Assembly: GCF_000027005.1 (NCBI RefSeq)
Contig: NC_012963.1
Span: forward strand, 1,674,001 to 1,738,000
DNA from: Komagataella phaffii GS115
Taxonomy: Eukaryota; Ascomycota; Pichiomycetes; Pichiales; Pichiaceae
Direction: 5' to 3'
Length of the DNA stretch: 64,000 nt
The notes beneath the pieces are model-generated. The model searched no databases, was not told the DNA's origin, and was given only the letters and a program-made list of their open reading frames with translations. Shown here one piece after another: positions 1 through 64,000 of this stretch (the first letter of the stretch is position 1; every line of letters begins with the position of its first letter). The position numbers and the translations under genes are program-made.

Positions 1-1078
1 GTATGGTCATTATGATGTGGTAAGTGCGGATCAATCCAACGGTTGGGTTCAAGATCCCTTTAAGATGTCTGCCATGGATGGGTATTTATATGGAAGAGGT
101 GTAACCGATAATAAGGGTCCACTTTTAGCTGCAATTTATTCTGTTGCAGAGCTCTTTTCCCAAGATGCATTAAAGTCAGATGTTGTTTTCCTTATTGAAG
201 GTGAGGAAGAATCAGCCTCTTTTGGTTTCCAGGAAGCCGTTGGAGCTTATAAGGACGTTGTTGGAGAGATTGATTGGATCTTCCTTAGTAATTCTTATTG
301 GATTGACGATCACCTTCCCTGTATAAACTATGGGTTGCGTGGAGTTGTTGGTGTCAAAGTTGAAATATCTAGTGATAAACCTGACAGGCATTCTGGGGTT
401 GATGGAGGAGTGTCTAGGGAACCGGCCGTTGATCTCGTAAAACTGATTTCTAAATTAACATCTGATGAAGGAAGGATACTTTTGCCAGGGTTTTTTGATG
501 GCTTGAATCCACCCTCTGAAGAAGAGGAAAAAGACTATGAACGAATTTTGGAGAGAGCAAAGATAAAATCTAGTAAAGAAATGTTGATGGCCAAATGGAG
601 ATATCCCTCATTAACTGTGCATAAGGTGACAGTTTCCGGTCCAGGAAACAATACGATCATTCCACAAATGGCATCAGCAGCTATATCATTACGCATAACA
701 CCAGAACAAAATCTAGAATCGGTTAAAAACATGCTTGTATCCTTCTTAAAGGATAAGTTTAAGGATTTGAAGACAGAGAATGAATGCAAGATTTCTATAA
801 CCCATGAAGCAGAGCCATGGTTAGGAGATCGAAGAAATACTGGTTTTCAAGTACTGGAAAATGCCATTATCAACGAATGGGGCATTGAACCATTGTATAT
901 CAGAGAAGGAGGATCTATTCCTTCCATTAGGTTCCTTGAAAAGGCCTTTGGTGCCCCAGCAATACATTATCCCTGTGGTCAAGCTTCCGACAATGCCCAC
1001 TTAGATAACGAGAGACTGAGAGTTCGGAATCTTTACAAATCTAGAAATATCTTGAACAGGGTTTTCCAAACGTTGTAA
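1..1078 (+). CDS. DUG2: DUG2-like M20 metallopeptidase, 3' part (5' end outside window)
   Basis: This is the C-terminal part of an M20-family zinc peptidase; the reading frame is open from base 2, so the gene begins before the window. In order the protein shows a GHYDV metal-ligand motif, GRGVTDNKGP with the bridging Asp, the acidic EGEEES stretch with the catalytic and ligand Glu, HSGVDGG, and a C-terminal SDNAHLDNE block carrying the last His ligand. The wording YGRGVTDNKGP is closer to what I recall of Dug2 (WD40 plus M20, the Dug2-Dug3 glutathione-degrading complex) than of the shorter dipeptidase Dug1. Dug2's WD40 half would lie upstream and cannot be seen here. Family membership is firm; choosing DUG2 over DUG1 is an inference. 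Confidence 0.75.
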   Translation, partial: YGHYDVVSADQSNGWVQDPFKMSAMDGYLYGRGVTDNKGPLLAAIYSVAELFSQDALKSDVVFLIEGEEESASFGFQEAVGAYKDVVGEIDWIFLSNSYWIDDHLPCINYGLRGVVGVKVEISSDKPDRHSGVDGGVSREPAVDLVKLISKLTSDEGRILLPGFFDGLNPPSEEEEKDYERILERAKIKSSKEMLMAKWRYPSLTVHKVTVSGPGNNTIIPQMASAAISLRITPEQNLESVKNMLVSFLKDKFKDLKTENECKISITHEAEPWLGDRRNTGFQVLENAIINEWGIEPLYIREGGSIPSIRFLEKAFGAPAIHYPCGQASDNAHLDNERLRVRNLYKSRNILNRVFQTL

Positions 1079-1092
1079 TTTATTTGTGTGAG

Positions 1093-2079
1093 TCAATAAT
1101 TGATAAAAATACAAAGAGTAAATAAATAAGAGCTATAAAGGTGGTGTAGCAAATAGTAGTAAAATAATTGCTTCAACTTAGCCAAATCGTCTTCTTTAAC
1201 ACCATCAGCAATCTTGGATCTCCAATCCTTTCCCCTTTCAAATCCGTTTGAGGCTGTTTGATAGTCCATGAAGGCTTTGTAGATGAGGTCTTTAGAAGTC
1301 TCCACGAATGGGCCGTGTTGAACAATAGGCTGGTCTAAAATCTGTCCCGCAACGAGAACAAACTCAGCAGGAGAAGTAGCATCTTCTGGGACGGAGCCGG
1401 TAATCTTGTTTCCATTCAAGTCAAAGAACAGAGCATTGAACTTATCATATGTTTTGTTGTTGATTTCAAGACTACCGTCAAGTAAATAGATGAAGGAGTT
1501 GTAGTTCTCACCAACGCTTTGTTCAAATGATCCCCCGGGTTGGACAGTATAGTAGTAATAGTCAACAGGAGAATACGACAAATCTTGGAAGTTTTCGACC
1601 CCATAGGCCTTTCCTGAGATAATCTTAACTGTGACTTTATCATTTGGAGTTACTGTCGGGATCTCTGAGGCCCTTAAATCTCGGTACTCAGGTTCACTAT
1701 GTTTAAGATGCTTTGGTAGGTCAACCCACAGCTGCATTCCAACTATGTTTTCTCCTGATTTGCCTTGAACTGGCATTTCGGCGTGCATAATACCTCTTCC
1801 GGCTCTCATGATCTGACAATCCCCGGCATTCAAGATCCCAACCTTGTCGCTAGTGAAATCCTGGTGGGCGAATTGACCTTTCGTCATATACGTAATGGTC
1901 TCTTGCCCACGATGAGGATGATCAGGGAACCCAGCACTTGGGTCAACGTTGAAATGATCTAGCAGTAAGAACGGTTTGAAATTTCTCATTTGCATGGAGC
2001 CAATTGACCTACGGACTTTGGCACCCACACCTTCTGAGACTTCATTGCAATAGAAACTTTTTAAAACTGAACGAGACAT
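1093..2079 (-). CDS. Pirin-family bicupin protein
   Basis: A 328-residue pirin. The N-terminal cupin has the signature DHPHRGQET (His54, His56) and the later GRGIMHAEMP block (His99, Glu101), the four metal ligands known from human pirin. Family members bind Fe or another metal; some act as quercetin 2,3-dioxygenases and some as transcription co-regulators, and nothing in the sequence chooses between these roles. The start is a true ATG with a normal upstream region. The last 25 residues are hydrophobic and rich in Tyr and Leu, which is unusual for pirins. The 3' end lies only 14 bp from the convergent upstream gene. To my knowledge S. cerevisiae has no pirin, so this is a gene kept in the methylotrophic lineage or gained by it. 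Confidence 0.88.
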   Translation of the reverse strand: MSRSVLKSFYCNEVSEGVGAKVRRSIGSMQMRNFKPFLLLDHFNVDPSAGFPDHPHRGQETITYMTKGQFAHQDFTSDKVGILNAGDCQIMRAGRGIMHAEMPVQGKSGENIVGMQLWVDLPKHLKHSEPEYRDLRASEIPTVTPNDKVTVKIISGKAYGVENFQDLSYSPVDYYYYTVQPGGSFEQSVGENYNSFIYLLDGSLEINNKTYDKFNALFFDLNGNKITGSVPEDATSPAEFVLVAGQILDQPIVQHGPFVETSKDLIYKAFMDYQTASNGFERGKDWRSKIADGVKEDDLAKLKQLFYYYLLHHLYSSYLFTLCIFINY

Positions 2080-2383
2080 GTTTGATGATGAAAGACAAGT
2101 TGAGGGGTATTTATACCTTTTCCTTGCTTAGTTAACCTTACTAAGGAGTTCTTACATAGGACTCGCTACCAGAAGGGCTCATCAGAATCATGCATATCGA
2201 ACCTTCGCGAATATTCCATATTACTAACAATTACTACCTTCTAGCTATAGTCGAGGTGGAGAAGCACTGCGCATAATAGGCTGCATAATACTTTTACGGA
2301 GTAAGCTGACTCAGCATTTGACATCTCAGGGTCTATTTGTCAGTTATTTAAGTTTACGCCATTATTGTAGAAGACTTCAAATA

Positions 2384-3607
2384 CTATTTTTTTCCAAAAA
2401 AGCTCAATAGGGTGGATTGGGCCTTCTTAGATGATTTGCCCTTGACGGTCCCAACTGTGGGTGAAGGCTTCGAACTGGACGATTTGGGGTTCGATGATTT
2501 GTCTGTGCTTATCTTTGTATTTTTAACTGTCGTAATAAAGCCGTCTTCATCAACATAACTAGTGATCGCCTCCTTTGACTGCTCCACTTCATTTTGTGAG
2601 GGCTCATTACTGGCCACCGGGGGGTTAACTTCCTGAATGGAAGTGTCAAAGTCAGAGGCAAGGTCAACATCCATCTGATCCACGGGATTCGCATCCTCTC
2701 TTGCATGCGCTTGGTCACCACCTTCATCCTCGTCATCGTCAATTACAAACAAACTATCTTCATTTTTGGGCGGGGCAGACTCCTCTTGAATAACCTGTGT
2801 GTCTTGCATCTCGTCATCACTATCAGTGAACATGGCAGCCAATTCTTGCCTCTCTTTGTTGATCTCTTCGGTGGTCTTTTTCCTTGGAGGCTCGTTCAAC
2901 GGGAAGGAATTATCATCTTCTATGTCTCCAGCCACAATCGATTCTTTTGGTTCTTTTCTAGAAACGTATGAAATTTTAGATTTGGAGTTTGGCTTAGCTT
3001 TTGAAGTCGGAATGGTCTTTTGTACTGAGGCAGAGGATTTGCTGTTTTGGGGTTTCCTAGATACGTATTTGGACGTAATGGATGGGATAGTTTCTGTTTT
3101 CTTGGGAGGTTTTGGACTTTGGCTCTTTGGATCCGGAGAGTGTTTTGGAGCCGGTTGTTTTACCACGTCCACCTTTGGCCATTGTTCCTCTACATGCTCA
3201 ATTTGTTCAGCAGGTTGTTCTTTGTGAAATGGACTTTCAATAATGCCTAGCTTTCTTTGCAATTCTGCATTTAACCACTCGTTTCGCCTCATTCCTTCCA
3301 TATTGGCAACTTCCTGGGCACCAACGCCACTAGTTGACAATGAATAGCAAGCCACAGAAAGAACCTTCTCGTATCCCTGCTTCACAGTCTCCAGATCCTG
3401 TTTACCGACCAACTTAATATCTAGGCCATTCTTGATGCCTGATACTGCGTAAATGATTTCCAGTTTCTCATCTTTCTTATAAAACTCAGCTAGTTCTTCC
3501 TTTGAGCGGCGGACATCAATGGAAAGCTCTCTACTGAGCATTCTATAGGTCACGGGCAACTTTTCTTCATAGAGTTTTGTCGCCAGATAACTCGCTATTT
3601 GCGTCAT
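2384..3607 (-). CDS. POL32: DNA polymerase delta subunit Pol32
   Basis: A 407-residue protein of the Pol32/p66 (POLD3) type, the non-essential third subunit of DNA polymerase delta, which links the polymerase to PCNA and supports lesion bypass and break-induced replication. The N-terminal 120 residues are folded and match the Pol31-binding domain. The middle is long, low-complexity, Lys/Ser/Pro-rich and then acidic. The extreme C terminus carries a classic PCNA-interacting box, Q397-STLLSFF-404. Length fits the family (about 350-450). The start ATG is at 3605-3607. An ACGCGT MCB element lies 73 bp upstream, consistent with G1/S expression. Confidence 0.9.
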   Translation of the reverse strand: MTQIASYLATKLYEEKLPVTYRMLSRELSIDVRRSKEELAEFYKKDEKLEIIYAVSGIKNGLDIKLVGKQDLETVKQGYEKVLSVACYSLSTSGVGAQEVANMEGMRRNEWLNAELQRKLGIIESPFHKEQPAEQIEHVEEQWPKVDVVKQPAPKHSPDPKSQSPKPPKKTETIPSITSKYVSRKPQNSKSSASVQKTIPTSKAKPNSKSKISYVSRKEPKESIVAGDIEDDNSFPLNEPPRKKTTEEINKERQELAAMFTDSDDEMQDTQVIQEESAPPKNEDSLFVIDDDEDEGGDQAHAREDANPVDQMDVDLASDFDTSIQEVNPPVASNEPSQNEVEQSKEAITSYVDEDGFITTVKNTKISTDKSSNPKSSSSKPSPTVGTVKGKSSKKAQSTLLSFFGKK

Positions 3608-4142
3608 TTGGTGAAAGTTCTGTTGAGAGGAAGAAGCGCGTTCTTTTTTTGTAAGAGCTCGTACGAAAGACTGGGGTTAACGCGTTCCTGATTCAACTCA
3701 ATTTTCAGAACCCAGCTGTGAACATACGGTGCAAATCTACGAAAGCTACTTGGTAAATCATCTATGTACCAGTTTTGCGGTAAGTAATTCGTGTTTAGCT
3801 ATTGGAGGCCAATCAGCTGGCTGAGCCATCACTCTTTGAAGAAGATTCTTTGGACGGACGATGCTTTCTTCTTCGCGCACCTTTGCAAGTTGGTCCATGT
3901 AGTCCACCAGCTAAGGCCTTTCTAACATGCTTTCTCTTTTATAAGTAGATTCTTTGACACAGAAACAATTACAGACAAGTCATTCTGACCGGTTATTGCC
4001 AAATAGCCGACCGTTATTTTCTTCTCCATCTCGTCAATGCTACTCTTCTCGCGTTCATTGGCAAAGCTAAGGTCGTTCGCCAACCATAATCAACAAATCC
4101 TTCAAGCAAAAAAATCTTCACCAAACCATCTGATACTACATC
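3608..4142. other. Divergent promoter region between POL32 and eIF3e
   Basis: A 535-bp intergenic stretch between two divergently transcribed genes. It holds one ACGCGT box near POL32. A pyrimidine-rich stretch followed by an A-rich leader precedes the eIF3e ATG. I see no ORF of substance and no RNA gene. Confidence 0.7.
3680..3685. promoter_or_regulatory. MCB (MluI cell-cycle box) upstream of POL32
   Basis: The hexamer ACGCGT lies 73 bp upstream of the POL32 ATG. In ascomycete yeasts this is the core site of MBF (Mbp1-Swi6), which drives DNA-replication genes at G1/S. Placement next to a polymerase-delta subunit makes function plausible, but only one copy is present. Confidence 0.55.
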
Positions 4143-5417
4143 ATGGCACAGCTAACACCAGCAGAGATTGAGGTCGCAAAGAAGTTCGACTTGACCTCCA
4201 AGATAATTCCCTTCTTGGACCGTCATCTGATTTACCCACTCATTGAAAACTTGGACCTCACATACGATGAAAAGACCATCAAAGAACTCTCATACAATCT
4301 TCTCAGGGATACCTACATGAACAAGTTCATCAACGACTTGAACCCAGACAAGGAGATTTCTCAAGATGTCTTGACGAAGCAAAAGGAAATTGAAGCCAAA
4401 TCTGAAGTTTTGGAAGCCGAAACAAAGGAAACATTGAACTTGTTGAGTAAGAAAGAAGTGCAAGAACAATTGAAATCTGACAAGAATCACAATAGAAGAT
4501 ATTTGGAGTCTCAGCATGGCATCACTGAGGATAAGATTCATGCCTTGTATGAATATGGACAGATTCAGTACAACAAAGGTGACTACGTTATGGCAAGCGA
4601 TTTGTTGGCCAACTTTCGTATTCTGTCTACAAACAACGAGCTAAACGTTAGCAGCACATGGGGTCGTTTGGCTTGCGAAATTTTGTTATTGGAATGGAAT
4701 AATGCGTTAGAAGAGCTGTCAAAGCTGAGGGAGCTTATCGATTCAAGAACCTCTTTTAACGATCCACTCTTACAGTTATACAACAGAACCTGGGTTATCC
4801 ACTGGTCTCTGTTCCCTTATTTCAAGACTGCCAATGGATTAGAGACTCTGTGCGATCTTTTTTTCAGTTCGTCTTACCTGTCCACCATCCAAGCTTCCTG
4901 TCCATGGGTGTTGAGATACTTGGTTGTTGCTGTCATTTCTAACAACAGCAAGAAATTGAAAGATCTGGTTAGAGTCACTGCTCAAGAAAGCTACCAGTAC
5001 GCGGATCCTTTTACTAATTTGATTAAAGCATTATACTTGGACTTTGATTTTGCCCAGGCCAGTCAGCACTTGAACGACTGTGAAGTGATTTTGAAGACAG
5101 ACTTCTTCCTGAACAACGAAGACGAGAACCTTCCTCTTATTTCCAAAAAATTCATTACCAACGCAAAGAAATTAATCATACAGGTCTATGTGAAATGCTA
5201 CGGAAGGATCAGTTTGGAAGCATTGTCCGAGACTTTGAATTTGACCAAGCAAGAGCTGAAGGACCTTATCGCTTCTTTGGACTTGAAGAATGCTACACTT
5301 GACGATGAAAAGTTGATCATTAATCACACGTCGACCAAGATTTATCAACAGGTTAGCGATAAAGTTAAGTCATTGGGCTACAAATCCAACCAGCTACTTG
5401 AAAACTTTGCTAAATAG
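4143..5417 (+). CDS. INT6: Translation initiation factor eIF3 subunit e (Int6)
   Basis: A 424-residue eIF3e. The N terminus (LTPAEIEVAKKFDLTSKIIPFLDRH) matches the eIF3e N-terminal domain, a helical-repeat region fills residues 20-230, and a PCI domain lies at about 250-400. eIF3e belongs to the PCI/MPN eIF3 complex that helps recruit the 40S subunit. S. cerevisiae, with its reduced eIF3, lacks a true eIF3e, so this gene indicates that a fuller eIF3 is retained here. The start ATG follows an A-rich leader. The 3' end is 67 bp from the convergent MRPL8. Confidence 0.92.
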   Translation: MAQLTPAEIEVAKKFDLTSKIIPFLDRHLIYPLIENLDLTYDEKTIKELSYNLLRDTYMNKFINDLNPDKEISQDVLTKQKEIEAKSEVLEAETKETLNLLSKKEVQEQLKSDKNHNRRYLESQHGITEDKIHALYEYGQIQYNKGDYVMASDLLANFRILSTNNELNVSSTWGRLACEILLLEWNNALEELSKLRELIDSRTSFNDPLLQLYNRTWVIHWSLFPYFKTANGLETLCDLFFSSSYLSTIQASCPWVLRYLVVAVISNNSKKLKDLVRVTAQESYQYADPFTNLIKALYLDFDFAQASQHLNDCEVILKTDFFLNNEDENLPLISKKFITNAKKLIIQVYVKCYGRISLEALSETLNLTKQELKDLIASLDLKNATLDDEKLIINHTSTKIYQQVSDKVKSLGYKSNQLLENFAK

Positions 5418-5484
5418 AATTGTATTCACTATGTACATTTATGTCTGAAGGAAAAGTTAAGAAAAAGGCTACTATCACTCATTA

Positions 5485-6123
5485 TTAAGAGCTTGTAGAA
5501 ACAGTAGCGTTGTTACGTTTAACCGGTCTTGGAACAATCTTGTATGGATGATCTCTCTTCTTGAAAGTGTTTATGTCATTCCTCATTCTAGGTAGGTTCT
5601 CCAAACTCTTGGGGTCCGAGTAAAACTCCTTCTTACAAATTTCAACAATTTCACGGAATTTTTCCTCACCGTTTTCTCTGTTATGTAGCAACTTGTCAAC
5701 GTTCTTTTGAGTCAAAGGATTAATTGCGATATTCTGTAGCTCCAATCTGGCCACTATCTTGGCAGTGTACCACAATTTCATCTCCCTTTGAGTGTTGTCC
5801 ACTAGTTCCATTATAACCTGGGGAGCCTTGTCGTTCATTCTTGGTTCTAGGTTTAGTATTCTGGTGTAGCCACCAGCTCTACTTTGGTATCTTGGTTTGA
5901 GAACATTATACAACTTTGGAATTGTGACATTAGGTTCAAATATATCAGCCAAAATGAGCGACTTGTCGTAGTTCTTCTTGGCCTTCGTGATCAAGTTTTC
6001 CACCAGCGCTTGAGTTTTTTTAGCACGTGCCTTGGTCGTAATGATGGACTCATTTTTTATTAAGGATGAGGCCAAATTCCGCAGCATTGCCCATTCATGT
6101 TTGACTGATCGTCCTAAACCCAT
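5485..6123 (-). CDS. MRPL8: Mitochondrial ribosomal protein bL17m (Mrpl8)
   Basis: A 212-residue homologue of bacterial L17. The first 100 residues hold the L17 core: MGLGRSVKHEWAMLRNLASS, then IITTKARAKKTQALVENLI and the GGYTRIL block. The remaining part is a mitochondrion-specific extension, as in yeast Mrpl8 (238 residues). It is part of the mitochondrial large ribosomal subunit. There is no long cleavable presequence; the start ATG fits the bacterial L17 start directly. Confidence 0.93.
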   Translation of the reverse strand: MGLGRSVKHEWAMLRNLASSLIKNESIITTKARAKKTQALVENLITKAKKNYDKSLILADIFEPNVTIPKLYNVLKPRYQSRAGGYTRILNLEPRMNDKAPQVIMELVDNTQREMKLWYTAKIVARLELQNIAINPLTQKNVDKLLHNRENGEEKFREIVEICKKEFYSDPKSLENLPRMRNDINTFKKRDHPYKIVPRPVKRNNATVSTSS

Positions 6124-6344
6124 GTTGGTGAAAAGAAAAATGTGTAGACAAAAAAGTTGTGCTGGGGTCGAGAAGAGTCTAGGAGGAGAAGAAAAAAAAA
6201 GTCGGAAGCAACTTGGGAGGGAGGAGCAAAGACATTTGACCTGCTAGGGGGTTACGGCTCTCCTTCCACCTCTGGTGAACTTCGCGACCTCCAATAAAAA
6301 CACAACGTCTTGAGTTTCACCTCACTCCATACAACAGAATTGAC

Positions 6345-6653
6345 ATGGGTGGAAGAATATACGGGTTCCTGGCCGGTGCTCTGTTTACCTCGTCCCTTAC
6401 ATATCTTGCACGAGAACAATTCCAGTCTGACCAAGTTCGGATTTCAACAAGGCTGCGCTCCTATCAAAAACTCATAAACGAAGGTGACCAACTGAAACTC
6501 ACGGACAATAAACTAGAATACCAGACAAGACCATGGAAAGAGGCATTCAAAGACTTGTGGAACGAGGAGGTCATTAAAACAGTCAACAGAATTTACAGCA
6601 TTAGATGGTACGAGGATGCTAAGTATCTGGTGGATAAAGTTGAGGGTAAATAG
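6345..6653 (+). CDS. MIC12: MICOS subunit Mic12 (Aim5-like)
   Basis: A 102-residue protein with one N-terminal transmembrane segment (about residues 5-22, GFLAGALFTSSLTYLA), followed by a basic, amphipathic soluble tail with the W-K-E-A-F and N-R-I-Y-S-I-R-W-Y blocks. Size, topology and the opening MGGRIYGFLAGAL fit Mic12/Aim5, an inner-membrane MICOS subunit at crista junctions. MIC60, the MICOS core subunit, lies about 40 kb further on in this window. It ends 20 bp from the convergent TSC10. The match rests on recalled family features, since the protein is short and diverges fast. Confidence 0.7.
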   Translation: MGGRIYGFLAGALFTSSLTYLAREQFQSDQVRISTRLRSYQKLINEGDQLKLTDNKLEYQTRPWKEAFKDLWNEEVIKTVNRIYSIRWYEDAKYLVDKVEGK

Positions 6654-6672
6654 ATCAATTAAGTTTTCGACA

Positions 6673-7713
6673 CTACTTATCTTTTTGTTCTCTCTCGGGA
6701 GATGGCGATGATGATGACGATGGGGATATTCTGCTTTGTTTCTTGAAGTAGTCTCGTATTTGTTTGTTAACGAACATAGAGGCAATTGGTGCAAAAATGC
6801 TGAAAAGGAATGAAATTATCACCTGGATAACGCCATAGTACCTGGGGCTGCCCCCTAAAGATGCACTCATCAGCACATACCCTATGAAATCTGTAGTCAC
6901 GTACTGATACCCACTTTGCAAGGCGTTGTAGATTATTTTGCAACATTGTTCTGTGGAGATTGGTGACGATGGGCCCTCGATGATCCTAGTGATTTCTGGT
7001 TTTGATTTCTCTTCCTCCAGGAACCCCTCACTTAAAGTATTTCCTGGAAATATGCATTCAACTTTGATATTGTGTATCGACACTTCTTGACGTAGTATGT
7101 CACTCAATGATCGCAATGCTGCCTTCATTGGGGCATACTGACCGTATCCAATGAACGAATAGAATGCCAGTACAGATGAAAAAAACACCAAGTGCCTTTT
7201 GTAGGGCTTTTCTACCTTTGTCATTACCTTGAGCGCAACATGTGAGAAGTACAACGCTGTCTTGTAATTGATATCGATTCCACTGCTCAGAGTCTTTTCA
7301 TCAAGCTCTAAGAAAAGTCCGGGGATGGAGGAGCCAGCGCAACAGAAAACTATGTCGGGACTAAAACCAACTTCCTCTAAAACACGCTCACACTGGTCAT
7401 ATTTGGAGATATCTGCTGCCACGTAAGAAATTGTGTTGCCCTTCTCGGTCCCGTGAATATCAATAGCGTCCTTTACTACCTGCTTTAGTAAGGATTCTGT
7501 TCTAGCCACAATCACAACGGAACATCCTTTTCCATACAAAAGTTTAGCAAACTCGGCTCCAACACCCTGGGATGCACCCGTAATAATTGCCTTTTTGTTG
7601 GTGACATCAAAATTATCAAACATTCCAGTTCCCTCTACACTTTGTATGAGAATGATAGCTGAAATTGTGCACCAGATGTTAGAAGATAAGGTCGTGTCAT
7701 GAACTAATATCAT
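6673..7713 (-). CDS. TSC10: 3-ketodihydrosphingosine reductase Tsc10
   Basis: A short-chain dehydrogenase that reduces 3-ketosphinganine to dihydrosphingosine, the second step of sphingolipid synthesis, on the cytosolic face of the ER. It shows the TGASQGVG NADPH loop (residues 45-52), S179/S180 and the catalytic Y193-x3-K197 in YGQYAPMKAALRS, and a C-terminal membrane segment before a Ser/Pro-rich basic tail. Two ATGs are possible: 7713, giving 346 residues with a hydrophobic N-terminal stretch, and 7623 (Met31), giving 316 residues and matching the yeast Tsc10 length of 320. I report the longer form; the shorter is at least as likely. Confidence 0.88.
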   Translation of the reverse strand: MILVHDTTLSSNIWCTISAIILIQSVEGTGMFDNFDVTNKKAIITGASQGVGAEFAKLLYGKGCSVVIVARTESLLKQVVKDAIDIHGTEKGNTISYVAADISKYDQCERVLEEVGFSPDIVFCCAGSSIPGLFLELDEKTLSSGIDINYKTALYFSHVALKVMTKVEKPYKRHLVFFSSVLAFYSFIGYGQYAPMKAALRSLSDILRQEVSIHNIKVECIFPGNTLSEGFLEEEKSKPEITRIIEGPSSPISTEQCCKIIYNALQSGYQYVTTDFIGYVLMSASLGGSPRYYGVIQVIISFLFSIFAPIASMFVNKQIRDYFKKQSRISPSSSSSPSPEREQKDK

Positions 7714-8275
7714 GAATTCCGAGGGTGGCTCAACAACTATTCACGTGACTTGGACGTTGGAAGTTGAGGTGGTTGGTGGATGTTGCACGGAGTATCATTT
7801 GTAAGCATGAAATCAGTCTAAAAAACTTGCAGAATAGCAGAGCGGTTCGGAAATTCATTCAAAACCACCTCCTCAGATTGGATCTGCCCTACTCTGTTTA
7901 GCTCTGGGAGATTTTCTCGGTCGTGTTCTTTCGCTGGTCTACCCACGCTATAGGAATCGCTGTGAACGCTACCTTCTTCCCAACTTCTCGGTGACTATTA
8001 TAAGCCATTCCCACTTTGTTTTCAAGCACCAACAACCCACCCCCACCTTATCTACTCCATCTTGGGTGTCCCCGCGCCTGTTGCAAAGTCCGAACCATAG
8101 AACCCCCGACCTTTGTCCCACTAACCCTCAGACACCCCTCGGAAGTCAGGGAGAAACCACTCCGAAGTACATTAATCATCCCTCGTATTCTCGACGGTGC
8201 CCATTTTCTTTATAAAAAGGGAGACACAGGTTGCTTCACTAACTCTAGACTTGTATTCTACATCCACTCTACACA
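7714..8275. other. Divergent promoter region TSC10 / TKL1
   Basis: A 562-bp stretch between divergent genes. The half near TKL1 (about 8030-8160) is strongly C-rich on the + strand, with several runs of three to five C, followed by a TATA box. ORFs reading through the C-rich part are low-complexity and not credible. No RNA gene was seen. Confidence 0.7.
8211..8218 (+). promoter_or_regulatory. TATA box of TKL1
   Basis: TATAAAAA lies 65 bp upstream of the TKL1 ATG, in the position expected for a strongly expressed yeast gene with a short leader. Confidence 0.6.
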
Positions 8276-10315
8276 ATGTCTGATCTCTTAGCTATCAACA
8301 CTATCCGTCTATTGGCTGTCGACACCGTGGCCAAGGCTAACTCCGGTCACCCAGGTGCTCCAATGGGTCTGGCCCCAGCTGCTCACACTTTGTTCAAGCA
8401 AATGCGTTTCAACCCAAGAAACCCAGCATGGATCAATCGTGATCGTTTCGTCTTGTCCAACGGACATGCTTGTGCTTTGTTGTACACCATGCTATTTTTG
8501 TATGGATATGACTACACCATTGATGACCTGAAGAGCTTCAGACAGCTCAACTCCAAGACTCCAGGTCATCCTGAGGCTGAACTACCAGGTGTCGAAGTCA
8601 CCACTGGTCCCCTGGGTCAAGGTATTGCCAATGCCGTTGGTTTGGCAATTGCTCAAGCTCAGTTGGCTGCCACATACAACAAGCCAAACTACGAATTGTT
8701 CAGCAACTACACTTACGCTTTCCTAGGTGATGGATGTTTGCAGGAGGGTGTTGCTCAAGAAGCCATTTCTCTTGCCGGCCATCTCGGAGACGGTTTAAAG
8801 CTAATTGCTTTCTGGGATGACAATCAAATCTCCATTGATGGTGATACCAACGTCTCTTTCACTGAAGACGTACCTGCTAAGTTTAGAGCCCAAGGTTGGG
8901 AAGTTCTGAGCGTCAAGGACGGCAACGATGACCTCGAAGGTATTGCTGCTGCTTTGGCCAAGGCAAAGACCACCAACAAGCCAACTTTGATCAGATTACC
9001 AACCATCATTGGTTACGGCTCTCTTCAACAAGGTACTCACGGTGTGCACGGTTCTCCACTGAAGCCTGATGACATCAAGCAATTGAAGAAGAAGTTCGGA
9101 TTTGATCCAGAACAAAACTTTGTTGTTCCTAGAGAAGTTACTGAATCTTACGCCAAACATGTTGCCGACAACCAGCAAGTTGAGGTCGAATGGAACAAAC
9201 TGTTAACAGCTTACACTAAGGAGTATCCAGAATTGGGTCAGGAGTTGCACAGAAGATTGGATGGCAAACTTCCAGAAAACTGGCAGAAGGCTTTGCCAAC
9301 ATACACGGTTGATGACAAGCCTGTTGCCTCAAGAAAGCTGTCCGAAATAGTTTTGACCAGCATCGAGAAGGAATTGCCAGAATTGGTTGGTGGTTCTGCC
9401 GATTTGACTGGTTCTAACTTGACCAGATGGCCAGACGCTGTTGACTTCCAGCCAAAATCCACAGGATTAGGTGACTTTTCTGGAAGATACTTCAGATTTG
9501 GTGTCAGAGAGCATGGTATGGGAGCCATCATTAACGGTATCTCCGCTTATGGTGCCAACTTCAAAGCTTACGGTGGTACTTTCCTGAACTTCGTGTCCTA
9601 CGCCTCCGGAGCCGTTAGATTGTCCGCTTTGTCTGGACACCCAATTATTTGGGTCGCTACACATGACTCGATTGGTCTGGGTGAGGATGGTCCAACTCAT
9701 CAGCCTATCGAGACTCTGGCCCACTTGAGAGCTCTTCCAAACCTCATGGTGTGGAGACCAGCCGATGGGAATGAAACTTCTGCTGCCTACTTGAGGGCTA
9801 TTGAGTCTAAGCACACTCCTTCCATCATTGCTTTGACTAGACAGAACTTGCCTCAACTAGAACACTCTAGCATCGAGAAGGCTGCCAAAGGTGGTTACAC
9901 TGTCTACCCAGTCGAGAACCCTGATATCATTCTGGTTGCCTCTGGATCTGAAGTTTCTATTGCTATTGACGGTGCCAAGAAGTTAGGAACCGAAGGTGTC
10001 AAAGCTTCGGTTGTTTCCATTCCAGACTTCTTCACTTTCGACTCTCAGGCTAGATCTTACCAATTATCAGTCCTTCCAGACGGTGTTCCAATAATGTCTG
10101 TCGAGGTCATGTCTACCTTCGGATGGTCCAAGTACTCTCACGAGCAATTTGGTATCAACAGATTTGGTATTTCTGGACCAGGCCCTGAGATTTACAAGTT
10201 CTTTGAGTTCACTGCTGAGGGGGTTGCTGACAGGGCTTCTAAAGTCGTCCAATTCTACAAGGGAAAGGAACTTCTATCGCCACTTAATAAGGCTTTTGAG
10301 TCTGTTCATGCGTAG
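8276..10315 (+). CDS. TKL1: Transketolase
   Basis: A 679-residue thiamine-diphosphate transketolase of the non-oxidative pentose phosphate pathway. It carries the N-terminal NSGHPGAPMG and LSNGHACALLY blocks, the ThDP/Mg motif beginning G151-D-G, the HGVHGSPLK loop, and in the Pyr domain FGVREHGMGAIINGI with the catalytic Glu, then DSIGLGEDGPTHQPIE. Length equals the yeast enzyme. Methylotrophic yeasts also have dihydroxyacetone synthases (DAS), which are peroxisomal and end in a PTS1; this protein ends ...FESVHA without a PTS1, so it is the cytosolic transketolase. Codon choice is strongly biased, as for a highly expressed gene. Confidence 0.95.
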   Translation: MSDLLAINTIRLLAVDTVAKANSGHPGAPMGLAPAAHTLFKQMRFNPRNPAWINRDRFVLSNGHACALLYTMLFLYGYDYTIDDLKSFRQLNSKTPGHPEAELPGVEVTTGPLGQGIANAVGLAIAQAQLAATYNKPNYELFSNYTYAFLGDGCLQEGVAQEAISLAGHLGDGLKLIAFWDDNQISIDGDTNVSFTEDVPAKFRAQGWEVLSVKDGNDDLEGIAAALAKAKTTNKPTLIRLPTIIGYGSLQQGTHGVHGSPLKPDDIKQLKKKFGFDPEQNFVVPREVTESYAKHVADNQQVEVEWNKLLTAYTKEYPELGQELHRRLDGKLPENWQKALPTYTVDDKPVASRKLSEIVLTSIEKELPELVGGSADLTGSNLTRWPDAVDFQPKSTGLGDFSGRYFRFGVREHGMGAIINGISAYGANFKAYGGTFLNFVSYASGAVRLSALSGHPIIWVATHDSIGLGEDGPTHQPIETLAHLRALPNLMVWRPADGNETSAAYLRAIESKHTPSIIALTRQNLPQLEHSSIEKAAKGGYTVYPVENPDIILVASGSEVSIAIDGAKKLGTEGVKASVVSIPDFFTFDSQARSYQLSVLPDGVPIMSVEVMSTFGWSKYSHEQFGINRFGISGPGPEIYKFFEFTAEGVADRASKVVQFYKGKELLSPLNKAFESVHA

Positions 10316-10499
10316 TTTGTGCGCCTTTAGGTAGTTAGTTAATTAGTAAGTTCATAGTGCGGGAAGAATAGGCTGTCTTAGAATGCTCGACAAAGTTACC
10401 AGGATTGCGAGGATTATTTATTGGAGTGAATACTTGTAATTTATTTTGCTTCCTTCTTACTCTCCTCTTCCTTCGACTCATTATTTGCCACCCTCAAAG

Positions 10500-10970
10500 A
10501 TGGCCCCGATATCCGTTGCGTTTGTATGTCTAGGAAACATTTGCCGAAGCCCCATGGCTGAGGCGGTGTTCACCCACTTAGTCAAAGAAAAAGGACTCGA
10601 CTCTAAGTTCAAAAAGATTGACTCCTTTGGAACTTCAGGATACCATATCGACGATACTCCTGATCACCGTTCCGTGGCGTGTTGCAAGAAACATGGAGTT
10701 CCTGTGAACCATAGAGGTCAGCAGATCTCGCCGGACGACTTCTACCACTTTGACTACATACTGGCCATGGATGAATCAAATCTCTCCAATCTCAAACGCA
10801 TACAGCCCAAAGACTCCAATGCCGTAGTCAGGCTCTTTGGAGACTACAGAACGGACAAGTCCTTCCACAGGATTGTGGAGGATCCTTACTACGGCGGGTC
10901 TTCTGGATTTGAGAGAAATTTCAAACAGATTACGCATTTCAGTGAAGAATTCTTAAACAAAGAGTTATAG
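10500..10970 (+). CDS. LTP1: Low-molecular-weight protein tyrosine phosphatase
   Basis: A 156-residue phosphatase with the active-site loop C10-LGNIC-R16-S near the N terminus and the general-acid motif VEDPYYGG near the C terminus, both diagnostic of the family. An upstream in-frame extension of 18 residues begins at a non-ATG codon and is rich in Ser/Pro; the ATG at 10500 places the P-loop at the usual distance from the start and gives the normal family length (about 157-161). Ltp1 dephosphorylates phosphotyrosine substrates in vitro; its physiological target is unclear. It converges on NOT3/5 with only 19 bp between stops. Confidence 0.93.
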   Translation: MAPISVAFVCLGNICRSPMAEAVFTHLVKEKGLDSKFKKIDSFGTSGYHIDDTPDHRSVACCKKHGVPVNHRGQQISPDDFYHFDYILAMDESNLSNLKRIQPKDSNAVVRLFGDYRTDKSFHRIVEDPYYGGSSGFERNFKQITHFSEEFLNKEL

Positions 10971-10989
10971 ATTATAGATTATCAACTTT

Positions 10990-12956
10990 TCAAAGATACA
11001 ACGTTTCCAACTTGTCCTTCTCAAAAGTAAAATCGTCTTTTCTCCTGGGAAGCCATGTCTCCTGGTAATCAAAGTATTTCCAGTTGCTCTTTTGTTGAAC
11101 GTGCTCTTCAATAGGCGGAGGAGTTTGATTAGCTTCGTCATTATTGAGCAGGAACCAGGTCTTGAGCTCTTTGTGGTACTTCCAGCCCCTTCTATGCAAC
11201 TCCTTCGCCGTATTAATTTGTAGGAAACTGCCTGAGTTGTCGAATACCTTATGTTCATCAGCTGCATTCTCGTAGCTGTGATAATAGAAACAGTAGAATA
11301 AAGTCTCCAAATCAAAGTTCTGTAAAATCTTTGCCGAGTTCATAATCTCCAACAAAGGTTCCTGAGGGAACGAAATATGGGTAGGGTGTGGTTGTCTAGG
11401 GATATACATGTTTGGCACATCTGCATCAAATGAGTCTGGACAATTTAACAGTGAAGAATTAAGCAGTTGATACATGTTGTCCATCTCTTCAGGGGTCTTT
11501 TTAATCGGCTTATTGAGACATTCCTTCTTGACTCCATCCAAATTAGCAATAAGATTGTTTGCAATTTTCAAGGACGATTCAGATGTTGGAGCGTCAAGAC
11601 CATTGGGATGAGTAGTCGTTGACGACAAAGAATCCAATGGTAGAGAAGAAGAGGAAACTGCCGGATGTGCAGTTGCGGCTGTAGTTGCAGTCGGAGTGGT
11701 TGAATGGGTGGACGATCCAACCTTCGTTGATCCTGGTGGCACACTTGCGGTAGCTGCTGTACTGGCAACCTTAGAATATTTCAACTTGGGCGTCAGCACA
11801 GGGGCCACAGCAGGCTTAAGATTTGATTGAATTCCAGTTAATTCGTTATGAGAATGTGGGGGAGTCGCAGCAGCTGATCTTGCAGGAGATGTTCTTGTGA
11901 GTTTGTTGAGCAAAACAGATGCATTGGAGTTCGTTGAGGTGACATTGGAGACAGATCCTGTTGATGAGTTAATAGCAGCAGGAGCGGTCTTGACGGTGCT
12001 GTCAGAAGTTGAACCTTGATTTACCGCAGCAAAATTACTAGATGCACTGGCACTTGGAGACTCGTTATCTGATACATTTTCGTCATTTTCATCTTTACCT
12101 TCTTCATCTTTTGAAAGGGGTCCAGAGGCGGCGGCAAACAAGAACCCATCTTCAATTTCATCCAGTCCCAATTCATCATAAATACCATCATCTTCAGCAA
12201 AATCGGCATCCTGGTTAGATTCGACGTAATACTCAATATCCTCTTGTATGCGCTGGATTTGATCCGCCTCCAAATTACCATTCTGAAGCAATCTTAGTAT
12301 AGTTTGAAGTTTCTCCTGATGCCAGTTATTTCTATCCAAGGAGGACTGTAGTTCGGCAATTTGATCGGTCTTAGAGTTATCCAGTTTCTTCCCTCGTTTG
12401 CCACTACTCTGGATTTGATCTATCTGAGCTTCCAAGGCTTCACTCTGTCTTTCCAACTCTTCAATCATGGACTCCACAAACTTGGAGGTCTCTGACTTTT
12501 CCTTTTCCCTTGGATCGACTTTATTCATGTTCAGTCCCTCCTTACTGAACGCCTTTGTCTTCATTTCTTTCTCGACCTCTTTGAATCGCTCCATCTCATG
12601 TTCAATCAATTTTCTGTGTTCCATCAATCCTTTCTTCTCCTTGACTTCATTTCCCGCCAACCATATTTTGATTTGGTCTCTGGATCGTTGTAGTTTTTTG
12701 ATTTCTCTTTTCAGATCACTTTCTAATTTTTCCTTCTGAGAAGAGCTCTCGCATGCTTGTAGTTTATCATAGACATAATCGAACTCTTCCAGACCTTCTT
12801 TGACTTTTTTGAACACACGGTCAATCTCTCTAAACGGGGGACATATGTTAGTGTCTGATTTCTTTTCCTTGCGACTTGACTAGAAAACAAAGCATCTTTG
12901 TCACTTAGCCATTAATGGTACACGATAACTTACTGTTGTAACTTCCTTTGAGACAT
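10990..12956 (-). CDS. NOT5: CCR4-NOT subunit Not3/Not5, spliced
   Basis: A subunit of the CCR4-NOT deadenylase that controls mRNA decay and translation. The long ORF begins at a non-initiator position, but splicing repairs it. Exon 1 is 12934-12956 (23 nt, reading MSQRKLQ plus part of a codon). The intron is 12830-12933 (104 nt, GTAAGT donor, CACTAAC branch-like site, TTTAG acceptor). Exon 2 is 10990-12829. The spliced N terminus, MSQRKLQQEIDRVFKKVKEG, is the classic Not3 start, and total length is 620 residues. Domains: an N-terminal Not3 coiled coil (1-240), a Ser/Thr/Ala-rich linker, and a C-terminal NOT box with FYYHSYENAADE and WFLLN. NOT5 is chosen over NOT3 by length only. Confidence 0.9.
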
Positions 12957-13272
12957 GTGTGTGGTGGTTAAGAACTGTCTTCTATACTATGTTGTCGTTG
13001 TGTTCTCATGATGATGTCACGTGAACGGGTTTTCTCCCAATGTCGGTTCATTATTGGCAGAGCACACGACTATTGGGTTTCTTCATATCGAACCCCATCG
13101 CTTCCCCAACTTTAGGCCATGCACTACTGGTTATCTTTTACCGACAACTGAATTATTTTTCAGACTCAACTGAGTCATTTACAGTGAGGTTAGGACTCAT
13201 TCAAACGAAACCCAACTTGTCTTCATATTTTTTTTCACTTAGACGGATTCCCCGCACTCTTAAGAACGAACC
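12957..13272. other. Divergent promoter region NOT5 / LYS2
   Basis: 316 bp between divergent genes. It contains a Gcn4-type TGAGTCA site facing LYS2 and a T-rich tract just ahead of the LYS2 ATG. No gene is seen. Confidence 0.7.
13171..13177. promoter_or_regulatory. Gcn4-type site upstream of LYS2
   Basis: TGAGTCA, a perfect match to the palindromic TGASTCA consensus of Gcn4, lies about 100 bp upstream of the LYS2 ATG. Two weaker GACTCA matches flank it. Amino-acid biosynthesis genes are standard Gcn4 targets. Confidence 0.65.
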
Positions 13273-16200
13273 ATGAGTGAAGAGAACCTAAATTACTGGG
13301 CCAATATCCTAGACGGCCCAACACTAAGTGTTCTTCCTCGAGATTATAACCGGCCTGTAGCCGGCAAAGTGATAGAAGCCAACAAGACATTTGACATTTC
13401 AGACATTCTTCCCTTCTTGAACAAAGCCAACGAGCCATCTGTCACCCAGTTTACTGCTCCACTGGCTGTGTTTGCCGTCTTGGTCTACAGACTTACCGGT
13501 GATGATGACATTGTCATCTTGACCGATTCACCAAAGAAACAAAATCTCCCCTTTGTCGTCAGACTTCAAGTTGATCCTTCCAAGTCATTTGTCGATGTTT
13601 CCAAGCAAGTAGGCGAACAATATCTTGAGAGCTTGGAGCGTGCAACCCCGCTGAAAGATATTGTAACCCATCTTAAAGAGTCCAAACAATTGCCAAATTA
13701 TCCCCCCATTTTCAGGCTAAGTTTCCAAACAGCCAAGAAGGTTCAACAACTGTCAACTCTGGTCGAGGGATCTACGAGAGACCTGGCTATTTTTTTGGAG
13801 AATAATACCAGTATCAATATTTACTACAACTCTCTTTTGTACACCCACAATCGTATTGCATATTTCAGCCAACAGTTTTCTTCCTTCATTGACGAAGTTA
13901 ACAAAGCTCCTGAAACTCCAATAGGTAAGATCTCTCTACTAACTGAGCAGCAGTCTAAACTGCTCCCTGATCCCACTGCAAACCTTGATTGGTCAGGATA
14001 TAGAGGTGCTATCCAAGACATCTTCTCTGATAACGCGGAGAAATTTCCCGACAGAACATGTGTTGTTGAAACTAAGTCATTTTTGAACCCCAATTCCCAA
14101 ACTAGAACTTTCACATACAAGCAAATCGACCAAGCTTCCAACATTGTTGGAAACTACTTGGTGCATACAGGTATCAAACGTGGAGACGTAGTCATGATTT
14201 ATGCCTACCGTGGCGTTGATCTGATGGTTGCCGTTATGGGAGTACTTAAAGCTGGTGCCACGTTTTCTGTTATTGATCCCGCTTATCCTCCGGCCAGACA
14301 GAACGTCTATCTGCAAGTTGCTAAACCTGCTGGTCTAATTGTCTTGGAAAAAGCTGGCGTTTTGGATCAGCTGGTTGAGGATTATATCAAGAACGAGCTA
14401 AGCTTGGTTTCTCGTATATCAAATTTGAAAATTGAAGCCGATGGTAACGTTCTGGGTGGAGACGTGGATGGAAAGGACGCTTTATACGACTACCAACAAT
14501 TCAAAACTAGAAGAACTGGCGTTTTGGTTGGGCCTGACTCTAATCCTACATTATCGTTTACCTCTGGATCTGAGGGCATCCCTAAAGGTGTTCTTGGTCG
14601 TCATTTCTCCTTGGCCTATTATTTTCCTTGGATGTCAAAAACTTTCAACCTTTCAGAGAATGACAAGTTCACAATGTTGTCTGGTATCGCTCATGACCCC
14701 ATTCAAAGAGATATGTTTACTCCTTTATTTTTAGGTGCTCAGCTTTTGATTCCTACTAGTGATGACATTGGTACTCCAGGAAAATTGGCAGAATGGATGC
14801 AAACCTATGGTGCAACAGTGACCCATTTGACTCCTGCTATGGGACAGCTGTTGTCTGCCCAGGCAACTAAGGAAATTCCTTCCCTTCATCACGCCTTTTT
14901 TGTTGGTGATATCCTTACCAAGAGAGATTGTTTGAGACTGCAAACTATTGCTCAAAACGTGAACATCATAAACATGTACGGAACCACAGAAACGCAACGT
15001 GCAGTTTCGTACTTTGAGATACCTTCAAGAGCCCAAGATTCCACTTTCTTGGAAGTTCAGAAGGATATCATGCCGGCCGGTAAGGGGATGCATAATGTTC
15101 AGTTACTTGTAGTCAACAGACACGATAGATCTAAGACTTGCGCAATAGGTGAAGTTGGTGAGATCTACGTCCGTGCTGCTGGTTTAGCTGAGCAGTATAG
15201 AGGGCAGCCTGACCTTAACAAAGAAAAGTTTGTCCCCAACTGGTTTGTATCTCCATCTAAGTGGGTAGAAGAAGATAAGAAAATCTCAAAGGACGAACCT
15301 TGGAGGGAATTCTACTTAGGACCCAGGGATAGACTCTATAGAACTGGGGACTTAGGAAGGTATCTACCTACCGGAGATTGTGAGGTCAGTGGTAGAGCTG
15401 ATGACCAGGTTAAGATAAGAGGATTCAGAATTGAATTGGGGGAGATTGACACCCATATCTCTAGGCATCCTTTAATTCGTCAGAACGTTACTCTTGTTCG
15501 TAGGGACAAAGATGAGGAGCCAATTCTTATCTCTTATGTTGTGCCCAAAGAAACACCCGAACTGGAAAACTTCAAGTCGTCATCTGACGATCTGGACGAT
15601 TTGAATGATCCAATTGTTAAGAGTTTATTATTGTACAGAGAATTGATAAAAGACCTAAAAGCACATTTGAAGAAAACTTTGGCCTCTTATGCTATCCCCA
15701 CCATTATTGTCCCAATGGCAAAGTTGCCTCTGAATCCTAATGGTAAGGTTGACAAACCGAAGTTACCCTTTCCAGATACTGTCCAGCTTGCTGCTGTAGC
15801 CCAAAAGTCCTCTGCTGAGGTTGATGACTCTGAATTTACCACCACAGAACTACAGATCAAGGATCTCTGGTTGCAAGTACTTCCCAATCCACCTGCCAGT
15901 ATTTCGTTAGAAGACTCATTTTTCGATCTTGGAGGACACTCAATTTTGGCTACGAGAATGATTTTCGAACTCAGGAGAAAACTTGCAGTCGATTTGCCAT
16001 TGGGTACCATCTTCAAGCACCCCACTGTTAAGCTTTTCGCAGCAGAGGTTGATCGTGTCAAGAATGGTGACGAAGTTCAGTTTGCGGACAACAAGCAGGA
16101 GAGTACTTCTGCTGGATCTGACGAACAAGTTGTTGACTACTTTCAAGATGCAAAGGACTTGGTTTCAAGTCAATTGCTAGACTCCTATAAATCTAGATTG

Positions 16201-17475
16201 GCTCTTTCAAATGCTGAGCTGATCAACATTTTCTTAACTGGTGCTACTGGATTTTTGGGCTCTTACATTCTGAAAGATCTCTTGGAGAGAGACTTGGATG
16301 TCCAGGTCTATGCCCACGTTAGAGCTAAAGACGAAGAGTCTGGGCTTGAAAGATTGCGCAACACCGGTAAGGTTTACGGAATTTGGAATGAAGAATGGAC
16401 TAGCCGTATTAAGGTTGTCATTGCTGATCTCAGTAAAGATAAGTTAGGTCTATCAGGTGAAAAGTATGCTGAGCTAGCTAACACTATTGACTTGATCATA
16501 CACAACGGTGCTCTGGTTCACTGGGTCTATCCATATTCCAAGTTACGTGATGCTAATGTCATTTCTACAATCAATGTGTTGAACTTGGCAGCTTCTGGTA
16601 AACCCAAACAGTTTGGATTTGTTTCATCTACTTCAACTTTAGACACTGAACACTATATCACTCTTTCAGACACGTTAACAGAACAAGGTGAGGATGGTAT
16701 TCCAGAATCTGATGATTTGCTTGGATCTTCCAAGGGTCTTGGAACTGGATATGGACAATCTAAGTGGGCAGCTGAATACATAATTCGCCGTGCCTTCGAG
16801 AGAGGTTTAAGAGGTGCCATTATTCGTCCAGGGTATGTTACGGGCCACTCTAGGACTGGTGCTTGTAACACAGATGACTTCTTGTTACGTATGTTGAAAG
16901 GATGTGCCGAACTTGGAAAGTTACCCAACATTTCTAACACGGTTAACATGGTCCCAGTTGATCACGTTGCTTTAGTTGTTACTGCATCTTCTCTTCACCC
17001 TACTGCAGAAGAAGGTCATTGTGTGGTACAGGTGACAGGGCATCCAAGAATCCGCTTCAACGAGTTTTTGAACGCTTTGAATGACTATGGTTATGAAGTA
17101 AAGTTAACTGATTATGTTGAGTGGAAACGTGACTTGGAAAGATTTGTTGTGGATCAATCCAAGGACAGTGCATTGTATCCATTGCTCCATTTCGTGTTGG
17201 ACAATCTTCCACAAGACACTAAAGCTCCGGAACTAGATGACAAAAATGCAAAAGATATTCTTAGCGGAGACACCAGATGGACAGGATACGATGGTTCCAA
17301 GGGTAGAGGGGTAGATTCTGCCCAAACAGGTATCTACATTGCCTACTTAATAAAGACAGGTTTCCTTCCCCCTCCGTCTAAGGAAGGCAAGAAACCGTTA
17401 CCAGAAATTGAGATTTCCGAAGAATCCTTGAAATTGATTAAGGAAGGCGCCGGAGCTCGTACCAGTGCTGCCTAG
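13273..17475 (+). CDS. LYS2: Alpha-aminoadipate reductase Lys2
   Basis: A 1400-residue multidomain enzyme that reduces alpha-aminoadipate to its semialdehyde in fungal lysine synthesis. It reads as an adenylation domain ([13 protein letters not shown] core, [32 protein letters not shown]), a carrier domain with GGHS and phosphopantetheine Ser890, and a C-terminal NADPH reductase with TGATGFLG (989-996) and a YGQSKWAAE Tyr-x3-Lys. Layout and length match the yeast enzyme (1392). It needs activation by the phosphopantetheinyl transferase Lys5. A Gcn4 site lies upstream. The 3' end is 24 bp from the convergent RAD16. Confidence 0.97.
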
Positions 17476-17499
17476 TTCTATATGTAAGTGATATTAAAC

Positions 17500-19950
17500 T
17501 CAGTTCATAAACAAAAATTGTAGGTCTGAAGGTGTCAATCTGCTGATAGCAGCATCATCTTGGTTAATGGTCGCATGAATCATATTTGCCTTTTTATCTT
17601 GCAACTCGATGATTCTGGACTCAATGCTATCTTCTATACAAAATCTGGTAATCTTCACAGGCCTATGTTGGCCAATTCGATGAACACGGTCACCAGATTG
17701 CCATTCAACCGAAGGATTCCACCAAGGGTCAAGAATGAATACTTGTGAAGCTTCACATAAGTTAAGTGCCACACCTCCAGCTTTCAAAGACACCAAAAAC
17801 ACCTCTACGGACGGAGTTTCCATAAAGTGCTTGATAGTACTTTCTCTTTGGAGAGGAGACATTGAACCTTGCAATTTAACAGTTTCAAACCCTGCTCTTT
17901 TCAAACGCCATTCTACCAGGTCCAACATACTGGTAAATTGAGAGAAAACAATCGATTTGATAGTGACACGGTCACTTCTAAGATGAAACAACTCCTCCAC
18001 CAAGGCTTCAATCTTGGTTGAAGACCTCCATTCACCTCCCATTCTAATACGATTCACAATGCTTCCCTTTTTAATAAGTTCGAGGTCCACTTCTATTGCT
18101 GGACCTTCTAAGTCTATGCTTAATGCCAAGTGACATACTGGGCACTCCAGTTTGTTTGGGTCTCCGTTGAAACCTTCCACATATTCGGAAACACACAAGC
18201 GACAGAATTTGTGGTGACATTTACTTTCAATAGGCTCTTCAGCCTCATCATCACACAATTGGCATACAATGACTCCTTCTGGCATACCAGAACTATCGAT
18301 GCTGTTGGTACCAACTCTTCTGAGTACCAGATCAGGATGGTCTGCAAGTTGACGCATCCGAGTAATCAGTGTAAAGATGTTGGCATAGTTGTTCAGAACA
18401 ACCCCCTCCGCAACATAGTCATTGAACTTTCTCTTACTGTCGGAATACAAGCTTGCATACAAGTCCTTTTCCTCCTCATTGAATCTATCACGGCGGATCT
18501 CGACAATTCTGGGAGGAAGACCCAAGTCGTCAGCCCGCTGAACTTTGGTTCTTCTCAGCATTATATTTTTCAATAATAATCTGATATTCTTGAAGCTCTC
18601 CAACCCGAGGCCTTCTACCCCGTACTTCTGAATATTTTTCAACATGAAATGGTTGAAAAAATTGGTGTGTAACATGGGAGTATGTCCACATGTGTCACAA
18701 CATTTCCAATTAGTGAATTTCCACTCCGTGGATCGGCAATCACACTTAGTGCAGAAATACTCACAGAATGGGTACAGTTTCATAAAACGAATTAGAGAAT
18801 ACATTTCTCCAATTCTATTCTGTAGCGGAGTACCTGACAAGCACCATCTCTTCTCTGTGTCTAGAGAATTTGCAGCTTTGGCTGTCCCGCTTTGTCTGTC
18901 CTTAATATTGTGGGCTTCGTCTAAAATGACCCTATAAAAATGCGTATTGTGCAAAGGACTGGGTTCTTTCACCAGTCCACGTTTTCGTTTGAATCCATAG
19001 TTTTGCTTCCTATAAACCGATTCAAGAACCGAATAAGTTGTCAGTATCACATCATATTCCTTTAACTCTTCGGCACTCTTTCCTCTATTTTGACCATGAA
19101 AGACCCCGACCTTCAGTATCCCATTGGTATGAAGTTCTATCTCACTTTTCCACTGCATTAGTGCCACCGTGGGTGCAATAACCAGATTGGGGGACTTAGT
19201 TCTGTCATGCATAAACAACGCAATAGTCTGGATGGTCTTCCCCATTCCCATCTCATCTGCCAGTACACCCCCACCAAACTCGCTCTCCTCCTGCTTGACG
19301 AGCCAGTTAAGACCTTCAAGTTGAAACGGCAAGAGAGTACAAGTCATTCCTTCGGGCTGAGTGGCTTTTTTCACTTCGATTTGTTCGTGCTGGTCTAAAT
19401 TCGGAAAGACATCTTTCAAAGAAGGATGAATGTTGTAGAGTTTTTCAGTTACTCTAGTGAAATAAGGTACTCTTGGTTTCTTCGGTTTTGCTGGTGTCTT
19501 CCGTTTCTTTTTGGGTCTAGGAGCCTCAGCCTCCTCAACTACTTCCAGGTCGAGTTCCTCTAATTCCTCTGGTATATCAATATTCTGTTCCAAATCGCTC
19601 AGATCACTGAGATCTGAAAGACTAATTGCGTTAACAATACTGGCACCATTAGGTCTGTTTCTGCCGGTGCTAGTCCCTCTAATAACAATAGCATCTTCTT
19701 CTTCATCGTCTTCGGGTTTAATATCGTCAACCTTGTCTGTTCCAAGCGACTCCTGGTACTCCTCATCTTCAGATTCGTCCTTTACCTTCCTCTTCCTAGA
19801 AGATTTAGAGGATGAGGTACCGTTTGGAGGAAGCTCATCGTCCGTCTCAACGTAGGAGACAGCTTTCTTCGCAGCTCTTCTTCTCCTGGCGGGTTTCTTG
19901 TAGTCTGGGTCGTCCACTATGAATCCGCCTGCTTCGCTTGCTTTGGTCAT
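17500..19950 (-). CDS. RAD16: Nucleotide-excision-repair SNF2 ATPase Rad16
   Basis: An 816-residue SWI2/SNF2 ATPase with an embedded RING finger, the architecture of Rad16, which with Rad7 acts in global-genome nucleotide excision repair and in Cul3-type ubiquitylation. It has Walker A DEMGMGKT (Lys238), a DEAH box (LDEAHNIKD), the helicase C half with [16 protein letters not shown] and [14 protein letters not shown], and between the two halves a C3HC4 RING starting [11 protein letters not shown]. The acidic, basic-patched N terminus is disordered. The longest ORF opens at TTG (19959); the first ATG is at 19950. Confidence 0.93.
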
Positions 19951-20309
19951 CAGTGGCAAGGTTCTTCTTAACGGCTATCTGCGAAAGTAGAAAGAGCAAT
20001 ATTGGGGTATCCAAATCCGGTTTTCCTAATGATTAGGTCTCTCTCGTAAATGGCTCCACTTCGTAAAAACTGCGTCTGTTAACAACAATTTTCAGGGATG
20101 ACTGTAGCCTGCCGCAACAAAAAAAGTTGTTAGGAACTCTGGATCATCTCAGGCAAATATCAAGGTCTAGAGACGCACCTCGTGAAAATTTACGCGAAAG
20201 TAGTAGAAAGTGTATAGCATAATTGCTAAACGCGATTACAAATTGCTCAGATGAAAAAAATAATTCTATAACATAAATGTAATAATGAACTATAATCCAT
20301 AATGCTTAC
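19951..20309. other. RAD16 upstream region
   Basis: 359 bp between the RAD16 start and the GAL11 stop, both on the minus strand. It is AT-rich at its GAL11 end and carries no ORF or recognisable motif of note. Confidence 0.6.
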
Positions 20310-23300
20310 TTAAGGCGATAAATGGTCTGTTGCAAAAAGTTCTTCCGCGTAGTCAAAGTCCCATAACGAGTTCTGCAACTTGTTCTCTAGTTTAGCTTTC
20401 TTACTGGGTTCCTCGTCGGCGTCGGATGATCTCTTCAAAACTTCATTTTCTTCAGGAGGGGTAGGCAACATTCCAAACGATAGCGTCTTGCTGATTGCCG
20501 AAACATCTCTGAACACTGCATTGATTGCAGCTGGCGTAACCTTGCTAGACCACTCGTTGGCATTTTTACTGGTAGACGGAGAGTCCAAGGGTCGGGACGA
20601 GCCTGGGGTCTTGATAAAAGATAGTGGAGTCTGCAAGATTGCGGACGGAGTTATACCCTTTTGAGATATAGTATCTTTCTTGACAGAATTGCTTTCCTTG
20701 GAGTCTAGTAGTTGAGTCTCCTCATCTTTGAGGTCCAACGAGCGAGATAACATGCAGAGGAAATAAGAAGCAGGGTCATCAAGTCCCAATTCTTTTATTC
20801 TCATCCGAGAAGTATTAATAGCGGCACTCTCTGCTTCTTCCTTTGCTTGGATCTCGTTCTGTTCTTTCGTAGCTACAAGATTCTCTGGTGACTGAACGCT
20901 GCTAGGAGTTGCCATCACTACAGGGCTTGATTTAGCCGCAGCGTTGGTAGCAGCCATCCTATTACCTTGCACTTTGGCTTGTTTACCGGGTGCGCCAGTA
21001 GAAGGTCCCGATACGGATGATTTGACTTTTCTTTTAGCTTGCTGAACTTGCTGTATAGGTACCTGTTGTTGTAGCTGCTGACGTTGCTGTGGTTGTTGCA
21101 GCATCTGCTGCGGTACTTGCTGTTCTAATGAAGCTTGATAGGGTTGTTGTGAATGTTGTGGTTGGGGCATATTATTAGGCAGTTGTTGCATATACTGCTG
21201 AGGTTTAGCATTGGGGGAAGTTTGAACTTGCTGAGCCAACCGTTGCTGAGGAAGAGCGCGTTGCTGTTGCCGATGCTGCTGTTGTTGGGGTGGAAACTGC
21301 TGGATTTGGTTAGGCATCAAGGAGTTTTGATTGAGCATAGGTGTCTGCATCAAGGGAGACGAGTTTAATTGCTGTCCCGAAGCTGGGGTGACTCTCTGTT
21401 GCTGACTGAATGCAGCAGTATTGTTCAGAGAAGGGTCTTGAATCCCTAAACCTGAAAACATGTTGTTAGCATTTGATCCACCCATGAGCGAGTCAGGATT
21501 TGTCTGCGACGTGTAGAGCATATTATTTGGCAGCTGCTTATTTCCCTGGCCCATCTGGGGGACTTGCTGGAGATTAGAAGTCTGCTGCTGTTGTTGCTGT
21601 TGTTGTTGCAGAGACTGAACATTTTGTAATTGTTGAAACTTGCGCTGCTGGAGTTCTTTCAAGTAAGTAATGTACTTGTGAATCTGAGTTTGAACTCTTT
21701 GTAAAATGTTTGGAGTCGCCAAATACTCATTTCGCTTCAGACTTTCTAAAACTTCCTTCAGCATGAACTTGATTTGAATCAGCCTTCTTGTACCCTCAAC
21801 ATTCTTTGTGGCAATAAAAAAGTTCGGAATCAAATTCTCTGTTGTGATAGAGAGCTGGATCATAGTCTTAGCCTGATCCAGCACAGCTCGTTTCTGATCA
21901 GGTGTGATTTCGTTTGTCACATTTTTTAGCTTTATTGGTAGTTGCAAAGCCTCTGCGTACACTTTTCTTAAATTAGTCCAATCCTCTTCTGTAGCTTGGA
22001 TACCAGGTAAAAGCTTTATAGGTTGCTTTTGCTGCTGCTGATGCATATTAGGCACAGGTTGTTGTGCATTTGGAAGTGCACCGAACATAGAATTTGATGG
22101 TACAGATTGTTGAGGTTGTTTCTGTTGCTGAGGTTTTTGCATAGGCCTTGCATTGTTGAATGTTGTAGGCAAAGTTTGGTTCATCAGGGGAGACGTATTG
22201 ACAAATTTCTGTGCCTGTTGTAGTGGCACAGATTGACCAGGAAAGCCTGGAACCGCTTGAGGAACCGAGTTTTGATTGTTCGCTTGTTGGCTTGAAGGAT
22301 TTGCAGTAGCATTTTTGTTTTGTAGAACTCGTGGTAGGTAATGTCGTTGAATGAACGTTTTGATGAAAGATTGTTGCTGGGCCGGCGCCAATGTTTGGGG
22401 CAAGTCGCCAGTTTGTTTCAGCCTCTCAATCAAATTCAATGCTTGCGTAGTACCTTCCCTAAGCATTTCTTGTGTTATTTGAAGTTGTGGCTGCTGAGTA
22501 GCAGATTGTTGTGGTGGCTGCTGTGGTTGTTGCTGCTGCTGACCTTGAACCAATTTGGAATTGAATTGAGGATTCTGAGCTTGTTGTTGAATGTGCTGTT
22601 GGTTGTTAGCCATACGATTCTGTTGCATAAACATCTGATCTCTTTGTGGCTGGGGTTGTGTTTGGGGTTGGGTCTGTACCTGGGGTTGCTGGGGTGGTTT
22701 CTGCATGGCATCTTGATGACTTCTTGCTTGTAACAGTTGCGAGTGGACCGTGTAAACCTGTTTAATGGTGTTCATCAGCTGAGGATTTATTTGCCCATTC
22801 TGCAACATCTGGGTTATTTGAGCCCAGGTATTGACGCCAACTGGAAGCCCAGGAATACGTTTCAAAAGAGCCTCAGGTATTGGGGCAGTTTTAAGATTGA
22901 CTCTTTGGTCATTGGAGAAATTATTCATCATGGGACGCTGCGGTTGCTGTTGTTGCTGTTGTTGTTGCGGTTGCTGTTGCTGATTATTTTTCATATACTG
23001 GTTTTGCTGTTGATGTTGCTGCATTTGTGGTTGAACGGGAATATTCTGTTGACCCATGCTCTGCATTCCGTTCAGAGTAGCTGCAGGGTCAGGGGCATTA
23101 GCGGCCATGGAGGAACGACCGTTAACCGCAGCCTGCTTGATGCTGGATACTTTGTTTCTCAACATGTCAACGTACTCCTTCTTTGATCTAGCATTGCTGA
23201 ACGCCCATTTTTCAAAGTCTTCAGCCAACTGTTTGGTCTTAGCGTTATTAAAGGAATTATTGCCCTGTATTTGGAAGACTGACTGTACAATAATGTTTAT

Positions 23301-23363
23301 GAAGCCCTGTCGTTCCTTCGGGTTGAGTTCCGAGTGCCATGGCTGTTGTGGTAACCCGTTCAT
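20310..23363 (-). CDS. GAL11: Mediator tail subunit Med15 (Gal11)
   Basis: A 1017-residue glutamine-rich protein. Residues 5-85 form a KIX-type domain (ending in RSKKEYVDMLRNKVSSIKQA), the docking site for activators in Gal11/Med15. Then come long Gln/Asn-rich tracts coded by mixed CAG/CAA, a helical central block (about 455-590), and a conserved C-terminal region after residue 870 (ELGLDDPASYFLCMLSRSLDL, then LWDFDYAEELFATD) that anchors the protein in the Mediator tail. It bridges gene-specific activators and Pol II. The Gln repeats are likely to vary in length between strains. The start ATG is 23361-23363, just downstream of a G-run cluster. Confidence 0.93.
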   Translation of the reverse strand: MNGLPQQPWHSELNPKERQGFINIIVQSVFQIQGNNSFNNAKTKQLAEDFEKWAFSNARSKKEYVDMLRNKVSSIKQAAVNGRSSMAANAPDPAATLNGMQSMGQQNIPVQPQMQQHQQQNQYMKNNQQQQPQQQQQQQQPQRPMMNNFSNDQRVNLKTAPIPEALLKRIPGLPVGVNTWAQITQMLQNGQINPQLMNTIKQVYTVHSQLLQARSHQDAMQKPPQQPQVQTQPQTQPQPQRDQMFMQQNRMANNQQHIQQQAQNPQFNSKLVQGQQQQQPQQPPQQSATQQPQLQITQEMLREGTTQALNLIERLKQTGDLPQTLAPAQQQSFIKTFIQRHYLPRVLQNKNATANPSSQQANNQNSVPQAVPGFPGQSVPLQQAQKFVNTSPLMNQTLPTTFNNARPMQKPQQQKQPQQSVPSNSMFGALPNAQQPVPNMHQQQQKQPIKLLPGIQATEEDWTNLRKVYAEALQLPIKLKNVTNEITPDQKRAVLDQAKTMIQLSITTENLIPNFFIATKNVEGTRRLIQIKFMLKEVLESLKRNEYLATPNILQRVQTQIHKYITYLKELQQRKFQQLQNVQSLQQQQQQQQQTSNLQQVPQMGQGNKQLPNNMLYTSQTNPDSLMGGSNANNMFSGLGIQDPSLNNTAAFSQQQRVTPASGQQLNSSPLMQTPMLNQNSLMPNQIQQFPPQQQQHRQQQRALPQQRLAQQVQTSPNAKPQQYMQQLPNNMPQPQHSQQPYQASLEQQVPQQMLQQPQQRQQLQQQVPIQQVQQAKRKVKSSVSGPSTGAPGKQAKVQGNRMAATNAAAKSSPVVMATPSSVQSPENLVATKEQNEIQAKEEAESAAINTSRMRIKELGLDDPASYFLCMLSRSLDLKDEETQLLDSKESNSVKKDTISQKGITPSAILQTPLSFIKTPGSSRPLDSPSTSKNANEWSSKVTPAAINAVFRDVSAISKTLSFGMLPTPPEENEVLKRSSDADEEPSKKAKLENKLQNSLWDFDYAEELFATDHLSP

Positions 23364-24287
23364 GGCAAGACAAAGGGCGATTTGGGAATGGTGGGGATGA
23401 TGGGGAAGGAAATAAAGAGAGGGAATGAGGAGAGGGAATCTGAGCGATTTGAGACTGAACTAATGCGGATGATGATGCGATTCGAGACAAGAACGAGGGG
23501 GATAGATTAGACAAAATATCATGATATATTTACATGCAAAATCATTGGGGGTAGTGAACCTTGCAGATCTGAGGTAATTGTGGTCCACAGTCTGGAAGGC
23601 GATCTGAAAGGAGCGTATTGTATCATAGCGGATATAGTACGACCTGCTTCTGACGTATTGTCAACGAGCTGCACCAGGGGCCTAAGATTATAAATCAGGA
23701 TCTCAAAGGGGGAGCATGTAGTGAAAGCCACACGGAGAAATGGAGTCAGAAACCTACTTAAAGAGAGTTTGTGAGTGAAGAATGAATTTGTTGCAGATTA
23801 TATCGTGTACGTGGGATCCACAGCTCAGCTGAGTTGACCGGTTAGAGCTTCACTGAGCAGGGTTGTTTGCTAGGATGCCAAATTGGGAATTTTTCAAATG
23901 CAAGCTGGATGACAGAGAATTAGTAACAGCCCAATCCGCCTTTTCTTTTTTGTCTTTGGATTCTCTTGTTGTCATGATATGCGACTGTACGCTCTTTACT
24001 AAAGGAAGATGTTCAGACTCACGCATCGATTGGCGACTAGCTGGCGACTAGCTGGCGACTAGCTGGCGACTAGCTGGCGACTAGCTGGCGATGAGTGATA
24101 CTCACTCGCCCTTGGTGCTTATCGCCCCATACAAAAATGACTCTTGCGTAGGAAGTTTTGGTAGGGGCGCCAGGTTTAGTCCCACTTGGTCGTGTCAATC
24201 ACCCGCTGGATTTACCAGACGTTCCTTTTGCTTTCTTCTCCAATCAACAGATCCCTCTTCAAGGCAGTTGGCATCCTTCTCCTCAAG
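23364..24287. other. GAL11 upstream region with minisatellite
   Basis: A 924-bp stretch between GAL11 and a small unrecognised gene. Near GAL11 it is purine-rich on the + strand and contains a four-run G motif; further right is an 11-bp tandem array. Short ORFs here (for example 23875-24051) have no family features. Confidence 0.6.
24031..24091. repeat. 11-bp tandem minisatellite, five full copies
   Basis: The unit TGGCGACTAGC is repeated five times without change (24031-24085), followed by a six-base partial copy. The junction GCTAGTC/GACTAGC gives each unit a short self-complementary CTAG core. A unit of 11 bp cannot keep a reading frame, so the array is non-coding. It has no spacers, so it is not a CRISPR array. 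Confidence 0.9.
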
Positions 24288-24761
24288 ATGGGTGCTTGGG
24301 TAATGGATGTTTTTCATGACCACACCTCACTTGACTTCTTGGATAATTTACTAAAGTCACAAGATCAGGTTAAATTTGTTGTGGATTCGTTGGCTGCTCC
24401 GGTACCACAAACTCTTGAGGATGGCGAGATTGATTGCAGTGAATCCTTTCAAAAGTTGATGTCTGCCATTTTTCTTGCAATTTGGCTGGACTTCGATACA
24501 AAGATTCCCTTAGCCAAAGCGAAGTACTCTGGCCACATCACTGATGGTATCGAAGAAACCTATGACAAAGTTAAGGATTCCCCAGATTTCCAGGAACTCG
24601 AAAAGCAGGGACAATTTTTCAAAAATCAAGCGAAACAATGGCTTAAATCTTTATCTGAAAACCCTGAATTATCGGAGCTCTGTGAATTATGGATAAAGGA
24701 TCCAGAAAACTACAAAAAGTGGAAGGAAAACATAGATTGGGTAATTGACTTTGTCTCCTGA
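24288..24761 (+). CDS. Unrecognised 157-residue protein
   Basis: I do not recognise this protein. The ORF track extends 34 residues upstream, but that extension starts at TTG; the first ATG is 24288. From there it is 157 residues: an acidic, largely helical soluble protein with hydrophobic blocks (SLDFLDNLL, LMSAIFLAIWLDF) and a C-terminal half rich in Trp, Lys and Glu (KQWLKSLSENPELSELCELW, then WKENIDWVIDFVS). There is no signal peptide and no clear membrane span. Codon use and composition look like its neighbours, so it is probably a real gene. It converges on the next small gene. Confidence 0.6.
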   Translation: MGAWVMDVFHDHTSLDFLDNLLKSQDQVKFVVDSLAAPVPQTLEDGEIDCSESFQKLMSAIFLAIWLDFDTKIPLAKAKYSGHITDGIEETYDKVKDSPDFQELEKQGQFFKNQAKQWLKSLSENPELSELCELWIKDPENYKKWKENIDWVIDFVS

Positions 24762-24854
24762 AGAAAAAGGGTCTACTTGTGTCAGTCGTATCATTTTATT
24801 CTGGTGCCTTTAGAGCTTGAACTCCTCCTAGGATCAGATACTTTAGGATACCGT

Positions 24855-25292
24855 TTATCTCTGTCTTTGTAATTGCTCTATAGCTTCTTTTATCAACAAA
24901 GAAAGATCTCCGCCTGCATCTCCACCGCTTTCTATAGCACATAAATTATTTTGCAACGTCTCGAGAGTAGGTAACATTGACAGTTCTGTAGTCTCTTTAA
25001 AGATCACGATAACATTATCCAACACACCTCCAAAGTAAGCGCAGACCTGAACAAAAATCTCCTTCTTTTCCGCATTCGATGAGGAGTTATTTGATGTCAG
25101 TGTTGACGCCAATGGAGACACTCTGGAGATTGTTTCCTTAATTTCGGTTTGCGTCCACTTGAGGTCATTTTGCACCATCGTATCATCCTTCACCGCATCT
25201 TGCTGAAGAGTTTTGGAAATGTAATCATCCAAGAGCCTCGCCAAAACTAACAATCCATGGAAATTACGTAGTTGAGAGTTCTCCTGGTCCAT
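24855..25292 (-). CDS. Unrecognised 145-residue helical protein
   Basis: I do not recognise this protein. It starts at a proper ATG and is predicted by eye to be mainly helical, with heptad-like spacing at both ends (LVLARLLDDYISKTL near the N terminus; LSLLIKEAIEQLQRQR at the C terminus) and a Ser/Asn-rich break in the middle. Size and style suit a small subunit of a multi-protein complex, but no family motif supports naming one. Confidence 0.6.
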   Translation of the reverse strand: MDQENSQLRNFHGLLVLARLLDDYISKTLQQDAVKDDTMVQNDLKWTQTEIKETISRVSPLASTLTSNNSSSNAEKKEIFVQVCAYFGGVLDNVIVIFKETTELSMLPTLETLQNNLCAIESGGDAGGDLSLLIKEAIEQLQRQR

Positions 25293-25475
25293 ACTTGGTA
25301 GTCAACCAATTGCTTACAGAAAATGCTCCCAATTAAGTAAAATTGAGAGTTGAAAAATACAATTCCAAATTCGTTTCACGGAATTTTTCCAAACATCAAA
25401 TAATTCGAATTTATTCACTTAAATAATACGCCTATTTTATACATATGAATAGATCAAATCTTTCCGGCTTCCATT

Positions 25476-26129
25476 TCAATATCCAGCAGCTCCAGGGACG
25501 TTTTCCTTCCCCTTCAAAGATAACAAAATCTCCTTAAATCTAGTCTTGTCCGCTTCATCAGCACCAAAAGAACTGTTCTTCTTCAACTTCAGCAGCTCTA
25601 CTGTTCTATCCCACACACTTCCCTGGTCGAAGAAACTGTCCCTCTTGGCAATGAACTTCTCCTCGTCCTCCTTGGTGGCCTTTAGAGATTTCTCCTTCTT
25701 GTCGTTATAGTTGACATAAAAGTCATCCACATCCTTCTCAGCCTGTTTTTTGATCTCTTCGTGTTTCTTGGCAGCAACCTCATCTCTCTTGGAGATCTCC
25801 AATTCAGTACGCTCTTTCCACTCTTGAATTGGCTTGCTCTCCTTCAAGTCCAAATTATCAAAAGTGCTGTGCAGTGGAGTATGTGCCTCTTCTTCGGGAG
25901 CATCTTCTACTGGAATACTCTCCTCTTGATCAGCATCTACTTTGGGAAAGTTGCTCTCAAATTCGTCGAACTCGTCCACGTTGTCGTCAGCCAACTCTTG
26001 GTCTCTCTCGGTTGTGAATTCATCGCCCAAAAGTTCCTTTTCTCTACTTAAAAAGTCACCTTGCGAAGGAGATTCACCGGAAGATGCGCCGGTGTCGACG
26101 TCTTTCAACTCTGGAAACTTGTCAGCCAT
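25476..26129 (-). CDS. CLC1: Clathrin light chain
   Basis: A 217-residue clathrin light chain, the regulatory subunit that binds the heavy chain hub in coated vesicles. It begins MADKFPELKDVD and has an acidic N-terminal region (DEFDEFESNFPKVD), a long charged central helix for heavy-chain binding (about 100-165, ending KKHEEIKKQAEKDVDDFY), and the conserved C-terminal W-D-R-T-V-E-L-L motif. The 27-residue extension in the longest ORF begins at TTG and is not likely coding; the ATG at 26129 starts exactly at the family N terminus. RTT103 is divergent, about 200 bp away. Confidence 0.92.
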   Translation of the reverse strand: MADKFPELKDVDTGASSGESPSQGDFLSREKELLGDEFTTERDQELADDNVDEFDEFESNFPKVDADQEESIPVEDAPEEEAHTPLHSTFDNLDLKESKPIQEWKERTELEISKRDEVAAKKHEEIKKQAEKDVDDFYVNYNDKKEKSLKATKEDEEKFIAKRDSFFDQGSVWDRTVELLKLKKNSSFGADEADKTRFKEILLSLKGKENVPGAAGY

Positions 26130-26333
26130 TGTGAAGAAATTATGCGGCAAGGTAAACAGGGGAGGTAGTGAGAGAAGACGATCTGGAGGTTTGGGGGCCC
26201 CACCTACCAATGAAGGTTTCGAGGGTCCTAACTCCCGTTGGACTTCCCTCTAGTTTGCCATTCCTCCCCTTCGAGGCTGAACGCTCTCGTATTTCTCCAC
26301 CAACAACCAAACCATTGATACTTACTCCAGACC

Positions 26334-27461
26334 ATGTCTTACTCAAAGGATATAGTTTTGGAAAAGCTTGCTAGTTTGGAAGAAACCCAAATTAGCATTC
26401 AATCCATCGGACAATGGTGTCTATTTCACCATAGACATGCTCCCGAAACCGTCGCCATTTGGAGTGAATTTGTAGGTTCCACCCAAACCAAGAAGCTTGC
26501 GGGGCTCTATCTGGCCAATGAAATTATTCAGCAATCGAGAGCTAAACGAAAGACTACATTTCTAGATGAGTTTGCCAAGGTGCTACCATCTACTTTAGAG
26601 CAAATCTATCCGAGTATGATCTCTACTCACCAGGCGAAACTGAAGCGAATTATAGATGTCTGGAGTCAACGTAAGATATTTGACTCAAACCTGATTCATA
26701 GACTTTATCAGAGCATACAGGATCAAAAAGCTTATAACGGTTTATCCTCGTCTAGTTCAAATTCTCCACCAATCAATTCTGGGGATTTGGCTCCTGAGAT
26801 TTCCTCTCTATCAACGCTGTTCAACAAAATCTCAACATTGAAGTCTTCAACGTCTCTGGTCGTTAATCAGATAAATGAACAATACTCAAGTCTATTCGAC
26901 TCTGAAACATTACCAGGAACTGATATTTATTTAAAACAACTTGGAGATCTATCAACCTTAATCACCTCAGCCAGATCAAAGTCACAGGAGACCCAAGAAT
27001 TACGAGAGTCCATAATAAATGAGCTGAAGAAACTGATTCAAGTCCAAGAGTCGTGGATTACGAAAGATGCAGAGTCTTCGGGTTCTCTGGATGAGAAACT
27101 TGCCACAGTTCAGCAGAAAGAATCAGAGTTGAAAGAATTCATAAACGATGTAGAAGAAGAAGATGGTGTACCTCAATATGCCGCTTCAAGTGATGAAGAA
27201 GGCGACGAAAATGTGTCAAAAAAGAGAAAAATGGAGAGCCCACCAACTGAAACAGTTGATTCTGGCGAACAGCCAACTAACCCAGTCCACCCTCAGCTTT
27301 CCTCCATCTTAGAGAGTCTATCTAGAACAACTGGACTAACACCAGAACCTGCTTCTACTTCGGACGAGTCAGCAACAGCAACGCAGAAGCAAGATGAAAC
27401 ACCTGTTTCTTCATCTATAAATCCTGCTCTAGCCAGTTTGCTGTCCAAACTTAACGGTTAA
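26334..27461 (+). CDS. RTT103: CID-domain transcription termination factor Rtt103
   Basis: A 375-residue protein with an N-terminal CTD-interacting domain (residues 1-135; FVGSTQTKKLAGLYLANEIIQQSR and LKRIIDVWSQRKIFD). A helical coiled region (150-280) follows, then an acidic, Ser/Thr/Pro-rich tail. This is the layout of Rtt103, which binds Ser2-phosphorylated Pol II CTD and works with the Rat1-Rai1 torpedo exonuclease at gene 3' ends. Pcf11 also has a CID but is longer and carries zinc fingers, absent here. Confidence 0.88.
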   Translation: MSYSKDIVLEKLASLEETQISIQSIGQWCLFHHRHAPETVAIWSEFVGSTQTKKLAGLYLANEIIQQSRAKRKTTFLDEFAKVLPSTLEQIYPSMISTHQAKLKRIIDVWSQRKIFDSNLIHRLYQSIQDQKAYNGLSSSSSNSPPINSGDLAPEISSLSTLFNKISTLKSSTSLVVNQINEQYSSLFDSETLPGTDIYLKQLGDLSTLITSARSKSQETQELRESIINELKKLIQVQESWITKDAESSGSLDEKLATVQQKESELKEFINDVEEEDGVPQYAASSDEEGDENVSKKRKMESPPTETVDSGEQPTNPVHPQLSSILESLSRTTGLTPEPASTSDESATATQKQDETPVSSSINPALASLLSKLNG

Positions 27462-27588
27462 TTCTTAATGTCTTCCCCAATCACTTGAGTACGAACTATG
27501 TATTATATAATCAGGCATCTTTTCTTTTTTTCTTTTTTTTTTGTCTCTCGCTTGGATCCCAACACCATATTTCAGATCTCCTGATGAC

Positions 27589-27595
27589 TGACTCA
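27589..27595. promoter_or_regulatory. Gcn4 site upstream of HIS4
   Basis: A perfect TGACTCA lies 62 bp upstream of the HIS4 ATG. S. cerevisiae HIS4 is the textbook Gcn4 target and has the same element. Confidence 0.75.
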
Positions 27596-27656
27596 CTGAT
27601 AATAAAAATACGGCTTCAGAATTTCTCAAGACTACACTCACTGTCCGACTTCAAGT

Positions 27657-30188
27657 ATGACATTTCCCTTGCTACCTGCATACGCAAGTGTTGCAGAGTT
27701 TGATAATTCCTTGAGTTTGGTAGGAAAAGCCGTGTTTCCCTATGCTGCTGACCAGCTGCACAACCTGATCAAGTTCACTCAATCGACTGAGCTTCAAGTT
27801 AATGTGCAAGTTGAGTCATCCGTTACAGAGGACCAATTTGAGGAGCTGATCGACAACTTGCTCAAGTTGTACAATAATGGTATCAATGAAGTGATTTTGG
27901 ACCTAGATTTGGCAGAAAGAGTTGTCCAAAGGATCCCAGGCGCTAGGGTTATCTATAGGACCCTGGTTGATAAAGTTGCATCCTTGCCCGCTAATGCTAG
28001 TATCGCTGTGCCTTTTTCTTCTCCACTGGGCGATTTGAAAAGTTTCACTAATGGCGGTAGTAGAACTGTTTATGCTTTTTCTGAGACCGCAAAGTTGGTA
28101 GATGTGACTTCCACTGTTGCTTCTGGTATAATCCCCATTATTGATGCTCGGCAATTGACTACTGAATACGAACTTTCTGAAGATGTCAAAAAGTTCCCTG
28201 TCAGTGAAATTTTGTTGGCGTCTTTGACTACTGACCGCCCCGATGGTCTATTCACTACTTTGGTGGCTGACTCTTCTAATTACTCGTTGGGCCTGGTGTA
28301 CTCGTCCAAAAAGTCTATTCCGGAGGCTATAAGGACACAAACTGGAGTCTACCAATCTCGTCGTCACGGTTTGTGGTATAAAGGTGCTACATCTGGAGCA
28401 ACTCAAAAGTTGCTGGGTATCGAATTGGATTGTGATGGAGACTGCTTGAAATTTGTGGTTGAACAAACAGGTGTTGGTTTCTGTCACTTGGAACGCACTT
28501 CCTGTTTTGGCCAATCAAAGGGTCTTAGAGCCATGGAAGCCACCTTGTGGGATCGTAAGAGCAATGCTCCAGAAGGTTCTTATACCAAACGGTTATTTGA
28601 CGACGAAGTTTTGTTGAACGCTAAAATTAGGGAGGAAGCTGATGAACTTGCAGAAGCTAAATCCAAGGAAGATATAGCCTGGGAATGTGCTGACTTATTT
28701 TATTTTGCATTAGTTAGATGTGCCAAGTACGGTGTGACGTTGGACGAGGTGGAGAGAAACCTGGATATGAAGTCCCTAAAGGTCACTAGAAGGAAAGGAG
28801 ATGCCAAGCCAGGATACACCAAGGAACAACCTAAAGAAGAATCCAAACCTAAAGAAGTCCCTTCTGAAGGTCGTATTGAATTGTGCAAAATTGACGTTTC
28901 TAAGGCCTCCTCACAAGAAATTGAAGATGCCCTTCGTCGTCCTATCCAGAAAACGGAACAGATTATGGAATTAGTCAAACCAATTGTCGACAATGTTCGT
29001 CAAAATGGTGACAAAGCCCTTTTAGAACTAACTGCCAAGTTTGATGGAGTCGCTTTGAAGACACCTGTGTTAGAAGCTCCTTTCCCAGAGGAACTTATGC
29101 AATTGCCAGATAACGTTAAGAGAGCCATTGATCTCTCTATAGATAACGTCAGGAAATTCCATGAAGCTCAACTAACGGAGACGTTGCAAGTTGAGACTTG
29201 CCCTGGTGTAGTCTGCTCTCGTTTTGCAAGACCTATTGAGAAAGTTGGCCTCTATATTCCTGGTGGAACCGCAATTCTGCCTTCCACTTCCCTGATGCTG
29301 GGTGTTCCTGCCAAAGTTGCTGGTCGCAAAGAAATTGTTTTTGCATCTCCACCTAAGAAGGATGGTACCCTTACCCCAGAAGTCATCTACGTTGCCCACA
29401 AGGTTGGTGCTAAGTGTATCGTGCTAGCAGGAGGCGCCCAGGCAGTAGCTGCTATGGCTTACGGAACAGAAACTGTTCCTAAGTGTGACAAAATATTTGG
29501 TCCAGGAAACCAGTTCGTTACTGCTGCCAAGATGATGGTTCAAAATGACACATCAGCCCTGTGTAGTATTGACATGCCTGCTGGGCCTTCTGAAGTTCTA
29601 GTTATTGCTGATAAATACGCTGATCCAGATTTCGTTGCCTCAGACCTTCTGTCTCAAGCTGAACATGGTATTGATTCCCAGGTGATTCTGTTGGCTGTCG
29701 ATATGACAGACAAGGAGCTTGCCAGAATTGAAGATGCTGTTCACAACCAAGCTGTGCAGTTGCCAAGGGTTGAAATTGTACGCAAGTGTATTGCACACTC
29801 TACAACCCTATCGGTTGCAACCTACGAGCAGGCTTTGGAAATGTCCAATCAGTACGCTCCTGAACACTTGATCCTGCAAATCGAGAATGCTTCTTCTTAT
29901 GTTGATCAAGTACAACACGCTGGATCTGTGTTTGTTGGTGCCTACTCTCCAGAGAGTTGTGGAGATTACTCCTCCGGTACCAACCACACTTTGCCAACGT
30001 ACGGATATGCCCGTCAATACAGCGGAGTTAACACTGCAACCTTCCAGAAGTTCATCACTTCACAAGACGTAACTCCTGAGGGACTGAAACATATTGGCCA
30101 AGCAGTGATGGATCTGGCTGCTGTTGAAGGTCTAGATGCTCACCGCAATGCTGTTAAGGTTCGTATGGAGAAACTGGGACTTATTTAA
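27657..30188 (+). CDS. HIS4: Trifunctional histidine biosynthesis protein His4, probable mutant allele
   Basis: An 843-residue fusion that catalyses steps 2, 3 and 10 of histidine synthesis. After an N-terminal region come a HisI-type phosphoribosyl-AMP cyclohydrolase (about 245-320; RRHGLWYKGATSG, ELDCDGDCL, CHLERTSCFG), a HisE-type pyrophosphohydrolase (about 325-395; REEADELAEA), and a HisD-type histidinol dehydrogenase (about 415-843) with GPGNQFVTAAK, the zinc-site Gln and His in SQAEHGIDSQ, and YAPEHL. Codon 557 (29325-29327) is CGC, Arg, in the VAG-R-KEIVF strand where relatives have Cys; this equals the C557R lesion reported for strain GS115. The frame is otherwise intact. A Gcn4 site lies upstream. 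Confidence 0.97.
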   Translation: MTFPLLPAYASVAEFDNSLSLVGKAVFPYAADQLHNLIKFTQSTELQVNVQVESSVTEDQFEELIDNLLKLYNNGINEVILDLDLAERVVQRIPGARVIYRTLVDKVASLPANASIAVPFSSPLGDLKSFTNGGSRTVYAFSETAKLVDVTSTVASGIIPIIDARQLTTEYELSEDVKKFPVSEILLASLTTDRPDGLFTTLVADSSNYSLGLVYSSKKSIPEAIRTQTGVYQSRRHGLWYKGATSGATQKLLGIELDCDGDCLKFVVEQTGVGFCHLERTSCFGQSKGLRAMEATLWDRKSNAPEGSYTKRLFDDEVLLNAKIREEADELAEAKSKEDIAWECADLFYFALVRCAKYGVTLDEVERNLDMKSLKVTRRKGDAKPGYTKEQPKEESKPKEVPSEGRIELCKIDVSKASSQEIEDALRRPIQKTEQIMELVKPIVDNVRQNGDKALLELTAKFDGVALKTPVLEAPFPEELMQLPDNVKRAIDLSIDNVRKFHEAQLTETLQVETCPGVVCSRFARPIEKVGLYIPGGTAILPSTSLMLGVPAKVAGRKEIVFASPPKKDGTLTPEVIYVAHKVGAKCIVLAGGAQAVAAMAYGTETVPKCDKIFGPGNQFVTAAKMMVQNDTSALCSIDMPAGPSEVLVIADKYADPDFVASDLLSQAEHGIDSQVILLAVDMTDKELARIEDAVHNQAVQLPRVEIVRKCIAHSTTLSVATYEQALEMSNQYAPEHLILQIENASSYVDQVQHAGSVFVGAYSPESCGDYSSGTNHTLPTYGYARQYSGVNTATFQKFITSQDVTPEGLKHIGQAVMDLAAVEGLDAHRNAVKVRMEKLGLI

Positions 30189-30313
30189 TTATTTAGAGAT
30201 TTTAACTTACATTTAGATTCGATAGATCTAACCGGCATCTAACATCCAGTGTTTCTAATCTAGTGAATCGAGATCAAGTCTCACTCTGAACATAATAAAT
30301 AAGGTCTAACCCC

Positions 30314-31489
30314 ATGGAATTACATGTCCCCTTGGGTTCTGAGATTGTCTTACCCGGTGGGGAAAGAGCCATACTCAAGTTCGTAGGAAATGTGGAGTCA
30401 AAGTCTGGGATTTTTGCTGGTGTTGAACTGATTGGTCAAATGAGTGGAAAAGGAAAGAATTCTGGAGAGTTTAAGAACGTGCAGTACTTTACCACCAAAG
30501 TCCCTAATTCAGGCATATTTTTGCCCTATCAAAGACTTCTGGAGACAAGTAACATGCAACGACTTCAAGCAGAGACACCAACGAAGACAAAACGAAATGT
30601 TTATGTATCTCGCTCACCATTAGCTGTTTCCAATCAACAAGGGTTGAAACGATCATCAAAGGAGAGTAGCCCGAGCACTGTTGCAGGCAATGAAGGACAA
30701 TTGCACAGTTTGAAGACTGAAAATACCCATCTTTCACAGAAATGTTTGAAGTTAGAAACACAGTTACAAGAGTGCACGGAAGTTCTCGAGTCTATGGAGA
30801 AGGTCATTAAAGACCATTACGAACCAGCCTTCAACCAAATGGAGAAAGATTTGTCTGAGAAGAATGAAAAAATTTCCAAGCTAAAGGTTTCATTCGACGA
30901 ACAGAAGACCGAACTGCTGGATATTATTGATTCCCTTGAAAAACAAGCGTCAGAAACTGAACAGCTCTACACTAAAGAATTGAAAAGGTTGAGGGAGGAA
31001 TGTGCTGCTTATAAAAACAAGGATACTGCAAAGGAAACGAACGAACTCCAACGTCAGCTGAAAGTCAAGGAAAAAATGTGTCAAGATTGGGAGTTGAAAT
31101 ATACTCAACTTAAGGATTCAAAAAGTAAAGAGGAAAACGATATAATTCAAGGATACCAGCGTGAAATCGATGATTTGAAAGCAAAATTATCAAGCTCTCA
31201 GAAAGCTCAACCTGAAAAAAACACGGAAATAGAAGAGCAATTACAACGATTGAAAGCAGAAAATCGATCTCTGCAACAACAGCTTGAGACCGCCAGAGAG
31301 AAGGAAAAAATACAACCATTGACCTCAACAACCACAGAGCAATCAACCTTGCTGGATGAGAACGGGAACTTGCAAATATTTGTTCCAAAAAACTCTGATC
31401 CCGCAAATGGAAGAAAAAAATGGTGTGGTCTTTGTGAAAGGGAAGGACATGATAGCGTTCAATGCCCTTTTGAGAATGATATGTTTTAA
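30314..31489 (+). CDS. BIK1: CAP-Gly microtubule plus-end protein Bik1 (CLIP-170 family)
   Basis: A 391-residue protein with an N-terminal CAP-Gly domain (5-75; GIFAGVELIGQMSGKGKNSG, then YFTTKVPNSGIF), a basic Ser-rich linker, a long coiled coil (125-340) and a C-terminal CCHC zinc knuckle with C371, C374, H379 and C384. This is the CLIP-170/Bik1/Tip1 layout. The CAP-Gly domain binds EEY/F tails of tubulin and EB1, and the knuckle binds partners such as dynein regulators. It differs from many CLIPs in having a single CAP-Gly, as in yeast Bik1 (440 residues). Confidence 0.9.
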   Translation: MELHVPLGSEIVLPGGERAILKFVGNVESKSGIFAGVELIGQMSGKGKNSGEFKNVQYFTTKVPNSGIFLPYQRLLETSNMQRLQAETPTKTKRNVYVSRSPLAVSNQQGLKRSSKESSPSTVAGNEGQLHSLKTENTHLSQKCLKLETQLQECTEVLESMEKVIKDHYEPAFNQMEKDLSEKNEKISKLKVSFDEQKTELLDIIDSLEKQASETEQLYTKELKRLREECAAYKNKDTAKETNELQRQLKVKEKMCQDWELKYTQLKDSKSKEENDIIQGYQREIDDLKAKLSSSQKAQPEKNTEIEEQLQRLKAENRSLQQQLETAREKEKIQPLTSTTTEQSTLLDENGNLQIFVPKNSDPANGRKKWCGLCEREGHDSVQCPFENDMF

Positions 31490-31573
31490 AGGATAATGAT
31501 TTTCTCGTTCTTTTATTAGAAAAGAAGAACAAATTCCCAATGAATTCTCCTAATATTATGCAGATTAAACTAC

Positions 31574-32260
31574 CTAGCAGCTACAAGACTCTTGGTTGTT
31601 CGTAGATGGTCGGTTCAAATCGATGTTGCGACGTCTCTTGGTAGCTGAATTCAGTTTCTCTTCAACTGGTAACTTGGAGGCAATCGAATGGAAAACATCC
31701 TTTATTCCTTCGCCTGTTTTAGCACTTATTTCCTTGAAAATGAGCCCCAATTCATCCGCGTACTCCTTGGCCTCCTTGGTTGAAACCTTACGTTCGGCTT
31801 CCAAATCCAGCTTATTTCCCACCAAGGCCACGACGATGTCAGCGCTAGCCTGTTTCTGTAGTTCCTGAATCCAGGATTTAGCTCTATCCAAGGAAGATTC
31901 TTGTGTTATGTCGTAAGCAACAAGTGCACAGTTGGCATTTCTATAGTACATTGGGGCCAAAGACTTGTATCTCTCCTGGCCAGCGGTATCCCAAATCTCA
32001 AATTTGATTGTGGTCCTTTCATCTAGCTGAATAGTTTGGGTTAAAAATGCGGCTCCTATTGTTGACTCTCTCAAATCGTCAAAGGAGTCGGTGACGAAAC
32101 GATGTACGATAGAGGACTTTCCAACAGCACTTTCCCCTTAAAGAATGTTAGTCAGATGGCAAACCACGAATATGGAACAGCGACGTCTAAAGAAATACTT
32201 ACCCAATAAAACAAGCTTGAACTGGGCAAATCTGGGCTCTTGTGTAACTAAATCAGCCAT
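31574..32260 (-). CDS. VPS21: Rab5-type GTPase Vps21, spliced
   Basis: A 206-residue Rab5 GTPase of endosomal traffic. Exon 1 is 32203-32260, the intron 32137-32202 (66 nt, GTAAGT donor, GACTAAC branch-like site, TTTAAG acceptor), and exon 2 31574-32136. The splice falls inside the phosphate-binding loop, restoring GESAVGKSS (residues 20-28). Switch motifs STIGAAFLTQ and WDTAGQERYKSLAPMYYRNA are Rab5-like, with NKLD and SAK for guanine binding. The C terminus ESCSC is a double-Cys prenylation signal. Yeast has three Rab5 paralogues (Vps21, Ypt52, Ypt53); Vps21 is the best guess. Confidence 0.88.
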
Positions 32261-32478
32261 GATGACAGGTTAGATGTAAGGTGTAGATAGTGGCAGAGTG
32301 GGTTTGCGATAAAAGCCGTGTTGATAGGTGAACGACCTTGTTTCTTTTTTATTTTTCTCTCAACTGAGACACTAGAATCGAGAACGAAAACCTTTTCGCA
32401 GAGGAGATGAGTTGAGTAAGGGTAGGGCTGAATTGATTCTGATATTTTGTTTCTATTTACATGGAATCAACCAATAAT

Positions 32479-32852
32479 TTAATTCTCGATCTTGGCAAGA
32501 ATCTCTCTGTCGGAGAACAACAGATACTCTTCATCGTTGATCTTGACTGGAGATCCACCGAACGAGGGAATCAACACATTGTCGCCGGCTTTGACGATAG
32601 TTGGTTCCAATGATCCATTTTGGTTTGGAACACCTGGACCAGTGGCAATCACCGTTGCCTGGTGCAACTTCTCCACGTTCTTCTCGGGAATGTAGATACC
32701 AGAAGCAGTCTTGGTGGCGGCCTTAGCTCTTTGAACGAGAACTCTGTTCAGCAATGGCTTGAGTGAGTTGGCTGACTTTAAAAGAGTAGACTTGAACTGT
32801 TAGTAACCGTTTGCCTGCTATTGACCAATTGGGAGTGACGACGACTTACCAT
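32479..32852 (-). CDS. HSP10: Mitochondrial co-chaperonin Hsp10, spliced
   Basis: A 104-residue GroES homologue that caps the Hsp60 folding chamber in the matrix. Coding exon 1 is only the ATG (32850-32852); the intron is 32791-32849 (59 nt, GTAAGT donor, TACTAAC branch site, TTCAAG acceptor); exon 2 is 32479-32790. The spliced start MSTLLKSANSLKPLLNRVLV matches the yeast Hsp10 start. The family signature (PLLNRVLVQR), the mobile loop KTASGIYIPE and the C-terminal EEYLLFSDREILAKI are present. The unspliced ORF begins at a non-ATG codon. A heat-shock element lies upstream. Confidence 0.95.
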
Positions 32853-32934
32853 TGTTGTTAATGTGCTGTTAATCGAAAGATGGAGAGTGAAAGAAGGAAA
32901 AAGGGAGAGAATCCGGTACCGATTTTTTATATTG

Positions 32935-32956
32935 GAACTTTCGAGAAGTTCTGGAA
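32935..32956. promoter_or_regulatory. Heat-shock element of HSP10
   Basis: GAA-nn-TTC-nn-GAA at 32935-32947 is a perfect three-unit heat-shock element. It is followed by a further TTC-nn-GAA pair (32949-32956) set one base out of register. The element lies about 83 bp upstream of the HSP10 ATG, a typical Hsf1 position. Confidence 0.75.
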
Positions 32957-33043
32957 ATATCCTGGGGTTGTCTGGTAGTGCCTATGCTAATAGGGTCCCT
33001 AATATGATAATACTCTATATCTATGCTACATCTTATTCACATA

Positions 33044-34903
33044 CTAGTTGATCTGCTGCGTGAGAGAAGCTATTGACTGTTCTAGGACCTTCTTTTCACC
33101 GAAAACCAAAATCGAGATGGCCAGCTTTTGAGAATCTTTGGTTACCCTAATGGCTTTCTCATAGTCGTTGCTAGTCAGTCCCCCATCTTGGTAGGCGGTA
33201 GATCTTTGCTTGCACCAATTTAGAATATTCTGATATGCTGCCTTTTCAGGAGATTCCAGAGTACCGATCTTTTCCAGGAACAGGGTTTTATCGTCTGCCT
33301 CTCTCAGCTCTTGAAATTCAGCCTCTGAAAGAGACAATAGTCTTGCGAGAGCATAAGTAGATTGGGAAGGCCTTCCCTCCGCATTGACTCTCAATTCAAC
33401 TTGCCATGGTAGATATTCTGGTTGCTCTTCCTCTTCCTCTTCTCCTTCATCGTTACCACCATCACATGAGTTACAGCAGGATCCTGGACTGGCCTGGGAG
33501 TCTCCATTGCATGATTGGCATTCGGCGTCAGAGTGATACTGATCGTCACCTTCCTCCCCATTTTTATGGCCTTCCTTTTCTTCTTTGTCTTCCACCCCTT
33601 CGTTGTCGTACTCCTCTTGATTTAATTGAGCTGTGTAATGCAAATAATCGTTGAACACTTCGTATCCCTTGGAATCCCACCAGTCTTTACGATCTGGGAA
33701 GTTCTTGAGCTGGCTTAAAGCCTGGTCTCCAAGACTCACATAATCATTGGGGTTGTTGAGGGACGTAAATCCATATTTTGTCAACAGGGACGTATTGTTT
33801 AGATCCCCATAGGTGTTGAGCAATTCCTTGTTCTTTGGGATTGACTTGACAATCTTGATATCACAGCAAACATCGGGTATCAAAAGACTGTCTTCATCGA
33901 TATCGCTCATGTCACTATCAGAGTTATCGTGCCCTTCAGCTTCGGAGGCATCAGATTCCTCGTCAGACATGTCTTCACGTTCCAGTTCTTTTTCCAACTT
34001 GGTAATATAGTCTTCCGTCACCTCAAATGGTTCATTATTACCTTCTTTCTTATTATCTTCCATTCCGTCCTCGGTATCCGCGTCATCGTGAACTTTGTCT
34101 TCCTCGTCTTCCTCGTTATCACCCTCTTGCTCCAAATCGCTTTCTATCTCACTGTCAGGAGCTCCATGCTCTATATGGCCACACTCGTCACAACTGGCAC
34201 AAAATGGGCAAACATCTCCCAACGCTTCGAAATGTACATGCTCCCTTCCGTATGAATCATGGTTGAAAAGATCGGCTCCTGGAACAAGGGCCAATTCATG
34301 GTAATTATCAACATTGAACGACCTAGAAGCTATTGCTAATGTTATAGCAGCAAATTCCAAAAGTTTTTCTTTGGCATTGTTTTCATCAACAGCTAACTCA
34401 GTGGGGACTTTGAGGACAGATTCGTATTCTCTGGCAAACGATACGCAAGACTCAAACAGCCCTTCAGTCTCTTCTTCAAAATTATCCAAGACTGAATAAA
34501 GCTCAGTTCCTATTAGCAGATTTTTCTTCTCATCTGGCCATAAATGAACTGGAAGTATTAAACCCTTAGTATTCTTAGGTTGAATTGTTTGAAGATATGC
34601 ATACCATGGAGAATCGGAGCCTAAGGACTTCTCATACAAAAACGCCAAGATAAGTCCCAAATGACTATCAGCACCACATTCATGGAGCAAATTCGAAATG
34701 AAAGAGTTCTTGCCGCTTAAAATCGACTGCTTGGATACTCTCAGAAGAAGGTTCTCTTCATCGTCCTCTTCGTCATGCCCAATCTTTTCTTTAGCAAAGA
34801 CTCCTACTCCTCCAAGAGGAGACTCTCTTATGGCAACCAAGTCTTCATTCCAATAAGCCTTGTTTGACGGGTCCCTAAACCATTCTATCAGTTGTTCAGT
34901 CAT
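33044..34903 (-). CDS. SET-domain protein lysine methyltransferase
   Basis: A 619-residue non-histone-type SET protein of the broad RKM/SETD3/SETD6/Ctm1 group. The N-terminal SET part begins VAIRESPLGGVGVFAKEKIG, the split SET core contains LVPGADLFNHDS (the NHD-type motif), and a later NTYGDLNNTSLLTKYGF block supplies the catalytic Tyr region; a helical substrate-binding domain ends the protein. Two features stand out: a Cys-rich cluster (C232, C235, C238, C241 with His243) right after the DLFNHD motif, followed by a long acidic insert, and a second Cys cluster (C462, C465, C476, C477, C480) inside another acidic stretch. Likely substrates are ribosomal proteins, elongation factor or cytochrome c; I cannot choose. 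Confidence 0.8.
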   Translation of the reverse strand: MTEQLIEWFRDPSNKAYWNEDLVAIRESPLGGVGVFAKEKIGHDEEDDEENLLLRVSKQSILSGKNSFISNLLHECGADSHLGLILAFLYEKSLGSDSPWYAYLQTIQPKNTKGLILPVHLWPDEKKNLLIGTELYSVLDNFEEETEGLFESCVSFAREYESVLKVPTELAVDENNAKEKLLEFAAITLAIASRSFNVDNYHELALVPGADLFNHDSYGREHVHFEALGDVCPFCASCDECGHIEHGAPDSEIESDLEQEGDNEEDEEDKVHDDADTEDGMEDNKKEGNNEPFEVTEDYITKLEKELEREDMSDEESDASEAEGHDNSDSDMSDIDEDSLLIPDVCCDIKIVKSIPKNKELLNTYGDLNNTSLLTKYGFTSLNNPNDYVSLGDQALSQLKNFPDRKDWWDSKGYEVFNDYLHYTAQLNQEEYDNEGVEDKEEKEGHKNGEEGDDQYHSDAECQSCNGDSQASPGSCCNSCDGGNDEGEEEEEEQPEYLPWQVELRVNAEGRPSQSTYALARLLSLSEAEFQELREADDKTLFLEKIGTLESPEKAAYQNILNWCKQRSTAYQDGGLTSNDYEKAIRVTKDSQKLAISILVFGEKKVLEQSIASLTQQIN

Positions 34904-35048
34904 GAGTAAATGTTAGACGTAAGATGGTAAACGTGAAAAAAAAAATTCATGCATAGAACGTTCCTGATAAGAACATCCGAAATCCATCACTTTACCTACA
35001 ACAAAATATACTATCTTTTATATAACTACAAAACTAAACTTTAAAGAG

Positions 35049-35936
35049 TTAATCTACCAGTGGTAACACATTGGCTTCGAAGTATCCCTCGTTGACATAA
35101 TTTCCTGGTGGTGAGTAGTTGCATACCACGTAGGCTCCGTAATAGTCATTGCAGTACTTGAAAGCGCAGCCGAGCTTTGTGGTGCTTTTCCAAACTACTT
35201 GAGTGAAATGTCCAACACCTGGGGTATAACCTGGGTTATTAAAGTCATAATATTCAATTTCACTGTACCAGGCATCAACAGTCCCTCTGGTTGAGTAACC
35301 ATACGCTAAGTTTTCTCCGTACAGACTATTTCCAGAGTGAACCAAGGTTCCGTCACAAGTGTATGCGTCAGCATATGCTTGGGCGGCAGCATATACTTCT
35401 TCATCCCACTCTAATCCGTCAACTCCATGTAGAGCTCTTTTTATGTTGTGTTCATCAAGAATTTGATATTTAAAAGCATCAAAGTCGGAACTTGCCGTTG
35501 GACTTATATCGTAGGGAGTAGTAGTAGAAGAACCTGTCTCTGAGGACGATGGGGTTGGGCTTGTTGACTCTTGTCCTGTGGTTTGTGTAATGGTGGAAGA
35601 CTCTGAACTGGTTATCGATGAACTGGTTGCTAGCGAGCTACTACCAGTTGATGATTCAGTGGCAGATGTGGACCCAGATGTGGACCCTGATGTCTCACTT
35701 GAAGATTCGGTGGTAGCGGAAGTGGCAACGCTAGATTCAATTGTCGAACTCACTTCTGAGCTGACAGTTGCACTTCCACCAGCCAGTGTGGAAGAAGTCT
35801 CTTCACTAACATCTCGAGCATATACTGTAGTATACCAGACTTCAGTGGTAGTATGTGTGTTGGTGTAACAACATTCAGCGTTGGCCTTGGTCAATACTGA
35901 GATAATTGATAGCAATGAAATGTGAAGTAATCTCAT
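35049..35936 (-). CDS. Secreted CAP/SCP-domain protein, PRY type
   Basis: A 295-residue secreted protein. It has a signal peptide (about 1-20, ending ANA), a Cys-containing stretch, a Ser/Thr-rich, probably O-mannosylated linker (45-150), and a C-terminal CAP domain (about 160-295) with LDEHNIKRALHG, the CAP signatures GHFTQVVWKSTTKLGCA and YVVCNYSPPGNY, and the paired cysteines. Yeast Pry1-3 bind and export sterols and fatty acids through this fold. No GPI-anchor signal is visible at the C terminus, so it resembles Pry1/Pry2 rather than Pry3. Confidence 0.9.
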   Translation of the reverse strand: MRLLHISLLSIISVLTKANAECCYTNTHTTTEVWYTTVYARDVSEETSSTLAGGSATVSSEVSSTIESSVATSATTESSSETSGSTSGSTSATESSTGSSSLATSSSITSSESSTITQTTGQESTSPTPSSSETGSSTTTPYDISPTASSDFDAFKYQILDEHNIKRALHGVDGLEWDEEVYAAAQAYADAYTCDGTLVHSGNSLYGENLAYGYSTRGTVDAWYSEIEYYDFNNPGYTPGVGHFTQVVWKSTTKLGCAFKYCNDYYGAYVVCNYSPPGNYVNEGYFEANVLPLVD

Positions 35937-36303
35937 TATAGTTCAAAGGAATGTAAAAAGTTGGAGAACTGAAATCTGATAGTATTGCCCTTCAAAAGTA
36001 GGATATGTGTTGTGCTTTCTCTTCAGACAGGTTTAGAAATGTAATGTGATACAAATATGTTACTATGACCCCCATTATATATTCGCTGCAGGTACTAAGT
36101 TACTTGAAATGGTTGGTTTCTAATTGAAGATAGCCTTTTCAAACTTACCATAAAGTTGATTCTGTAATGCGTATCAACTATGTAACAGCATGTATGTCGC
36201 GCATAGAGAACAAGGATGGCTGGTGAAATCTGAGTGAGATTTCTCCATCGGGAAATAGTACCTGCACTATTATCAACCGCATATAGGTTTAGAGACGGTT
36301 TTG
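35937..36303. other. Upstream region of the PRY-type gene
   Basis: 367 bp, AT-rich, between two minus-strand genes. No ORF, RNA gene or strong motif is visible. Confidence 0.6.
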
Positions 36304-37431
36304 TTATGACGATTTGGAACTTTGACTAAACGTTGTAGTGGCGAGTTCTTTCATGCTGATCGGCCTTGCTACAGAGCTAGCAGGGGTATTATGAAACTCT
36401 GGGTTCACGTAGGTGGCCTGGTTCTGAAATTCCTTGGATTTAGGATCATCGTCAACAAAAAAGTTGATGGAATTGGACGCAGGTACCTCTTCGAGATCAG
36501 ATTCCCAATCTGAGTAGTTCGGCTGCCAATTATCCTCATGGAAGGAGTCTTTGCTTAGTTCCATTTGTGTAGCACTTTGTTGATCAGTAGACTTGTCAGA
36601 TTTTGATATCCCAATGCCGACAAGCCCGGCCCTCTCTTGAGTTGGGGGAGGAGTTTCTATTCCCATTTCTGCTTCCAGTTCTCCAACAAACGAGGTCAGG
36701 TCGTCGTCATCGTCGCCATTATCATTATTATCGTTACTATCGTCTTGAAATTCTAGTGGTGTATTTGGTGGTCTTTTTGAAGCAACTTTGGGATGCTCAG
36801 CTTTGGACACTAAGATGGACGAAGGCGTGTGCGGAGTAAGGTGCACCTTCGGTATAGAAACCTCTTGCTTCTTCTTATCCACACTTTCGGTTAAAGAAGA
36901 GCTGTTTTTGGGTTTGCTTTCCTTCATATGTATATGGACCCTATTTTCCAATGGTTTTGTTGGTTTCAACTTTGTTTCAAGCTTGAAGGGGGTTACTTTT
37001 CTTAAAGCGGTATGATTGGCAGTCGCAACATAAGGCCTAGAGCCACTAGCCGGAGAATCCTTTCCCAGTTTCAGCTTTTCAAACTTCGTGAGCAATTTGT
37101 CAGGCGCTCTGGACTTATTCATCCGTAGAACCCCGTTGAAACGATCCATCTGGAAGCGCTTTGTGATATCATCGTAAATCAATAAATAATCATGTTGATT
37201 AGTCTTTCCAAGGGTTCCTTCAAAAACTAGAGGCTCCTTGCGAACATTGGGATCTGACTCGGCCTTCAGAATATAATTGGACGACTCCTGGACCAACTCC
37301 AAGGGATAGTCCATATCAATTGAATCGGGTTTGAAATTGTATCTAACTCCCAAGTTGACAGAATCGTCGCAAAGCAAAGACGAAATGTCTAAATCGTACT
37401 CCCCATCCGGAATGTCCAATACTTCACTCAT
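36304..37431 (-). CDS. EAF-type transcription elongation factor (ELL-associated factor)
   Basis: A 375-residue protein whose first 120 residues resemble the EAF N-terminal domain: a V-R-Y-N-F-K-P-D-S-I-D block, then a beta-rich part with FEGTLGKTNQHDYLLIYDD and FQMDRFNGVLRMNKSRA, which parallels the EAF strand order ending in a V-L-E-K-L-type segment. The rest is disordered, Ser/Pro/Lys-rich, with an acidic tail, as in EAF proteins where the tail activates transcription. EAF partners ELL to stimulate Pol II elongation in animals and S. pombe. The assignment is by pattern reading only. Confidence 0.65.
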   Translation of the reverse strand: MSEVLDIPDGEYDLDISSLLCDDSVNLGVRYNFKPDSIDMDYPLELVQESSNYILKAESDPNVRKEPLVFEGTLGKTNQHDYLLIYDDITKRFQMDRFNGVLRMNKSRAPDKLLTKFEKLKLGKDSPASGSRPYVATANHTALRKVTPFKLETKLKPTKPLENRVHIHMKESKPKNSSSLTESVDKKKQEVSIPKVHLTPHTPSSILVSKAEHPKVASKRPPNTPLEFQDDSNDNNDNGDDDDDLTSFVGELEAEMGIETPPPTQERAGLVGIGISKSDKSTDQQSATQMELSKDSFHEDNWQPNYSDWESDLEEVPASNSINFFVDDDPKSKEFQNQATYVNPEFHNTPASSVARPISMKELATTTFSQSSKSS

Positions 37432-37536
37432 TTGCCAACTTCGGAATAAATGTGCGGCAAGAGCAGTGTGTGACTTTTATGCGATAGATATCGGAATCAC
37501 TATAATAATTACTCGAAAATGATACTATAAAAAGCT

Positions 37537-38310
37537 CTAATTACGTAATGCCCTCAACCGTTGTGCCAACTGATCTTCGTCTTCTTCATTAGCCTTATTT
37601 TTACCAGGAGATTGCTTTAGGTTTGCCAAACCATCGGAAACACCTGTTTCGTTCAAATTCTGTTTCAATTCTAGGCCCGCTTCGTCGGCTATCTGGCTCA
37701 TCAAGAGATCCACTTCTTCTTGAGGTTGTTGTGTTACGTTGATATCATTAGTGACATTTTCATAGTAGTTGGCAGATGAGTCCATTTCTTCAAACTGGTT
37801 CTCAAATTTGTCCATTACCAGCGATATTCTCTCCAAGTTCATCGTTTGAAGAGCTTTATCCATTCCCCTAATCACCCCAGCCATGCTTCCCGTGACATTT
37901 CTCATTGTCACGGCTGTTTGCACTCTAGATGCAACGGCATCAATACGGCCAGCTAGTTTCAAAAGGTTTACTCTCTCGTTTGCCTTTCTAATAGCATTTT
38001 GAGCGTACAGTTGTGCAATATCACTATTACCTTGAGTTAGTGCTTTTTTGACCTTGGCTTTTTCGGCTTTTTCTTCCTTTCCTGCCTTCAACGCCTGTTT
38101 ATTAAGCTGTTTCGATGTGAACTAGATATGTTAGTTAGGTTTCGTAATTGAATCAGGAGTGGTTCCTGAATGCATGCATACCTTTAGTTGAAATAATGAT
38201 TCTATGTTGTTAGTAATCTCTCATTAATGGGAGATTTTTCGAAAATACAGCATCCATAGTGACACTATTTACTGCCGAAAAAAAGGGCACTTACTTTCTA
38301 ACCCAGACAT
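37537..38310 (-). CDS. DID2: ESCRT-III protein Did2 (Vps46/CHMP1), two introns
   Basis: A 206-residue ESCRT-III-related protein that recruits Vps4 to endosomal ESCRT-III through its C-terminal MIM1 helix (DQLAQRLRALRN). Three coding exons: 38295-38310 (16 nt), a microexon 38182-38201 (20 nt), and 37537-38121. Introns are 38202-38294 (93 nt, GTAAGT, TACTAAC, CATAG) and 38122-38181 (60 nt, GTATGC, TAACTAAC, TCTAG). The spliced N terminus MSGLEKSLFQLKFTSKQLNK matches yeast Did2 (GLEN-TLFQLKFTSKQL). Core helices AIRKANERVNLLKLAGRIDAV and RVQTAVTMRNVTGSM are nearly family-invariant. The unspliced ORF begins at a non-ATG codon. Confidence 0.93.
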
Positions 38311-38517
38311 TACGAGTTTGGTAGGGGCCTTTGAATCGATGTATTAAGGAAGGCAATATGTTTGGAGATTGAAGATTGAGATTGATAGCGAAAAGAGGTA
38401 AATCCTGGGAGGCCGACGGGAAAATATGCGAGCGAAAAATTCCATCGCCTAGCACAATCTACGGTCTACAGTTGCACTAATTATCATCCAGTACGTTTCA
38501 TCATCTATTAGTCTTAA

Positions 38518-39915
38518 TCACTTCTTTACATAGCCATTTTCAAGCTTTACTCTCTTGGTCTCATTATCAATCACTCCTCCTTCTGAGGGTAACCCCTTCA
38601 ACTCATTCAAACGTTTGGTCAATAATTGTTCCCTCTGTCTAGCAGCGCTTTCCATAGCTTCCAGCTCTTGGATCCGGGTACGGTACAAATCATTTACCAA
38701 CTCCAACTCTGATATCCTTGTTCTCAACTCCACAGGGTCATCTGATGTATGGCTACCCGTGGAAGAACGTGAAAGGGAAGATGGGACATTATTTGATTGG
38801 GAATGATTGTTAGAGTTATTCATGAGTGGTTTGAGTGAGTTAAACGAAGGGATACTACTTGACTTCTCCATGGCGCTACTGAACGCACTTCCATTACCAT
38901 TTCCAGTCCCATTTCCACTGGAATTCGTACTGGAATAGGCACTTAAAGAGAACTGTGGTCCAAAAGTAGGAGAATTCAATTTGGAGTTAGCCGAGATGCT
39001 GGGGAGGTCTATGGATGGGGTGAATTGTCGTTTCAGGAGGGATGCTGGAGTGGTCGTATTTGATTGAGATTCTTTCAGTTTGGTTTCATCATCGTCTAAT
39101 TTCATCTTTGGGATTTTCTTATCATTATCGTTGGATTCGTTGGACATCGTCTCCAGGGCACCGGCAGCAGCGTTTACCAACGCCAGGCCGTTATTATTCT
39201 TCCCTAAGGAAGATCTTTCTGAGGATGTGGTTGTCAATAATAATGGAGAAGTGACAGCATTCAGGTTCGGGGCGAAATGCGTAGGAGTGCTATTTGGACG
39301 ACTCATCGGCTGGTACAGAAGTTGAAATTTCATCAAGTTTCCACTATTAGAGGAGGTTGGATTTGGCTGGCAACCAGCATTATCTCTAGGGAGAAGTGGT
39401 ATTAAACCTGGAGAATTGTTGGCACTAGCGGACTTGGCGATGGTATCTCTATCCTTGTCCTTTTCCTTCTTAATCTTGAAAGCTTTTGAACTGAACTTCT
39501 TGTCTTTCAAATCATCCTCTGTGTCGACATTGGAGCTTGTGCTGTTGCTACTGCTGCCACTATTATTATTACTGTTGTTGTTGCTACTACTGTTATTGTT
39601 GTTGTTGCTGCCACTATGATTGTGCTTCACTCTGTTTCTGGACTTGATCACATCAGTCTTCAGAGAGATGGGTCTTGGTCTGCCATGGAGTTTCAAGAAC
39701 AGGCCGCAAGCATTGCAAAGAACTTGTCCCGTCTCATCTCTGCGCCATAAAGGAGTGGTCTGAGTTTTACAATTCCGGCACACGGGAGAGGAGATATTCG
39801 TTTTCGAAGTCGACGTTCCATCATTAGTATTCGTTGTGATTGTGGTCTTTGCATTAGGATGGATCGGATCGTGGGCCAGGTCATTAGCAGGCATAGTGTC
39901 TACAGTGTCCATCAT
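38518..39915 (-). CDS. GZF3: GATA-type transcription factor, Gzf3/Dal80-like
   Basis: A 465-residue nitrogen-regulation-type GATA factor. One C4 zinc finger lies near the N terminus (C46-x2-C49, W-R-R-D, C67-x2-C70, [15 protein letters not shown]). A Ser/Asn-rich, low-complexity middle follows, including an Asn/Ser repeat tract. A leucine-zipper-like coiled coil sits near the C terminus (about residues 405-445). A single finger plus C-terminal zipper is the layout of the repressors Dal80 and Gzf3 (AreB in Aspergillus), not the activators Gln3/Gat1. The longest ORF starts at TTG; the first ATG is 39915. A dense cluster of GATA sites lies in its own upstream region. Confidence 0.88.
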
Positions 39916-40013
39916 CTTTTCTTGGGTCGTTCGATGCTCCAGCTTGTTGGAAAGAGATAAGGTTGGAAAAAATTTTCCTTTTGACAATTTACACTGAAAA
40001 ATCGAGAAAAGTG

Positions 40014-40075
40014 AGATAACAGCGAGATGAAAGTTTTATCGTTATCACTTTGATAAGTTTGATAAGACATGATAG
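40014..40075. promoter_or_regulatory. Cluster of GATA-factor sites
   Basis: Within 62 bp there are five GATAA/TTATC elements (40014, 40036, 40042, 40052 and 40061) plus a GATAG (40071). They sit 99-160 bp upstream of the GZF3 ATG. Such density is typical of nitrogen-catabolite-regulated promoters and of auto- and cross-regulated GATA-factor genes. Confidence 0.7.
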
Positions 40076-40281
40076 GGAAGGCAGGCCGCGGTGATGGCGA
40101 AGCCGTAGAGGAGTGTAAACGGAATTCTACCTACAATTGGCATCGAGCGAGAGATGCTGAGAGGCTACAGTGGGGACTTGGAAGGAAAGCGGCAGTTGAA
40201 TGGGGAAATTTTTCCAATTTTTACTTGCCTGGGGTGGGTCAAAAAGTAGGTTGCTTATCTGCGGGCGTGTTTTTCTATTTT

Positions 40282-40282
40282 N
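40282..40282. other. Ambiguous base N in the assembly
   Basis: A single undetermined base inside a run of T in non-coding DNA; it affects no credible gene. Confidence 0.95.
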
Positions 40283-40599
40283 TTTTGTTGGTTCGCCCAT
40301 CAAAGAATCGCCCTTCCCCGTCGCTGATGATTTAGCTGTGACGAGATGTACCGAAATACGTGCGTATCTTTCAGAACATGTCTGGTGACTTAATAAGAGC
40401 GGGTAACGGGAGATGGAGATTTGATGCACGGACAATTTCACATTATGTCAGCAATATTACTAAGAGCTTATGAATCAGGAACCACGCAGGTGGTGTGGTC
40501 GAATTATCGGAGTAGGGCATCAGATCTATTAAAAGACTGATCATTACTTGTGTGAAATTCTCTGACCCAATTGGTAAACTGAGGTCTGACTGAGCTGAC

Positions 40600-40989
40600 A
40601 TGACTAAACCCGAATTTTATGGGAACATTGTCTCCTATGACGTTCATACTTACTATAACCAGAATGTCAGTGAAGAGAAGGAATTTGCTTATCAATTGAG
40701 AGAAAAGGTAAAAGAGGAATTCAAGGACGAGATTGAAGCTGGTGATATCAGAGTTCATAAGTTTTGGGAGACACCAATTGGGCCTCACCCAATTTGTATG
40801 TGGGAGATTGATTTTAAGAAGCCTGAATTATTTGCAGGTATCGTCTCTTTTTATCAAGTCAACCATGGAAATCTAAGTGTTCTGATTCATCCAAGAAGTG
40901 ACAAAGGTGATTTAGTGGACCATACGAAGCATGCTCTGTGGTTGGGACACAAGCAGCGACTTATTACTAGCGTTTTCCGAAGTAAGTAG
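40600..40989 (+). CDS. DOPA 4,5-dioxygenase-family small protein
   Basis: A 129-residue protein of the DOPA 4,5-dioxygenase-like family (ferredoxin-like fold). It shows the family pattern: a His in YDVHTYY near the N terminus, the FWETPIGPHPICMWEIDF block, and HGNLSVLIHPRSDKGDLVDHT with conserved His residues. In plants and fungi relatives open the ring of DOPA; bacterial and yeast members are mostly uncharacterised, and the true substrate here is unknown. Length is normal for the minimal family form. Confidence 0.82.
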   Translation: MTKPEFYGNIVSYDVHTYYNQNVSEEKEFAYQLREKVKEEFKDEIEAGDIRVHKFWETPIGPHPICMWEIDFKKPELFAGIVSFYQVNHGNLSVLIHPRSDKGDLVDHTKHALWLGHKQRLITSVFRSK

Positions 40990-41177
40990 GTTGGTAGTAA
41001 TGTTGACACAGATTTATCCGAGCATAATTGGTGATTAGGTAACTACACTCTTCTAGAGACTCTTTCCACTGCCGATCAATGGTGTTGGTATTCAAATTAT
41101 CTGACCCTAGTTGTGATGCCCCAGGACAAAACAACTTAAACTTTCTATACTACTACTTACAAAACTAAAAACGTAAT

Positions 41178-41251
41178 GGTCCCTTGGCCCAGTTGGTCAA
41201 GGCATCGTGCTAATAACGCGGGGATCAGCAGTTCGATCCTGCTAGGGACCA
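41178..41251 (+). tRNA. tRNA-Ile (AAU anticodon)
   Basis: A complete 74-nt cloverleaf without intron: acceptor stem GGTCCCT pairing with AGGGACC, D arm with AGTTGGTCAAGG, anticodon loop CTAATAA with AAT at 41212-41214, variable region, T arm with GTTCGATCC, and discriminator A. A T-rich Pol III terminator (CTTTTTG) follows within a few bases. The sequence closely resembles yeast tRNA-Ile(AAU). Confidence 0.97.
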
Positions 41252-41786
41252 TACTTTTTGCAACTAGTTTTTCCCTTCCTACCTAATACCTCCTTATTCA
41301 ACAGCAATACACCACAGACTTGGCGCCAAATTCACGTCACTCGTTAGTCGCTAACAATAGAATATGCATCTAAAAATTCCCTATATTCCATATAAAGTTA
41401 GGGTCCAAGAGCTCAATAGCAATCAATTGCAGCACTCTCCAGCAACATGAACTGCACCGCCAGAGCAGAGCAGGAGCAACCTTCTAGAGCGACAGAAAAA
41501 CAAAAAATCTGAGTTATCACTGCCTGGCACATCCCAGGGCATCGATCATCCGCGTCCAAAAATACATATTCCACGTTCTGTGCATCTCTAGCTTTGGTCA
41601 CACAGCCACCAATAAGAGCTCAGCCCTGTGTATTTTCATGATCCTATGCATCAAGTCCAGAAACCAGCCCTGCAGATGAAAAATTCGCGAACTAAAAATA
41701 GGTTGATGATCTCGATGTATTCACTATTAAAGGAAACGTAGATCCGCTTAATATATCAGCAACTTCAACGTCTCATATTAATCAAG
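41252..41786. other. Intergenic region after the tRNA gene
   Basis: 535 bp with the short Pol III terminator at its left end and the promoter of the SUR7-family gene at its right. No LTR-like terminal repeats or integrase fragments were seen, although tRNA flanks often host Ty elements. The minus-strand ORF of 62 codons here has no family features. Confidence 0.6.
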
Positions 41787-42707
41787 ATGGGTTGCTTTAG
41801 ATTTTGTCTGGTCATAATACCAGCCTTACTGTCGGTTGTCGCATGTTTATTTGCAATTTTCTCCTGTATCGGATCAACCAAAAATAACGAGTTTTTGACG
41901 TCTATTTACCTTTTGGAAATTGATGCCTCCAATATATCAATTTCGGCTCTGATCCCTGCTGCCGCCAATATAGACATCTCTCCTCAACAATTGGGTTTGT
42001 CAGATGTCTACACTCTTGGTATGTGGGGATACTGCGAGGGTACAGCTTCCTCTGATGCTCAAACTGACAGAGATGAAATTCTTGGTCTGGACAATGTTGA
42101 TTTCACCGCTTGTTCAAGTCCAAAGGCAATGTACGTTTTTGATCCCGAAAGTTTCATACAGGATGTGCTGAATACCTCGGCATCACTAAATCAAGTGAAC
42201 TCATACCTGGACATTCTTGGAGTAGACAACGTTGACATCTCTCTTCCTCAGGATTTGGTCGACTACGAGGACACAATAAGAGCAGTATCCAAGATGATCT
42301 TTATTTGCACCATAATCGGTATTGTGCTTACATTCATACAGGTTCTCTTCTCCATTGGAGCTTTCTTCAGCAAGGGATGGTCTTGTGCCACCACTGTTGT
42401 AAGTATATTGTCCTTCGTAAGTCTTATCATTGGTGCTGGTGGTGCGACTGGGATGTACCGAATTGTGCAAACTATTTTCAATGATAACCTCGGTGAGTAT
42501 GGAGTCAGAGCAGGTCTTTCTAGAAACTTTTTGGTCTTCTACTGGCTTGCGGTTGCATTAAACCTGATAGCCTTAGTATTTTGGATCTTTTCAATCTGCT
42601 GTGGATCTACTAGGAAGCGTAGTAGGTCGTACACCGATTCCGCAGAGAAGCAGCCGATGATGGTCTATCAACCGTATGAACAGGCTCCACAGCACGTATA
42701 CAAATAG
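41787..42707 (+). CDS. SUR7/PalI-family plasma membrane protein
   Basis: A 306-residue four-span membrane protein. The first span is at about 7-28. A long extracellular loop carries the claudin-like motif LGMWGYCEG with paired cysteines. Three further spans lie at about 165-187, 203-225 and 247-270, and a basic-polar cytosolic tail ends in Tyr/Pro/Gln residues. This is the Sur7/Fmp45/Pun1/PalI group of eisosome (MCC) proteins involved in cell-wall stress and sporulation. The sequence does not settle which member it is. Confidence 0.85.
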   Translation: MGCFRFCLVIIPALLSVVACLFAIFSCIGSTKNNEFLTSIYLLEIDASNISISALIPAAANIDISPQQLGLSDVYTLGMWGYCEGTASSDAQTDRDEILGLDNVDFTACSSPKAMYVFDPESFIQDVLNTSASLNQVNSYLDILGVDNVDISLPQDLVDYEDTIRAVSKMIFICTIIGIVLTFIQVLFSIGAFFSKGWSCATTVVSILSFVSLIIGAGGATGMYRIVQTIFNDNLGEYGVRAGLSRNFLVFYWLAVALNLIALVFWIFSICCGSTRKRSRSYTDSAEKQPMMVYQPYEQAPQHVYK

Positions 42708-42852
42708 GGAATATCATAGAAACAAGTATTCAAACGATGAAATTATGTAAGATGATTGATTATCAGATGATGTTACGATCGTCCGATGCGTAGAATGCGA
42801 AACCCTTTTTCTTAGATCTCAATTCCGATACTTCCTACCACATAAACCCACA

Positions 42853-43347
42853 ATGTCCATCTTCCTTACTACTGCTCCCTACCATTTATTGACCTACTCC
42901 TTCTCATTCGGAGCCACGGTCTTTCATTCTTACGTTTCGTCTCCCGTTGCGTTCAAAGTTTTGCCAAAGGACCAATTTGGAAAGCTTCAGAACCGTTTGT
43001 TCCCCAGCTATTTTCTGGGACAGGCGATCTCACCAGTTATTATTGGACTAACTGCCCCATTTGCCCTGTCCACAGCTGCTTTGGTGACCTTGGGACTATC
43101 CTCTTTGGGTGGTTTGGCCAATTACTTCTGGTTGTTGCCATGGACCCACAATGTGAAGTCCAAGAGGTTATCCTTACAGCAAACCTTAGGTGAAGGCTTC
43201 GAAGAGAATGAAGATTACAAAAAGCTCACCAAAGAATTTGGTAGAAGCCACGGATTGTCTTTACTCTTCAATTTGGTTACCGCTATCGGATTGGCCTCTT
43301 ATGGTGTGATTCTGTCTGGAAAACTGCTAAAGAATTTGCCCAAATAG
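42853..43347 (+). CDS. TMEM205-like (DUF4149) membrane protein
   Basis: A 164-residue membrane protein with four hydrophobic segments and the TMEM205/DUF4149 pattern: SFSFGATVFHSYVSSPVAFKVL in the first span region, then FGKLQNRLFPSYFLGQ, a long hydrophobic pair, LPWTHNVKSKR, and a C-terminal span after GRSHGLSLLFNLVT. In animals TMEM205 is linked to cisplatin resistance; fungal function is unknown. It lies close behind the SUR7-family gene on the same strand. Confidence 0.8.
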   Translation: MSIFLTTAPYHLLTYSFSFGATVFHSYVSSPVAFKVLPKDQFGKLQNRLFPSYFLGQAISPVIIGLTAPFALSTAALVTLGLSSLGGLANYFWLLPWTHNVKSKRLSLQQTLGEGFEENEDYKKLTKEFGRSHGLSLLFNLVTAIGLASYGVILSGKLLKNLPK

Positions 43348-43388
43348 GCCTAAAGTTGTATTTTTGTACATAGTTTTATTAACTTGTT

Positions 43389-44795
43389 TCATCTAAACCG
43401 GTCCATGATCAGCTTTTTGGCGCCAACCTCGTCATATTCATTCTCACTAACCCAAAGTTGGTGGAATGTTCCCAAGCTGGATAAAATTGACCCTCCAATC
43501 CAGGCGGAACATGTTCTTTCAATGACGTTTGCGCTGCTATGAATGCGTACCTTCAATCCTGGGTTCATCGCCGTAAGTTCTTGGTTTAGACGTTCTGCAA
43601 CACCCGGAATCAGGGATGTTGCTCCTGTGAGGATTATGTTGTTGGCTAACTGTGGCTTCAAGTCTACGTCTAGGTGGTTTAGAGCCTGATTTACCAAAGA
43701 AGTCAAACCACGGGGCTTATCATCCGTAGGTTCATCTTTAGAGCGCCGTCCGCTGGACGAATCTGTTTTCTTAGATCTTCTAAGAGGCACGTATTCTCTG
43801 GAAGTAATTGTGTCTTCATTGATGATTTTTCCAGTTTCAACTGAAAATCCTTCAACTACGATATTGGGGCCAGATTCGCCTGTGTATGGCTCTGACGGAT
43901 TGAACAGCGAGTTCGCCAACCTCACACGTTCGTATTTTGTAAATGGGACGTTTAATCCATTTGGAAACTCAAAGTAACGAGTATCCTCCTCAGTTTCCTG
44001 CTCCTTCAGTTTTTCCGTCTCACTATCCGGTAGAGCCTGCAATAGAGTCTCTTTCATCTCGCGTAGTATTCGCAATTTATGGAAGTTTTCAAAGGATTCA
44101 GATATATCAAAGTCGTACTTGCGTTCTTCGAACTTTGCCTCATCTGGGAAATAAGTGGGAACCTTACTCTTCACTTTGTAAACAGGCACTACCTCAACAC
44201 CTTTGTGATTCAAAAGCTGTCTCAGTTGTTGACTAAGAAAGGCACCGGCGTAATGAGTTCCCAAAACTTGTTTTCTTAAGGAGATTCCATCCAAGATAGG
44301 TGTTATGGTAACGAGATCATGCCCCAAATCAACCACCAAACAGTTAGGCCTTCCGTGTGCAAATGAAACACACGTTGGATTCTTGATCAAGAAGGTGGCA
44401 ACAAACTTGTTTTCTTTGAGTAGCTGTTTCAACAGAGCCGTTTTCTTTTCGTATTCATTTTGAGTCGATTCTATCACCAGGATGGGTTGCTCAGAGGGCT
44501 TCAACTTCAATACATCAAACATATAGTTATATTGCTTAACAGCGCCTTCAAAGTCATCTATAATCCCATCTTTCATGATCTTTTTAATTTCATAATCAGG
44601 CCTTGGTATTAACATGGAGTTTTCTTCAAATATGAACTTCTCGGAGCCATCTTTTGTTTGATGTCCATAGTAAGAGGGAAGATTCAAAATGGGGCAGTCC
44701 AATGATCCATAGCCTATTTTAGTTCTATAGGAGGAAGCATCCAGAACAACGGCATTGATTTCGTCAGCTCCGTAGACCTGTGGTGCTGTTGCCAT
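43389..44795 (-). CDS. ARP4: Actin-related protein Arp4
   Basis: A 468-residue nuclear actin-related protein, a shared subunit of the NuA4 acetyltransferase and the SWR1 and INO80 remodellers. It begins with QVYGADEINAVVLDASSYRTKIGY (phosphate-loop region), has TCVSFAHGRPNCLVVDLGHD, then an inserted charged region (about 240-360) including a Ser/Lys-rich stretch, and ends with IILTGATSLIPGVAERLNQEL and SSLGTFHQLWVSENEYDEVGA. These match yeast Arp4 (489 residues) block by block as I recall it. Confidence 0.95.
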   Translation of the reverse strand: MATAPQVYGADEINAVVLDASSYRTKIGYGSLDCPILNLPSYYGHQTKDGSEKFIFEENSMLIPRPDYEIKKIMKDGIIDDFEGAVKQYNYMFDVLKLKPSEQPILVIESTQNEYEKKTALLKQLLKENKFVATFLIKNPTCVSFAHGRPNCLVVDLGHDLVTITPILDGISLRKQVLGTHYAGAFLSQQLRQLLNHKGVEVVPVYKVKSKVPTYFPDEAKFEERKYDFDISESFENFHKLRILREMKETLLQALPDSETEKLKEQETEEDTRYFEFPNGLNVPFTKYERVRLANSLFNPSEPYTGESGPNIVVEGFSVETGKIINEDTITSREYVPLRRSKKTDSSSGRRSKDEPTDDKPRGLTSLVNQALNHLDVDLKPQLANNIILTGATSLIPGVAERLNQELTAMNPGLKVRIHSSANVIERTCSAWIGGSILSSLGTFHQLWVSENEYDEVGAKKLIMDRFR

Positions 44796-45108
44796 TATTT
44801 GGTTAGGTCGGTGGATGAGAAGGACAAAAAACTGTCGCGTTTGATCCTATAAGGACTCCACCAGAAGCCTCGAAGCAGGGATTGGAAGGAAAATAGGGGA
44901 TCCACAAGATGAGATAATTCAACCGTTAAATCTAAGAGAATATCATGTGGCTGATACAACTGTCACTTGGCGGCTACTTAGTCGTTCTAGGGAGTGATTT
45001 ACGTGGGTATCAGTCATATTAAGAACGACTCTCACTCTTACATGAAGCTTCAGTTTTCAACTCTGCAACTTAACCCTATTGCCTGTCTATTTACAAATAA
45101 ATAAGTCC
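44796..45108. other. ARP4 upstream region
   Basis: 313 bp between the ARP4 start and the stop of the next minus-strand gene. No ORF or clear motif is visible. Confidence 0.6.
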
Positions 45109-45696
45109 TCATAAGTTAGGAGGAAGAATAAGTCCTGCTATTTGGGTCACTCCCCTTTCAGTAGCAAGAAGATCGTAGTTTAATGCTGAATTCTTCGTAT
45201 CGCTGACTTCATACTGGATACCCAGTTTATTGAGATATTCCTTATTGTTTTGGTGCAGCATTCTTGGTTTCCCTCCCATTCCAATAACAACTAGCTCTGG
45301 TTTTGGATATATTATAGAAAATACCTTTAGGATGCTTTCATCCAAGTCCATGATGAATTTGTTGTGAATCTCGTATCTGTCAGTTAGATCTATCTGATAG
45401 ACTTCGTTGTTTAAAAGAAGAGCTCCGACTATTCTCTTATCCTTGGTTGGAGATTTGATCAGTGTCAAATTGGTAAATATTATACTATCTTTGGATATCA
45501 TTTCAATGTTGTTTGATGGCTTATCTGATAATCCAAGTATGTCGAAATTGGCCAGATTCTTCCCTAAATTCTGAGGTTTGAACGATTTGGCTTCCCCCAT
45601 ATGAAGTAATGAGGAGGAAGTGTGAAAGCTTCTTCCTAGCAAGGGTCTACCGAGCAAACTCACAGCCCTGACCATGAGGTTATTTGGCATGTTCAT
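45109..45696 (-). CDS. Mitochondrial complex I assembly factor, NDUFAF3/DUF498 type
   Basis: A 195-residue protein with a mitochondrial presequence (about 1-30, rich in Arg, Leu and Ser, with RSFHTSSSLL) and a DUF498/Mth938 domain: IIFTNLTLIKSPTKD, VGALLLNNEVYQIDL, and PELVVIGMGGKPRM leading to the NYDLLATERGVTQIAGLILPP end. NDUFAF3 assembles the Q-module of NADH dehydrogenase complex I. Complex I is lost in S. cerevisiae but present in K. phaffii, so the gene fits the species. It diverges from MRPL51 over 181 bp. Confidence 0.85.
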   Translation of the reverse strand: MNMPNNLMVRAVSLLGRPLLGRSFHTSSSLLHMGEAKSFKPQNLGKNLANFDILGLSDKPSNNIEMISKDSIIFTNLTLIKSPTKDKRIVGALLLNNEVYQIDLTDRYEIHNKFIMDLDESILKVFSIIYPKPELVVIGMGGKPRMLHQNNKEYLNKLGIQYEVSDTKNSALNYDLLATERGVTQIAGLILPPNL

Positions 45697-45877
45697 TTAT
45701 CCTGTGTTCGCCTAGGGGGAAAAATAGCTTTGCTTTAGATATCCAGTGCCGCGAAGCCTCCTTTCAGAATCTCCCTCTAGGCCAGTAACCCTCGAACAAA
45801 CTTTCCAGGCGAAATTAGACCAAAAAACTTCGTTTACTCGTTCAAACATTCCTCTCTCCCTAAATCATACCACTGGA

Positions 45878-46300
45878 ATGCCAATCAGAGCTATACCAAA
45901 GGTTTCTATTGCAAGAAACGGTGTTGGTATCTTTGTTCTTCCATGCAAAAGAATCGAGCTGCAATACTGTAACTGGGGTGGTTCCTCACAAGGAATGCGA
46001 GACTTCATCTCCAATAGACTTTCGAAATTTGCCTCTTCACACCCACAAATAGAGTTTAATGTGATTAAGAAGAGAGGCCATCCTGTGGTGAAGGGTCATT
46101 ATTCTGAGAATAACAATATAAAGCCAATCTGTGTCCGTAATTTGAATGTCGACAATGTCGAAAATGCGCTGAAAAAAGTGATCAACTCTTCAGGCCGCAA
46201 ATTGAAGAACCCAAAGCAAAACGTAGAGTCGTTGAACGAAAGTGTAAGAGGAATATGGTCCCCCTTCCACGTGCACAAAGACCACAGACACAATGTTTGA
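45878..46300 (+). CDS. MRPL51: Mitochondrial ribosomal protein mL43 (Mrpl51)
   Basis: A 140-residue large-subunit mitoribosomal protein. It carries SIARNGVGIFVLPCKRIELQYCNWGGSSQGMR, then NVIKKRGHPVVKGHY and the ICVRNLNVDNVENAL and VRGIWSP blocks, matching yeast Mrpl51, also 140 residues. The longest ORF adds 44 residues upstream but starts at GTG; the ATG at 45878 gives the exact family start. Confidence 0.95.
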   Translation: MPIRAIPKVSIARNGVGIFVLPCKRIELQYCNWGGSSQGMRDFISNRLSKFASSHPQIEFNVIKKRGHPVVKGHYSENNNIKPICVRNLNVDNVENALKKVINSSGRKLKNPKQNVESLNESVRGIWSPFHVHKDHRHNV

Positions 46301-46590
46301 AAAGTTTACTTTAAGAAATGAATGTAATGTAAATAGTAATAAATTGTGCTGCAATCTTGTCACCAGCCAAGAATAGGTAGTTTTACTACAACTTACGGTA
46401 TATGAGCCGATAGGTATTAACAATATGGCCTTTATTCCCCTCTATCAACGCTAACTCCTTGCCCTTTTTCCTTCTCCTAGTTTCCTCTCTCACCACCTCA
46501 TCCTCTCAGATAGTTCGACAATTCGCGGTTCACGTAGAGGCCAATAAAACCTTCCAAAAAACCACACCCAGGATTCCCTCTTAGGTAAAC

Positions 46591-48120
46591 ATGTTGCGTA
46601 CAATTGGAACCAAAGCTTCCGGAATCACCTTCAGGGGTGTTAGATTCCAGTCCACCAACCCAACTGTGAAAAAGTCAAAACCTTTGAGAAAGTTCTTGTT
46701 CCGATTGGGTCTTTTGACTGGTGTGTTTTATGCCGGAGGTGTCGCTGTGTCGTTGAAAAACGATATTGTTCAGGATGCTTTCATAGAACATGTCCCGCTG
46801 GGTGAGGCTCTGTTGGACTTCACCGAATATTACGTGAATCATCCAGAGGAGCTATCTTTCAGTAGCACCAAGCAAAAGCTTCAGAACTTCGATAAGACTG
46901 TTTTGATCCCAAAGCGAGGTGTTCAGTCTGCTAAAGTAGAAGATGTAGAACACATCAAAAATGTCACCAGGGGATCTGCTGACGAGTCAGTCAGTCTTAG
47001 CAAGACTATTTACAGCAATCTTAACTTGCCTTCTATTGATTTGGAATTCAAAGACGAAGTTTTGCAATCTAGTGTTGAACACTTGAACCATCTAATTGAT
47101 ACTATCAGAACTCAAGTTAACACTGTTGATCTATTACCCCAAGTTGAGCAATTAAAGAGTTCTATCAAGGAATTGGGCTCAAAGTATAACTCCTTTGTGA
47201 CCGACCGAAACACTGCTGTGGAAGAGGCACTAGCAAAACTGGACGATGAACTGAAGACAAAATATCAGAATAAAGAGTTGGCACTTACTGACAAGTACAT
47301 TTCTGATCTTCAAGAGACAAAAAGACAGATCGAGCTCAAGCATGACCAAATTTTGGCCAAAGAGCTTGACACTGCTCAGCGCCGTATTCTCTTGGAAGCC
47401 GAAAACATTATAGTACAGGCTAGAATTAATACCCTTTCGGAGTTCGAGTCGATCATTAGTGATAAAATTGACAACGAGAGAAATGGCAAGCTTAAAAACT
47501 TGGATGCACTGGCTAAAAGAGTAGAGGAGCTAGAGAATGTACAGATCAAGCTTTTCGACAACATATCAAATGCCGAGAAGTTAACCAATTTGAAGAAAAC
47601 AGTTTCCAAAATCAACCGCCTGCTAATTTCATCCAACGATGGCGTTGATGCAAAGACATTAATCAACGAGGTGAACAAGTTTAAGACTTATAGCAAGGAC
47701 CTCAATAACGAGTTAATCAGCTCTGTTTTGTTGAACTTACCTAATGATAAAGCTCTATCCAATGGAGTGTTATCTCAGGCGCAGCTGCTTGCCAGGTGGG
47801 ATCTTTTGACACCGGAGTTGAGATCTGCTTCCTTGCTTCCTCCTAATGCCGGTATTCTTGGCCATTTATCCTCCAAGCTGTTTAGTTTCTTTCTGTTGGG
47901 CAAATCTGGCACCCCAACCTCTGGAAATGACATCGAATCCGTCATTTCCAGAGTGCATGATAATTTGTTAAAAAACAGATTAGATGACGCTTTGGAAGAA
48001 GTTAGTAGTCTCAAAGGCTGGTCTAGAAAGCTCTCTGAAGATTGGATTGTGGAAGCTAGAAAGAAGCTAGAGTTGCAGGTACTAGTTGGTGTCCTGGAAA
48101 ACGAAGTAAGTTTGTTGTAG
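46591..48120 (+). CDS. MIC60: MICOS core subunit Mic60 (mitofilin)
   Basis: A 509-residue inner-membrane protein that shapes crista junctions. It has an N-terminal presequence (1-30, Arg-rich), a transmembrane span at about 35-55 (FLFRLGLLTGVFYAGGVAVSL), a coiled-coil intermembrane-space region (about 180-330), and the C-terminal mitofilin signature (residues 370-509, including AQLLARWDLLTPELRSASLLP and the final RKKLELQVLVGVLENEV). It is shortish but normal for yeasts (540 in S. cerevisiae). Confidence 0.94.
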   Translation: MLRTIGTKASGITFRGVRFQSTNPTVKKSKPLRKFLFRLGLLTGVFYAGGVAVSLKNDIVQDAFIEHVPLGEALLDFTEYYVNHPEELSFSSTKQKLQNFDKTVLIPKRGVQSAKVEDVEHIKNVTRGSADESVSLSKTIYSNLNLPSIDLEFKDEVLQSSVEHLNHLIDTIRTQVNTVDLLPQVEQLKSSIKELGSKYNSFVTDRNTAVEEALAKLDDELKTKYQNKELALTDKYISDLQETKRQIELKHDQILAKELDTAQRRILLEAENIIVQARINTLSEFESIISDKIDNERNGKLKNLDALAKRVEELENVQIKLFDNISNAEKLTNLKKTVSKINRLLISSNDGVDAKTLINEVNKFKTYSKDLNNELISSVLLNLPNDKALSNGVLSQAQLLARWDLLTPELRSASLLPPNAGILGHLSSKLFSFFLLGKSGTPTSGNDIESVISRVHDNLLKNRLDDALEEVSSLKGWSRKLSEDWIVEARKKLELQVLVGVLENEVSLL

Positions 48121-48148
48121 GTCATTATGTGGACAATATATACTATTA

Positions 48149-49666
48149 TCAAGTTACTTTTAAATGCTGATTTTTCAGCCCTTCATGTATAATTTCAACT
48201 AACGCTGCCTCTCTTTTCTTCATGCTATTGGATAGGTTGATGAATTGTAGCCTCTCACGAACAATGCATTTAGGATCAGTCAATTGGAACAAATGAGACA
48301 AATCTTCGATGCTGTTACTCAGAAAGCTTTGATTCGTTTCCACAATGTACACGTAGTTGTTAACCTCACAATAATACAGCAAAGCATAAGACCACTTTAA
48401 CACTTTCCTGGACTTAATCAGCAGCTTCATAGCTGTGCGGTAAAACTGGCAATCTATCCAAGAAATACCCAGGTCTTGCTGCATTTCTTGTACTCTGGAT
48501 TCTATACTCCGAAAGAGATCATTATCTTGATGAGCCGAGAGCTCATGCGAGATATAAAATTTGTAATAATGCAAATATCGTTTTAAGGATTGTTTGGTGG
48601 TTTGCTGTTTCTGATGCATCTCTTTTATTGCGGAAGCATCGTATCTAGAGCAATTGTAATACGCAGTACCATGCAGGGGCCAATCTTGTAGACATATCCA
48701 GCAAAATTGGTAGGCACATTTCTTGCACGTCATGTGGTTACAACCTCCGTTTTTCTCTATTACAGCATCGCATTTGGGACACTGCTTGGTGTTGATATCG
48801 ATCCAATTGGCTGTTTCTGAATCATCTTTAGATTTCCTTATCCAGTTCTTGGCAATGTTGCATGGGATAGGATCATGATCTTCGTAGGAACAGGCAAAAC
48901 AAAATGAATGGCTATACGGACAGGTAACGATGGGGAGGTTATGGGAATCAAGGTATTCCTTGAGAGTTCCAATTTCGTAAGTGCTGAACCCATCAAACTG
49001 AACAATACCTGTGCAGTCGGGAGCTGGACACCATTTTAGCTTTGGATTTGACTCTACGTAATTTTTGGCTATGTTCGAAATCATGATGTCGTAGAGAGGT
49101 TTGTGATCTTTCCCAGGAAAGTTGGAATCTAAAGCCTTCAGATCTTGTAGACTCACGGAGATGGAGCAACTGGGTTCCATGCAAAGTACCAAGCTGTCCT
49201 GTTGCCGCAACTTATCACTTAGATATCGGGTATAACACTTGACGCAATACTCATGGGAGCATTGTTCCAAATGAAACATCTGATCAACTTGCTCACAACA
49301 GATTGCACAAATTCTGGATAAGGAATGCAAAGGCAGAGAGTGCCTTAGCTTGCTACTCAAGGCAAGCCCTTTGGAAACTTTTATTTCATCTCCCAAAGAT
49401 AGGAAATCATCTAACACTTTATCCTCTCTCCAGTCATAATGTTGTAGCAACACCAAACATTCGTCTCTTGTCATTCCGATGAATGCTGCAACATGATCAG
49501 CCTTTTCAACGATAGAAATCCACAGTACATCCGAGGTTAGGGACTTGAAGAGGAATTCGATTTCAGAGTCTTGGGAAGTGATGTGCAGGTCCTGCAGATC
49601 AAATTCAAGGTCGTCCTCCGAAAGATCTAGTTCCTCTTCAGAGTCATAGTAGTCTGAGGTGGCCAT
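48149..49666 (-). CDS. HEL1: Ariadne-type RBR E3 ubiquitin ligase (Hel1)
   Basis: A 505-residue RING-IBR-RING ligase of the Ariadne/HHARI class. It has an acidic N terminus, RING1 starting C120-AIC (with HEYCVKCYTRYLS), an IBR domain (KWCPAPDCTGI, CPYSHSFCFAC), and RING2 with CPKCDAVIEKNGGCNHMTC, where the Cys in GGCNHM is the catalytic one that carries ubiquitin. The C-terminal helical Ariadne domain follows. Yeast Hel1 (551 residues) degrades excess histones. The longest ORF starts at 49846 and would overlap AHP1 by 32 bp; the ATG at 49666 (MATSDYYDSEEE) starts in the acidic tail typical of the family and avoids this. Confidence 0.9.
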   Translation of the reverse strand: MATSDYYDSEEELDLSEDDLEFDLQDLHITSQDSEIEFLFKSLTSDVLWISIVEKADHVAAFIGMTRDECLVLLQHYDWREDKVLDDFLSLGDEIKVSKGLALSSKLRHSLPLHSLSRICAICCEQVDQMFHLEQCSHEYCVKCYTRYLSDKLRQQDSLVLCMEPSCSISVSLQDLKALDSNFPGKDHKPLYDIMISNIAKNYVESNPKLKWCPAPDCTGIVQFDGFSTYEIGTLKEYLDSHNLPIVTCPYSHSFCFACSYEDHDPIPCNIAKNWIRKSKDDSETANWIDINTKQCPKCDAVIEKNGGCNHMTCKKCAYQFCWICLQDWPLHGTAYYNCSRYDASAIKEMHQKQQTTKQSLKRYLHYYKFYISHELSAHQDNDLFRSIESRVQEMQQDLGISWIDCQFYRTAMKLLIKSRKVLKWSYALLYYCEVNNYVYIVETNQSFLSNSIEDLSHLFQLTDPKCIVRERLQFINLSNSMKKREAALVEIIHEGLKNQHLKVT

Positions 49667-49814
49667 CAAGAGATAATTAGAAATATTAGACTTCGACTGA
49701 AATATGACTAAGAATCTCAGAAGTGACAGATTGATAAAGCTCTCTGCACAAGCGATGTCAGATGTTACCGAAAAATCAAATGTCGTATCTTTTACTATGA
49801 AGGTCCTGAATAAT

Positions 49815-50327
49815 CTATAGAGCTTCCAAAACCGCATCAGCACCACTGACAGTCACGCCTGAGCTTGTTTCAACACCAAAATAAGAAACAACACCGTCCT
49901 TGACAACGACGGCATATCTGGCACCACGAATCCCAAAAGAAGCAGGTACCTCGCTCTTTAGATAGCCCAACTCTTTCGACAGAGCGGCCAAGGGGTCATT
50001 TGCAAAGATGATCTCGTCTTTGGCACCTAAGGCTTTACCCCAAGCAGCATTGGCAAAAGGAGTGTCAGTGGTAATAACGACCACATCGTCTACGCCTTTC
50101 TTTTTGAATTCGTCGATTTTCTCAATGAAAACAGGAATGTGATTAGCCGTACAAGTAGGGGTAAATGCACCTGGGGCAGAAACAATTACTACGGTCCTAC
50201 CTGGCAATTTCTTCGATAAGTCGTATGGGATTGGAATAGCACAAGCTAAGACTCCAGAATTTTCAGGAGTCCATGGAATATACGTTAATGCCACATCCGT
50301 TGGGAATTTGTCACCTACTTGAACCAT
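49815..50327 (-). CDS. AHP1: Thioredoxin peroxidase, atypical 2-Cys Prx (Ahp1)
   Basis: A 170-residue Prx5-type peroxiredoxin that reduces alkyl hydroperoxides with thioredoxin. Peroxidatic Cys59 lies in PGAFTPTCTANHIP, and Cys29 matches the resolving Cys of yeast Ahp1 (176 residues). Methylotrophic yeasts also have the related peroxisomal Pmp20, which ends in a PTS1; this protein ends VLEAL, so it is the cytosolic form. A Yap1-type site and TATA-like sequence lie upstream. Confidence 0.93.
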   Translation of the reverse strand: MVQVGDKFPTDVALTYIPWTPENSGVLACAIPIPYDLSKKLPGRTVVIVSAPGAFTPTCTANHIPVFIEKIDEFKKKGVDDVVVITTDTPFANAAWGKALGAKDEIIFANDPLAALSKELGYLKSEVPASFGIRGARYAVVVKDGVVSYFGVETSSGVTVSGADAVLEAL

Positions 50328-50435
50328 TTTAGTATTTTAATCAAAACTCGTAATCAATTGACTGCACTGTACTGGAAACGAGGAAGTCATCGGAGTAACT
50401 GTAGTATTTATATGCAAGGCTGCTCTGCCACACGA

Positions 50436-50442
50436 TTAGTAA
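50436..50442. promoter_or_regulatory. Yap1-type response element of AHP1
   Basis: TTAGTAA, a known form of the Yap1 site (TTASTAA), lies about 110 bp upstream of the AHP1 ATG. A TATTTATAT stretch lies between the two. AHP1 is a standard Yap1 target in yeast. Confidence 0.6.
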
Positions 50443-50573
50443 TTTGCAGGCGGTTTTTCTCGAATTTCATCATCCAGACCCGTGAAATGATCTAATGAAG
50501 GTCGAAGACCCAGAACTTAGTGAATTTGATACCGAGGTTAAGCTTGAAATCTTCCTTCCGTTCTCGAGTCATT

Positions 50574-52805
50574 CTAAAGCCCCTCTAAACGGTCAATTGC
50601 CGATTTGATCTTCATTCCTATACGGGTACTCAGCTCGTAGTCATCGCTGTAGTCTTCTGCCTGTTTCAACCACTTTCGACTTTGAGCCAGCCCACCGGTA
50701 CTTTCCCTCTTCCAAACAAAGAGGGCCTTTTCGTAGAGGGAAGCGGGGTATAGCCATGGATCATGATGCAGTTTAAGCAGTTTCCCATCCGATCCAGTAA
50801 TATTGCCAATGACAACGTCTAACAATTTCTCACCTTCATTTATTCGACCCAATCTCCTCAGTGTAATGCTTTGCAAGGTATATCTAATCATAGATTCTTC
50901 TTTAGATTCCGGAAGAGTTCTTCCGAGATTGGAAGAAAACGGCGAATTGTTCTTGGCTGAATATCCCAGCATTTTCAGGGCTAATTCCAAATGCTCTGGA
51001 GGCATTCTATTGTAACCATTCCAAAAGTAATTGAGTTCATGAATTAAAGAAGTACCAACAGAGTCAACACTACTGGTTCCATATTTGGCAGAAGCCTCTT
51101 TAATACCTTTAACCTTCCTAATCAAAAATCTATCAAAGGGCATAGTCTTTGCCATAAACTTCCTTCTTCCAACAAGTTCTGGAGCTTCTAATAAATACTT
51201 GCTAGCCTGTTCTTTGTACCACTCCTGTTTCGAAGGATTAACTTGATCTTTACCATTTTTGGGTATGTTTTTGGTCTCACACATACGATAAGCTTCCAAG
51301 TAGCATGCTCCCGCAAAATAATAGTAAAGTCCATGAGACCAAGCATTTATGTCCACTAGTTTGATAAAATCTTTTGCAGCTCGTTCATATCGATGAAGAA
51401 AACAAAGGATCATCGCTCTGTCAAAAATCAATAATGCTTCAACCTGTTTCATTTCTATCTTCTTATCCAAAGCATCCATAAGATCAACCGCTTCTTCCAA
51501 TCGACCAGCGGAAGCCAGCATTCTGCCTTCCTGTAGTAGCCATAAACCACTATTGGGGAATAGAGCCCTTGCTTTCAACAACGCGGTAGAAAGCTTTTTT
51601 CCTGGATGTAATAGTGTGGGTTGGCCTGCTCCTATTGCTGCCCTAGTTTCCGTGTTCATTTTTCGTAAGCTTAAGGATCGACCAACATTGGGACTCTCTG
51701 GGGTATCAACCTTCTCGGTAAGAGTAGGGACGTCAAAATCAACATCTGTAAACTGGAAAGGACCATCGTAGAAAACTAACAATGCTAATAATCCAATACC
51801 ACCATGAATGTTTCTTTGATCACTGGCCTTCCATAACATTTTTAACCCCATTTCCCTTGATCCTTTGAATCCAACTACTGATAAAACTTTGCCAATAGTT
51901 GGAGGAACCAAAGATAGTACCACTTGTAGGATTCCAAAGCATAGGTTAACACCAGAATGAATGAACTCATCAATTACTGAATGATCGTGATTCTGCTGCG
52001 TCTGTTCACGGTCTAACTCAGGCGTGGTGTTACCGGATTCCTTATACCCTAAATCGTTTCGAAGTCTCTCTTTGGCAGGGGAGTTTCCGATGTGAGAGCC
52101 TTCAATGCGCTTAAGTTTCATGTTGTAGATCTTTTCGTATCTCTTAATGAGCTTCTCGTCTTTCTTTTGCTGAGGGTTCAATGGGAGATGAACTTCAGCG
52201 AAGCCGGAAGCTGTGGTTTTCTCGGAAGGAGCAGAACTCAGACTCGAAGTGGATCCATTGGCACTTGCAGAAAGGTAGACCAGATCCTGTTCAATAGAAA
52301 CACCAGTTAGCTTTTCAGTACTGCGAGTAATTTCATCCAAAGTGTGATAAGCTCGGCGCAGTTTGTAGAGGGCTTTAACACTTTCAATAGCGCTTTCACT
52401 AAGCAGCATTAAGAGCGCATTCAAAAGATTTGCTTCAGCATATGTCACGGCATACTCTGTTCCTGGTGGATAGATAGAGCTTGTCTTCAGGTTCCACTTT
52501 TCATTGTTCTGTTTCTCTTTCCAACACATTGACTCTGCCTCAATCAAAGTCTCGTTAGCCTTTTTCATAGTTTCCGGTTCAAAACCTAGCGTAGCCTCTA
52601 AAAATTGGATCACCCCCAGGGCTAGTTTCTGGATGGCAATTTCCTTATGGTTCGACAGCAAGTCGATCCCGATTGAAGTCCTATCATCCAACACGTAATC
52701 CATGGCCTTGAGTGCAGTCTCAAAATTGTATGCCTCATGCATCAGTTTATCGGCAGCCTCATCGTCACTTAGAGTGGCTTGCCTTTGAAATGGCAATCTG
52801 AACAT
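50574..52805 (-). CDS. IML2: IML2/TTC39-family protein
   Basis: A 743-residue helical-repeat protein of the Iml2/TTC39 family (yeast Iml2 731 residues). The N-terminal part has FETALKAMDYVLDDRTS and NLLNALLMLLSESAIESVKALYKLRRAYHTLDEI. A hydrophobic GVNLCFGILQVVLSLVPPTIGKVLSVVGFKGSREMGL block sits in the middle, and TPR-like repeats follow (LHPGKKLSTALLKARALFPNSGLWLLQEGR). Iml2 is implicated in lipid-droplet and inclusion-body clearance. There is no signal peptide. Confidence 0.88.
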   Translation of the reverse strand: MFRLPFQRQATLSDDEAADKLMHEAYNFETALKAMDYVLDDRTSIGIDLLSNHKEIAIQKLALGVIQFLEATLGFEPETMKKANETLIEAESMCWKEKQNNEKWNLKTSSIYPPGTEYAVTYAEANLLNALLMLLSESAIESVKALYKLRRAYHTLDEITRSTEKLTGVSIEQDLVYLSASANGSTSSLSSAPSEKTTASGFAEVHLPLNPQQKKDEKLIKRYEKIYNMKLKRIEGSHIGNSPAKERLRNDLGYKESGNTTPELDREQTQQNHDHSVIDEFIHSGVNLCFGILQVVLSLVPPTIGKVLSVVGFKGSREMGLKMLWKASDQRNIHGGIGLLALLVFYDGPFQFTDVDFDVPTLTEKVDTPESPNVGRSLSLRKMNTETRAAIGAGQPTLLHPGKKLSTALLKARALFPNSGLWLLQEGRMLASAGRLEEAVDLMDALDKKIEMKQVEALLIFDRAMILCFLHRYERAAKDFIKLVDINAWSHGLYYYFAGACYLEAYRMCETKNIPKNGKDQVNPSKQEWYKEQASKYLLEAPELVGRRKFMAKTMPFDRFLIRKVKGIKEASAKYGTSSVDSVGTSLIHELNYFWNGYNRMPPEHLELALKMLGYSAKNNSPFSSNLGRTLPESKEESMIRYTLQSITLRRLGRINEGEKLLDVVIGNITGSDGKLLKLHHDPWLYPASLYEKALFVWKRESTGGLAQSRKWLKQAEDYSDDYELSTRIGMKIKSAIDRLEGL

Positions 52806-53195
52806 ACTGGAGAACTGATCAATTACCGTATAGAGAAGGCAATAAAGGGGAACGATGTATTCTTAGATGGTTGAGAGATTAAATCATGGAGATAAGTATG
52901 CGATCGCGGGTCAGATTATTCGATTTAAGCTTTCAAAAGAATAATCGGCCGAAAGAGCAGTAGGCCTAGCAGATCAGCCTTAGCAACACATATTCGGGGC
53001 AATCCATGTAGCCAAAAACCAATAGAGCTAGTAACGTACTGTTTATTGTTTTGTGAATACATTTTTTCAAGGCAATTGCTCTCAGTTCTGAACCTCAATA
53101 TTATGGATGTTGAATGTCGGCAACTGTCACCTCAAAAAAAGCGCTCCATAATAATCACGTCTTGTTAAGAGGGCCCTTCTTCTCAAACACGAAGC
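52806..53195. other. Divergent promoter region IML2 / HMI1
   Basis: 390 bp between divergent genes; AT-rich, no ORF or clear motif. Confidence 0.6.
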
Positions 53196-55301
53196 ATGGA
53201 AAATGAAGATAGTACCGATTCGTTAGAGTTGAAAATAACAGACGATCAGTTTAGATCCATTACTTACTCACATGAACCCCTAACGGCACTAAAGATCGTA
53301 GCTGGGCCTGGATGCGGTAAGACTCACACATTAATTGCTCGCATAGTCCACCTGTTGAACAGTGAGGTGGATCCATGCCAAATTCTTGTCCTATCGCTCA
53401 CCAATAGGGCAGTTTTGTCTCTAAGGTCACGATTGATTGATTTAGTGGGCACTGAGCTAGCACAGCAGGTAAATATACAGACATTTCATTCCTTTGCTAT
53501 GAATGTGCTAAATGATCTGATACCCAATCAGTACGAGTTGCTGGGATTTGGAGGAACACAGATGATAAGCAAATTGGTCAATGTTCCATTTTTAAAGAGA
53601 AAAGATCAGATCACAAAGCTTTTAGAGCAGCAAATGATCAACAGGATGTCTAGTTCCCAGAAAACCTCCTCCACTTCCTCCTCCAACTTGAAAGTACAAC
53701 AGTTAGTTAAGTTCTTACACAACACTAATGTGTTAACTTCATCATCTATCATAAGTCAATGTACATTACTATTACGTGAAAACTCTCAAAAACTCAATCA
53801 TCGGGTGTTAATAGTCGATGAATTTCAGGATATGTACCCTGAATTAGTTCAATTGGTGGCCGTTTTAGCTTCTGATTGTCATCTCACAGTTGCCGGTGAT
53901 CCAGATCAGAGTATTTATTCGTTTTTAGGATCAACACCTTATGTGCTGAACGGGCTAGACAAAATATTACCACACAACTATAGTAAGATTGAAACCATTA
54001 ATTTGACTGCCACTTTCAGAATGTCTCTTCCCATAATCGAATCATCACAGCTATTCTCCATGTTCAAAAAACCGCTTACACCTGTAGAGTCTCCTGCTCC
54101 GAATTATCTGCCTAAACCTACAAAGAAATATTTTACAGACATTGCTCAGGAAGTTGATTTCATTTTGGAAGAAATATCTCGGTTAGTCCATCAGTGCGGA
54201 GGAGTTTTGAAACCTTCCGATTTTGCTATCCTTTCTTTCAAAAATGATGATATAAATTATGCCCAAAGTGTATTTGAGAAGCAAGGTATCAAGACCCAGA
54301 AACTGGGGTCTTCTCCTGAATGGACTAACAATGAGCTTTACCATTTTATCAATTTTCTCAGAGTAATCAATGATCCTGGCGCAGATTACCCCTTGATTTC
54401 CTGCCTATCTATCATTCCAGGTGTGGGCCATGTATCTCTGAGCTCCTTAGTCCTCAAAGCAATGTCTTCAGGTTCGCCAATATTTCATCTCCTAAAAGGA
54501 GTCAGACCAGTGATTGACAGCTTTGTTGAGGATTTGAACACTGTTAGAGATCGATTTTTTCAATATTTTGATGACCCGGACGAAATTTTCAAGATAACCT
54601 TAGAGTTTGCATCTAAGTACGGTCTTCTTCAGGCTATCAAATCCAACCCCAATTGGTCACAAAAACCTGACAGCTTTTATTTTAAACAACTTGAAAGTAT
54701 AAGGGTTGGCTTTCATATGGCAAGTAAACTCCGGTCACCGAATGAAACACTGGTACAGTATTTCATCGCCCATTTTGCTGATGAAATTGTGCAACCCACA
54801 GAAGATGCTATCAATTTCAGTACAATACATGGGGCGAAAGGATTAGAGTTCCCCGTCGTATTTCTGCTGGGTGCAACTCAGGTTTCCACGTTCAGATCTG
54901 AAGAAACCAAGAGACTGATCTATGTCGCACTCACGCGAGCAAAGCAGCTGTTATACTGGAATAAATACCTATACCATGAAGATGCGTCTGAAGAATATAA
55001 ATTTCAGAATGTATTTACAGATTCAATTCCATCGTGTTCCTATGAATATGTCAAGTACCTTTCAAAAATCACTCGTCGTACTCCTCCCAGCCTCAACGAT
55101 TATCATCAGGGGATAATGACCTGGAAAACCACCAAAAAGAAACCACAACTATTGCTAGAGACGCCTTCCAAATCAAAAGGACAAAATGGCGAAACACATC
55201 CAATTTTATACCCGAATAGTGTTGCTTTACCTTTTATGAAACTCGGAACTAGATGTTACCATAGTGCAGTCTCTGGACTTTTACGCCGAGTCATTAAATA
55301 G
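53196..55301 (+). CDS. HMI1: Mitochondrial UvrD-type helicase Hmi1
   Basis: A 701-residue superfamily 1 helicase. It contains the UvrD motifs: AGPGCGKTHT (Walker A), LSLTNRAV, FHSFAMNVL, VDEFQDMYPE (Walker B), GDPDQSIYSF, INFSTIHGAKGLEF, and YVALTRAKQLLYW. Length matches yeast Hmi1 (706), which is needed for mitochondrial DNA maintenance. Srs2 is ruled out by size. The N terminus is acidic and is not a presequence, but the last 16 residues (RCYHSAVSGLLRRVIK) are basic and amphipathic, as in Hmi1, whose targeting signal is unusual in being C-terminal. Confidence 0.87.
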   Translation: MENEDSTDSLELKITDDQFRSITYSHEPLTALKIVAGPGCGKTHTLIARIVHLLNSEVDPCQILVLSLTNRAVLSLRSRLIDLVGTELAQQVNIQTFHSFAMNVLNDLIPNQYELLGFGGTQMISKLVNVPFLKRKDQITKLLEQQMINRMSSSQKTSSTSSSNLKVQQLVKFLHNTNVLTSSSIISQCTLLLRENSQKLNHRVLIVDEFQDMYPELVQLVAVLASDCHLTVAGDPDQSIYSFLGSTPYVLNGLDKILPHNYSKIETINLTATFRMSLPIIESSQLFSMFKKPLTPVESPAPNYLPKPTKKYFTDIAQEVDFILEEISRLVHQCGGVLKPSDFAILSFKNDDINYAQSVFEKQGIKTQKLGSSPEWTNNELYHFINFLRVINDPGADYPLISCLSIIPGVGHVSLSSLVLKAMSSGSPIFHLLKGVRPVIDSFVEDLNTVRDRFFQYFDDPDEIFKITLEFASKYGLLQAIKSNPNWSQKPDSFYFKQLESIRVGFHMASKLRSPNETLVQYFIAHFADEIVQPTEDAINFSTIHGAKGLEFPVVFLLGATQVSTFRSEETKRLIYVALTRAKQLLYWNKYLYHEDASEEYKFQNVFTDSIPSCSYEYVKYLSKITRRTPPSLNDYHQGIMTWKTTKKKPQLLLETPSKSKGQNGETHPILYPNSVALPFMKLGTRCYHSAVSGLLRRVIK

Positions 55302-55312
55302 GTTTCTCTACA

Positions 55313-56092
55313 TTACGTTTTTGTCCTTTTTTGATTCTTGACCCCACCTTGGTCATCTTCTCTTTTCCTGATGTTGTTGTGATCCTTTTGGCTAACCTTT
55401 CGTGATATTGGCTGTGTTGTCTGCAGAAAGCCTACCGACAGAGGTTCATACCTTGGCATTGCAGATAGCCAGGGGACTTTCGGTGGCTCAATATTTTCCA
55501 TGAGTGTGCTCAATAAGTCGTTCTCCTCAAATTTCCTGGGAAACCCTAAAATTGTTGTGTTTGGAACGTTCAGTGCTTCAGATAATTGTGCTACAGAGCC
55601 TTTGGGAAGGGCTACCAGCTTTATCTCATCATCGGTACTTGATGCCATGAGACAAAGACTTGGAAAATGCTGAGTTAAAATATCTGGTTTGATGTCATCC
55701 TTGCAGACAAAAACATAGGAAATGTCCCTCACTGTCTTTCTATTCAGTTGAATTTTCTTACAGTTATCAAAGGAGAGTTTACGTTCTTTTTTTCCCTTTT
55801 GCACTTTATACTCCAAACTTTTGGTGGTGGAGTTGAATCCAATAGTCATTTTATCCACTACACTCGGCTTGTGAATGGTTGCTTCCAGATTCTTGCCGCT
55901 CAACTTGTTATACTTACTGACTGATCGCAAAATTTGAATCAAGATGTCAGTAATCCCTTTTAAAGTATCTTGACCCACTTCTGGCCATGCTGTCTGTGTG
56001 AATGGATTGTCGAGAAGTGGCTTGAGTACTTGTCTTCTCTGTTGTTCGATATTTGCCACCGAGGATCGAATCCTGCCATTTTTGGTAGCCAT
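55313..56092 (-). CDS. POP3: RNase P / RNase MRP subunit Pop3
   Basis: A 259-residue protein matching Pop3, a shared subunit of nuclear RNase P and MRP. The strongest blocks are RRQVLKPLLDNPFTQTAWPEV near the N terminus, YVFVCKDDIKPDILTQHFPSLC in the middle, and VPWLSAMPRYEPLSVGFLQTTQPISRK near the end, which parallel yeast Pop3 in order. The middle has a Lys-rich insert, making it longer than the yeast protein (195). The longest ORF opens at TTG (56098); the first ATG is 56092. Confidence 0.88.
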   Translation of the reverse strand: MATKNGRIRSSVANIEQQRRQVLKPLLDNPFTQTAWPEVGQDTLKGITDILIQILRSVSKYNKLSGKNLEATIHKPSVVDKMTIGFNSTTKSLEYKVQKGKKERKLSFDNCKKIQLNRKTVRDISYVFVCKDDIKPDILTQHFPSLCLMASSTDDEIKLVALPKGSVAQLSEALNVPNTTILGFPRKFEENDLLSTLMENIEPPKVPWLSAMPRYEPLSVGFLQTTQPISRKVSQKDHNNIRKREDDQGGVKNQKRTKT

Positions 56093-56344
56093 CTGCAATT
56101 ATGACGAGAAGGGACAGTGGGGGAGGTTTGCACTCTGGTTTGTAGGATGCAAAGGTGAAGATAGAAGTTTGGATAAGATACTTTACTCTAAAATTCGTCA
56201 CGTGATCTGAAGATTTCTTTAATCTTCCACGCCCATCTGTCACAACATATGTCTTGTGGTAGCCTTTGTCGCCCTACAATTCTTCAGGGTACAAAAAGAC
56301 GAGATGCTCTTCTCCCAGATATTGACCCTTGTTGTCACAAAATA

Positions 56345-56512
56345 ATGTCTAAAGATTCTCCTCAAGAGTCTACCTTAAATTTGGAAACTAGAACAAGACT
56401 GGGCACCAGAGATTTCCTCTTCAGATTGATAGTGATTGTAGTCTACCCGTTGAATATTTTAGGGTTCCATTTATCTACCTTGGGTTGCCGACTTTTTAGG
56501 ATCTTCTATTGA
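56345..56512 (+). CDS. Small ORF with hydrophobic tail, possible uORF
   Basis: A 55-codon ORF starting at ATG 56345 and ending 1 bp before the ATG of the following coiled-coil gene. The first 20 residues are polar; the rest is two short hydrophobic stretches with basic residues between (RDFLFRLIVIVVYPLNILGF and a Cys/Leu/Phe-rich end). It could be a small membrane protein or an upstream ORF that lowers translation of the next gene. I cannot tell which, and it may not be translated. Confidence 0.3.
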   Translation: MSKDSPQESTLNLETRTRLGTRDFLFRLIVIVVYPLNILGFHLSTLGCRLFRIFY

Positions 56513-56513
56513 G

Positions 56514-58820
56514 ATGGTTCTAAGCTCTAGCTCTTCCACTTCTTCTGACACCTACAGGGCTTCGGAACATATTGTGCTTACCGATTACTTCAAAGATATA
56601 AATACTAGCTTAGATGCTACATCAATTGAAACGCTTGATCCATTCAAAGACAAACCTATAGAAGCATATCCCCCTCCAATATTGAAGGTGGGGAACAAAG
56701 ATGGAGGTGCCGAGTCATTGCCTGAAACTTTAAAAAGAAGCAATGTGCTTGAGGGAAAGAGTTTGCGACGTCATGTTACTTTTGACGGCGTGAATCAAGT
56801 CGTTCAGATAGATGCTGAAAATGAACTCGAAAAAGAGAATGAAAGAAATGAGCTAGAATCAAACGAAATAAAAGAAATAAAAGGCGAGAATGAATTCAAG
56901 TCTAAAGACCAAATTGAAATCGAAAGGATCCTAGATGTTTCTATTAAGAACCAGTTGGCGTCCAACACATCTCAAGAATCGGGCTTCTCTAATGATTGCA
57001 AATCTCAGTCGGTATTAGACTCGTTTTCAGATCAGCTACAAAAAATTCTCTTTTACCTGGATCCTGAAGATGCTAACCATTCACAAGAAGTTCTTCAAGA
57101 GAAAGATACTGAACAATTTCTACATTTGCTTGAAACAAAGGCAATTAAAGCGTCTGAAAAAATTCGTCAACTTCTTCTGGACAATGATGGGACGAACGGC
57201 AAGATCCGACAGATCCTAGAAAAACTAGAGACCAAAGAAGAAGAAGTAAGTCAAAAAGAATCAATGATAAAATCAATGAAACTACGACATGAGAGAGAAA
57301 TCTATGAAATACGTAGAAGCTTTGACGCCGCCAATAACGATTTCAAAGAGAAATTAGACAAACAGCATTCCCAGTCGTCTACAGAGAAGGAGTTAATCCG
57401 ACGATATAGTTCATTTGTTGAGGGAGTGAGGAACTTGCATCCTTCCTTCAATACTGAAGGACAAGCGCTGGATGACTTGCTTACAGAGATTACGAATGTA
57501 CTTACTACAACCACCCAGTCAGAGTCGTCTGCTCACAACGAGCTTACAATCAAAGATTCTAAGTTGGAGAAATTGAGTCTGACAAAGTGCGAGCTTGAAA
57601 CTCAAATTGAGCTTCACAAGAAGGACATTTTAAGCTTAAGTTTGCAACTACAAGAAAGACAAGGCCAATTAGAGGACCTTCAGAGGGCAAATTTGTCTAA
57701 TTCGCATGGAATGGAGCTCATAAACGAGAAGTTGAAGTTTACCCAAAACTTGCATCACGACTTAGAAATTGAGTACGGAAATCTACAAGAGGATAAGTTC
57801 AAGATTTCTGAACAGAATATTAAGCTTCTTAGCCAACAGGCGACTCTCAAAGAAGAAGTTGAAAGGCTTCGCTCCAGTAAAGCTCTGATTAGCAGCGAAC
57901 TCCAATCTTACCAGGAAGAAATAATTCAGACTGAAGGGAGATATCAACAAAGAATTTCAGTTTTGGAGGCGGAAAACCATAGGTTAAAATCAGAAAAAAA
58001 AGAGTCAAGAAAGCTGAACGCTGAGCTTGAAGAAAAATACAAGAATCAACTGAAACAAAAAGATACCCTAATTGATGTTCAGAGAGATCAGGTTTCTGAG
58101 ATGATGAAGAAAGTTGATCATTTCAAATCAAAACTCAATGAAAGAAAAAATATTCATGATAATGTCATCCTTGGAGAGGGCAACACTGTTAGAGATAAGT
58201 TTCGTAAAATTGCTATAAGAAATGGCACTTATGGGAAGTTTCTGAAATCTGCATACGACGATATCTGTGATAGATTATTTGCTCAGCTAACCAGAATGAT
58301 TTCCTCAGAGGACATCGAGTCTATAACTCCAACATGGGAGAAATTGAAGAACTACTCACCCTTTGACAAGAATGACGAGATTGATGAATCTTTTGTGTTA
58401 GAACAACAGAAACGTGCTTCCGAAATTGAGCAATTTGTGGAATCATCCTTGTCTGGGTTGATTGACCGACTATTTGAATACCACAAAAAGACAACATACC
58501 AAAGAGGGAAAATAGAGAAGCTTTCAACGACTGTCTCAGAATTGACAATAAGAGGAATAAATCCAAGAACTATGTCAACCAATGGCCAAGGAAGGATCTC
58601 AGGGGCTCACGCACGGAATGGAAGTAGCGTAGCTACCAGCTCCATGTCGTCTACGCATCTAGAAAAGAAAACATCTCCGACAAAGCATAGAAGACGCAAC
58701 AGTCGTCCACAAGACTCCTCTCATTACGAAACCCTCAGTAGCATTCCCAAAGGGAAAGATATAGATGCCGCATACAATAACCAGGCCAACCTAACTAAAA
58801 ACATAGGAGCTTGCCTATAA
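56514..58820 (+). CDS. Large coiled-coil protein, family unclear
   Basis: A 768-residue protein that is mostly coiled coil. Residues 1-100 are Ser/Thr-rich and disordered, with a Pro patch. About 100-560 holds long, mostly Glu/Lys-rich heptads with few breaks. Residues 560-690 have a more globular helical section (GTYGKFLKSAYDDICDRLFAQ, then SSLSGLIDRLFEYHKKTTY), and the tail is basic and Ser/Thr-rich. A spindle-pole or microtubule-organising scaffold would fit, but no CM1-type motif is evident. It is certainly a real gene by length and composition. Confidence 0.8.
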   Translation: MVLSSSSSTSSDTYRASEHIVLTDYFKDINTSLDATSIETLDPFKDKPIEAYPPPILKVGNKDGGAESLPETLKRSNVLEGKSLRRHVTFDGVNQVVQIDAENELEKENERNELESNEIKEIKGENEFKSKDQIEIERILDVSIKNQLASNTSQESGFSNDCKSQSVLDSFSDQLQKILFYLDPEDANHSQEVLQEKDTEQFLHLLETKAIKASEKIRQLLLDNDGTNGKIRQILEKLETKEEEVSQKESMIKSMKLRHEREIYEIRRSFDAANNDFKEKLDKQHSQSSTEKELIRRYSSFVEGVRNLHPSFNTEGQALDDLLTEITNVLTTTTQSESSAHNELTIKDSKLEKLSLTKCELETQIELHKKDILSLSLQLQERQGQLEDLQRANLSNSHGMELINEKLKFTQNLHHDLEIEYGNLQEDKFKISEQNIKLLSQQATLKEEVERLRSSKALISSELQSYQEEIIQTEGRYQQRISVLEAENHRLKSEKKESRKLNAELEEKYKNQLKQKDTLIDVQRDQVSEMMKKVDHFKSKLNERKNIHDNVILGEGNTVRDKFRKIAIRNGTYGKFLKSAYDDICDRLFAQLTRMISSEDIESITPTWEKLKNYSPFDKNDEIDESFVLEQQKRASEIEQFVESSLSGLIDRLFEYHKKTTYQRGKIEKLSTTVSELTIRGINPRTMSTNGQGRISGAHARNGSSVATSSMSSTHLEKKTSPTKHRRRNSRPQDSSHYETLSSIPKGKDIDAAYNNQANLTKNIGACL

Positions 58821-58840
58821 ATTACAAAATATAAGTATAC

Positions 58841-59179
58841 TTAAACTCTATCCATATCCTCTGACTTGACCGAGGTTCTACTGGAACCGAAGTTTTCTGG
58901 AATATCAAAACCTCGACATGGGTCAGGGCAGTATGCCTGATCAGGGATGAAAATCCCTGCGTGTTGTAGTGGAGCCACTTGAGGATCCTGATTGACTAGT
59001 TCAATTTCTCTTGAATTAATATACAGGGGTCGGGGATCATTAGCGTCCTCGTTGCATGCTTCCTTCTGGGACTGTTTGCTGCGTAGTATCTCGAGAACTC
59101 TTAGTACCAGACAAGCTATTAAAGCAATACCAATGAATGCGGCCAAGGTTAGCAGTACTGTGATGGGTGACAAAACCAT
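58841..59179 (-). CDS. Small single-pass membrane protein, unknown
   Basis: A 112-residue protein with a strong N-terminal transmembrane span (VLSPITVLLTLAAFIGIALI, extending to ACLVLRVL) followed by a polar, acidic tail with several Pro and Cys residues. The longest ORF starts at TTG; the first ATG is 59179. The layout (N-terminal anchor, cytosolic or luminal tail) suggests a type-III or signal-anchor protein. I recognise no family. Confidence 0.55.
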   Translation of the reverse strand: MVLSPITVLLTLAAFIGIALIACLVLRVLEILRSKQSQKEACNEDANDPRPLYINSREIELVNQDPQVAPLQHAGIFIPDQAYCPDPCRGFDIPENFGSSRTSVKSEDMDRV

Positions 59180-59448
59180 GAGCAGCTCTCTGTGAATATG
59201 AATGTTCGTAAAAAATTGGAAATTCAACTAAGTTTTTGAGTTGCTATTCCATGATCTGCAGCCATTAATCAAATTTGTTGAAAAGATACAAGCAGTAATC
59301 AGTGGAAAAGTAACAATAAATAGCAGAATATGAAACTGGGCATCTCATTTTAATACAGAAACAACAGTAGCAAACACCCAGCAAGTAGAAATAAAAATGT
59401 TCGTATAAGAATAAAACCACCGAAAACAAAGGACAATCAATGAACAAT

Positions 59449-60096
59449 CTAATTCTTTCTGGCAGCAGGCGGAGGACTACTTGGTGGCTGGTACCCAGGA
59501 AGCTCATCGTCTATGTTTGAAGAGGAAGTACCCTCACCAGTAGTGTCATATATTCTATCTGCATCGCTTGGGGTATTCAGATTTGATGACACAGGAGGTG
59601 GATGAGATGGACGTGTATAGCCAAAATCATCATCACTTGGCGTTTGCGTCGGTCGATTTGGAGTCGATTCAAAGTCATCATAAGCCCCTGGTGTATGGTA
59701 TGCTTGAGGGGGATACGTTTGGGTGCTCGTTGACCCTGTTGCTGCTGTTGCCATTGGTTTGGCAGGGACGTAGTGGGGATTGTAGTGAAACACTCCCTCA
59801 GCATCGTAATAGCCTGCGTCTTCCGCCCTGGCCTGCGATGAGTAGACGGGTACAGAATCATTAATACCGCCTGTATTGTACTGTTGTTGCGACTGGCCGT
59901 AAGAGGGTGGAGTCAACCACGCAGTTCCTCGGACAGGTTTCTGGCCTCTTCGCATTCTCCTCAAATTTGTTCGGCACATCAGCAAAAGAAAACCAATAAT
60001 AAATACGATGAATAAAGCAAAGAAGGCCCATCTAGCATTGCTATTGGACCAACCATTAGAAACAATCCATCTTTTGTTTAAATATATGCTAGCCAT
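59449..60096 (-). CDS. RCR1/RCR2-family membrane protein
   Basis: A 215-residue single-pass protein. The membrane span is at about 23-41 (RWAFFALFIVFIIGFLLLM), followed by a basic RRMRRGQKPVRGTAWLTPPSYGQSQ block that is the Rcr signature. The rest is Pro/Gln/Tyr-rich, with a PPSY motif and LPGYQPP near the end as likely docking sites for the Rsp5 ubiquitin ligase WW domains. Yeast Rcr1 (ER, chitin deposition) and Rcr2 (endosome/vacuole) have this layout; I cannot say which it equals. Confidence 0.85.
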   Translation of the reverse strand: MASIYLNKRWIVSNGWSNSNARWAFFALFIVFIIGFLLLMCRTNLRRMRRGQKPVRGTAWLTPPSYGQSQQQYNTGGINDSVPVYSSQARAEDAGYYDAEGVFHYNPHYVPAKPMATAATGSTSTQTYPPQAYHTPGAYDDFESTPNRPTQTPSDDDFGYTRPSHPPPVSSNLNTPSDADRIYDTTGEGTSSSNIDDELPGYQPPSSPPPAARKN

Positions 60097-60286
60097 AGTG
60101 TGCTAAAATTGGGTATGGTTGTGATCTGAAGGCAAGGGACCTACGTAGATTAAATAGCTATTGAGTAGTGCACCCGCGAAGAAAAAGGACATGTCAAAGG
60201 TCAGTTATCAACCACGTGATGTTTTGGCTAAGCCTTGCGAATTTTGCAGACATTGATTGCGCTATCCTTACCAAGAATCTTATCTA

Positions 60287-61516
60287 ATGACGAAGACCCG
60301 ATCTGTTTATATAGAATCAGACATCCGACCTCCTGATCCCTCCAAAGTATTGCAATGCATTCTTACCAGTGTTGAGATGGCTCTGCTAGACTGTTCATCT
60401 GTCCAATTGATTTTCTCTAGGCCATTGTTACAGGGAGTCACGTTTAGAAAGAGACCCTCACGACCAACGGTAATTCGCTTTCCTGGAAAGAAGGAGTGCT
60501 GGAAGTTTAGTATGTGATACCTTTTTGTGGGGTATTTTTCCCCCATTTTTCTTTCAGAATTTTCATTCTAAGACCCTTCTATCTCAGCCTGTTATGTTCG
60601 CCTTTTTCGCTTGATACTTGATAATTTGAATTCAGGTACTGTGACAACAAGGCGAGACTTGTATTACAAAGATGTTGCCTTGTTTCGTAACCAGGCTACC
60701 ATCGACGCCTTAATCGAGCAACTATGTGACTCCCTGGGGGTTAAAGGCTCCGATCTAGGTGTATTCCCTTCACAGAAAGGGCTTATATTTGGGTCAATCT
60801 CGATCATCTATAAAAACTTGGTGGGAAAAGAATGCTGCTATCAGTTGAGTTCATCTGAAAAGTCTCAACTGACTCCCAATTGGTTTTCCAATGACGTTGA
60901 AATACTTAGCGTCCGTATTCCTCCAACAATCAGATGCGTAATAGTTTTGGAGAAGGATGCCGTGTTCAAAAGATTATGCGAATCTTCCTGGGCACAAGAT
61001 CAGTATATCTTGGTTACAGGGAAAGGTTATCCAGATCACCTAACAAGGCAGTTCCTGGACTTAATGATGAAGCACACATCGTTGAAGGTATATGGGTTCT
61101 TTGATAGCGACATTTACGGGCTCTTGATTGCCAATACTTACAAGTATGGCACTTCTCAAGATTTGAACAAGATGTTACTAGAGAAGAACCGGTTACAATG
61201 GGCAGGCGTAGAAATTTTGGATTATACTCAGGGCCATCAGCCTGTTAGGCCAAAAGAAATCCAGCTCATGACAAGTTTGAACCATCGATTGGGGGATCGC
61301 ATTAAATTACTCACCAAACATCGAGAGTATGTCGATACATGTAGAACCCACTCAAATACAGAGCAAGATTTTGATATACATTTCAGGTTTTTATACAAGT
61401 TGAGAAGAGAAATACAAATCAGCCACTATTTTCACTATAAATGTGAAATGAACGTTCTCCAGGATAATCTTCAATCAATTGAGAACTATATCCATCAAAA
61501 AATCGCTAGCTTATAA
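60287..61516 (+). CDS. SPO11: Meiotic double-strand-break transesterase Spo11, spliced
   Basis: A Topo VI-A-like protein that makes meiotic double-strand breaks through a tyrosyl-DNA link. Exon 1 is 60287-60509, intron 60510-60587 (78 nt, GTATGT donor, CTATCTCAG acceptor), exon 2 60588-61516; 383 residues. The catalytic Tyr101 is the second Tyr in TTRRDLYYKDVALF, and the Toprim domain shows VLEKDAVF, VTGKGYPDHLTR and FFDSDIYGLLIANTYKYG. The chosen acceptor gives 24 residues between the F of WKF and the RRD motif, the same spacing as mouse SPO11. Other AGs in the intron are possible. Exon 1's longest ORF starts at TTG; ATG 60287 is used. Confidence 0.9.
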
Positions 61517-62815
61517 TAAATTTGACCATTTCAAAATGCCATGGTACTCAATAATTGCAAAAATACAGACCTCTTCGGATATTCCTTTCAGGTTAGCATA
61601 CAGTGCTTTAATTTCTTAAATGAGACTCAAAATCATATCCAAAACACAATCAACCCGCTACTATATGCAATCTCCGCTTCAAAAGACACCATCATTAGTA
61701 TGTATCTTTGCTCTCGGAATGTTCCCTTGAAGAACTAACTAGCAATCCTCCTGTTTCATCATTCAGTTGGCACTGAATCATTATGTTTGAACTTAAAACA
61801 CAACGCACTAGCTACGTCTTTAATTCCTCATGCCAGTTTGTAGTTTGTAAACATCCCTATCAATATCTGACTACCTTGCCCTCGTAAAAAAATTACCTCA
61901 GAAGCAAAGGGGCCTTGGAAGATGTTCGTTACTTATCTGGGATGAACGGTTGTTTCTTCATGCAAGGATTGCTCTTTATCTTGAGAAAGCCAACCAAGGA
62001 GTGAAAGACCCGAAAACAAATTCAGCTCATACAAAATATATGTGCATGTGCCTTCGTGACTCTCTAGGTTGCCATAAAACTACTTCTCACATATTAATTA
62101 CATCTATGACGTCAAGGGAAAGAAAAGACGACCATCTCAATCGATTAACCTGACCACAATGGTTTACCATGTTCAATGATTACAGAGACTCTCGTCAGCT
62201 ATGACAGCTAGTAGTGTGACGGCATTGGGTCGTGGTGGGTCTTGTGATCAAAACGAAAATCTGCCGGGTTTATCTGATTTAGGGGTGAGCGTTGCACAAC
62301 CTGTCATACAAAAAGCCAAATATCACCAAATCGTAGCAACATCCCGAAAAATCTCGCAAAATGGAGCGGGACAACTCTCGACATCGTTCGACCCAGTGCC
62401 ACCCCAGAAAAAGTTCCTACAAAGATCCTGAGAGATCTATTAGATGAAACTTGAACTTTAAATCCGTTTTATTGTCCTACGGATAGCCGGCACCCCCTCC
62501 CTCCTTCAAACCATCAACAGTTACACCCCTCTTTCTGTAACCCTCATTTCCAAGAACACTTCCTCGGAAATTTTCCGAGACTCGGCCTACCCCTGGTTTT
62601 TTGTCACATGATTACCATACCGGAACTACCCGCGAGGCTACACCCCCCCCTCCCCTCAAGATACACCCAGAAAGATTTTACCATTCTACAAACACCTTCA
62701 AAGGACTTGCTAAGACTGTCTATTATTCAAGGCTTTGCTGTGTGATATTTACTCCTCATAATTGGACAGGCTTAGAAGAAATCCATTTATAGTATTCACC
62801 GGCACAACCCCTTCA
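61517..62815. other. 1.3 kb gene-poor interval
   Basis: The largest non-genic stretch in the window. All ORFs here are shorter than 80 codons and show no family features. Two pyrimidine runs are visible near 62490 and 62641-62656 (C-rich). The right part should hold the NMA1 promoter; the middle is unexplained. No tRNA, repeat or transposon remnant was recognised. Confidence 0.6.
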
Positions 62816-64000
62816 ATGGACCCCACAAACGATCCCAATTTTGTCCCGCCTTCTGCGAACAAAAACTACGTACCACCAGCGGGCAACAAGGTACCCAAAT
62901 CTAAACCTATCCAACCGTATGTTTTAGAGGACTACTGTGAACTAATAGATGCTCCACAACCACATCCGTCTAAATCGTTGCCGATTTCTCCCAGTTCAGG
63001 GTCTGCCGGATTAGATAACCATTGCGCAGGCTCTCAGAACAAAATTGTGCATCACAAGATCCCTAAACCAAGAACAGATCTCAACAGCTCCAGTGATGAT
63101 GAAAGCGACCCAAAACAGGAAAATAGAGACAGCAAACCGAATGATGAAGATAAACTGCATTTGAACCAACATAATTCCAAACATGAGAAACAGCCCGTGG
63201 GGAATATCCCTCGCATTCATTCATTTCAAATTGCCGACTTGGAAGAGGTTCCTCACGGAGTGCAGCGCCAGTCCAAGAATCTTGAGACTTATAAGTTTCC
63301 AACTCATAGACTGGTTAGCACGCTGAAAGAGTCTGGTAAATATCCCTTGGTTATAGTGGCTTGTGGATCTTTCTCTCCCATCACCTACCTGCATTTAAGG
63401 ATGTTTGAGATGGCAATTGATGCTATCAGAGAAAACACAAAGTTTGAAGTTGTTGGCGGTTACTACTCACCTGTTAGTGATAACTACAAGAAACAAGGTT
63501 TGGCATCAGCTGCGCATCGTGTGAGGATGTGTGAATTAGCATGCGAAAGAACTAGCTCCTGGTTAATGGTAGATGCCTGGGAATCGCTTCAACCCCAGTA
63601 TACACGAACAGCGCTTGTATTAGACCATTTCAACGAAGAAATCAATATTAAAAGAGGAGGTGTAATCACTTCCTCTGGAGTGAGGAAACCATGCAAGATT
63701 ATGCTCCTGGCGGGTGGTGATCTTATTGAATCAATGGGTGAACCAAATGTATGGGCTGATCAAGACTTGCATCATATCCTTGGAGGTTACGGATGTCTGA
63801 TTGTCGAACGAACAGGGTCCGATGTTCGAAGTTTCCTCCTTTCTCACGACATTATGTATGAACACCGCAAGAACATTCTGGTTATTACCCAACTCATTTA
63901 CAACGATATTAGCTCTACGAAAGTCCGGCTATTCATACGCCGTGGAATGAGCGTTCAATATCTGTTGCCGAATAGTGTGATTCGGTATATCCAAGAACAC
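62816..64000 (+). CDS. NMA1: Nicotinate/nicotinamide mononucleotide adenylyltransferase, 5' part
   Basis: The gene runs off the window end with 395 codons read and no stop. It makes NAD from NMN and ATP. A disordered, Pro/Ser/charged N-terminal part (1-165) precedes the nucleotidyltransferase domain: CGSFSPITYLHLRMFE (the GSFxPxTxxHL nucleotide-binding motif), GGYYSPVSDNYKKQGLASAAHR, SSWLMVDAWE, LLAGGDLIESMGEPNVW, and ISSTKVRLFIRRGMSVQYLLPN at the end. The last visible residues match the near-terminal part of yeast Nma1/Nma2, so only about 10-20 residues are missing. Nma1 and Nma2 cannot be told apart here. Confidence 0.93.
   Translation, partial: MDPTNDPNFVPPSANKNYVPPAGNKVPKSKPIQPYVLEDYCELIDAPQPHPSKSLPISPSSGSAGLDNHCAGSQNKIVHHKIPKPRTDLNSSSDDESDPKQENRDSKPNDEDKLHLNQHNSKHEKQPVGNIPRIHSFQIADLEEVPHGVQRQSKNLETYKFPTHRLVSTLKESGKYPLVIVACGSFSPITYLHLRMFEMAIDAIRENTKFEVVGGYYSPVSDNYKKQGLASAAHRVRMCELACERTSSWLMVDAWESLQPQYTRTALVLDHFNEEINIKRGGVITSSGVRKPCKIMLLAGGDLIESMGEPNVWADQDLHHILGGYGCLIVERTGSDVRSFLLSHDIMYEHRKNILVITQLIYNDISSTKVRLFIRRGMSVQYLLPNSVIRYIQEH

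What the first reader, a model, noticed from the sequence alone, without database searches (positions are those of the whole stretch)
29325..29327. HIS4 codon 557 is Arg (CGC): the GS115 his4 lesion
Counting from the HIS4 ATG at 27657, codon 557 reads CGC. It sits in the histidinol dehydrogenase part, in a VAG-x-KEIVF strand where yeast HIS4 and bacterial HisD have Cys as I recall them. C557R is the published cause of histidine auxotrophy in strain GS115. A single T-to-C change from TGC would give it. The frame is otherwise intact, so HisI and HisE functions may survive. This also dates the sequence to that strain lineage.
Basis: partly seen in the sequence, partly recalled or inferred. Interest (0 to 1): 0.85.

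Follow-up and report, generated by a model that had tools for sequence, protein, structure and literature searches.

The report
Known GS115 his4 C557R mutation
This is the already published single-residue change that makes the industrial yeast strain GS115 unable to make its own histidine; it identifies the strain lineage but is not new.

Summary
HIS4 runs 27657-30188 (+, 843 aa), and codon 557 (29325-29327) is CGC, Arg. Three papers give C557R as the his4 lesion of Komagataella phaffii GS115 (PMC4974788, PMC6894112, PMC7003935). Cys stands at this column in 119 of 119 other listed HIS4 relatives, 119 of 120 further HisD-containing proteins and 79 of 80 close bacterial HisDs. None of these 331 homologues has Arg. 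So the site is probably a packing site, not a catalytic thiol, and Arg most likely spoils the Rossmann-like NAD+ domain. The published slow growth of C557G strains fits. Further markers in the same genome, RAD5 Phe752, RCR2 Asp196 (inside this window) and RVB1 Lys8, match GS115 and not X-33; KM71 and SMD strains were not excluded. No wild-type Komagataella sequence was found here, so the parental Cys codon rests on the papers and on inference. Already known; low interest.

The parts
27657..30188 (+). HIS4, trifunctional histidine biosynthesis protein (PRA-CH, PRA-PH, histidinol dehydrogenase), 843 aa, frame intact
29325..29327 (+). codon 557, CGC (Arg); published C557R lesion of GS115
   Evidence: papers
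28935..30167 (+). histidinol dehydrogenase domain (PF00815, residues 427-837) holding the lesion
   Evidence: residues; same domain at G000:C1:1702935-1704167
28293..28772 (+). PRA-CH (HisI) and PRA-PH (HisE) domains, residues 213-372; 42 of 42 columns that are invariant in the other 119 sequences are kept
59449..60096 (-). RCR2 homologue (PF12273), 215 aa; residue 196 (codon GAC, 59509-59511) is Asp, not the Glu reported for X-33 and Y-48124
   Evidence: marker from PMC7003935

Best explanation
The codon is the known his4 C557R missense mutation of K. phaffii GS115, in a genome of that strain. Arg replaces a small uncharged residue (Cys in fungi, one plant chain and close bacteria, Val in more divergent HisDs) in the Rossmann-like domain I that binds NAD+. 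It most likely breaks packing or folding of that domain, so the last pathway step (histidinol to histidine) fails while the N-terminal HisI and HisE domains stay intact in sequence. Shown here: the codon, its domain, its conservation and the strain markers. From papers: C557R is present in the auxotroph GS115, and C557G strains grow slowly without histidine. Inferred: the steric and charge mechanism, survival of HisI/HisE activity, and the parental codon TGC.
For: CGC at codon 557. Published C557R in GS115. No Arg in 331 homologues: 317 Cys, 12 Val, 2 Ser. RAD5 residue 752 is Phe, as reported for GS115. RCR2 residue 196 is Asp and RVB1 residue 8 is Lys, not the X-33 states. The residue of chain 5vlb aligned to 557 is Cys190 by offset and lies in domain I (160-275); the main text of the structure paper has no word beginning with 'cys', and the NAD+, Zn and histidinol contacts in the parts read do not include it. 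GS115 is rescued by HIS4 but not by HIS4 with H670A or H737A, as expected if the HisD step is what is missing.
Against: No wild-type Komagataella HIS4 DNA was found, so the ancestral codon was not read directly ('near' mode; the tool warns that records close to the window's genome may be left out). No structure model could be made, so burial of residue 557 is inferred. The rescue experiment does not show that HisI/HisE of the R557 protein still work. GS115 is reported with 74 SNPs, so the causal link rests on the papers and on HIS4 complementation.
Confidence: 0.96

Rival explanations
1. The Arg is a natural polymorphism of wild K. phaffii that does not matter, and GS115 auxotrophy lies elsewhere.
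For: 26 of 120 HIS4 sequences have at least one departure at an otherwise invariant column, so a singular departure alone is not proof of damage.
Against: Papers list it as a change of GS115 against its parent; HIS4 complements GS115; another change at the same residue, C557G, is reported to go with slow growth without histidine.
Confidence: 0.02
2. The window is from X-33 or another relative of GS115 rather than GS115 itself.
For: X-33 shares nearly all GS115 SNPs. Other his4 strains such as KM71 and the SMD series exist; their further markers were not tested.
Against: X-33 and Y-48124 are reported with Gly at 557 and RCR2 D196E, and X-33 also with RVB1 K8E; here the residues are Arg, Asp and Lys.
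Confidence: 0.04
3. The loss is of a catalytic cysteine.
For: Cys is nearly invariant in the HIS4 relatives and close bacterial HisDs examined.
Against: Val stands there in 12 of 12 divergent relatives, all keeping the catalytic His pair, and in PDB chains 4g07 and 9lbv. A paper title seen in a reference list says the conserved HisD cysteines are not involved in catalysis. C557G strains are reported as slow growers without histidine, not full auxotrophs.
Confidence: 0.04

Closest known systems
his4 C557R allele of K. phaffii GS115
   Same: Same gene, codon number and residue, with RAD5 Phe752 in the same genome
   Different: No difference among the features tested
HIS4 C557G of X-33 and Y-48124 (PMC7003935)
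   Same: Same codon; a Gly codon, GGC, is one base from CGC
   Different: Gly not Arg; reported slow growth without histidine instead of auxotrophy; RCR2 D196E and RVB1 K8E absent here
Histidinol dehydrogenases in the PDB (5vlb, 6an0, 1k75, 4g07, 9lbv)
   Same: HisD family by sequence, E 5.3e-79 or lower
   Different: Cys (5vlb, 6an0, 1k75) or Val (4g07, 9lbv) at the aligned position; the other 6 of 11 matched sequences were not printed

Membership tests
GS115 his4 lesion | Arg at HIS4 residue 557 | tested here: met
GS115 his4 lesion | Cys codon at 557 in the parent strain CBS7435 / NRRL Y-11430 | not testable with these tools
   no match in plasmids, E. coli genomes or phages; papers report Cys
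GS115 his4 lesion | histidine auxotrophy | not testable with these tools
   phenotype from papers only
GS115 strain | RAD5 S752F | tested here: met
   residue 752 = Phe, codon TTC; marker
GS115 strain, not X-33 or Y-48124 | RCR2 D196 and RVB1 K8 unchanged | tested here: met
   markers; RVB1 told from RVB2 by recall and because only L004 of the two has Lys at residue 8
GS115 strain, not KM71 or SMD | intact AOX1, ARG4, PEP4, URA3 | not tested
   genotypes seen only
Fungal HIS4 trifunctional protein | PRA-CH, PRA-PH and Histidinol_dh domains in one chain | tested here: met
   all over cut-off
Histidinol dehydrogenase | catalytic His pair (H670, H737) | tested here: met
   His in 120 of 120 sequences at both columns; named

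The most novel reading that the evidence does not exclude
Residue 557 is a packing site that evolution fills with Cys or Val. GS115's Arg kills by bulk and charge, and X-33's Gly is a same-codon partial revertant of CGC (one base, GGC) rather than an engineered wild-type gene. If so, Val or Ser at 557 should restore growth.
Probability: 0.6. Interest if true: 0.2.

Novelty: already known. Interest (0 to 1): 0.1.

Why it matters
It identifies the strain behind the sequence and explains its histidine requirement, the basis of HIS4 selection in this yeast. The small practical points are that X-33 may not be a true wild-type HIS4 control (PMC7003935, against PMC6894112), and that relatives carry Val at this position.

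Tried and rejected
Codon usage as a sign of a recent mutation: inconclusive, CGC is 5 of 34 Arg codons in HIS4. Rarity of a singular departure: not decisive, 26 of 120 sequences have one or more. Wild-type Komagataella DNA in plasmids, E. coli genomes and phages: no match in 'near' mode. Loss of a catalytic thiol: set aside because of Val in divergent relatives. The E. coli HisD structure paper was not held. Three text searches on the HisD cysteines led me to open one paper for it, which gave only a title in its reference list.

Full report
Observation. HIS4 lies at 27657-30188 on the + strand and gives 843 residues with no internal stop. Codon 557 is 29325-29327 and reads CGC, Arg, in VAG-R-KEIVF. 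A 29-base pattern around the codon, with C or T at its first base, occurs once in the window's own genome G000, with C. G000 has 4 contigs and 9,216,378 bases, with the window at C1:1674001-1738000.

Literature. PMC4974788 (passages and section 15 read; [quoted passage not shown] PMC6894112 (passages) says GS115 is His- through C557R, confirmed by resequencing. PMC7003935 (passages, sections 11 and 16) reports C557R in GS115 and C557G in X-33 and Y-48124, and finds the latter two slow-growing without histidine. PMC6894112 instead calls X-33 a derivative whose HIS4 was reverted to wild type by site-directed mutagenesis. The two accounts disagree and my data cannot settle it.

Conservation. The protein search found 2299 HIS4 relatives and listed the best 120, one of them identical to the window protein; the other 119 all have Cys. 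Many of these are records without an organism name; the named ones are yeasts. A search with the HisD part alone scored 8000 and listed 120: 119 Cys, 1 Ser (P0121). These three sets are the closest relatives and so lean to Cys. I then took 12 of 60 listed rows from a spread of plasmid-collection hits, picked for taxonomic range: 12 of 12 have Val, and all 12 have both catalytic His residues. Nine of the 12 are annotated hisD, two lie where the record shows no gene, and one is annotated hpsN. Of 11 matched PDB sequences five alignments were printed: 5vlb, 6an0 and 1k75 have Cys, 4g07 and 9lbv have Val. So the 331 homologues outside the PDB give 317 Cys, 12 Val, 2 Ser and no Arg.

Controls. The window departs at one of 204 columns invariant in the other 119 sequences, and that one is residue 557; the 54 such columns in residues 1-400 are all kept. 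But 26 of the 120 sequences, the window's included, show at least one departure in the same leave-one-out test, so the count alone is weak evidence. Codon usage is not informative. It was not read from a wild-type sequence, because none was found.

Strain. PMC4974788 names RAD5 S752F in GS115; in G000 the RAD5 homologue has Phe (TTC) at 752, where the aligned RAD5 chain 6l8n has Ala. PMC7003935 reports that X-33 and Y-48124 share the GS115 SNPs apart from residue 557, so RAD5 marks the lineage, not the strain. It reports RCR2 D196E in Y-48124 and X-33 and RVB1 K8E in X-33. Here RCR2, inside this window at 59449-60096 (-), has Asp at 196, and the RVB1 homologue (L004) has Lys at 8. RVB1 was told from RVB2 by recall of the family and because only L004 of the two has Lys at residue 8. 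Together with Arg557 this is the reported GS115 combination. KM71 and SMD strains also carry his4 (PMC4047484, passages) and were not excluded.

Mechanism. The Medicago structure paper is PMC5585171 (passages, sections 5 and 8); that chain 5vlb is its enzyme is recalled, and fits an offset of 32 between chain index and paper numbering, which turns H336 into His368 and Y134 into Tyr166 (Y134 counted by hand on the row; H336). With that offset the residue aligned to 557, chain index 158, is Cys190. It falls in domain I (residues 160-275), the Rossmann-like domain whose cleft holds NAD+. The main text has no word beginning with 'cys', and the NAD+, Zn and histidinol contacts in the parts read do not include this residue. 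The title of Teng et al. 1993, seen only in a reference list, says the conserved cysteines are not involved in catalysis. With Val in the divergent relatives and Gly leaving partial growth, the likeliest cause of failure is a bulky charge placed in the core of domain I (inference). PMC9157411 (passages, section 16) shows that HIS4, but not HIS4 with H670A or H737A, restores growth to GS115. That fits a missing HisD step but does not prove that HisI and HisE of the R557 protein work. A structure model could not be obtained.

Verdict. The finding is right, well read and already published. It is useful for identifying the strain and otherwise ordinary.

Noticed in passing
window 59449-60096 (-): RCR2, whose D196E change marks X-33 and Y-48124 in PMC7003935, lies in the same window as HIS4, so both strain markers can be read from one window; here it is Asp.
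   Followed up: yes
P0099 (HIS4 relative): Five otherwise invariant Ser columns read Leu, as expected of a yeast that reads CTG as Ser but was translated with the standard code (interpretation recalled).
   Followed up: no
HisD family, column of HIS4 residue 557: The histidinol dehydrogenases examined fall into a Cys group and a Val group at this column; the other conserved Cys (520) is also replaced in 11 of the 12 divergent relatives.
   Followed up: partly
[quoted passage not shown] the two statements do not agree.
   Followed up: no
window 41177-41252 (+): One tRNA-Ile (anticodon AAT) in the window.
   Followed up: no
window 26334-27461 (+) and 30314-31489 (+): HIS4 neighbours: a CID-domain protein upstream and a CAP-Gly protein downstream.
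   Followed up: no
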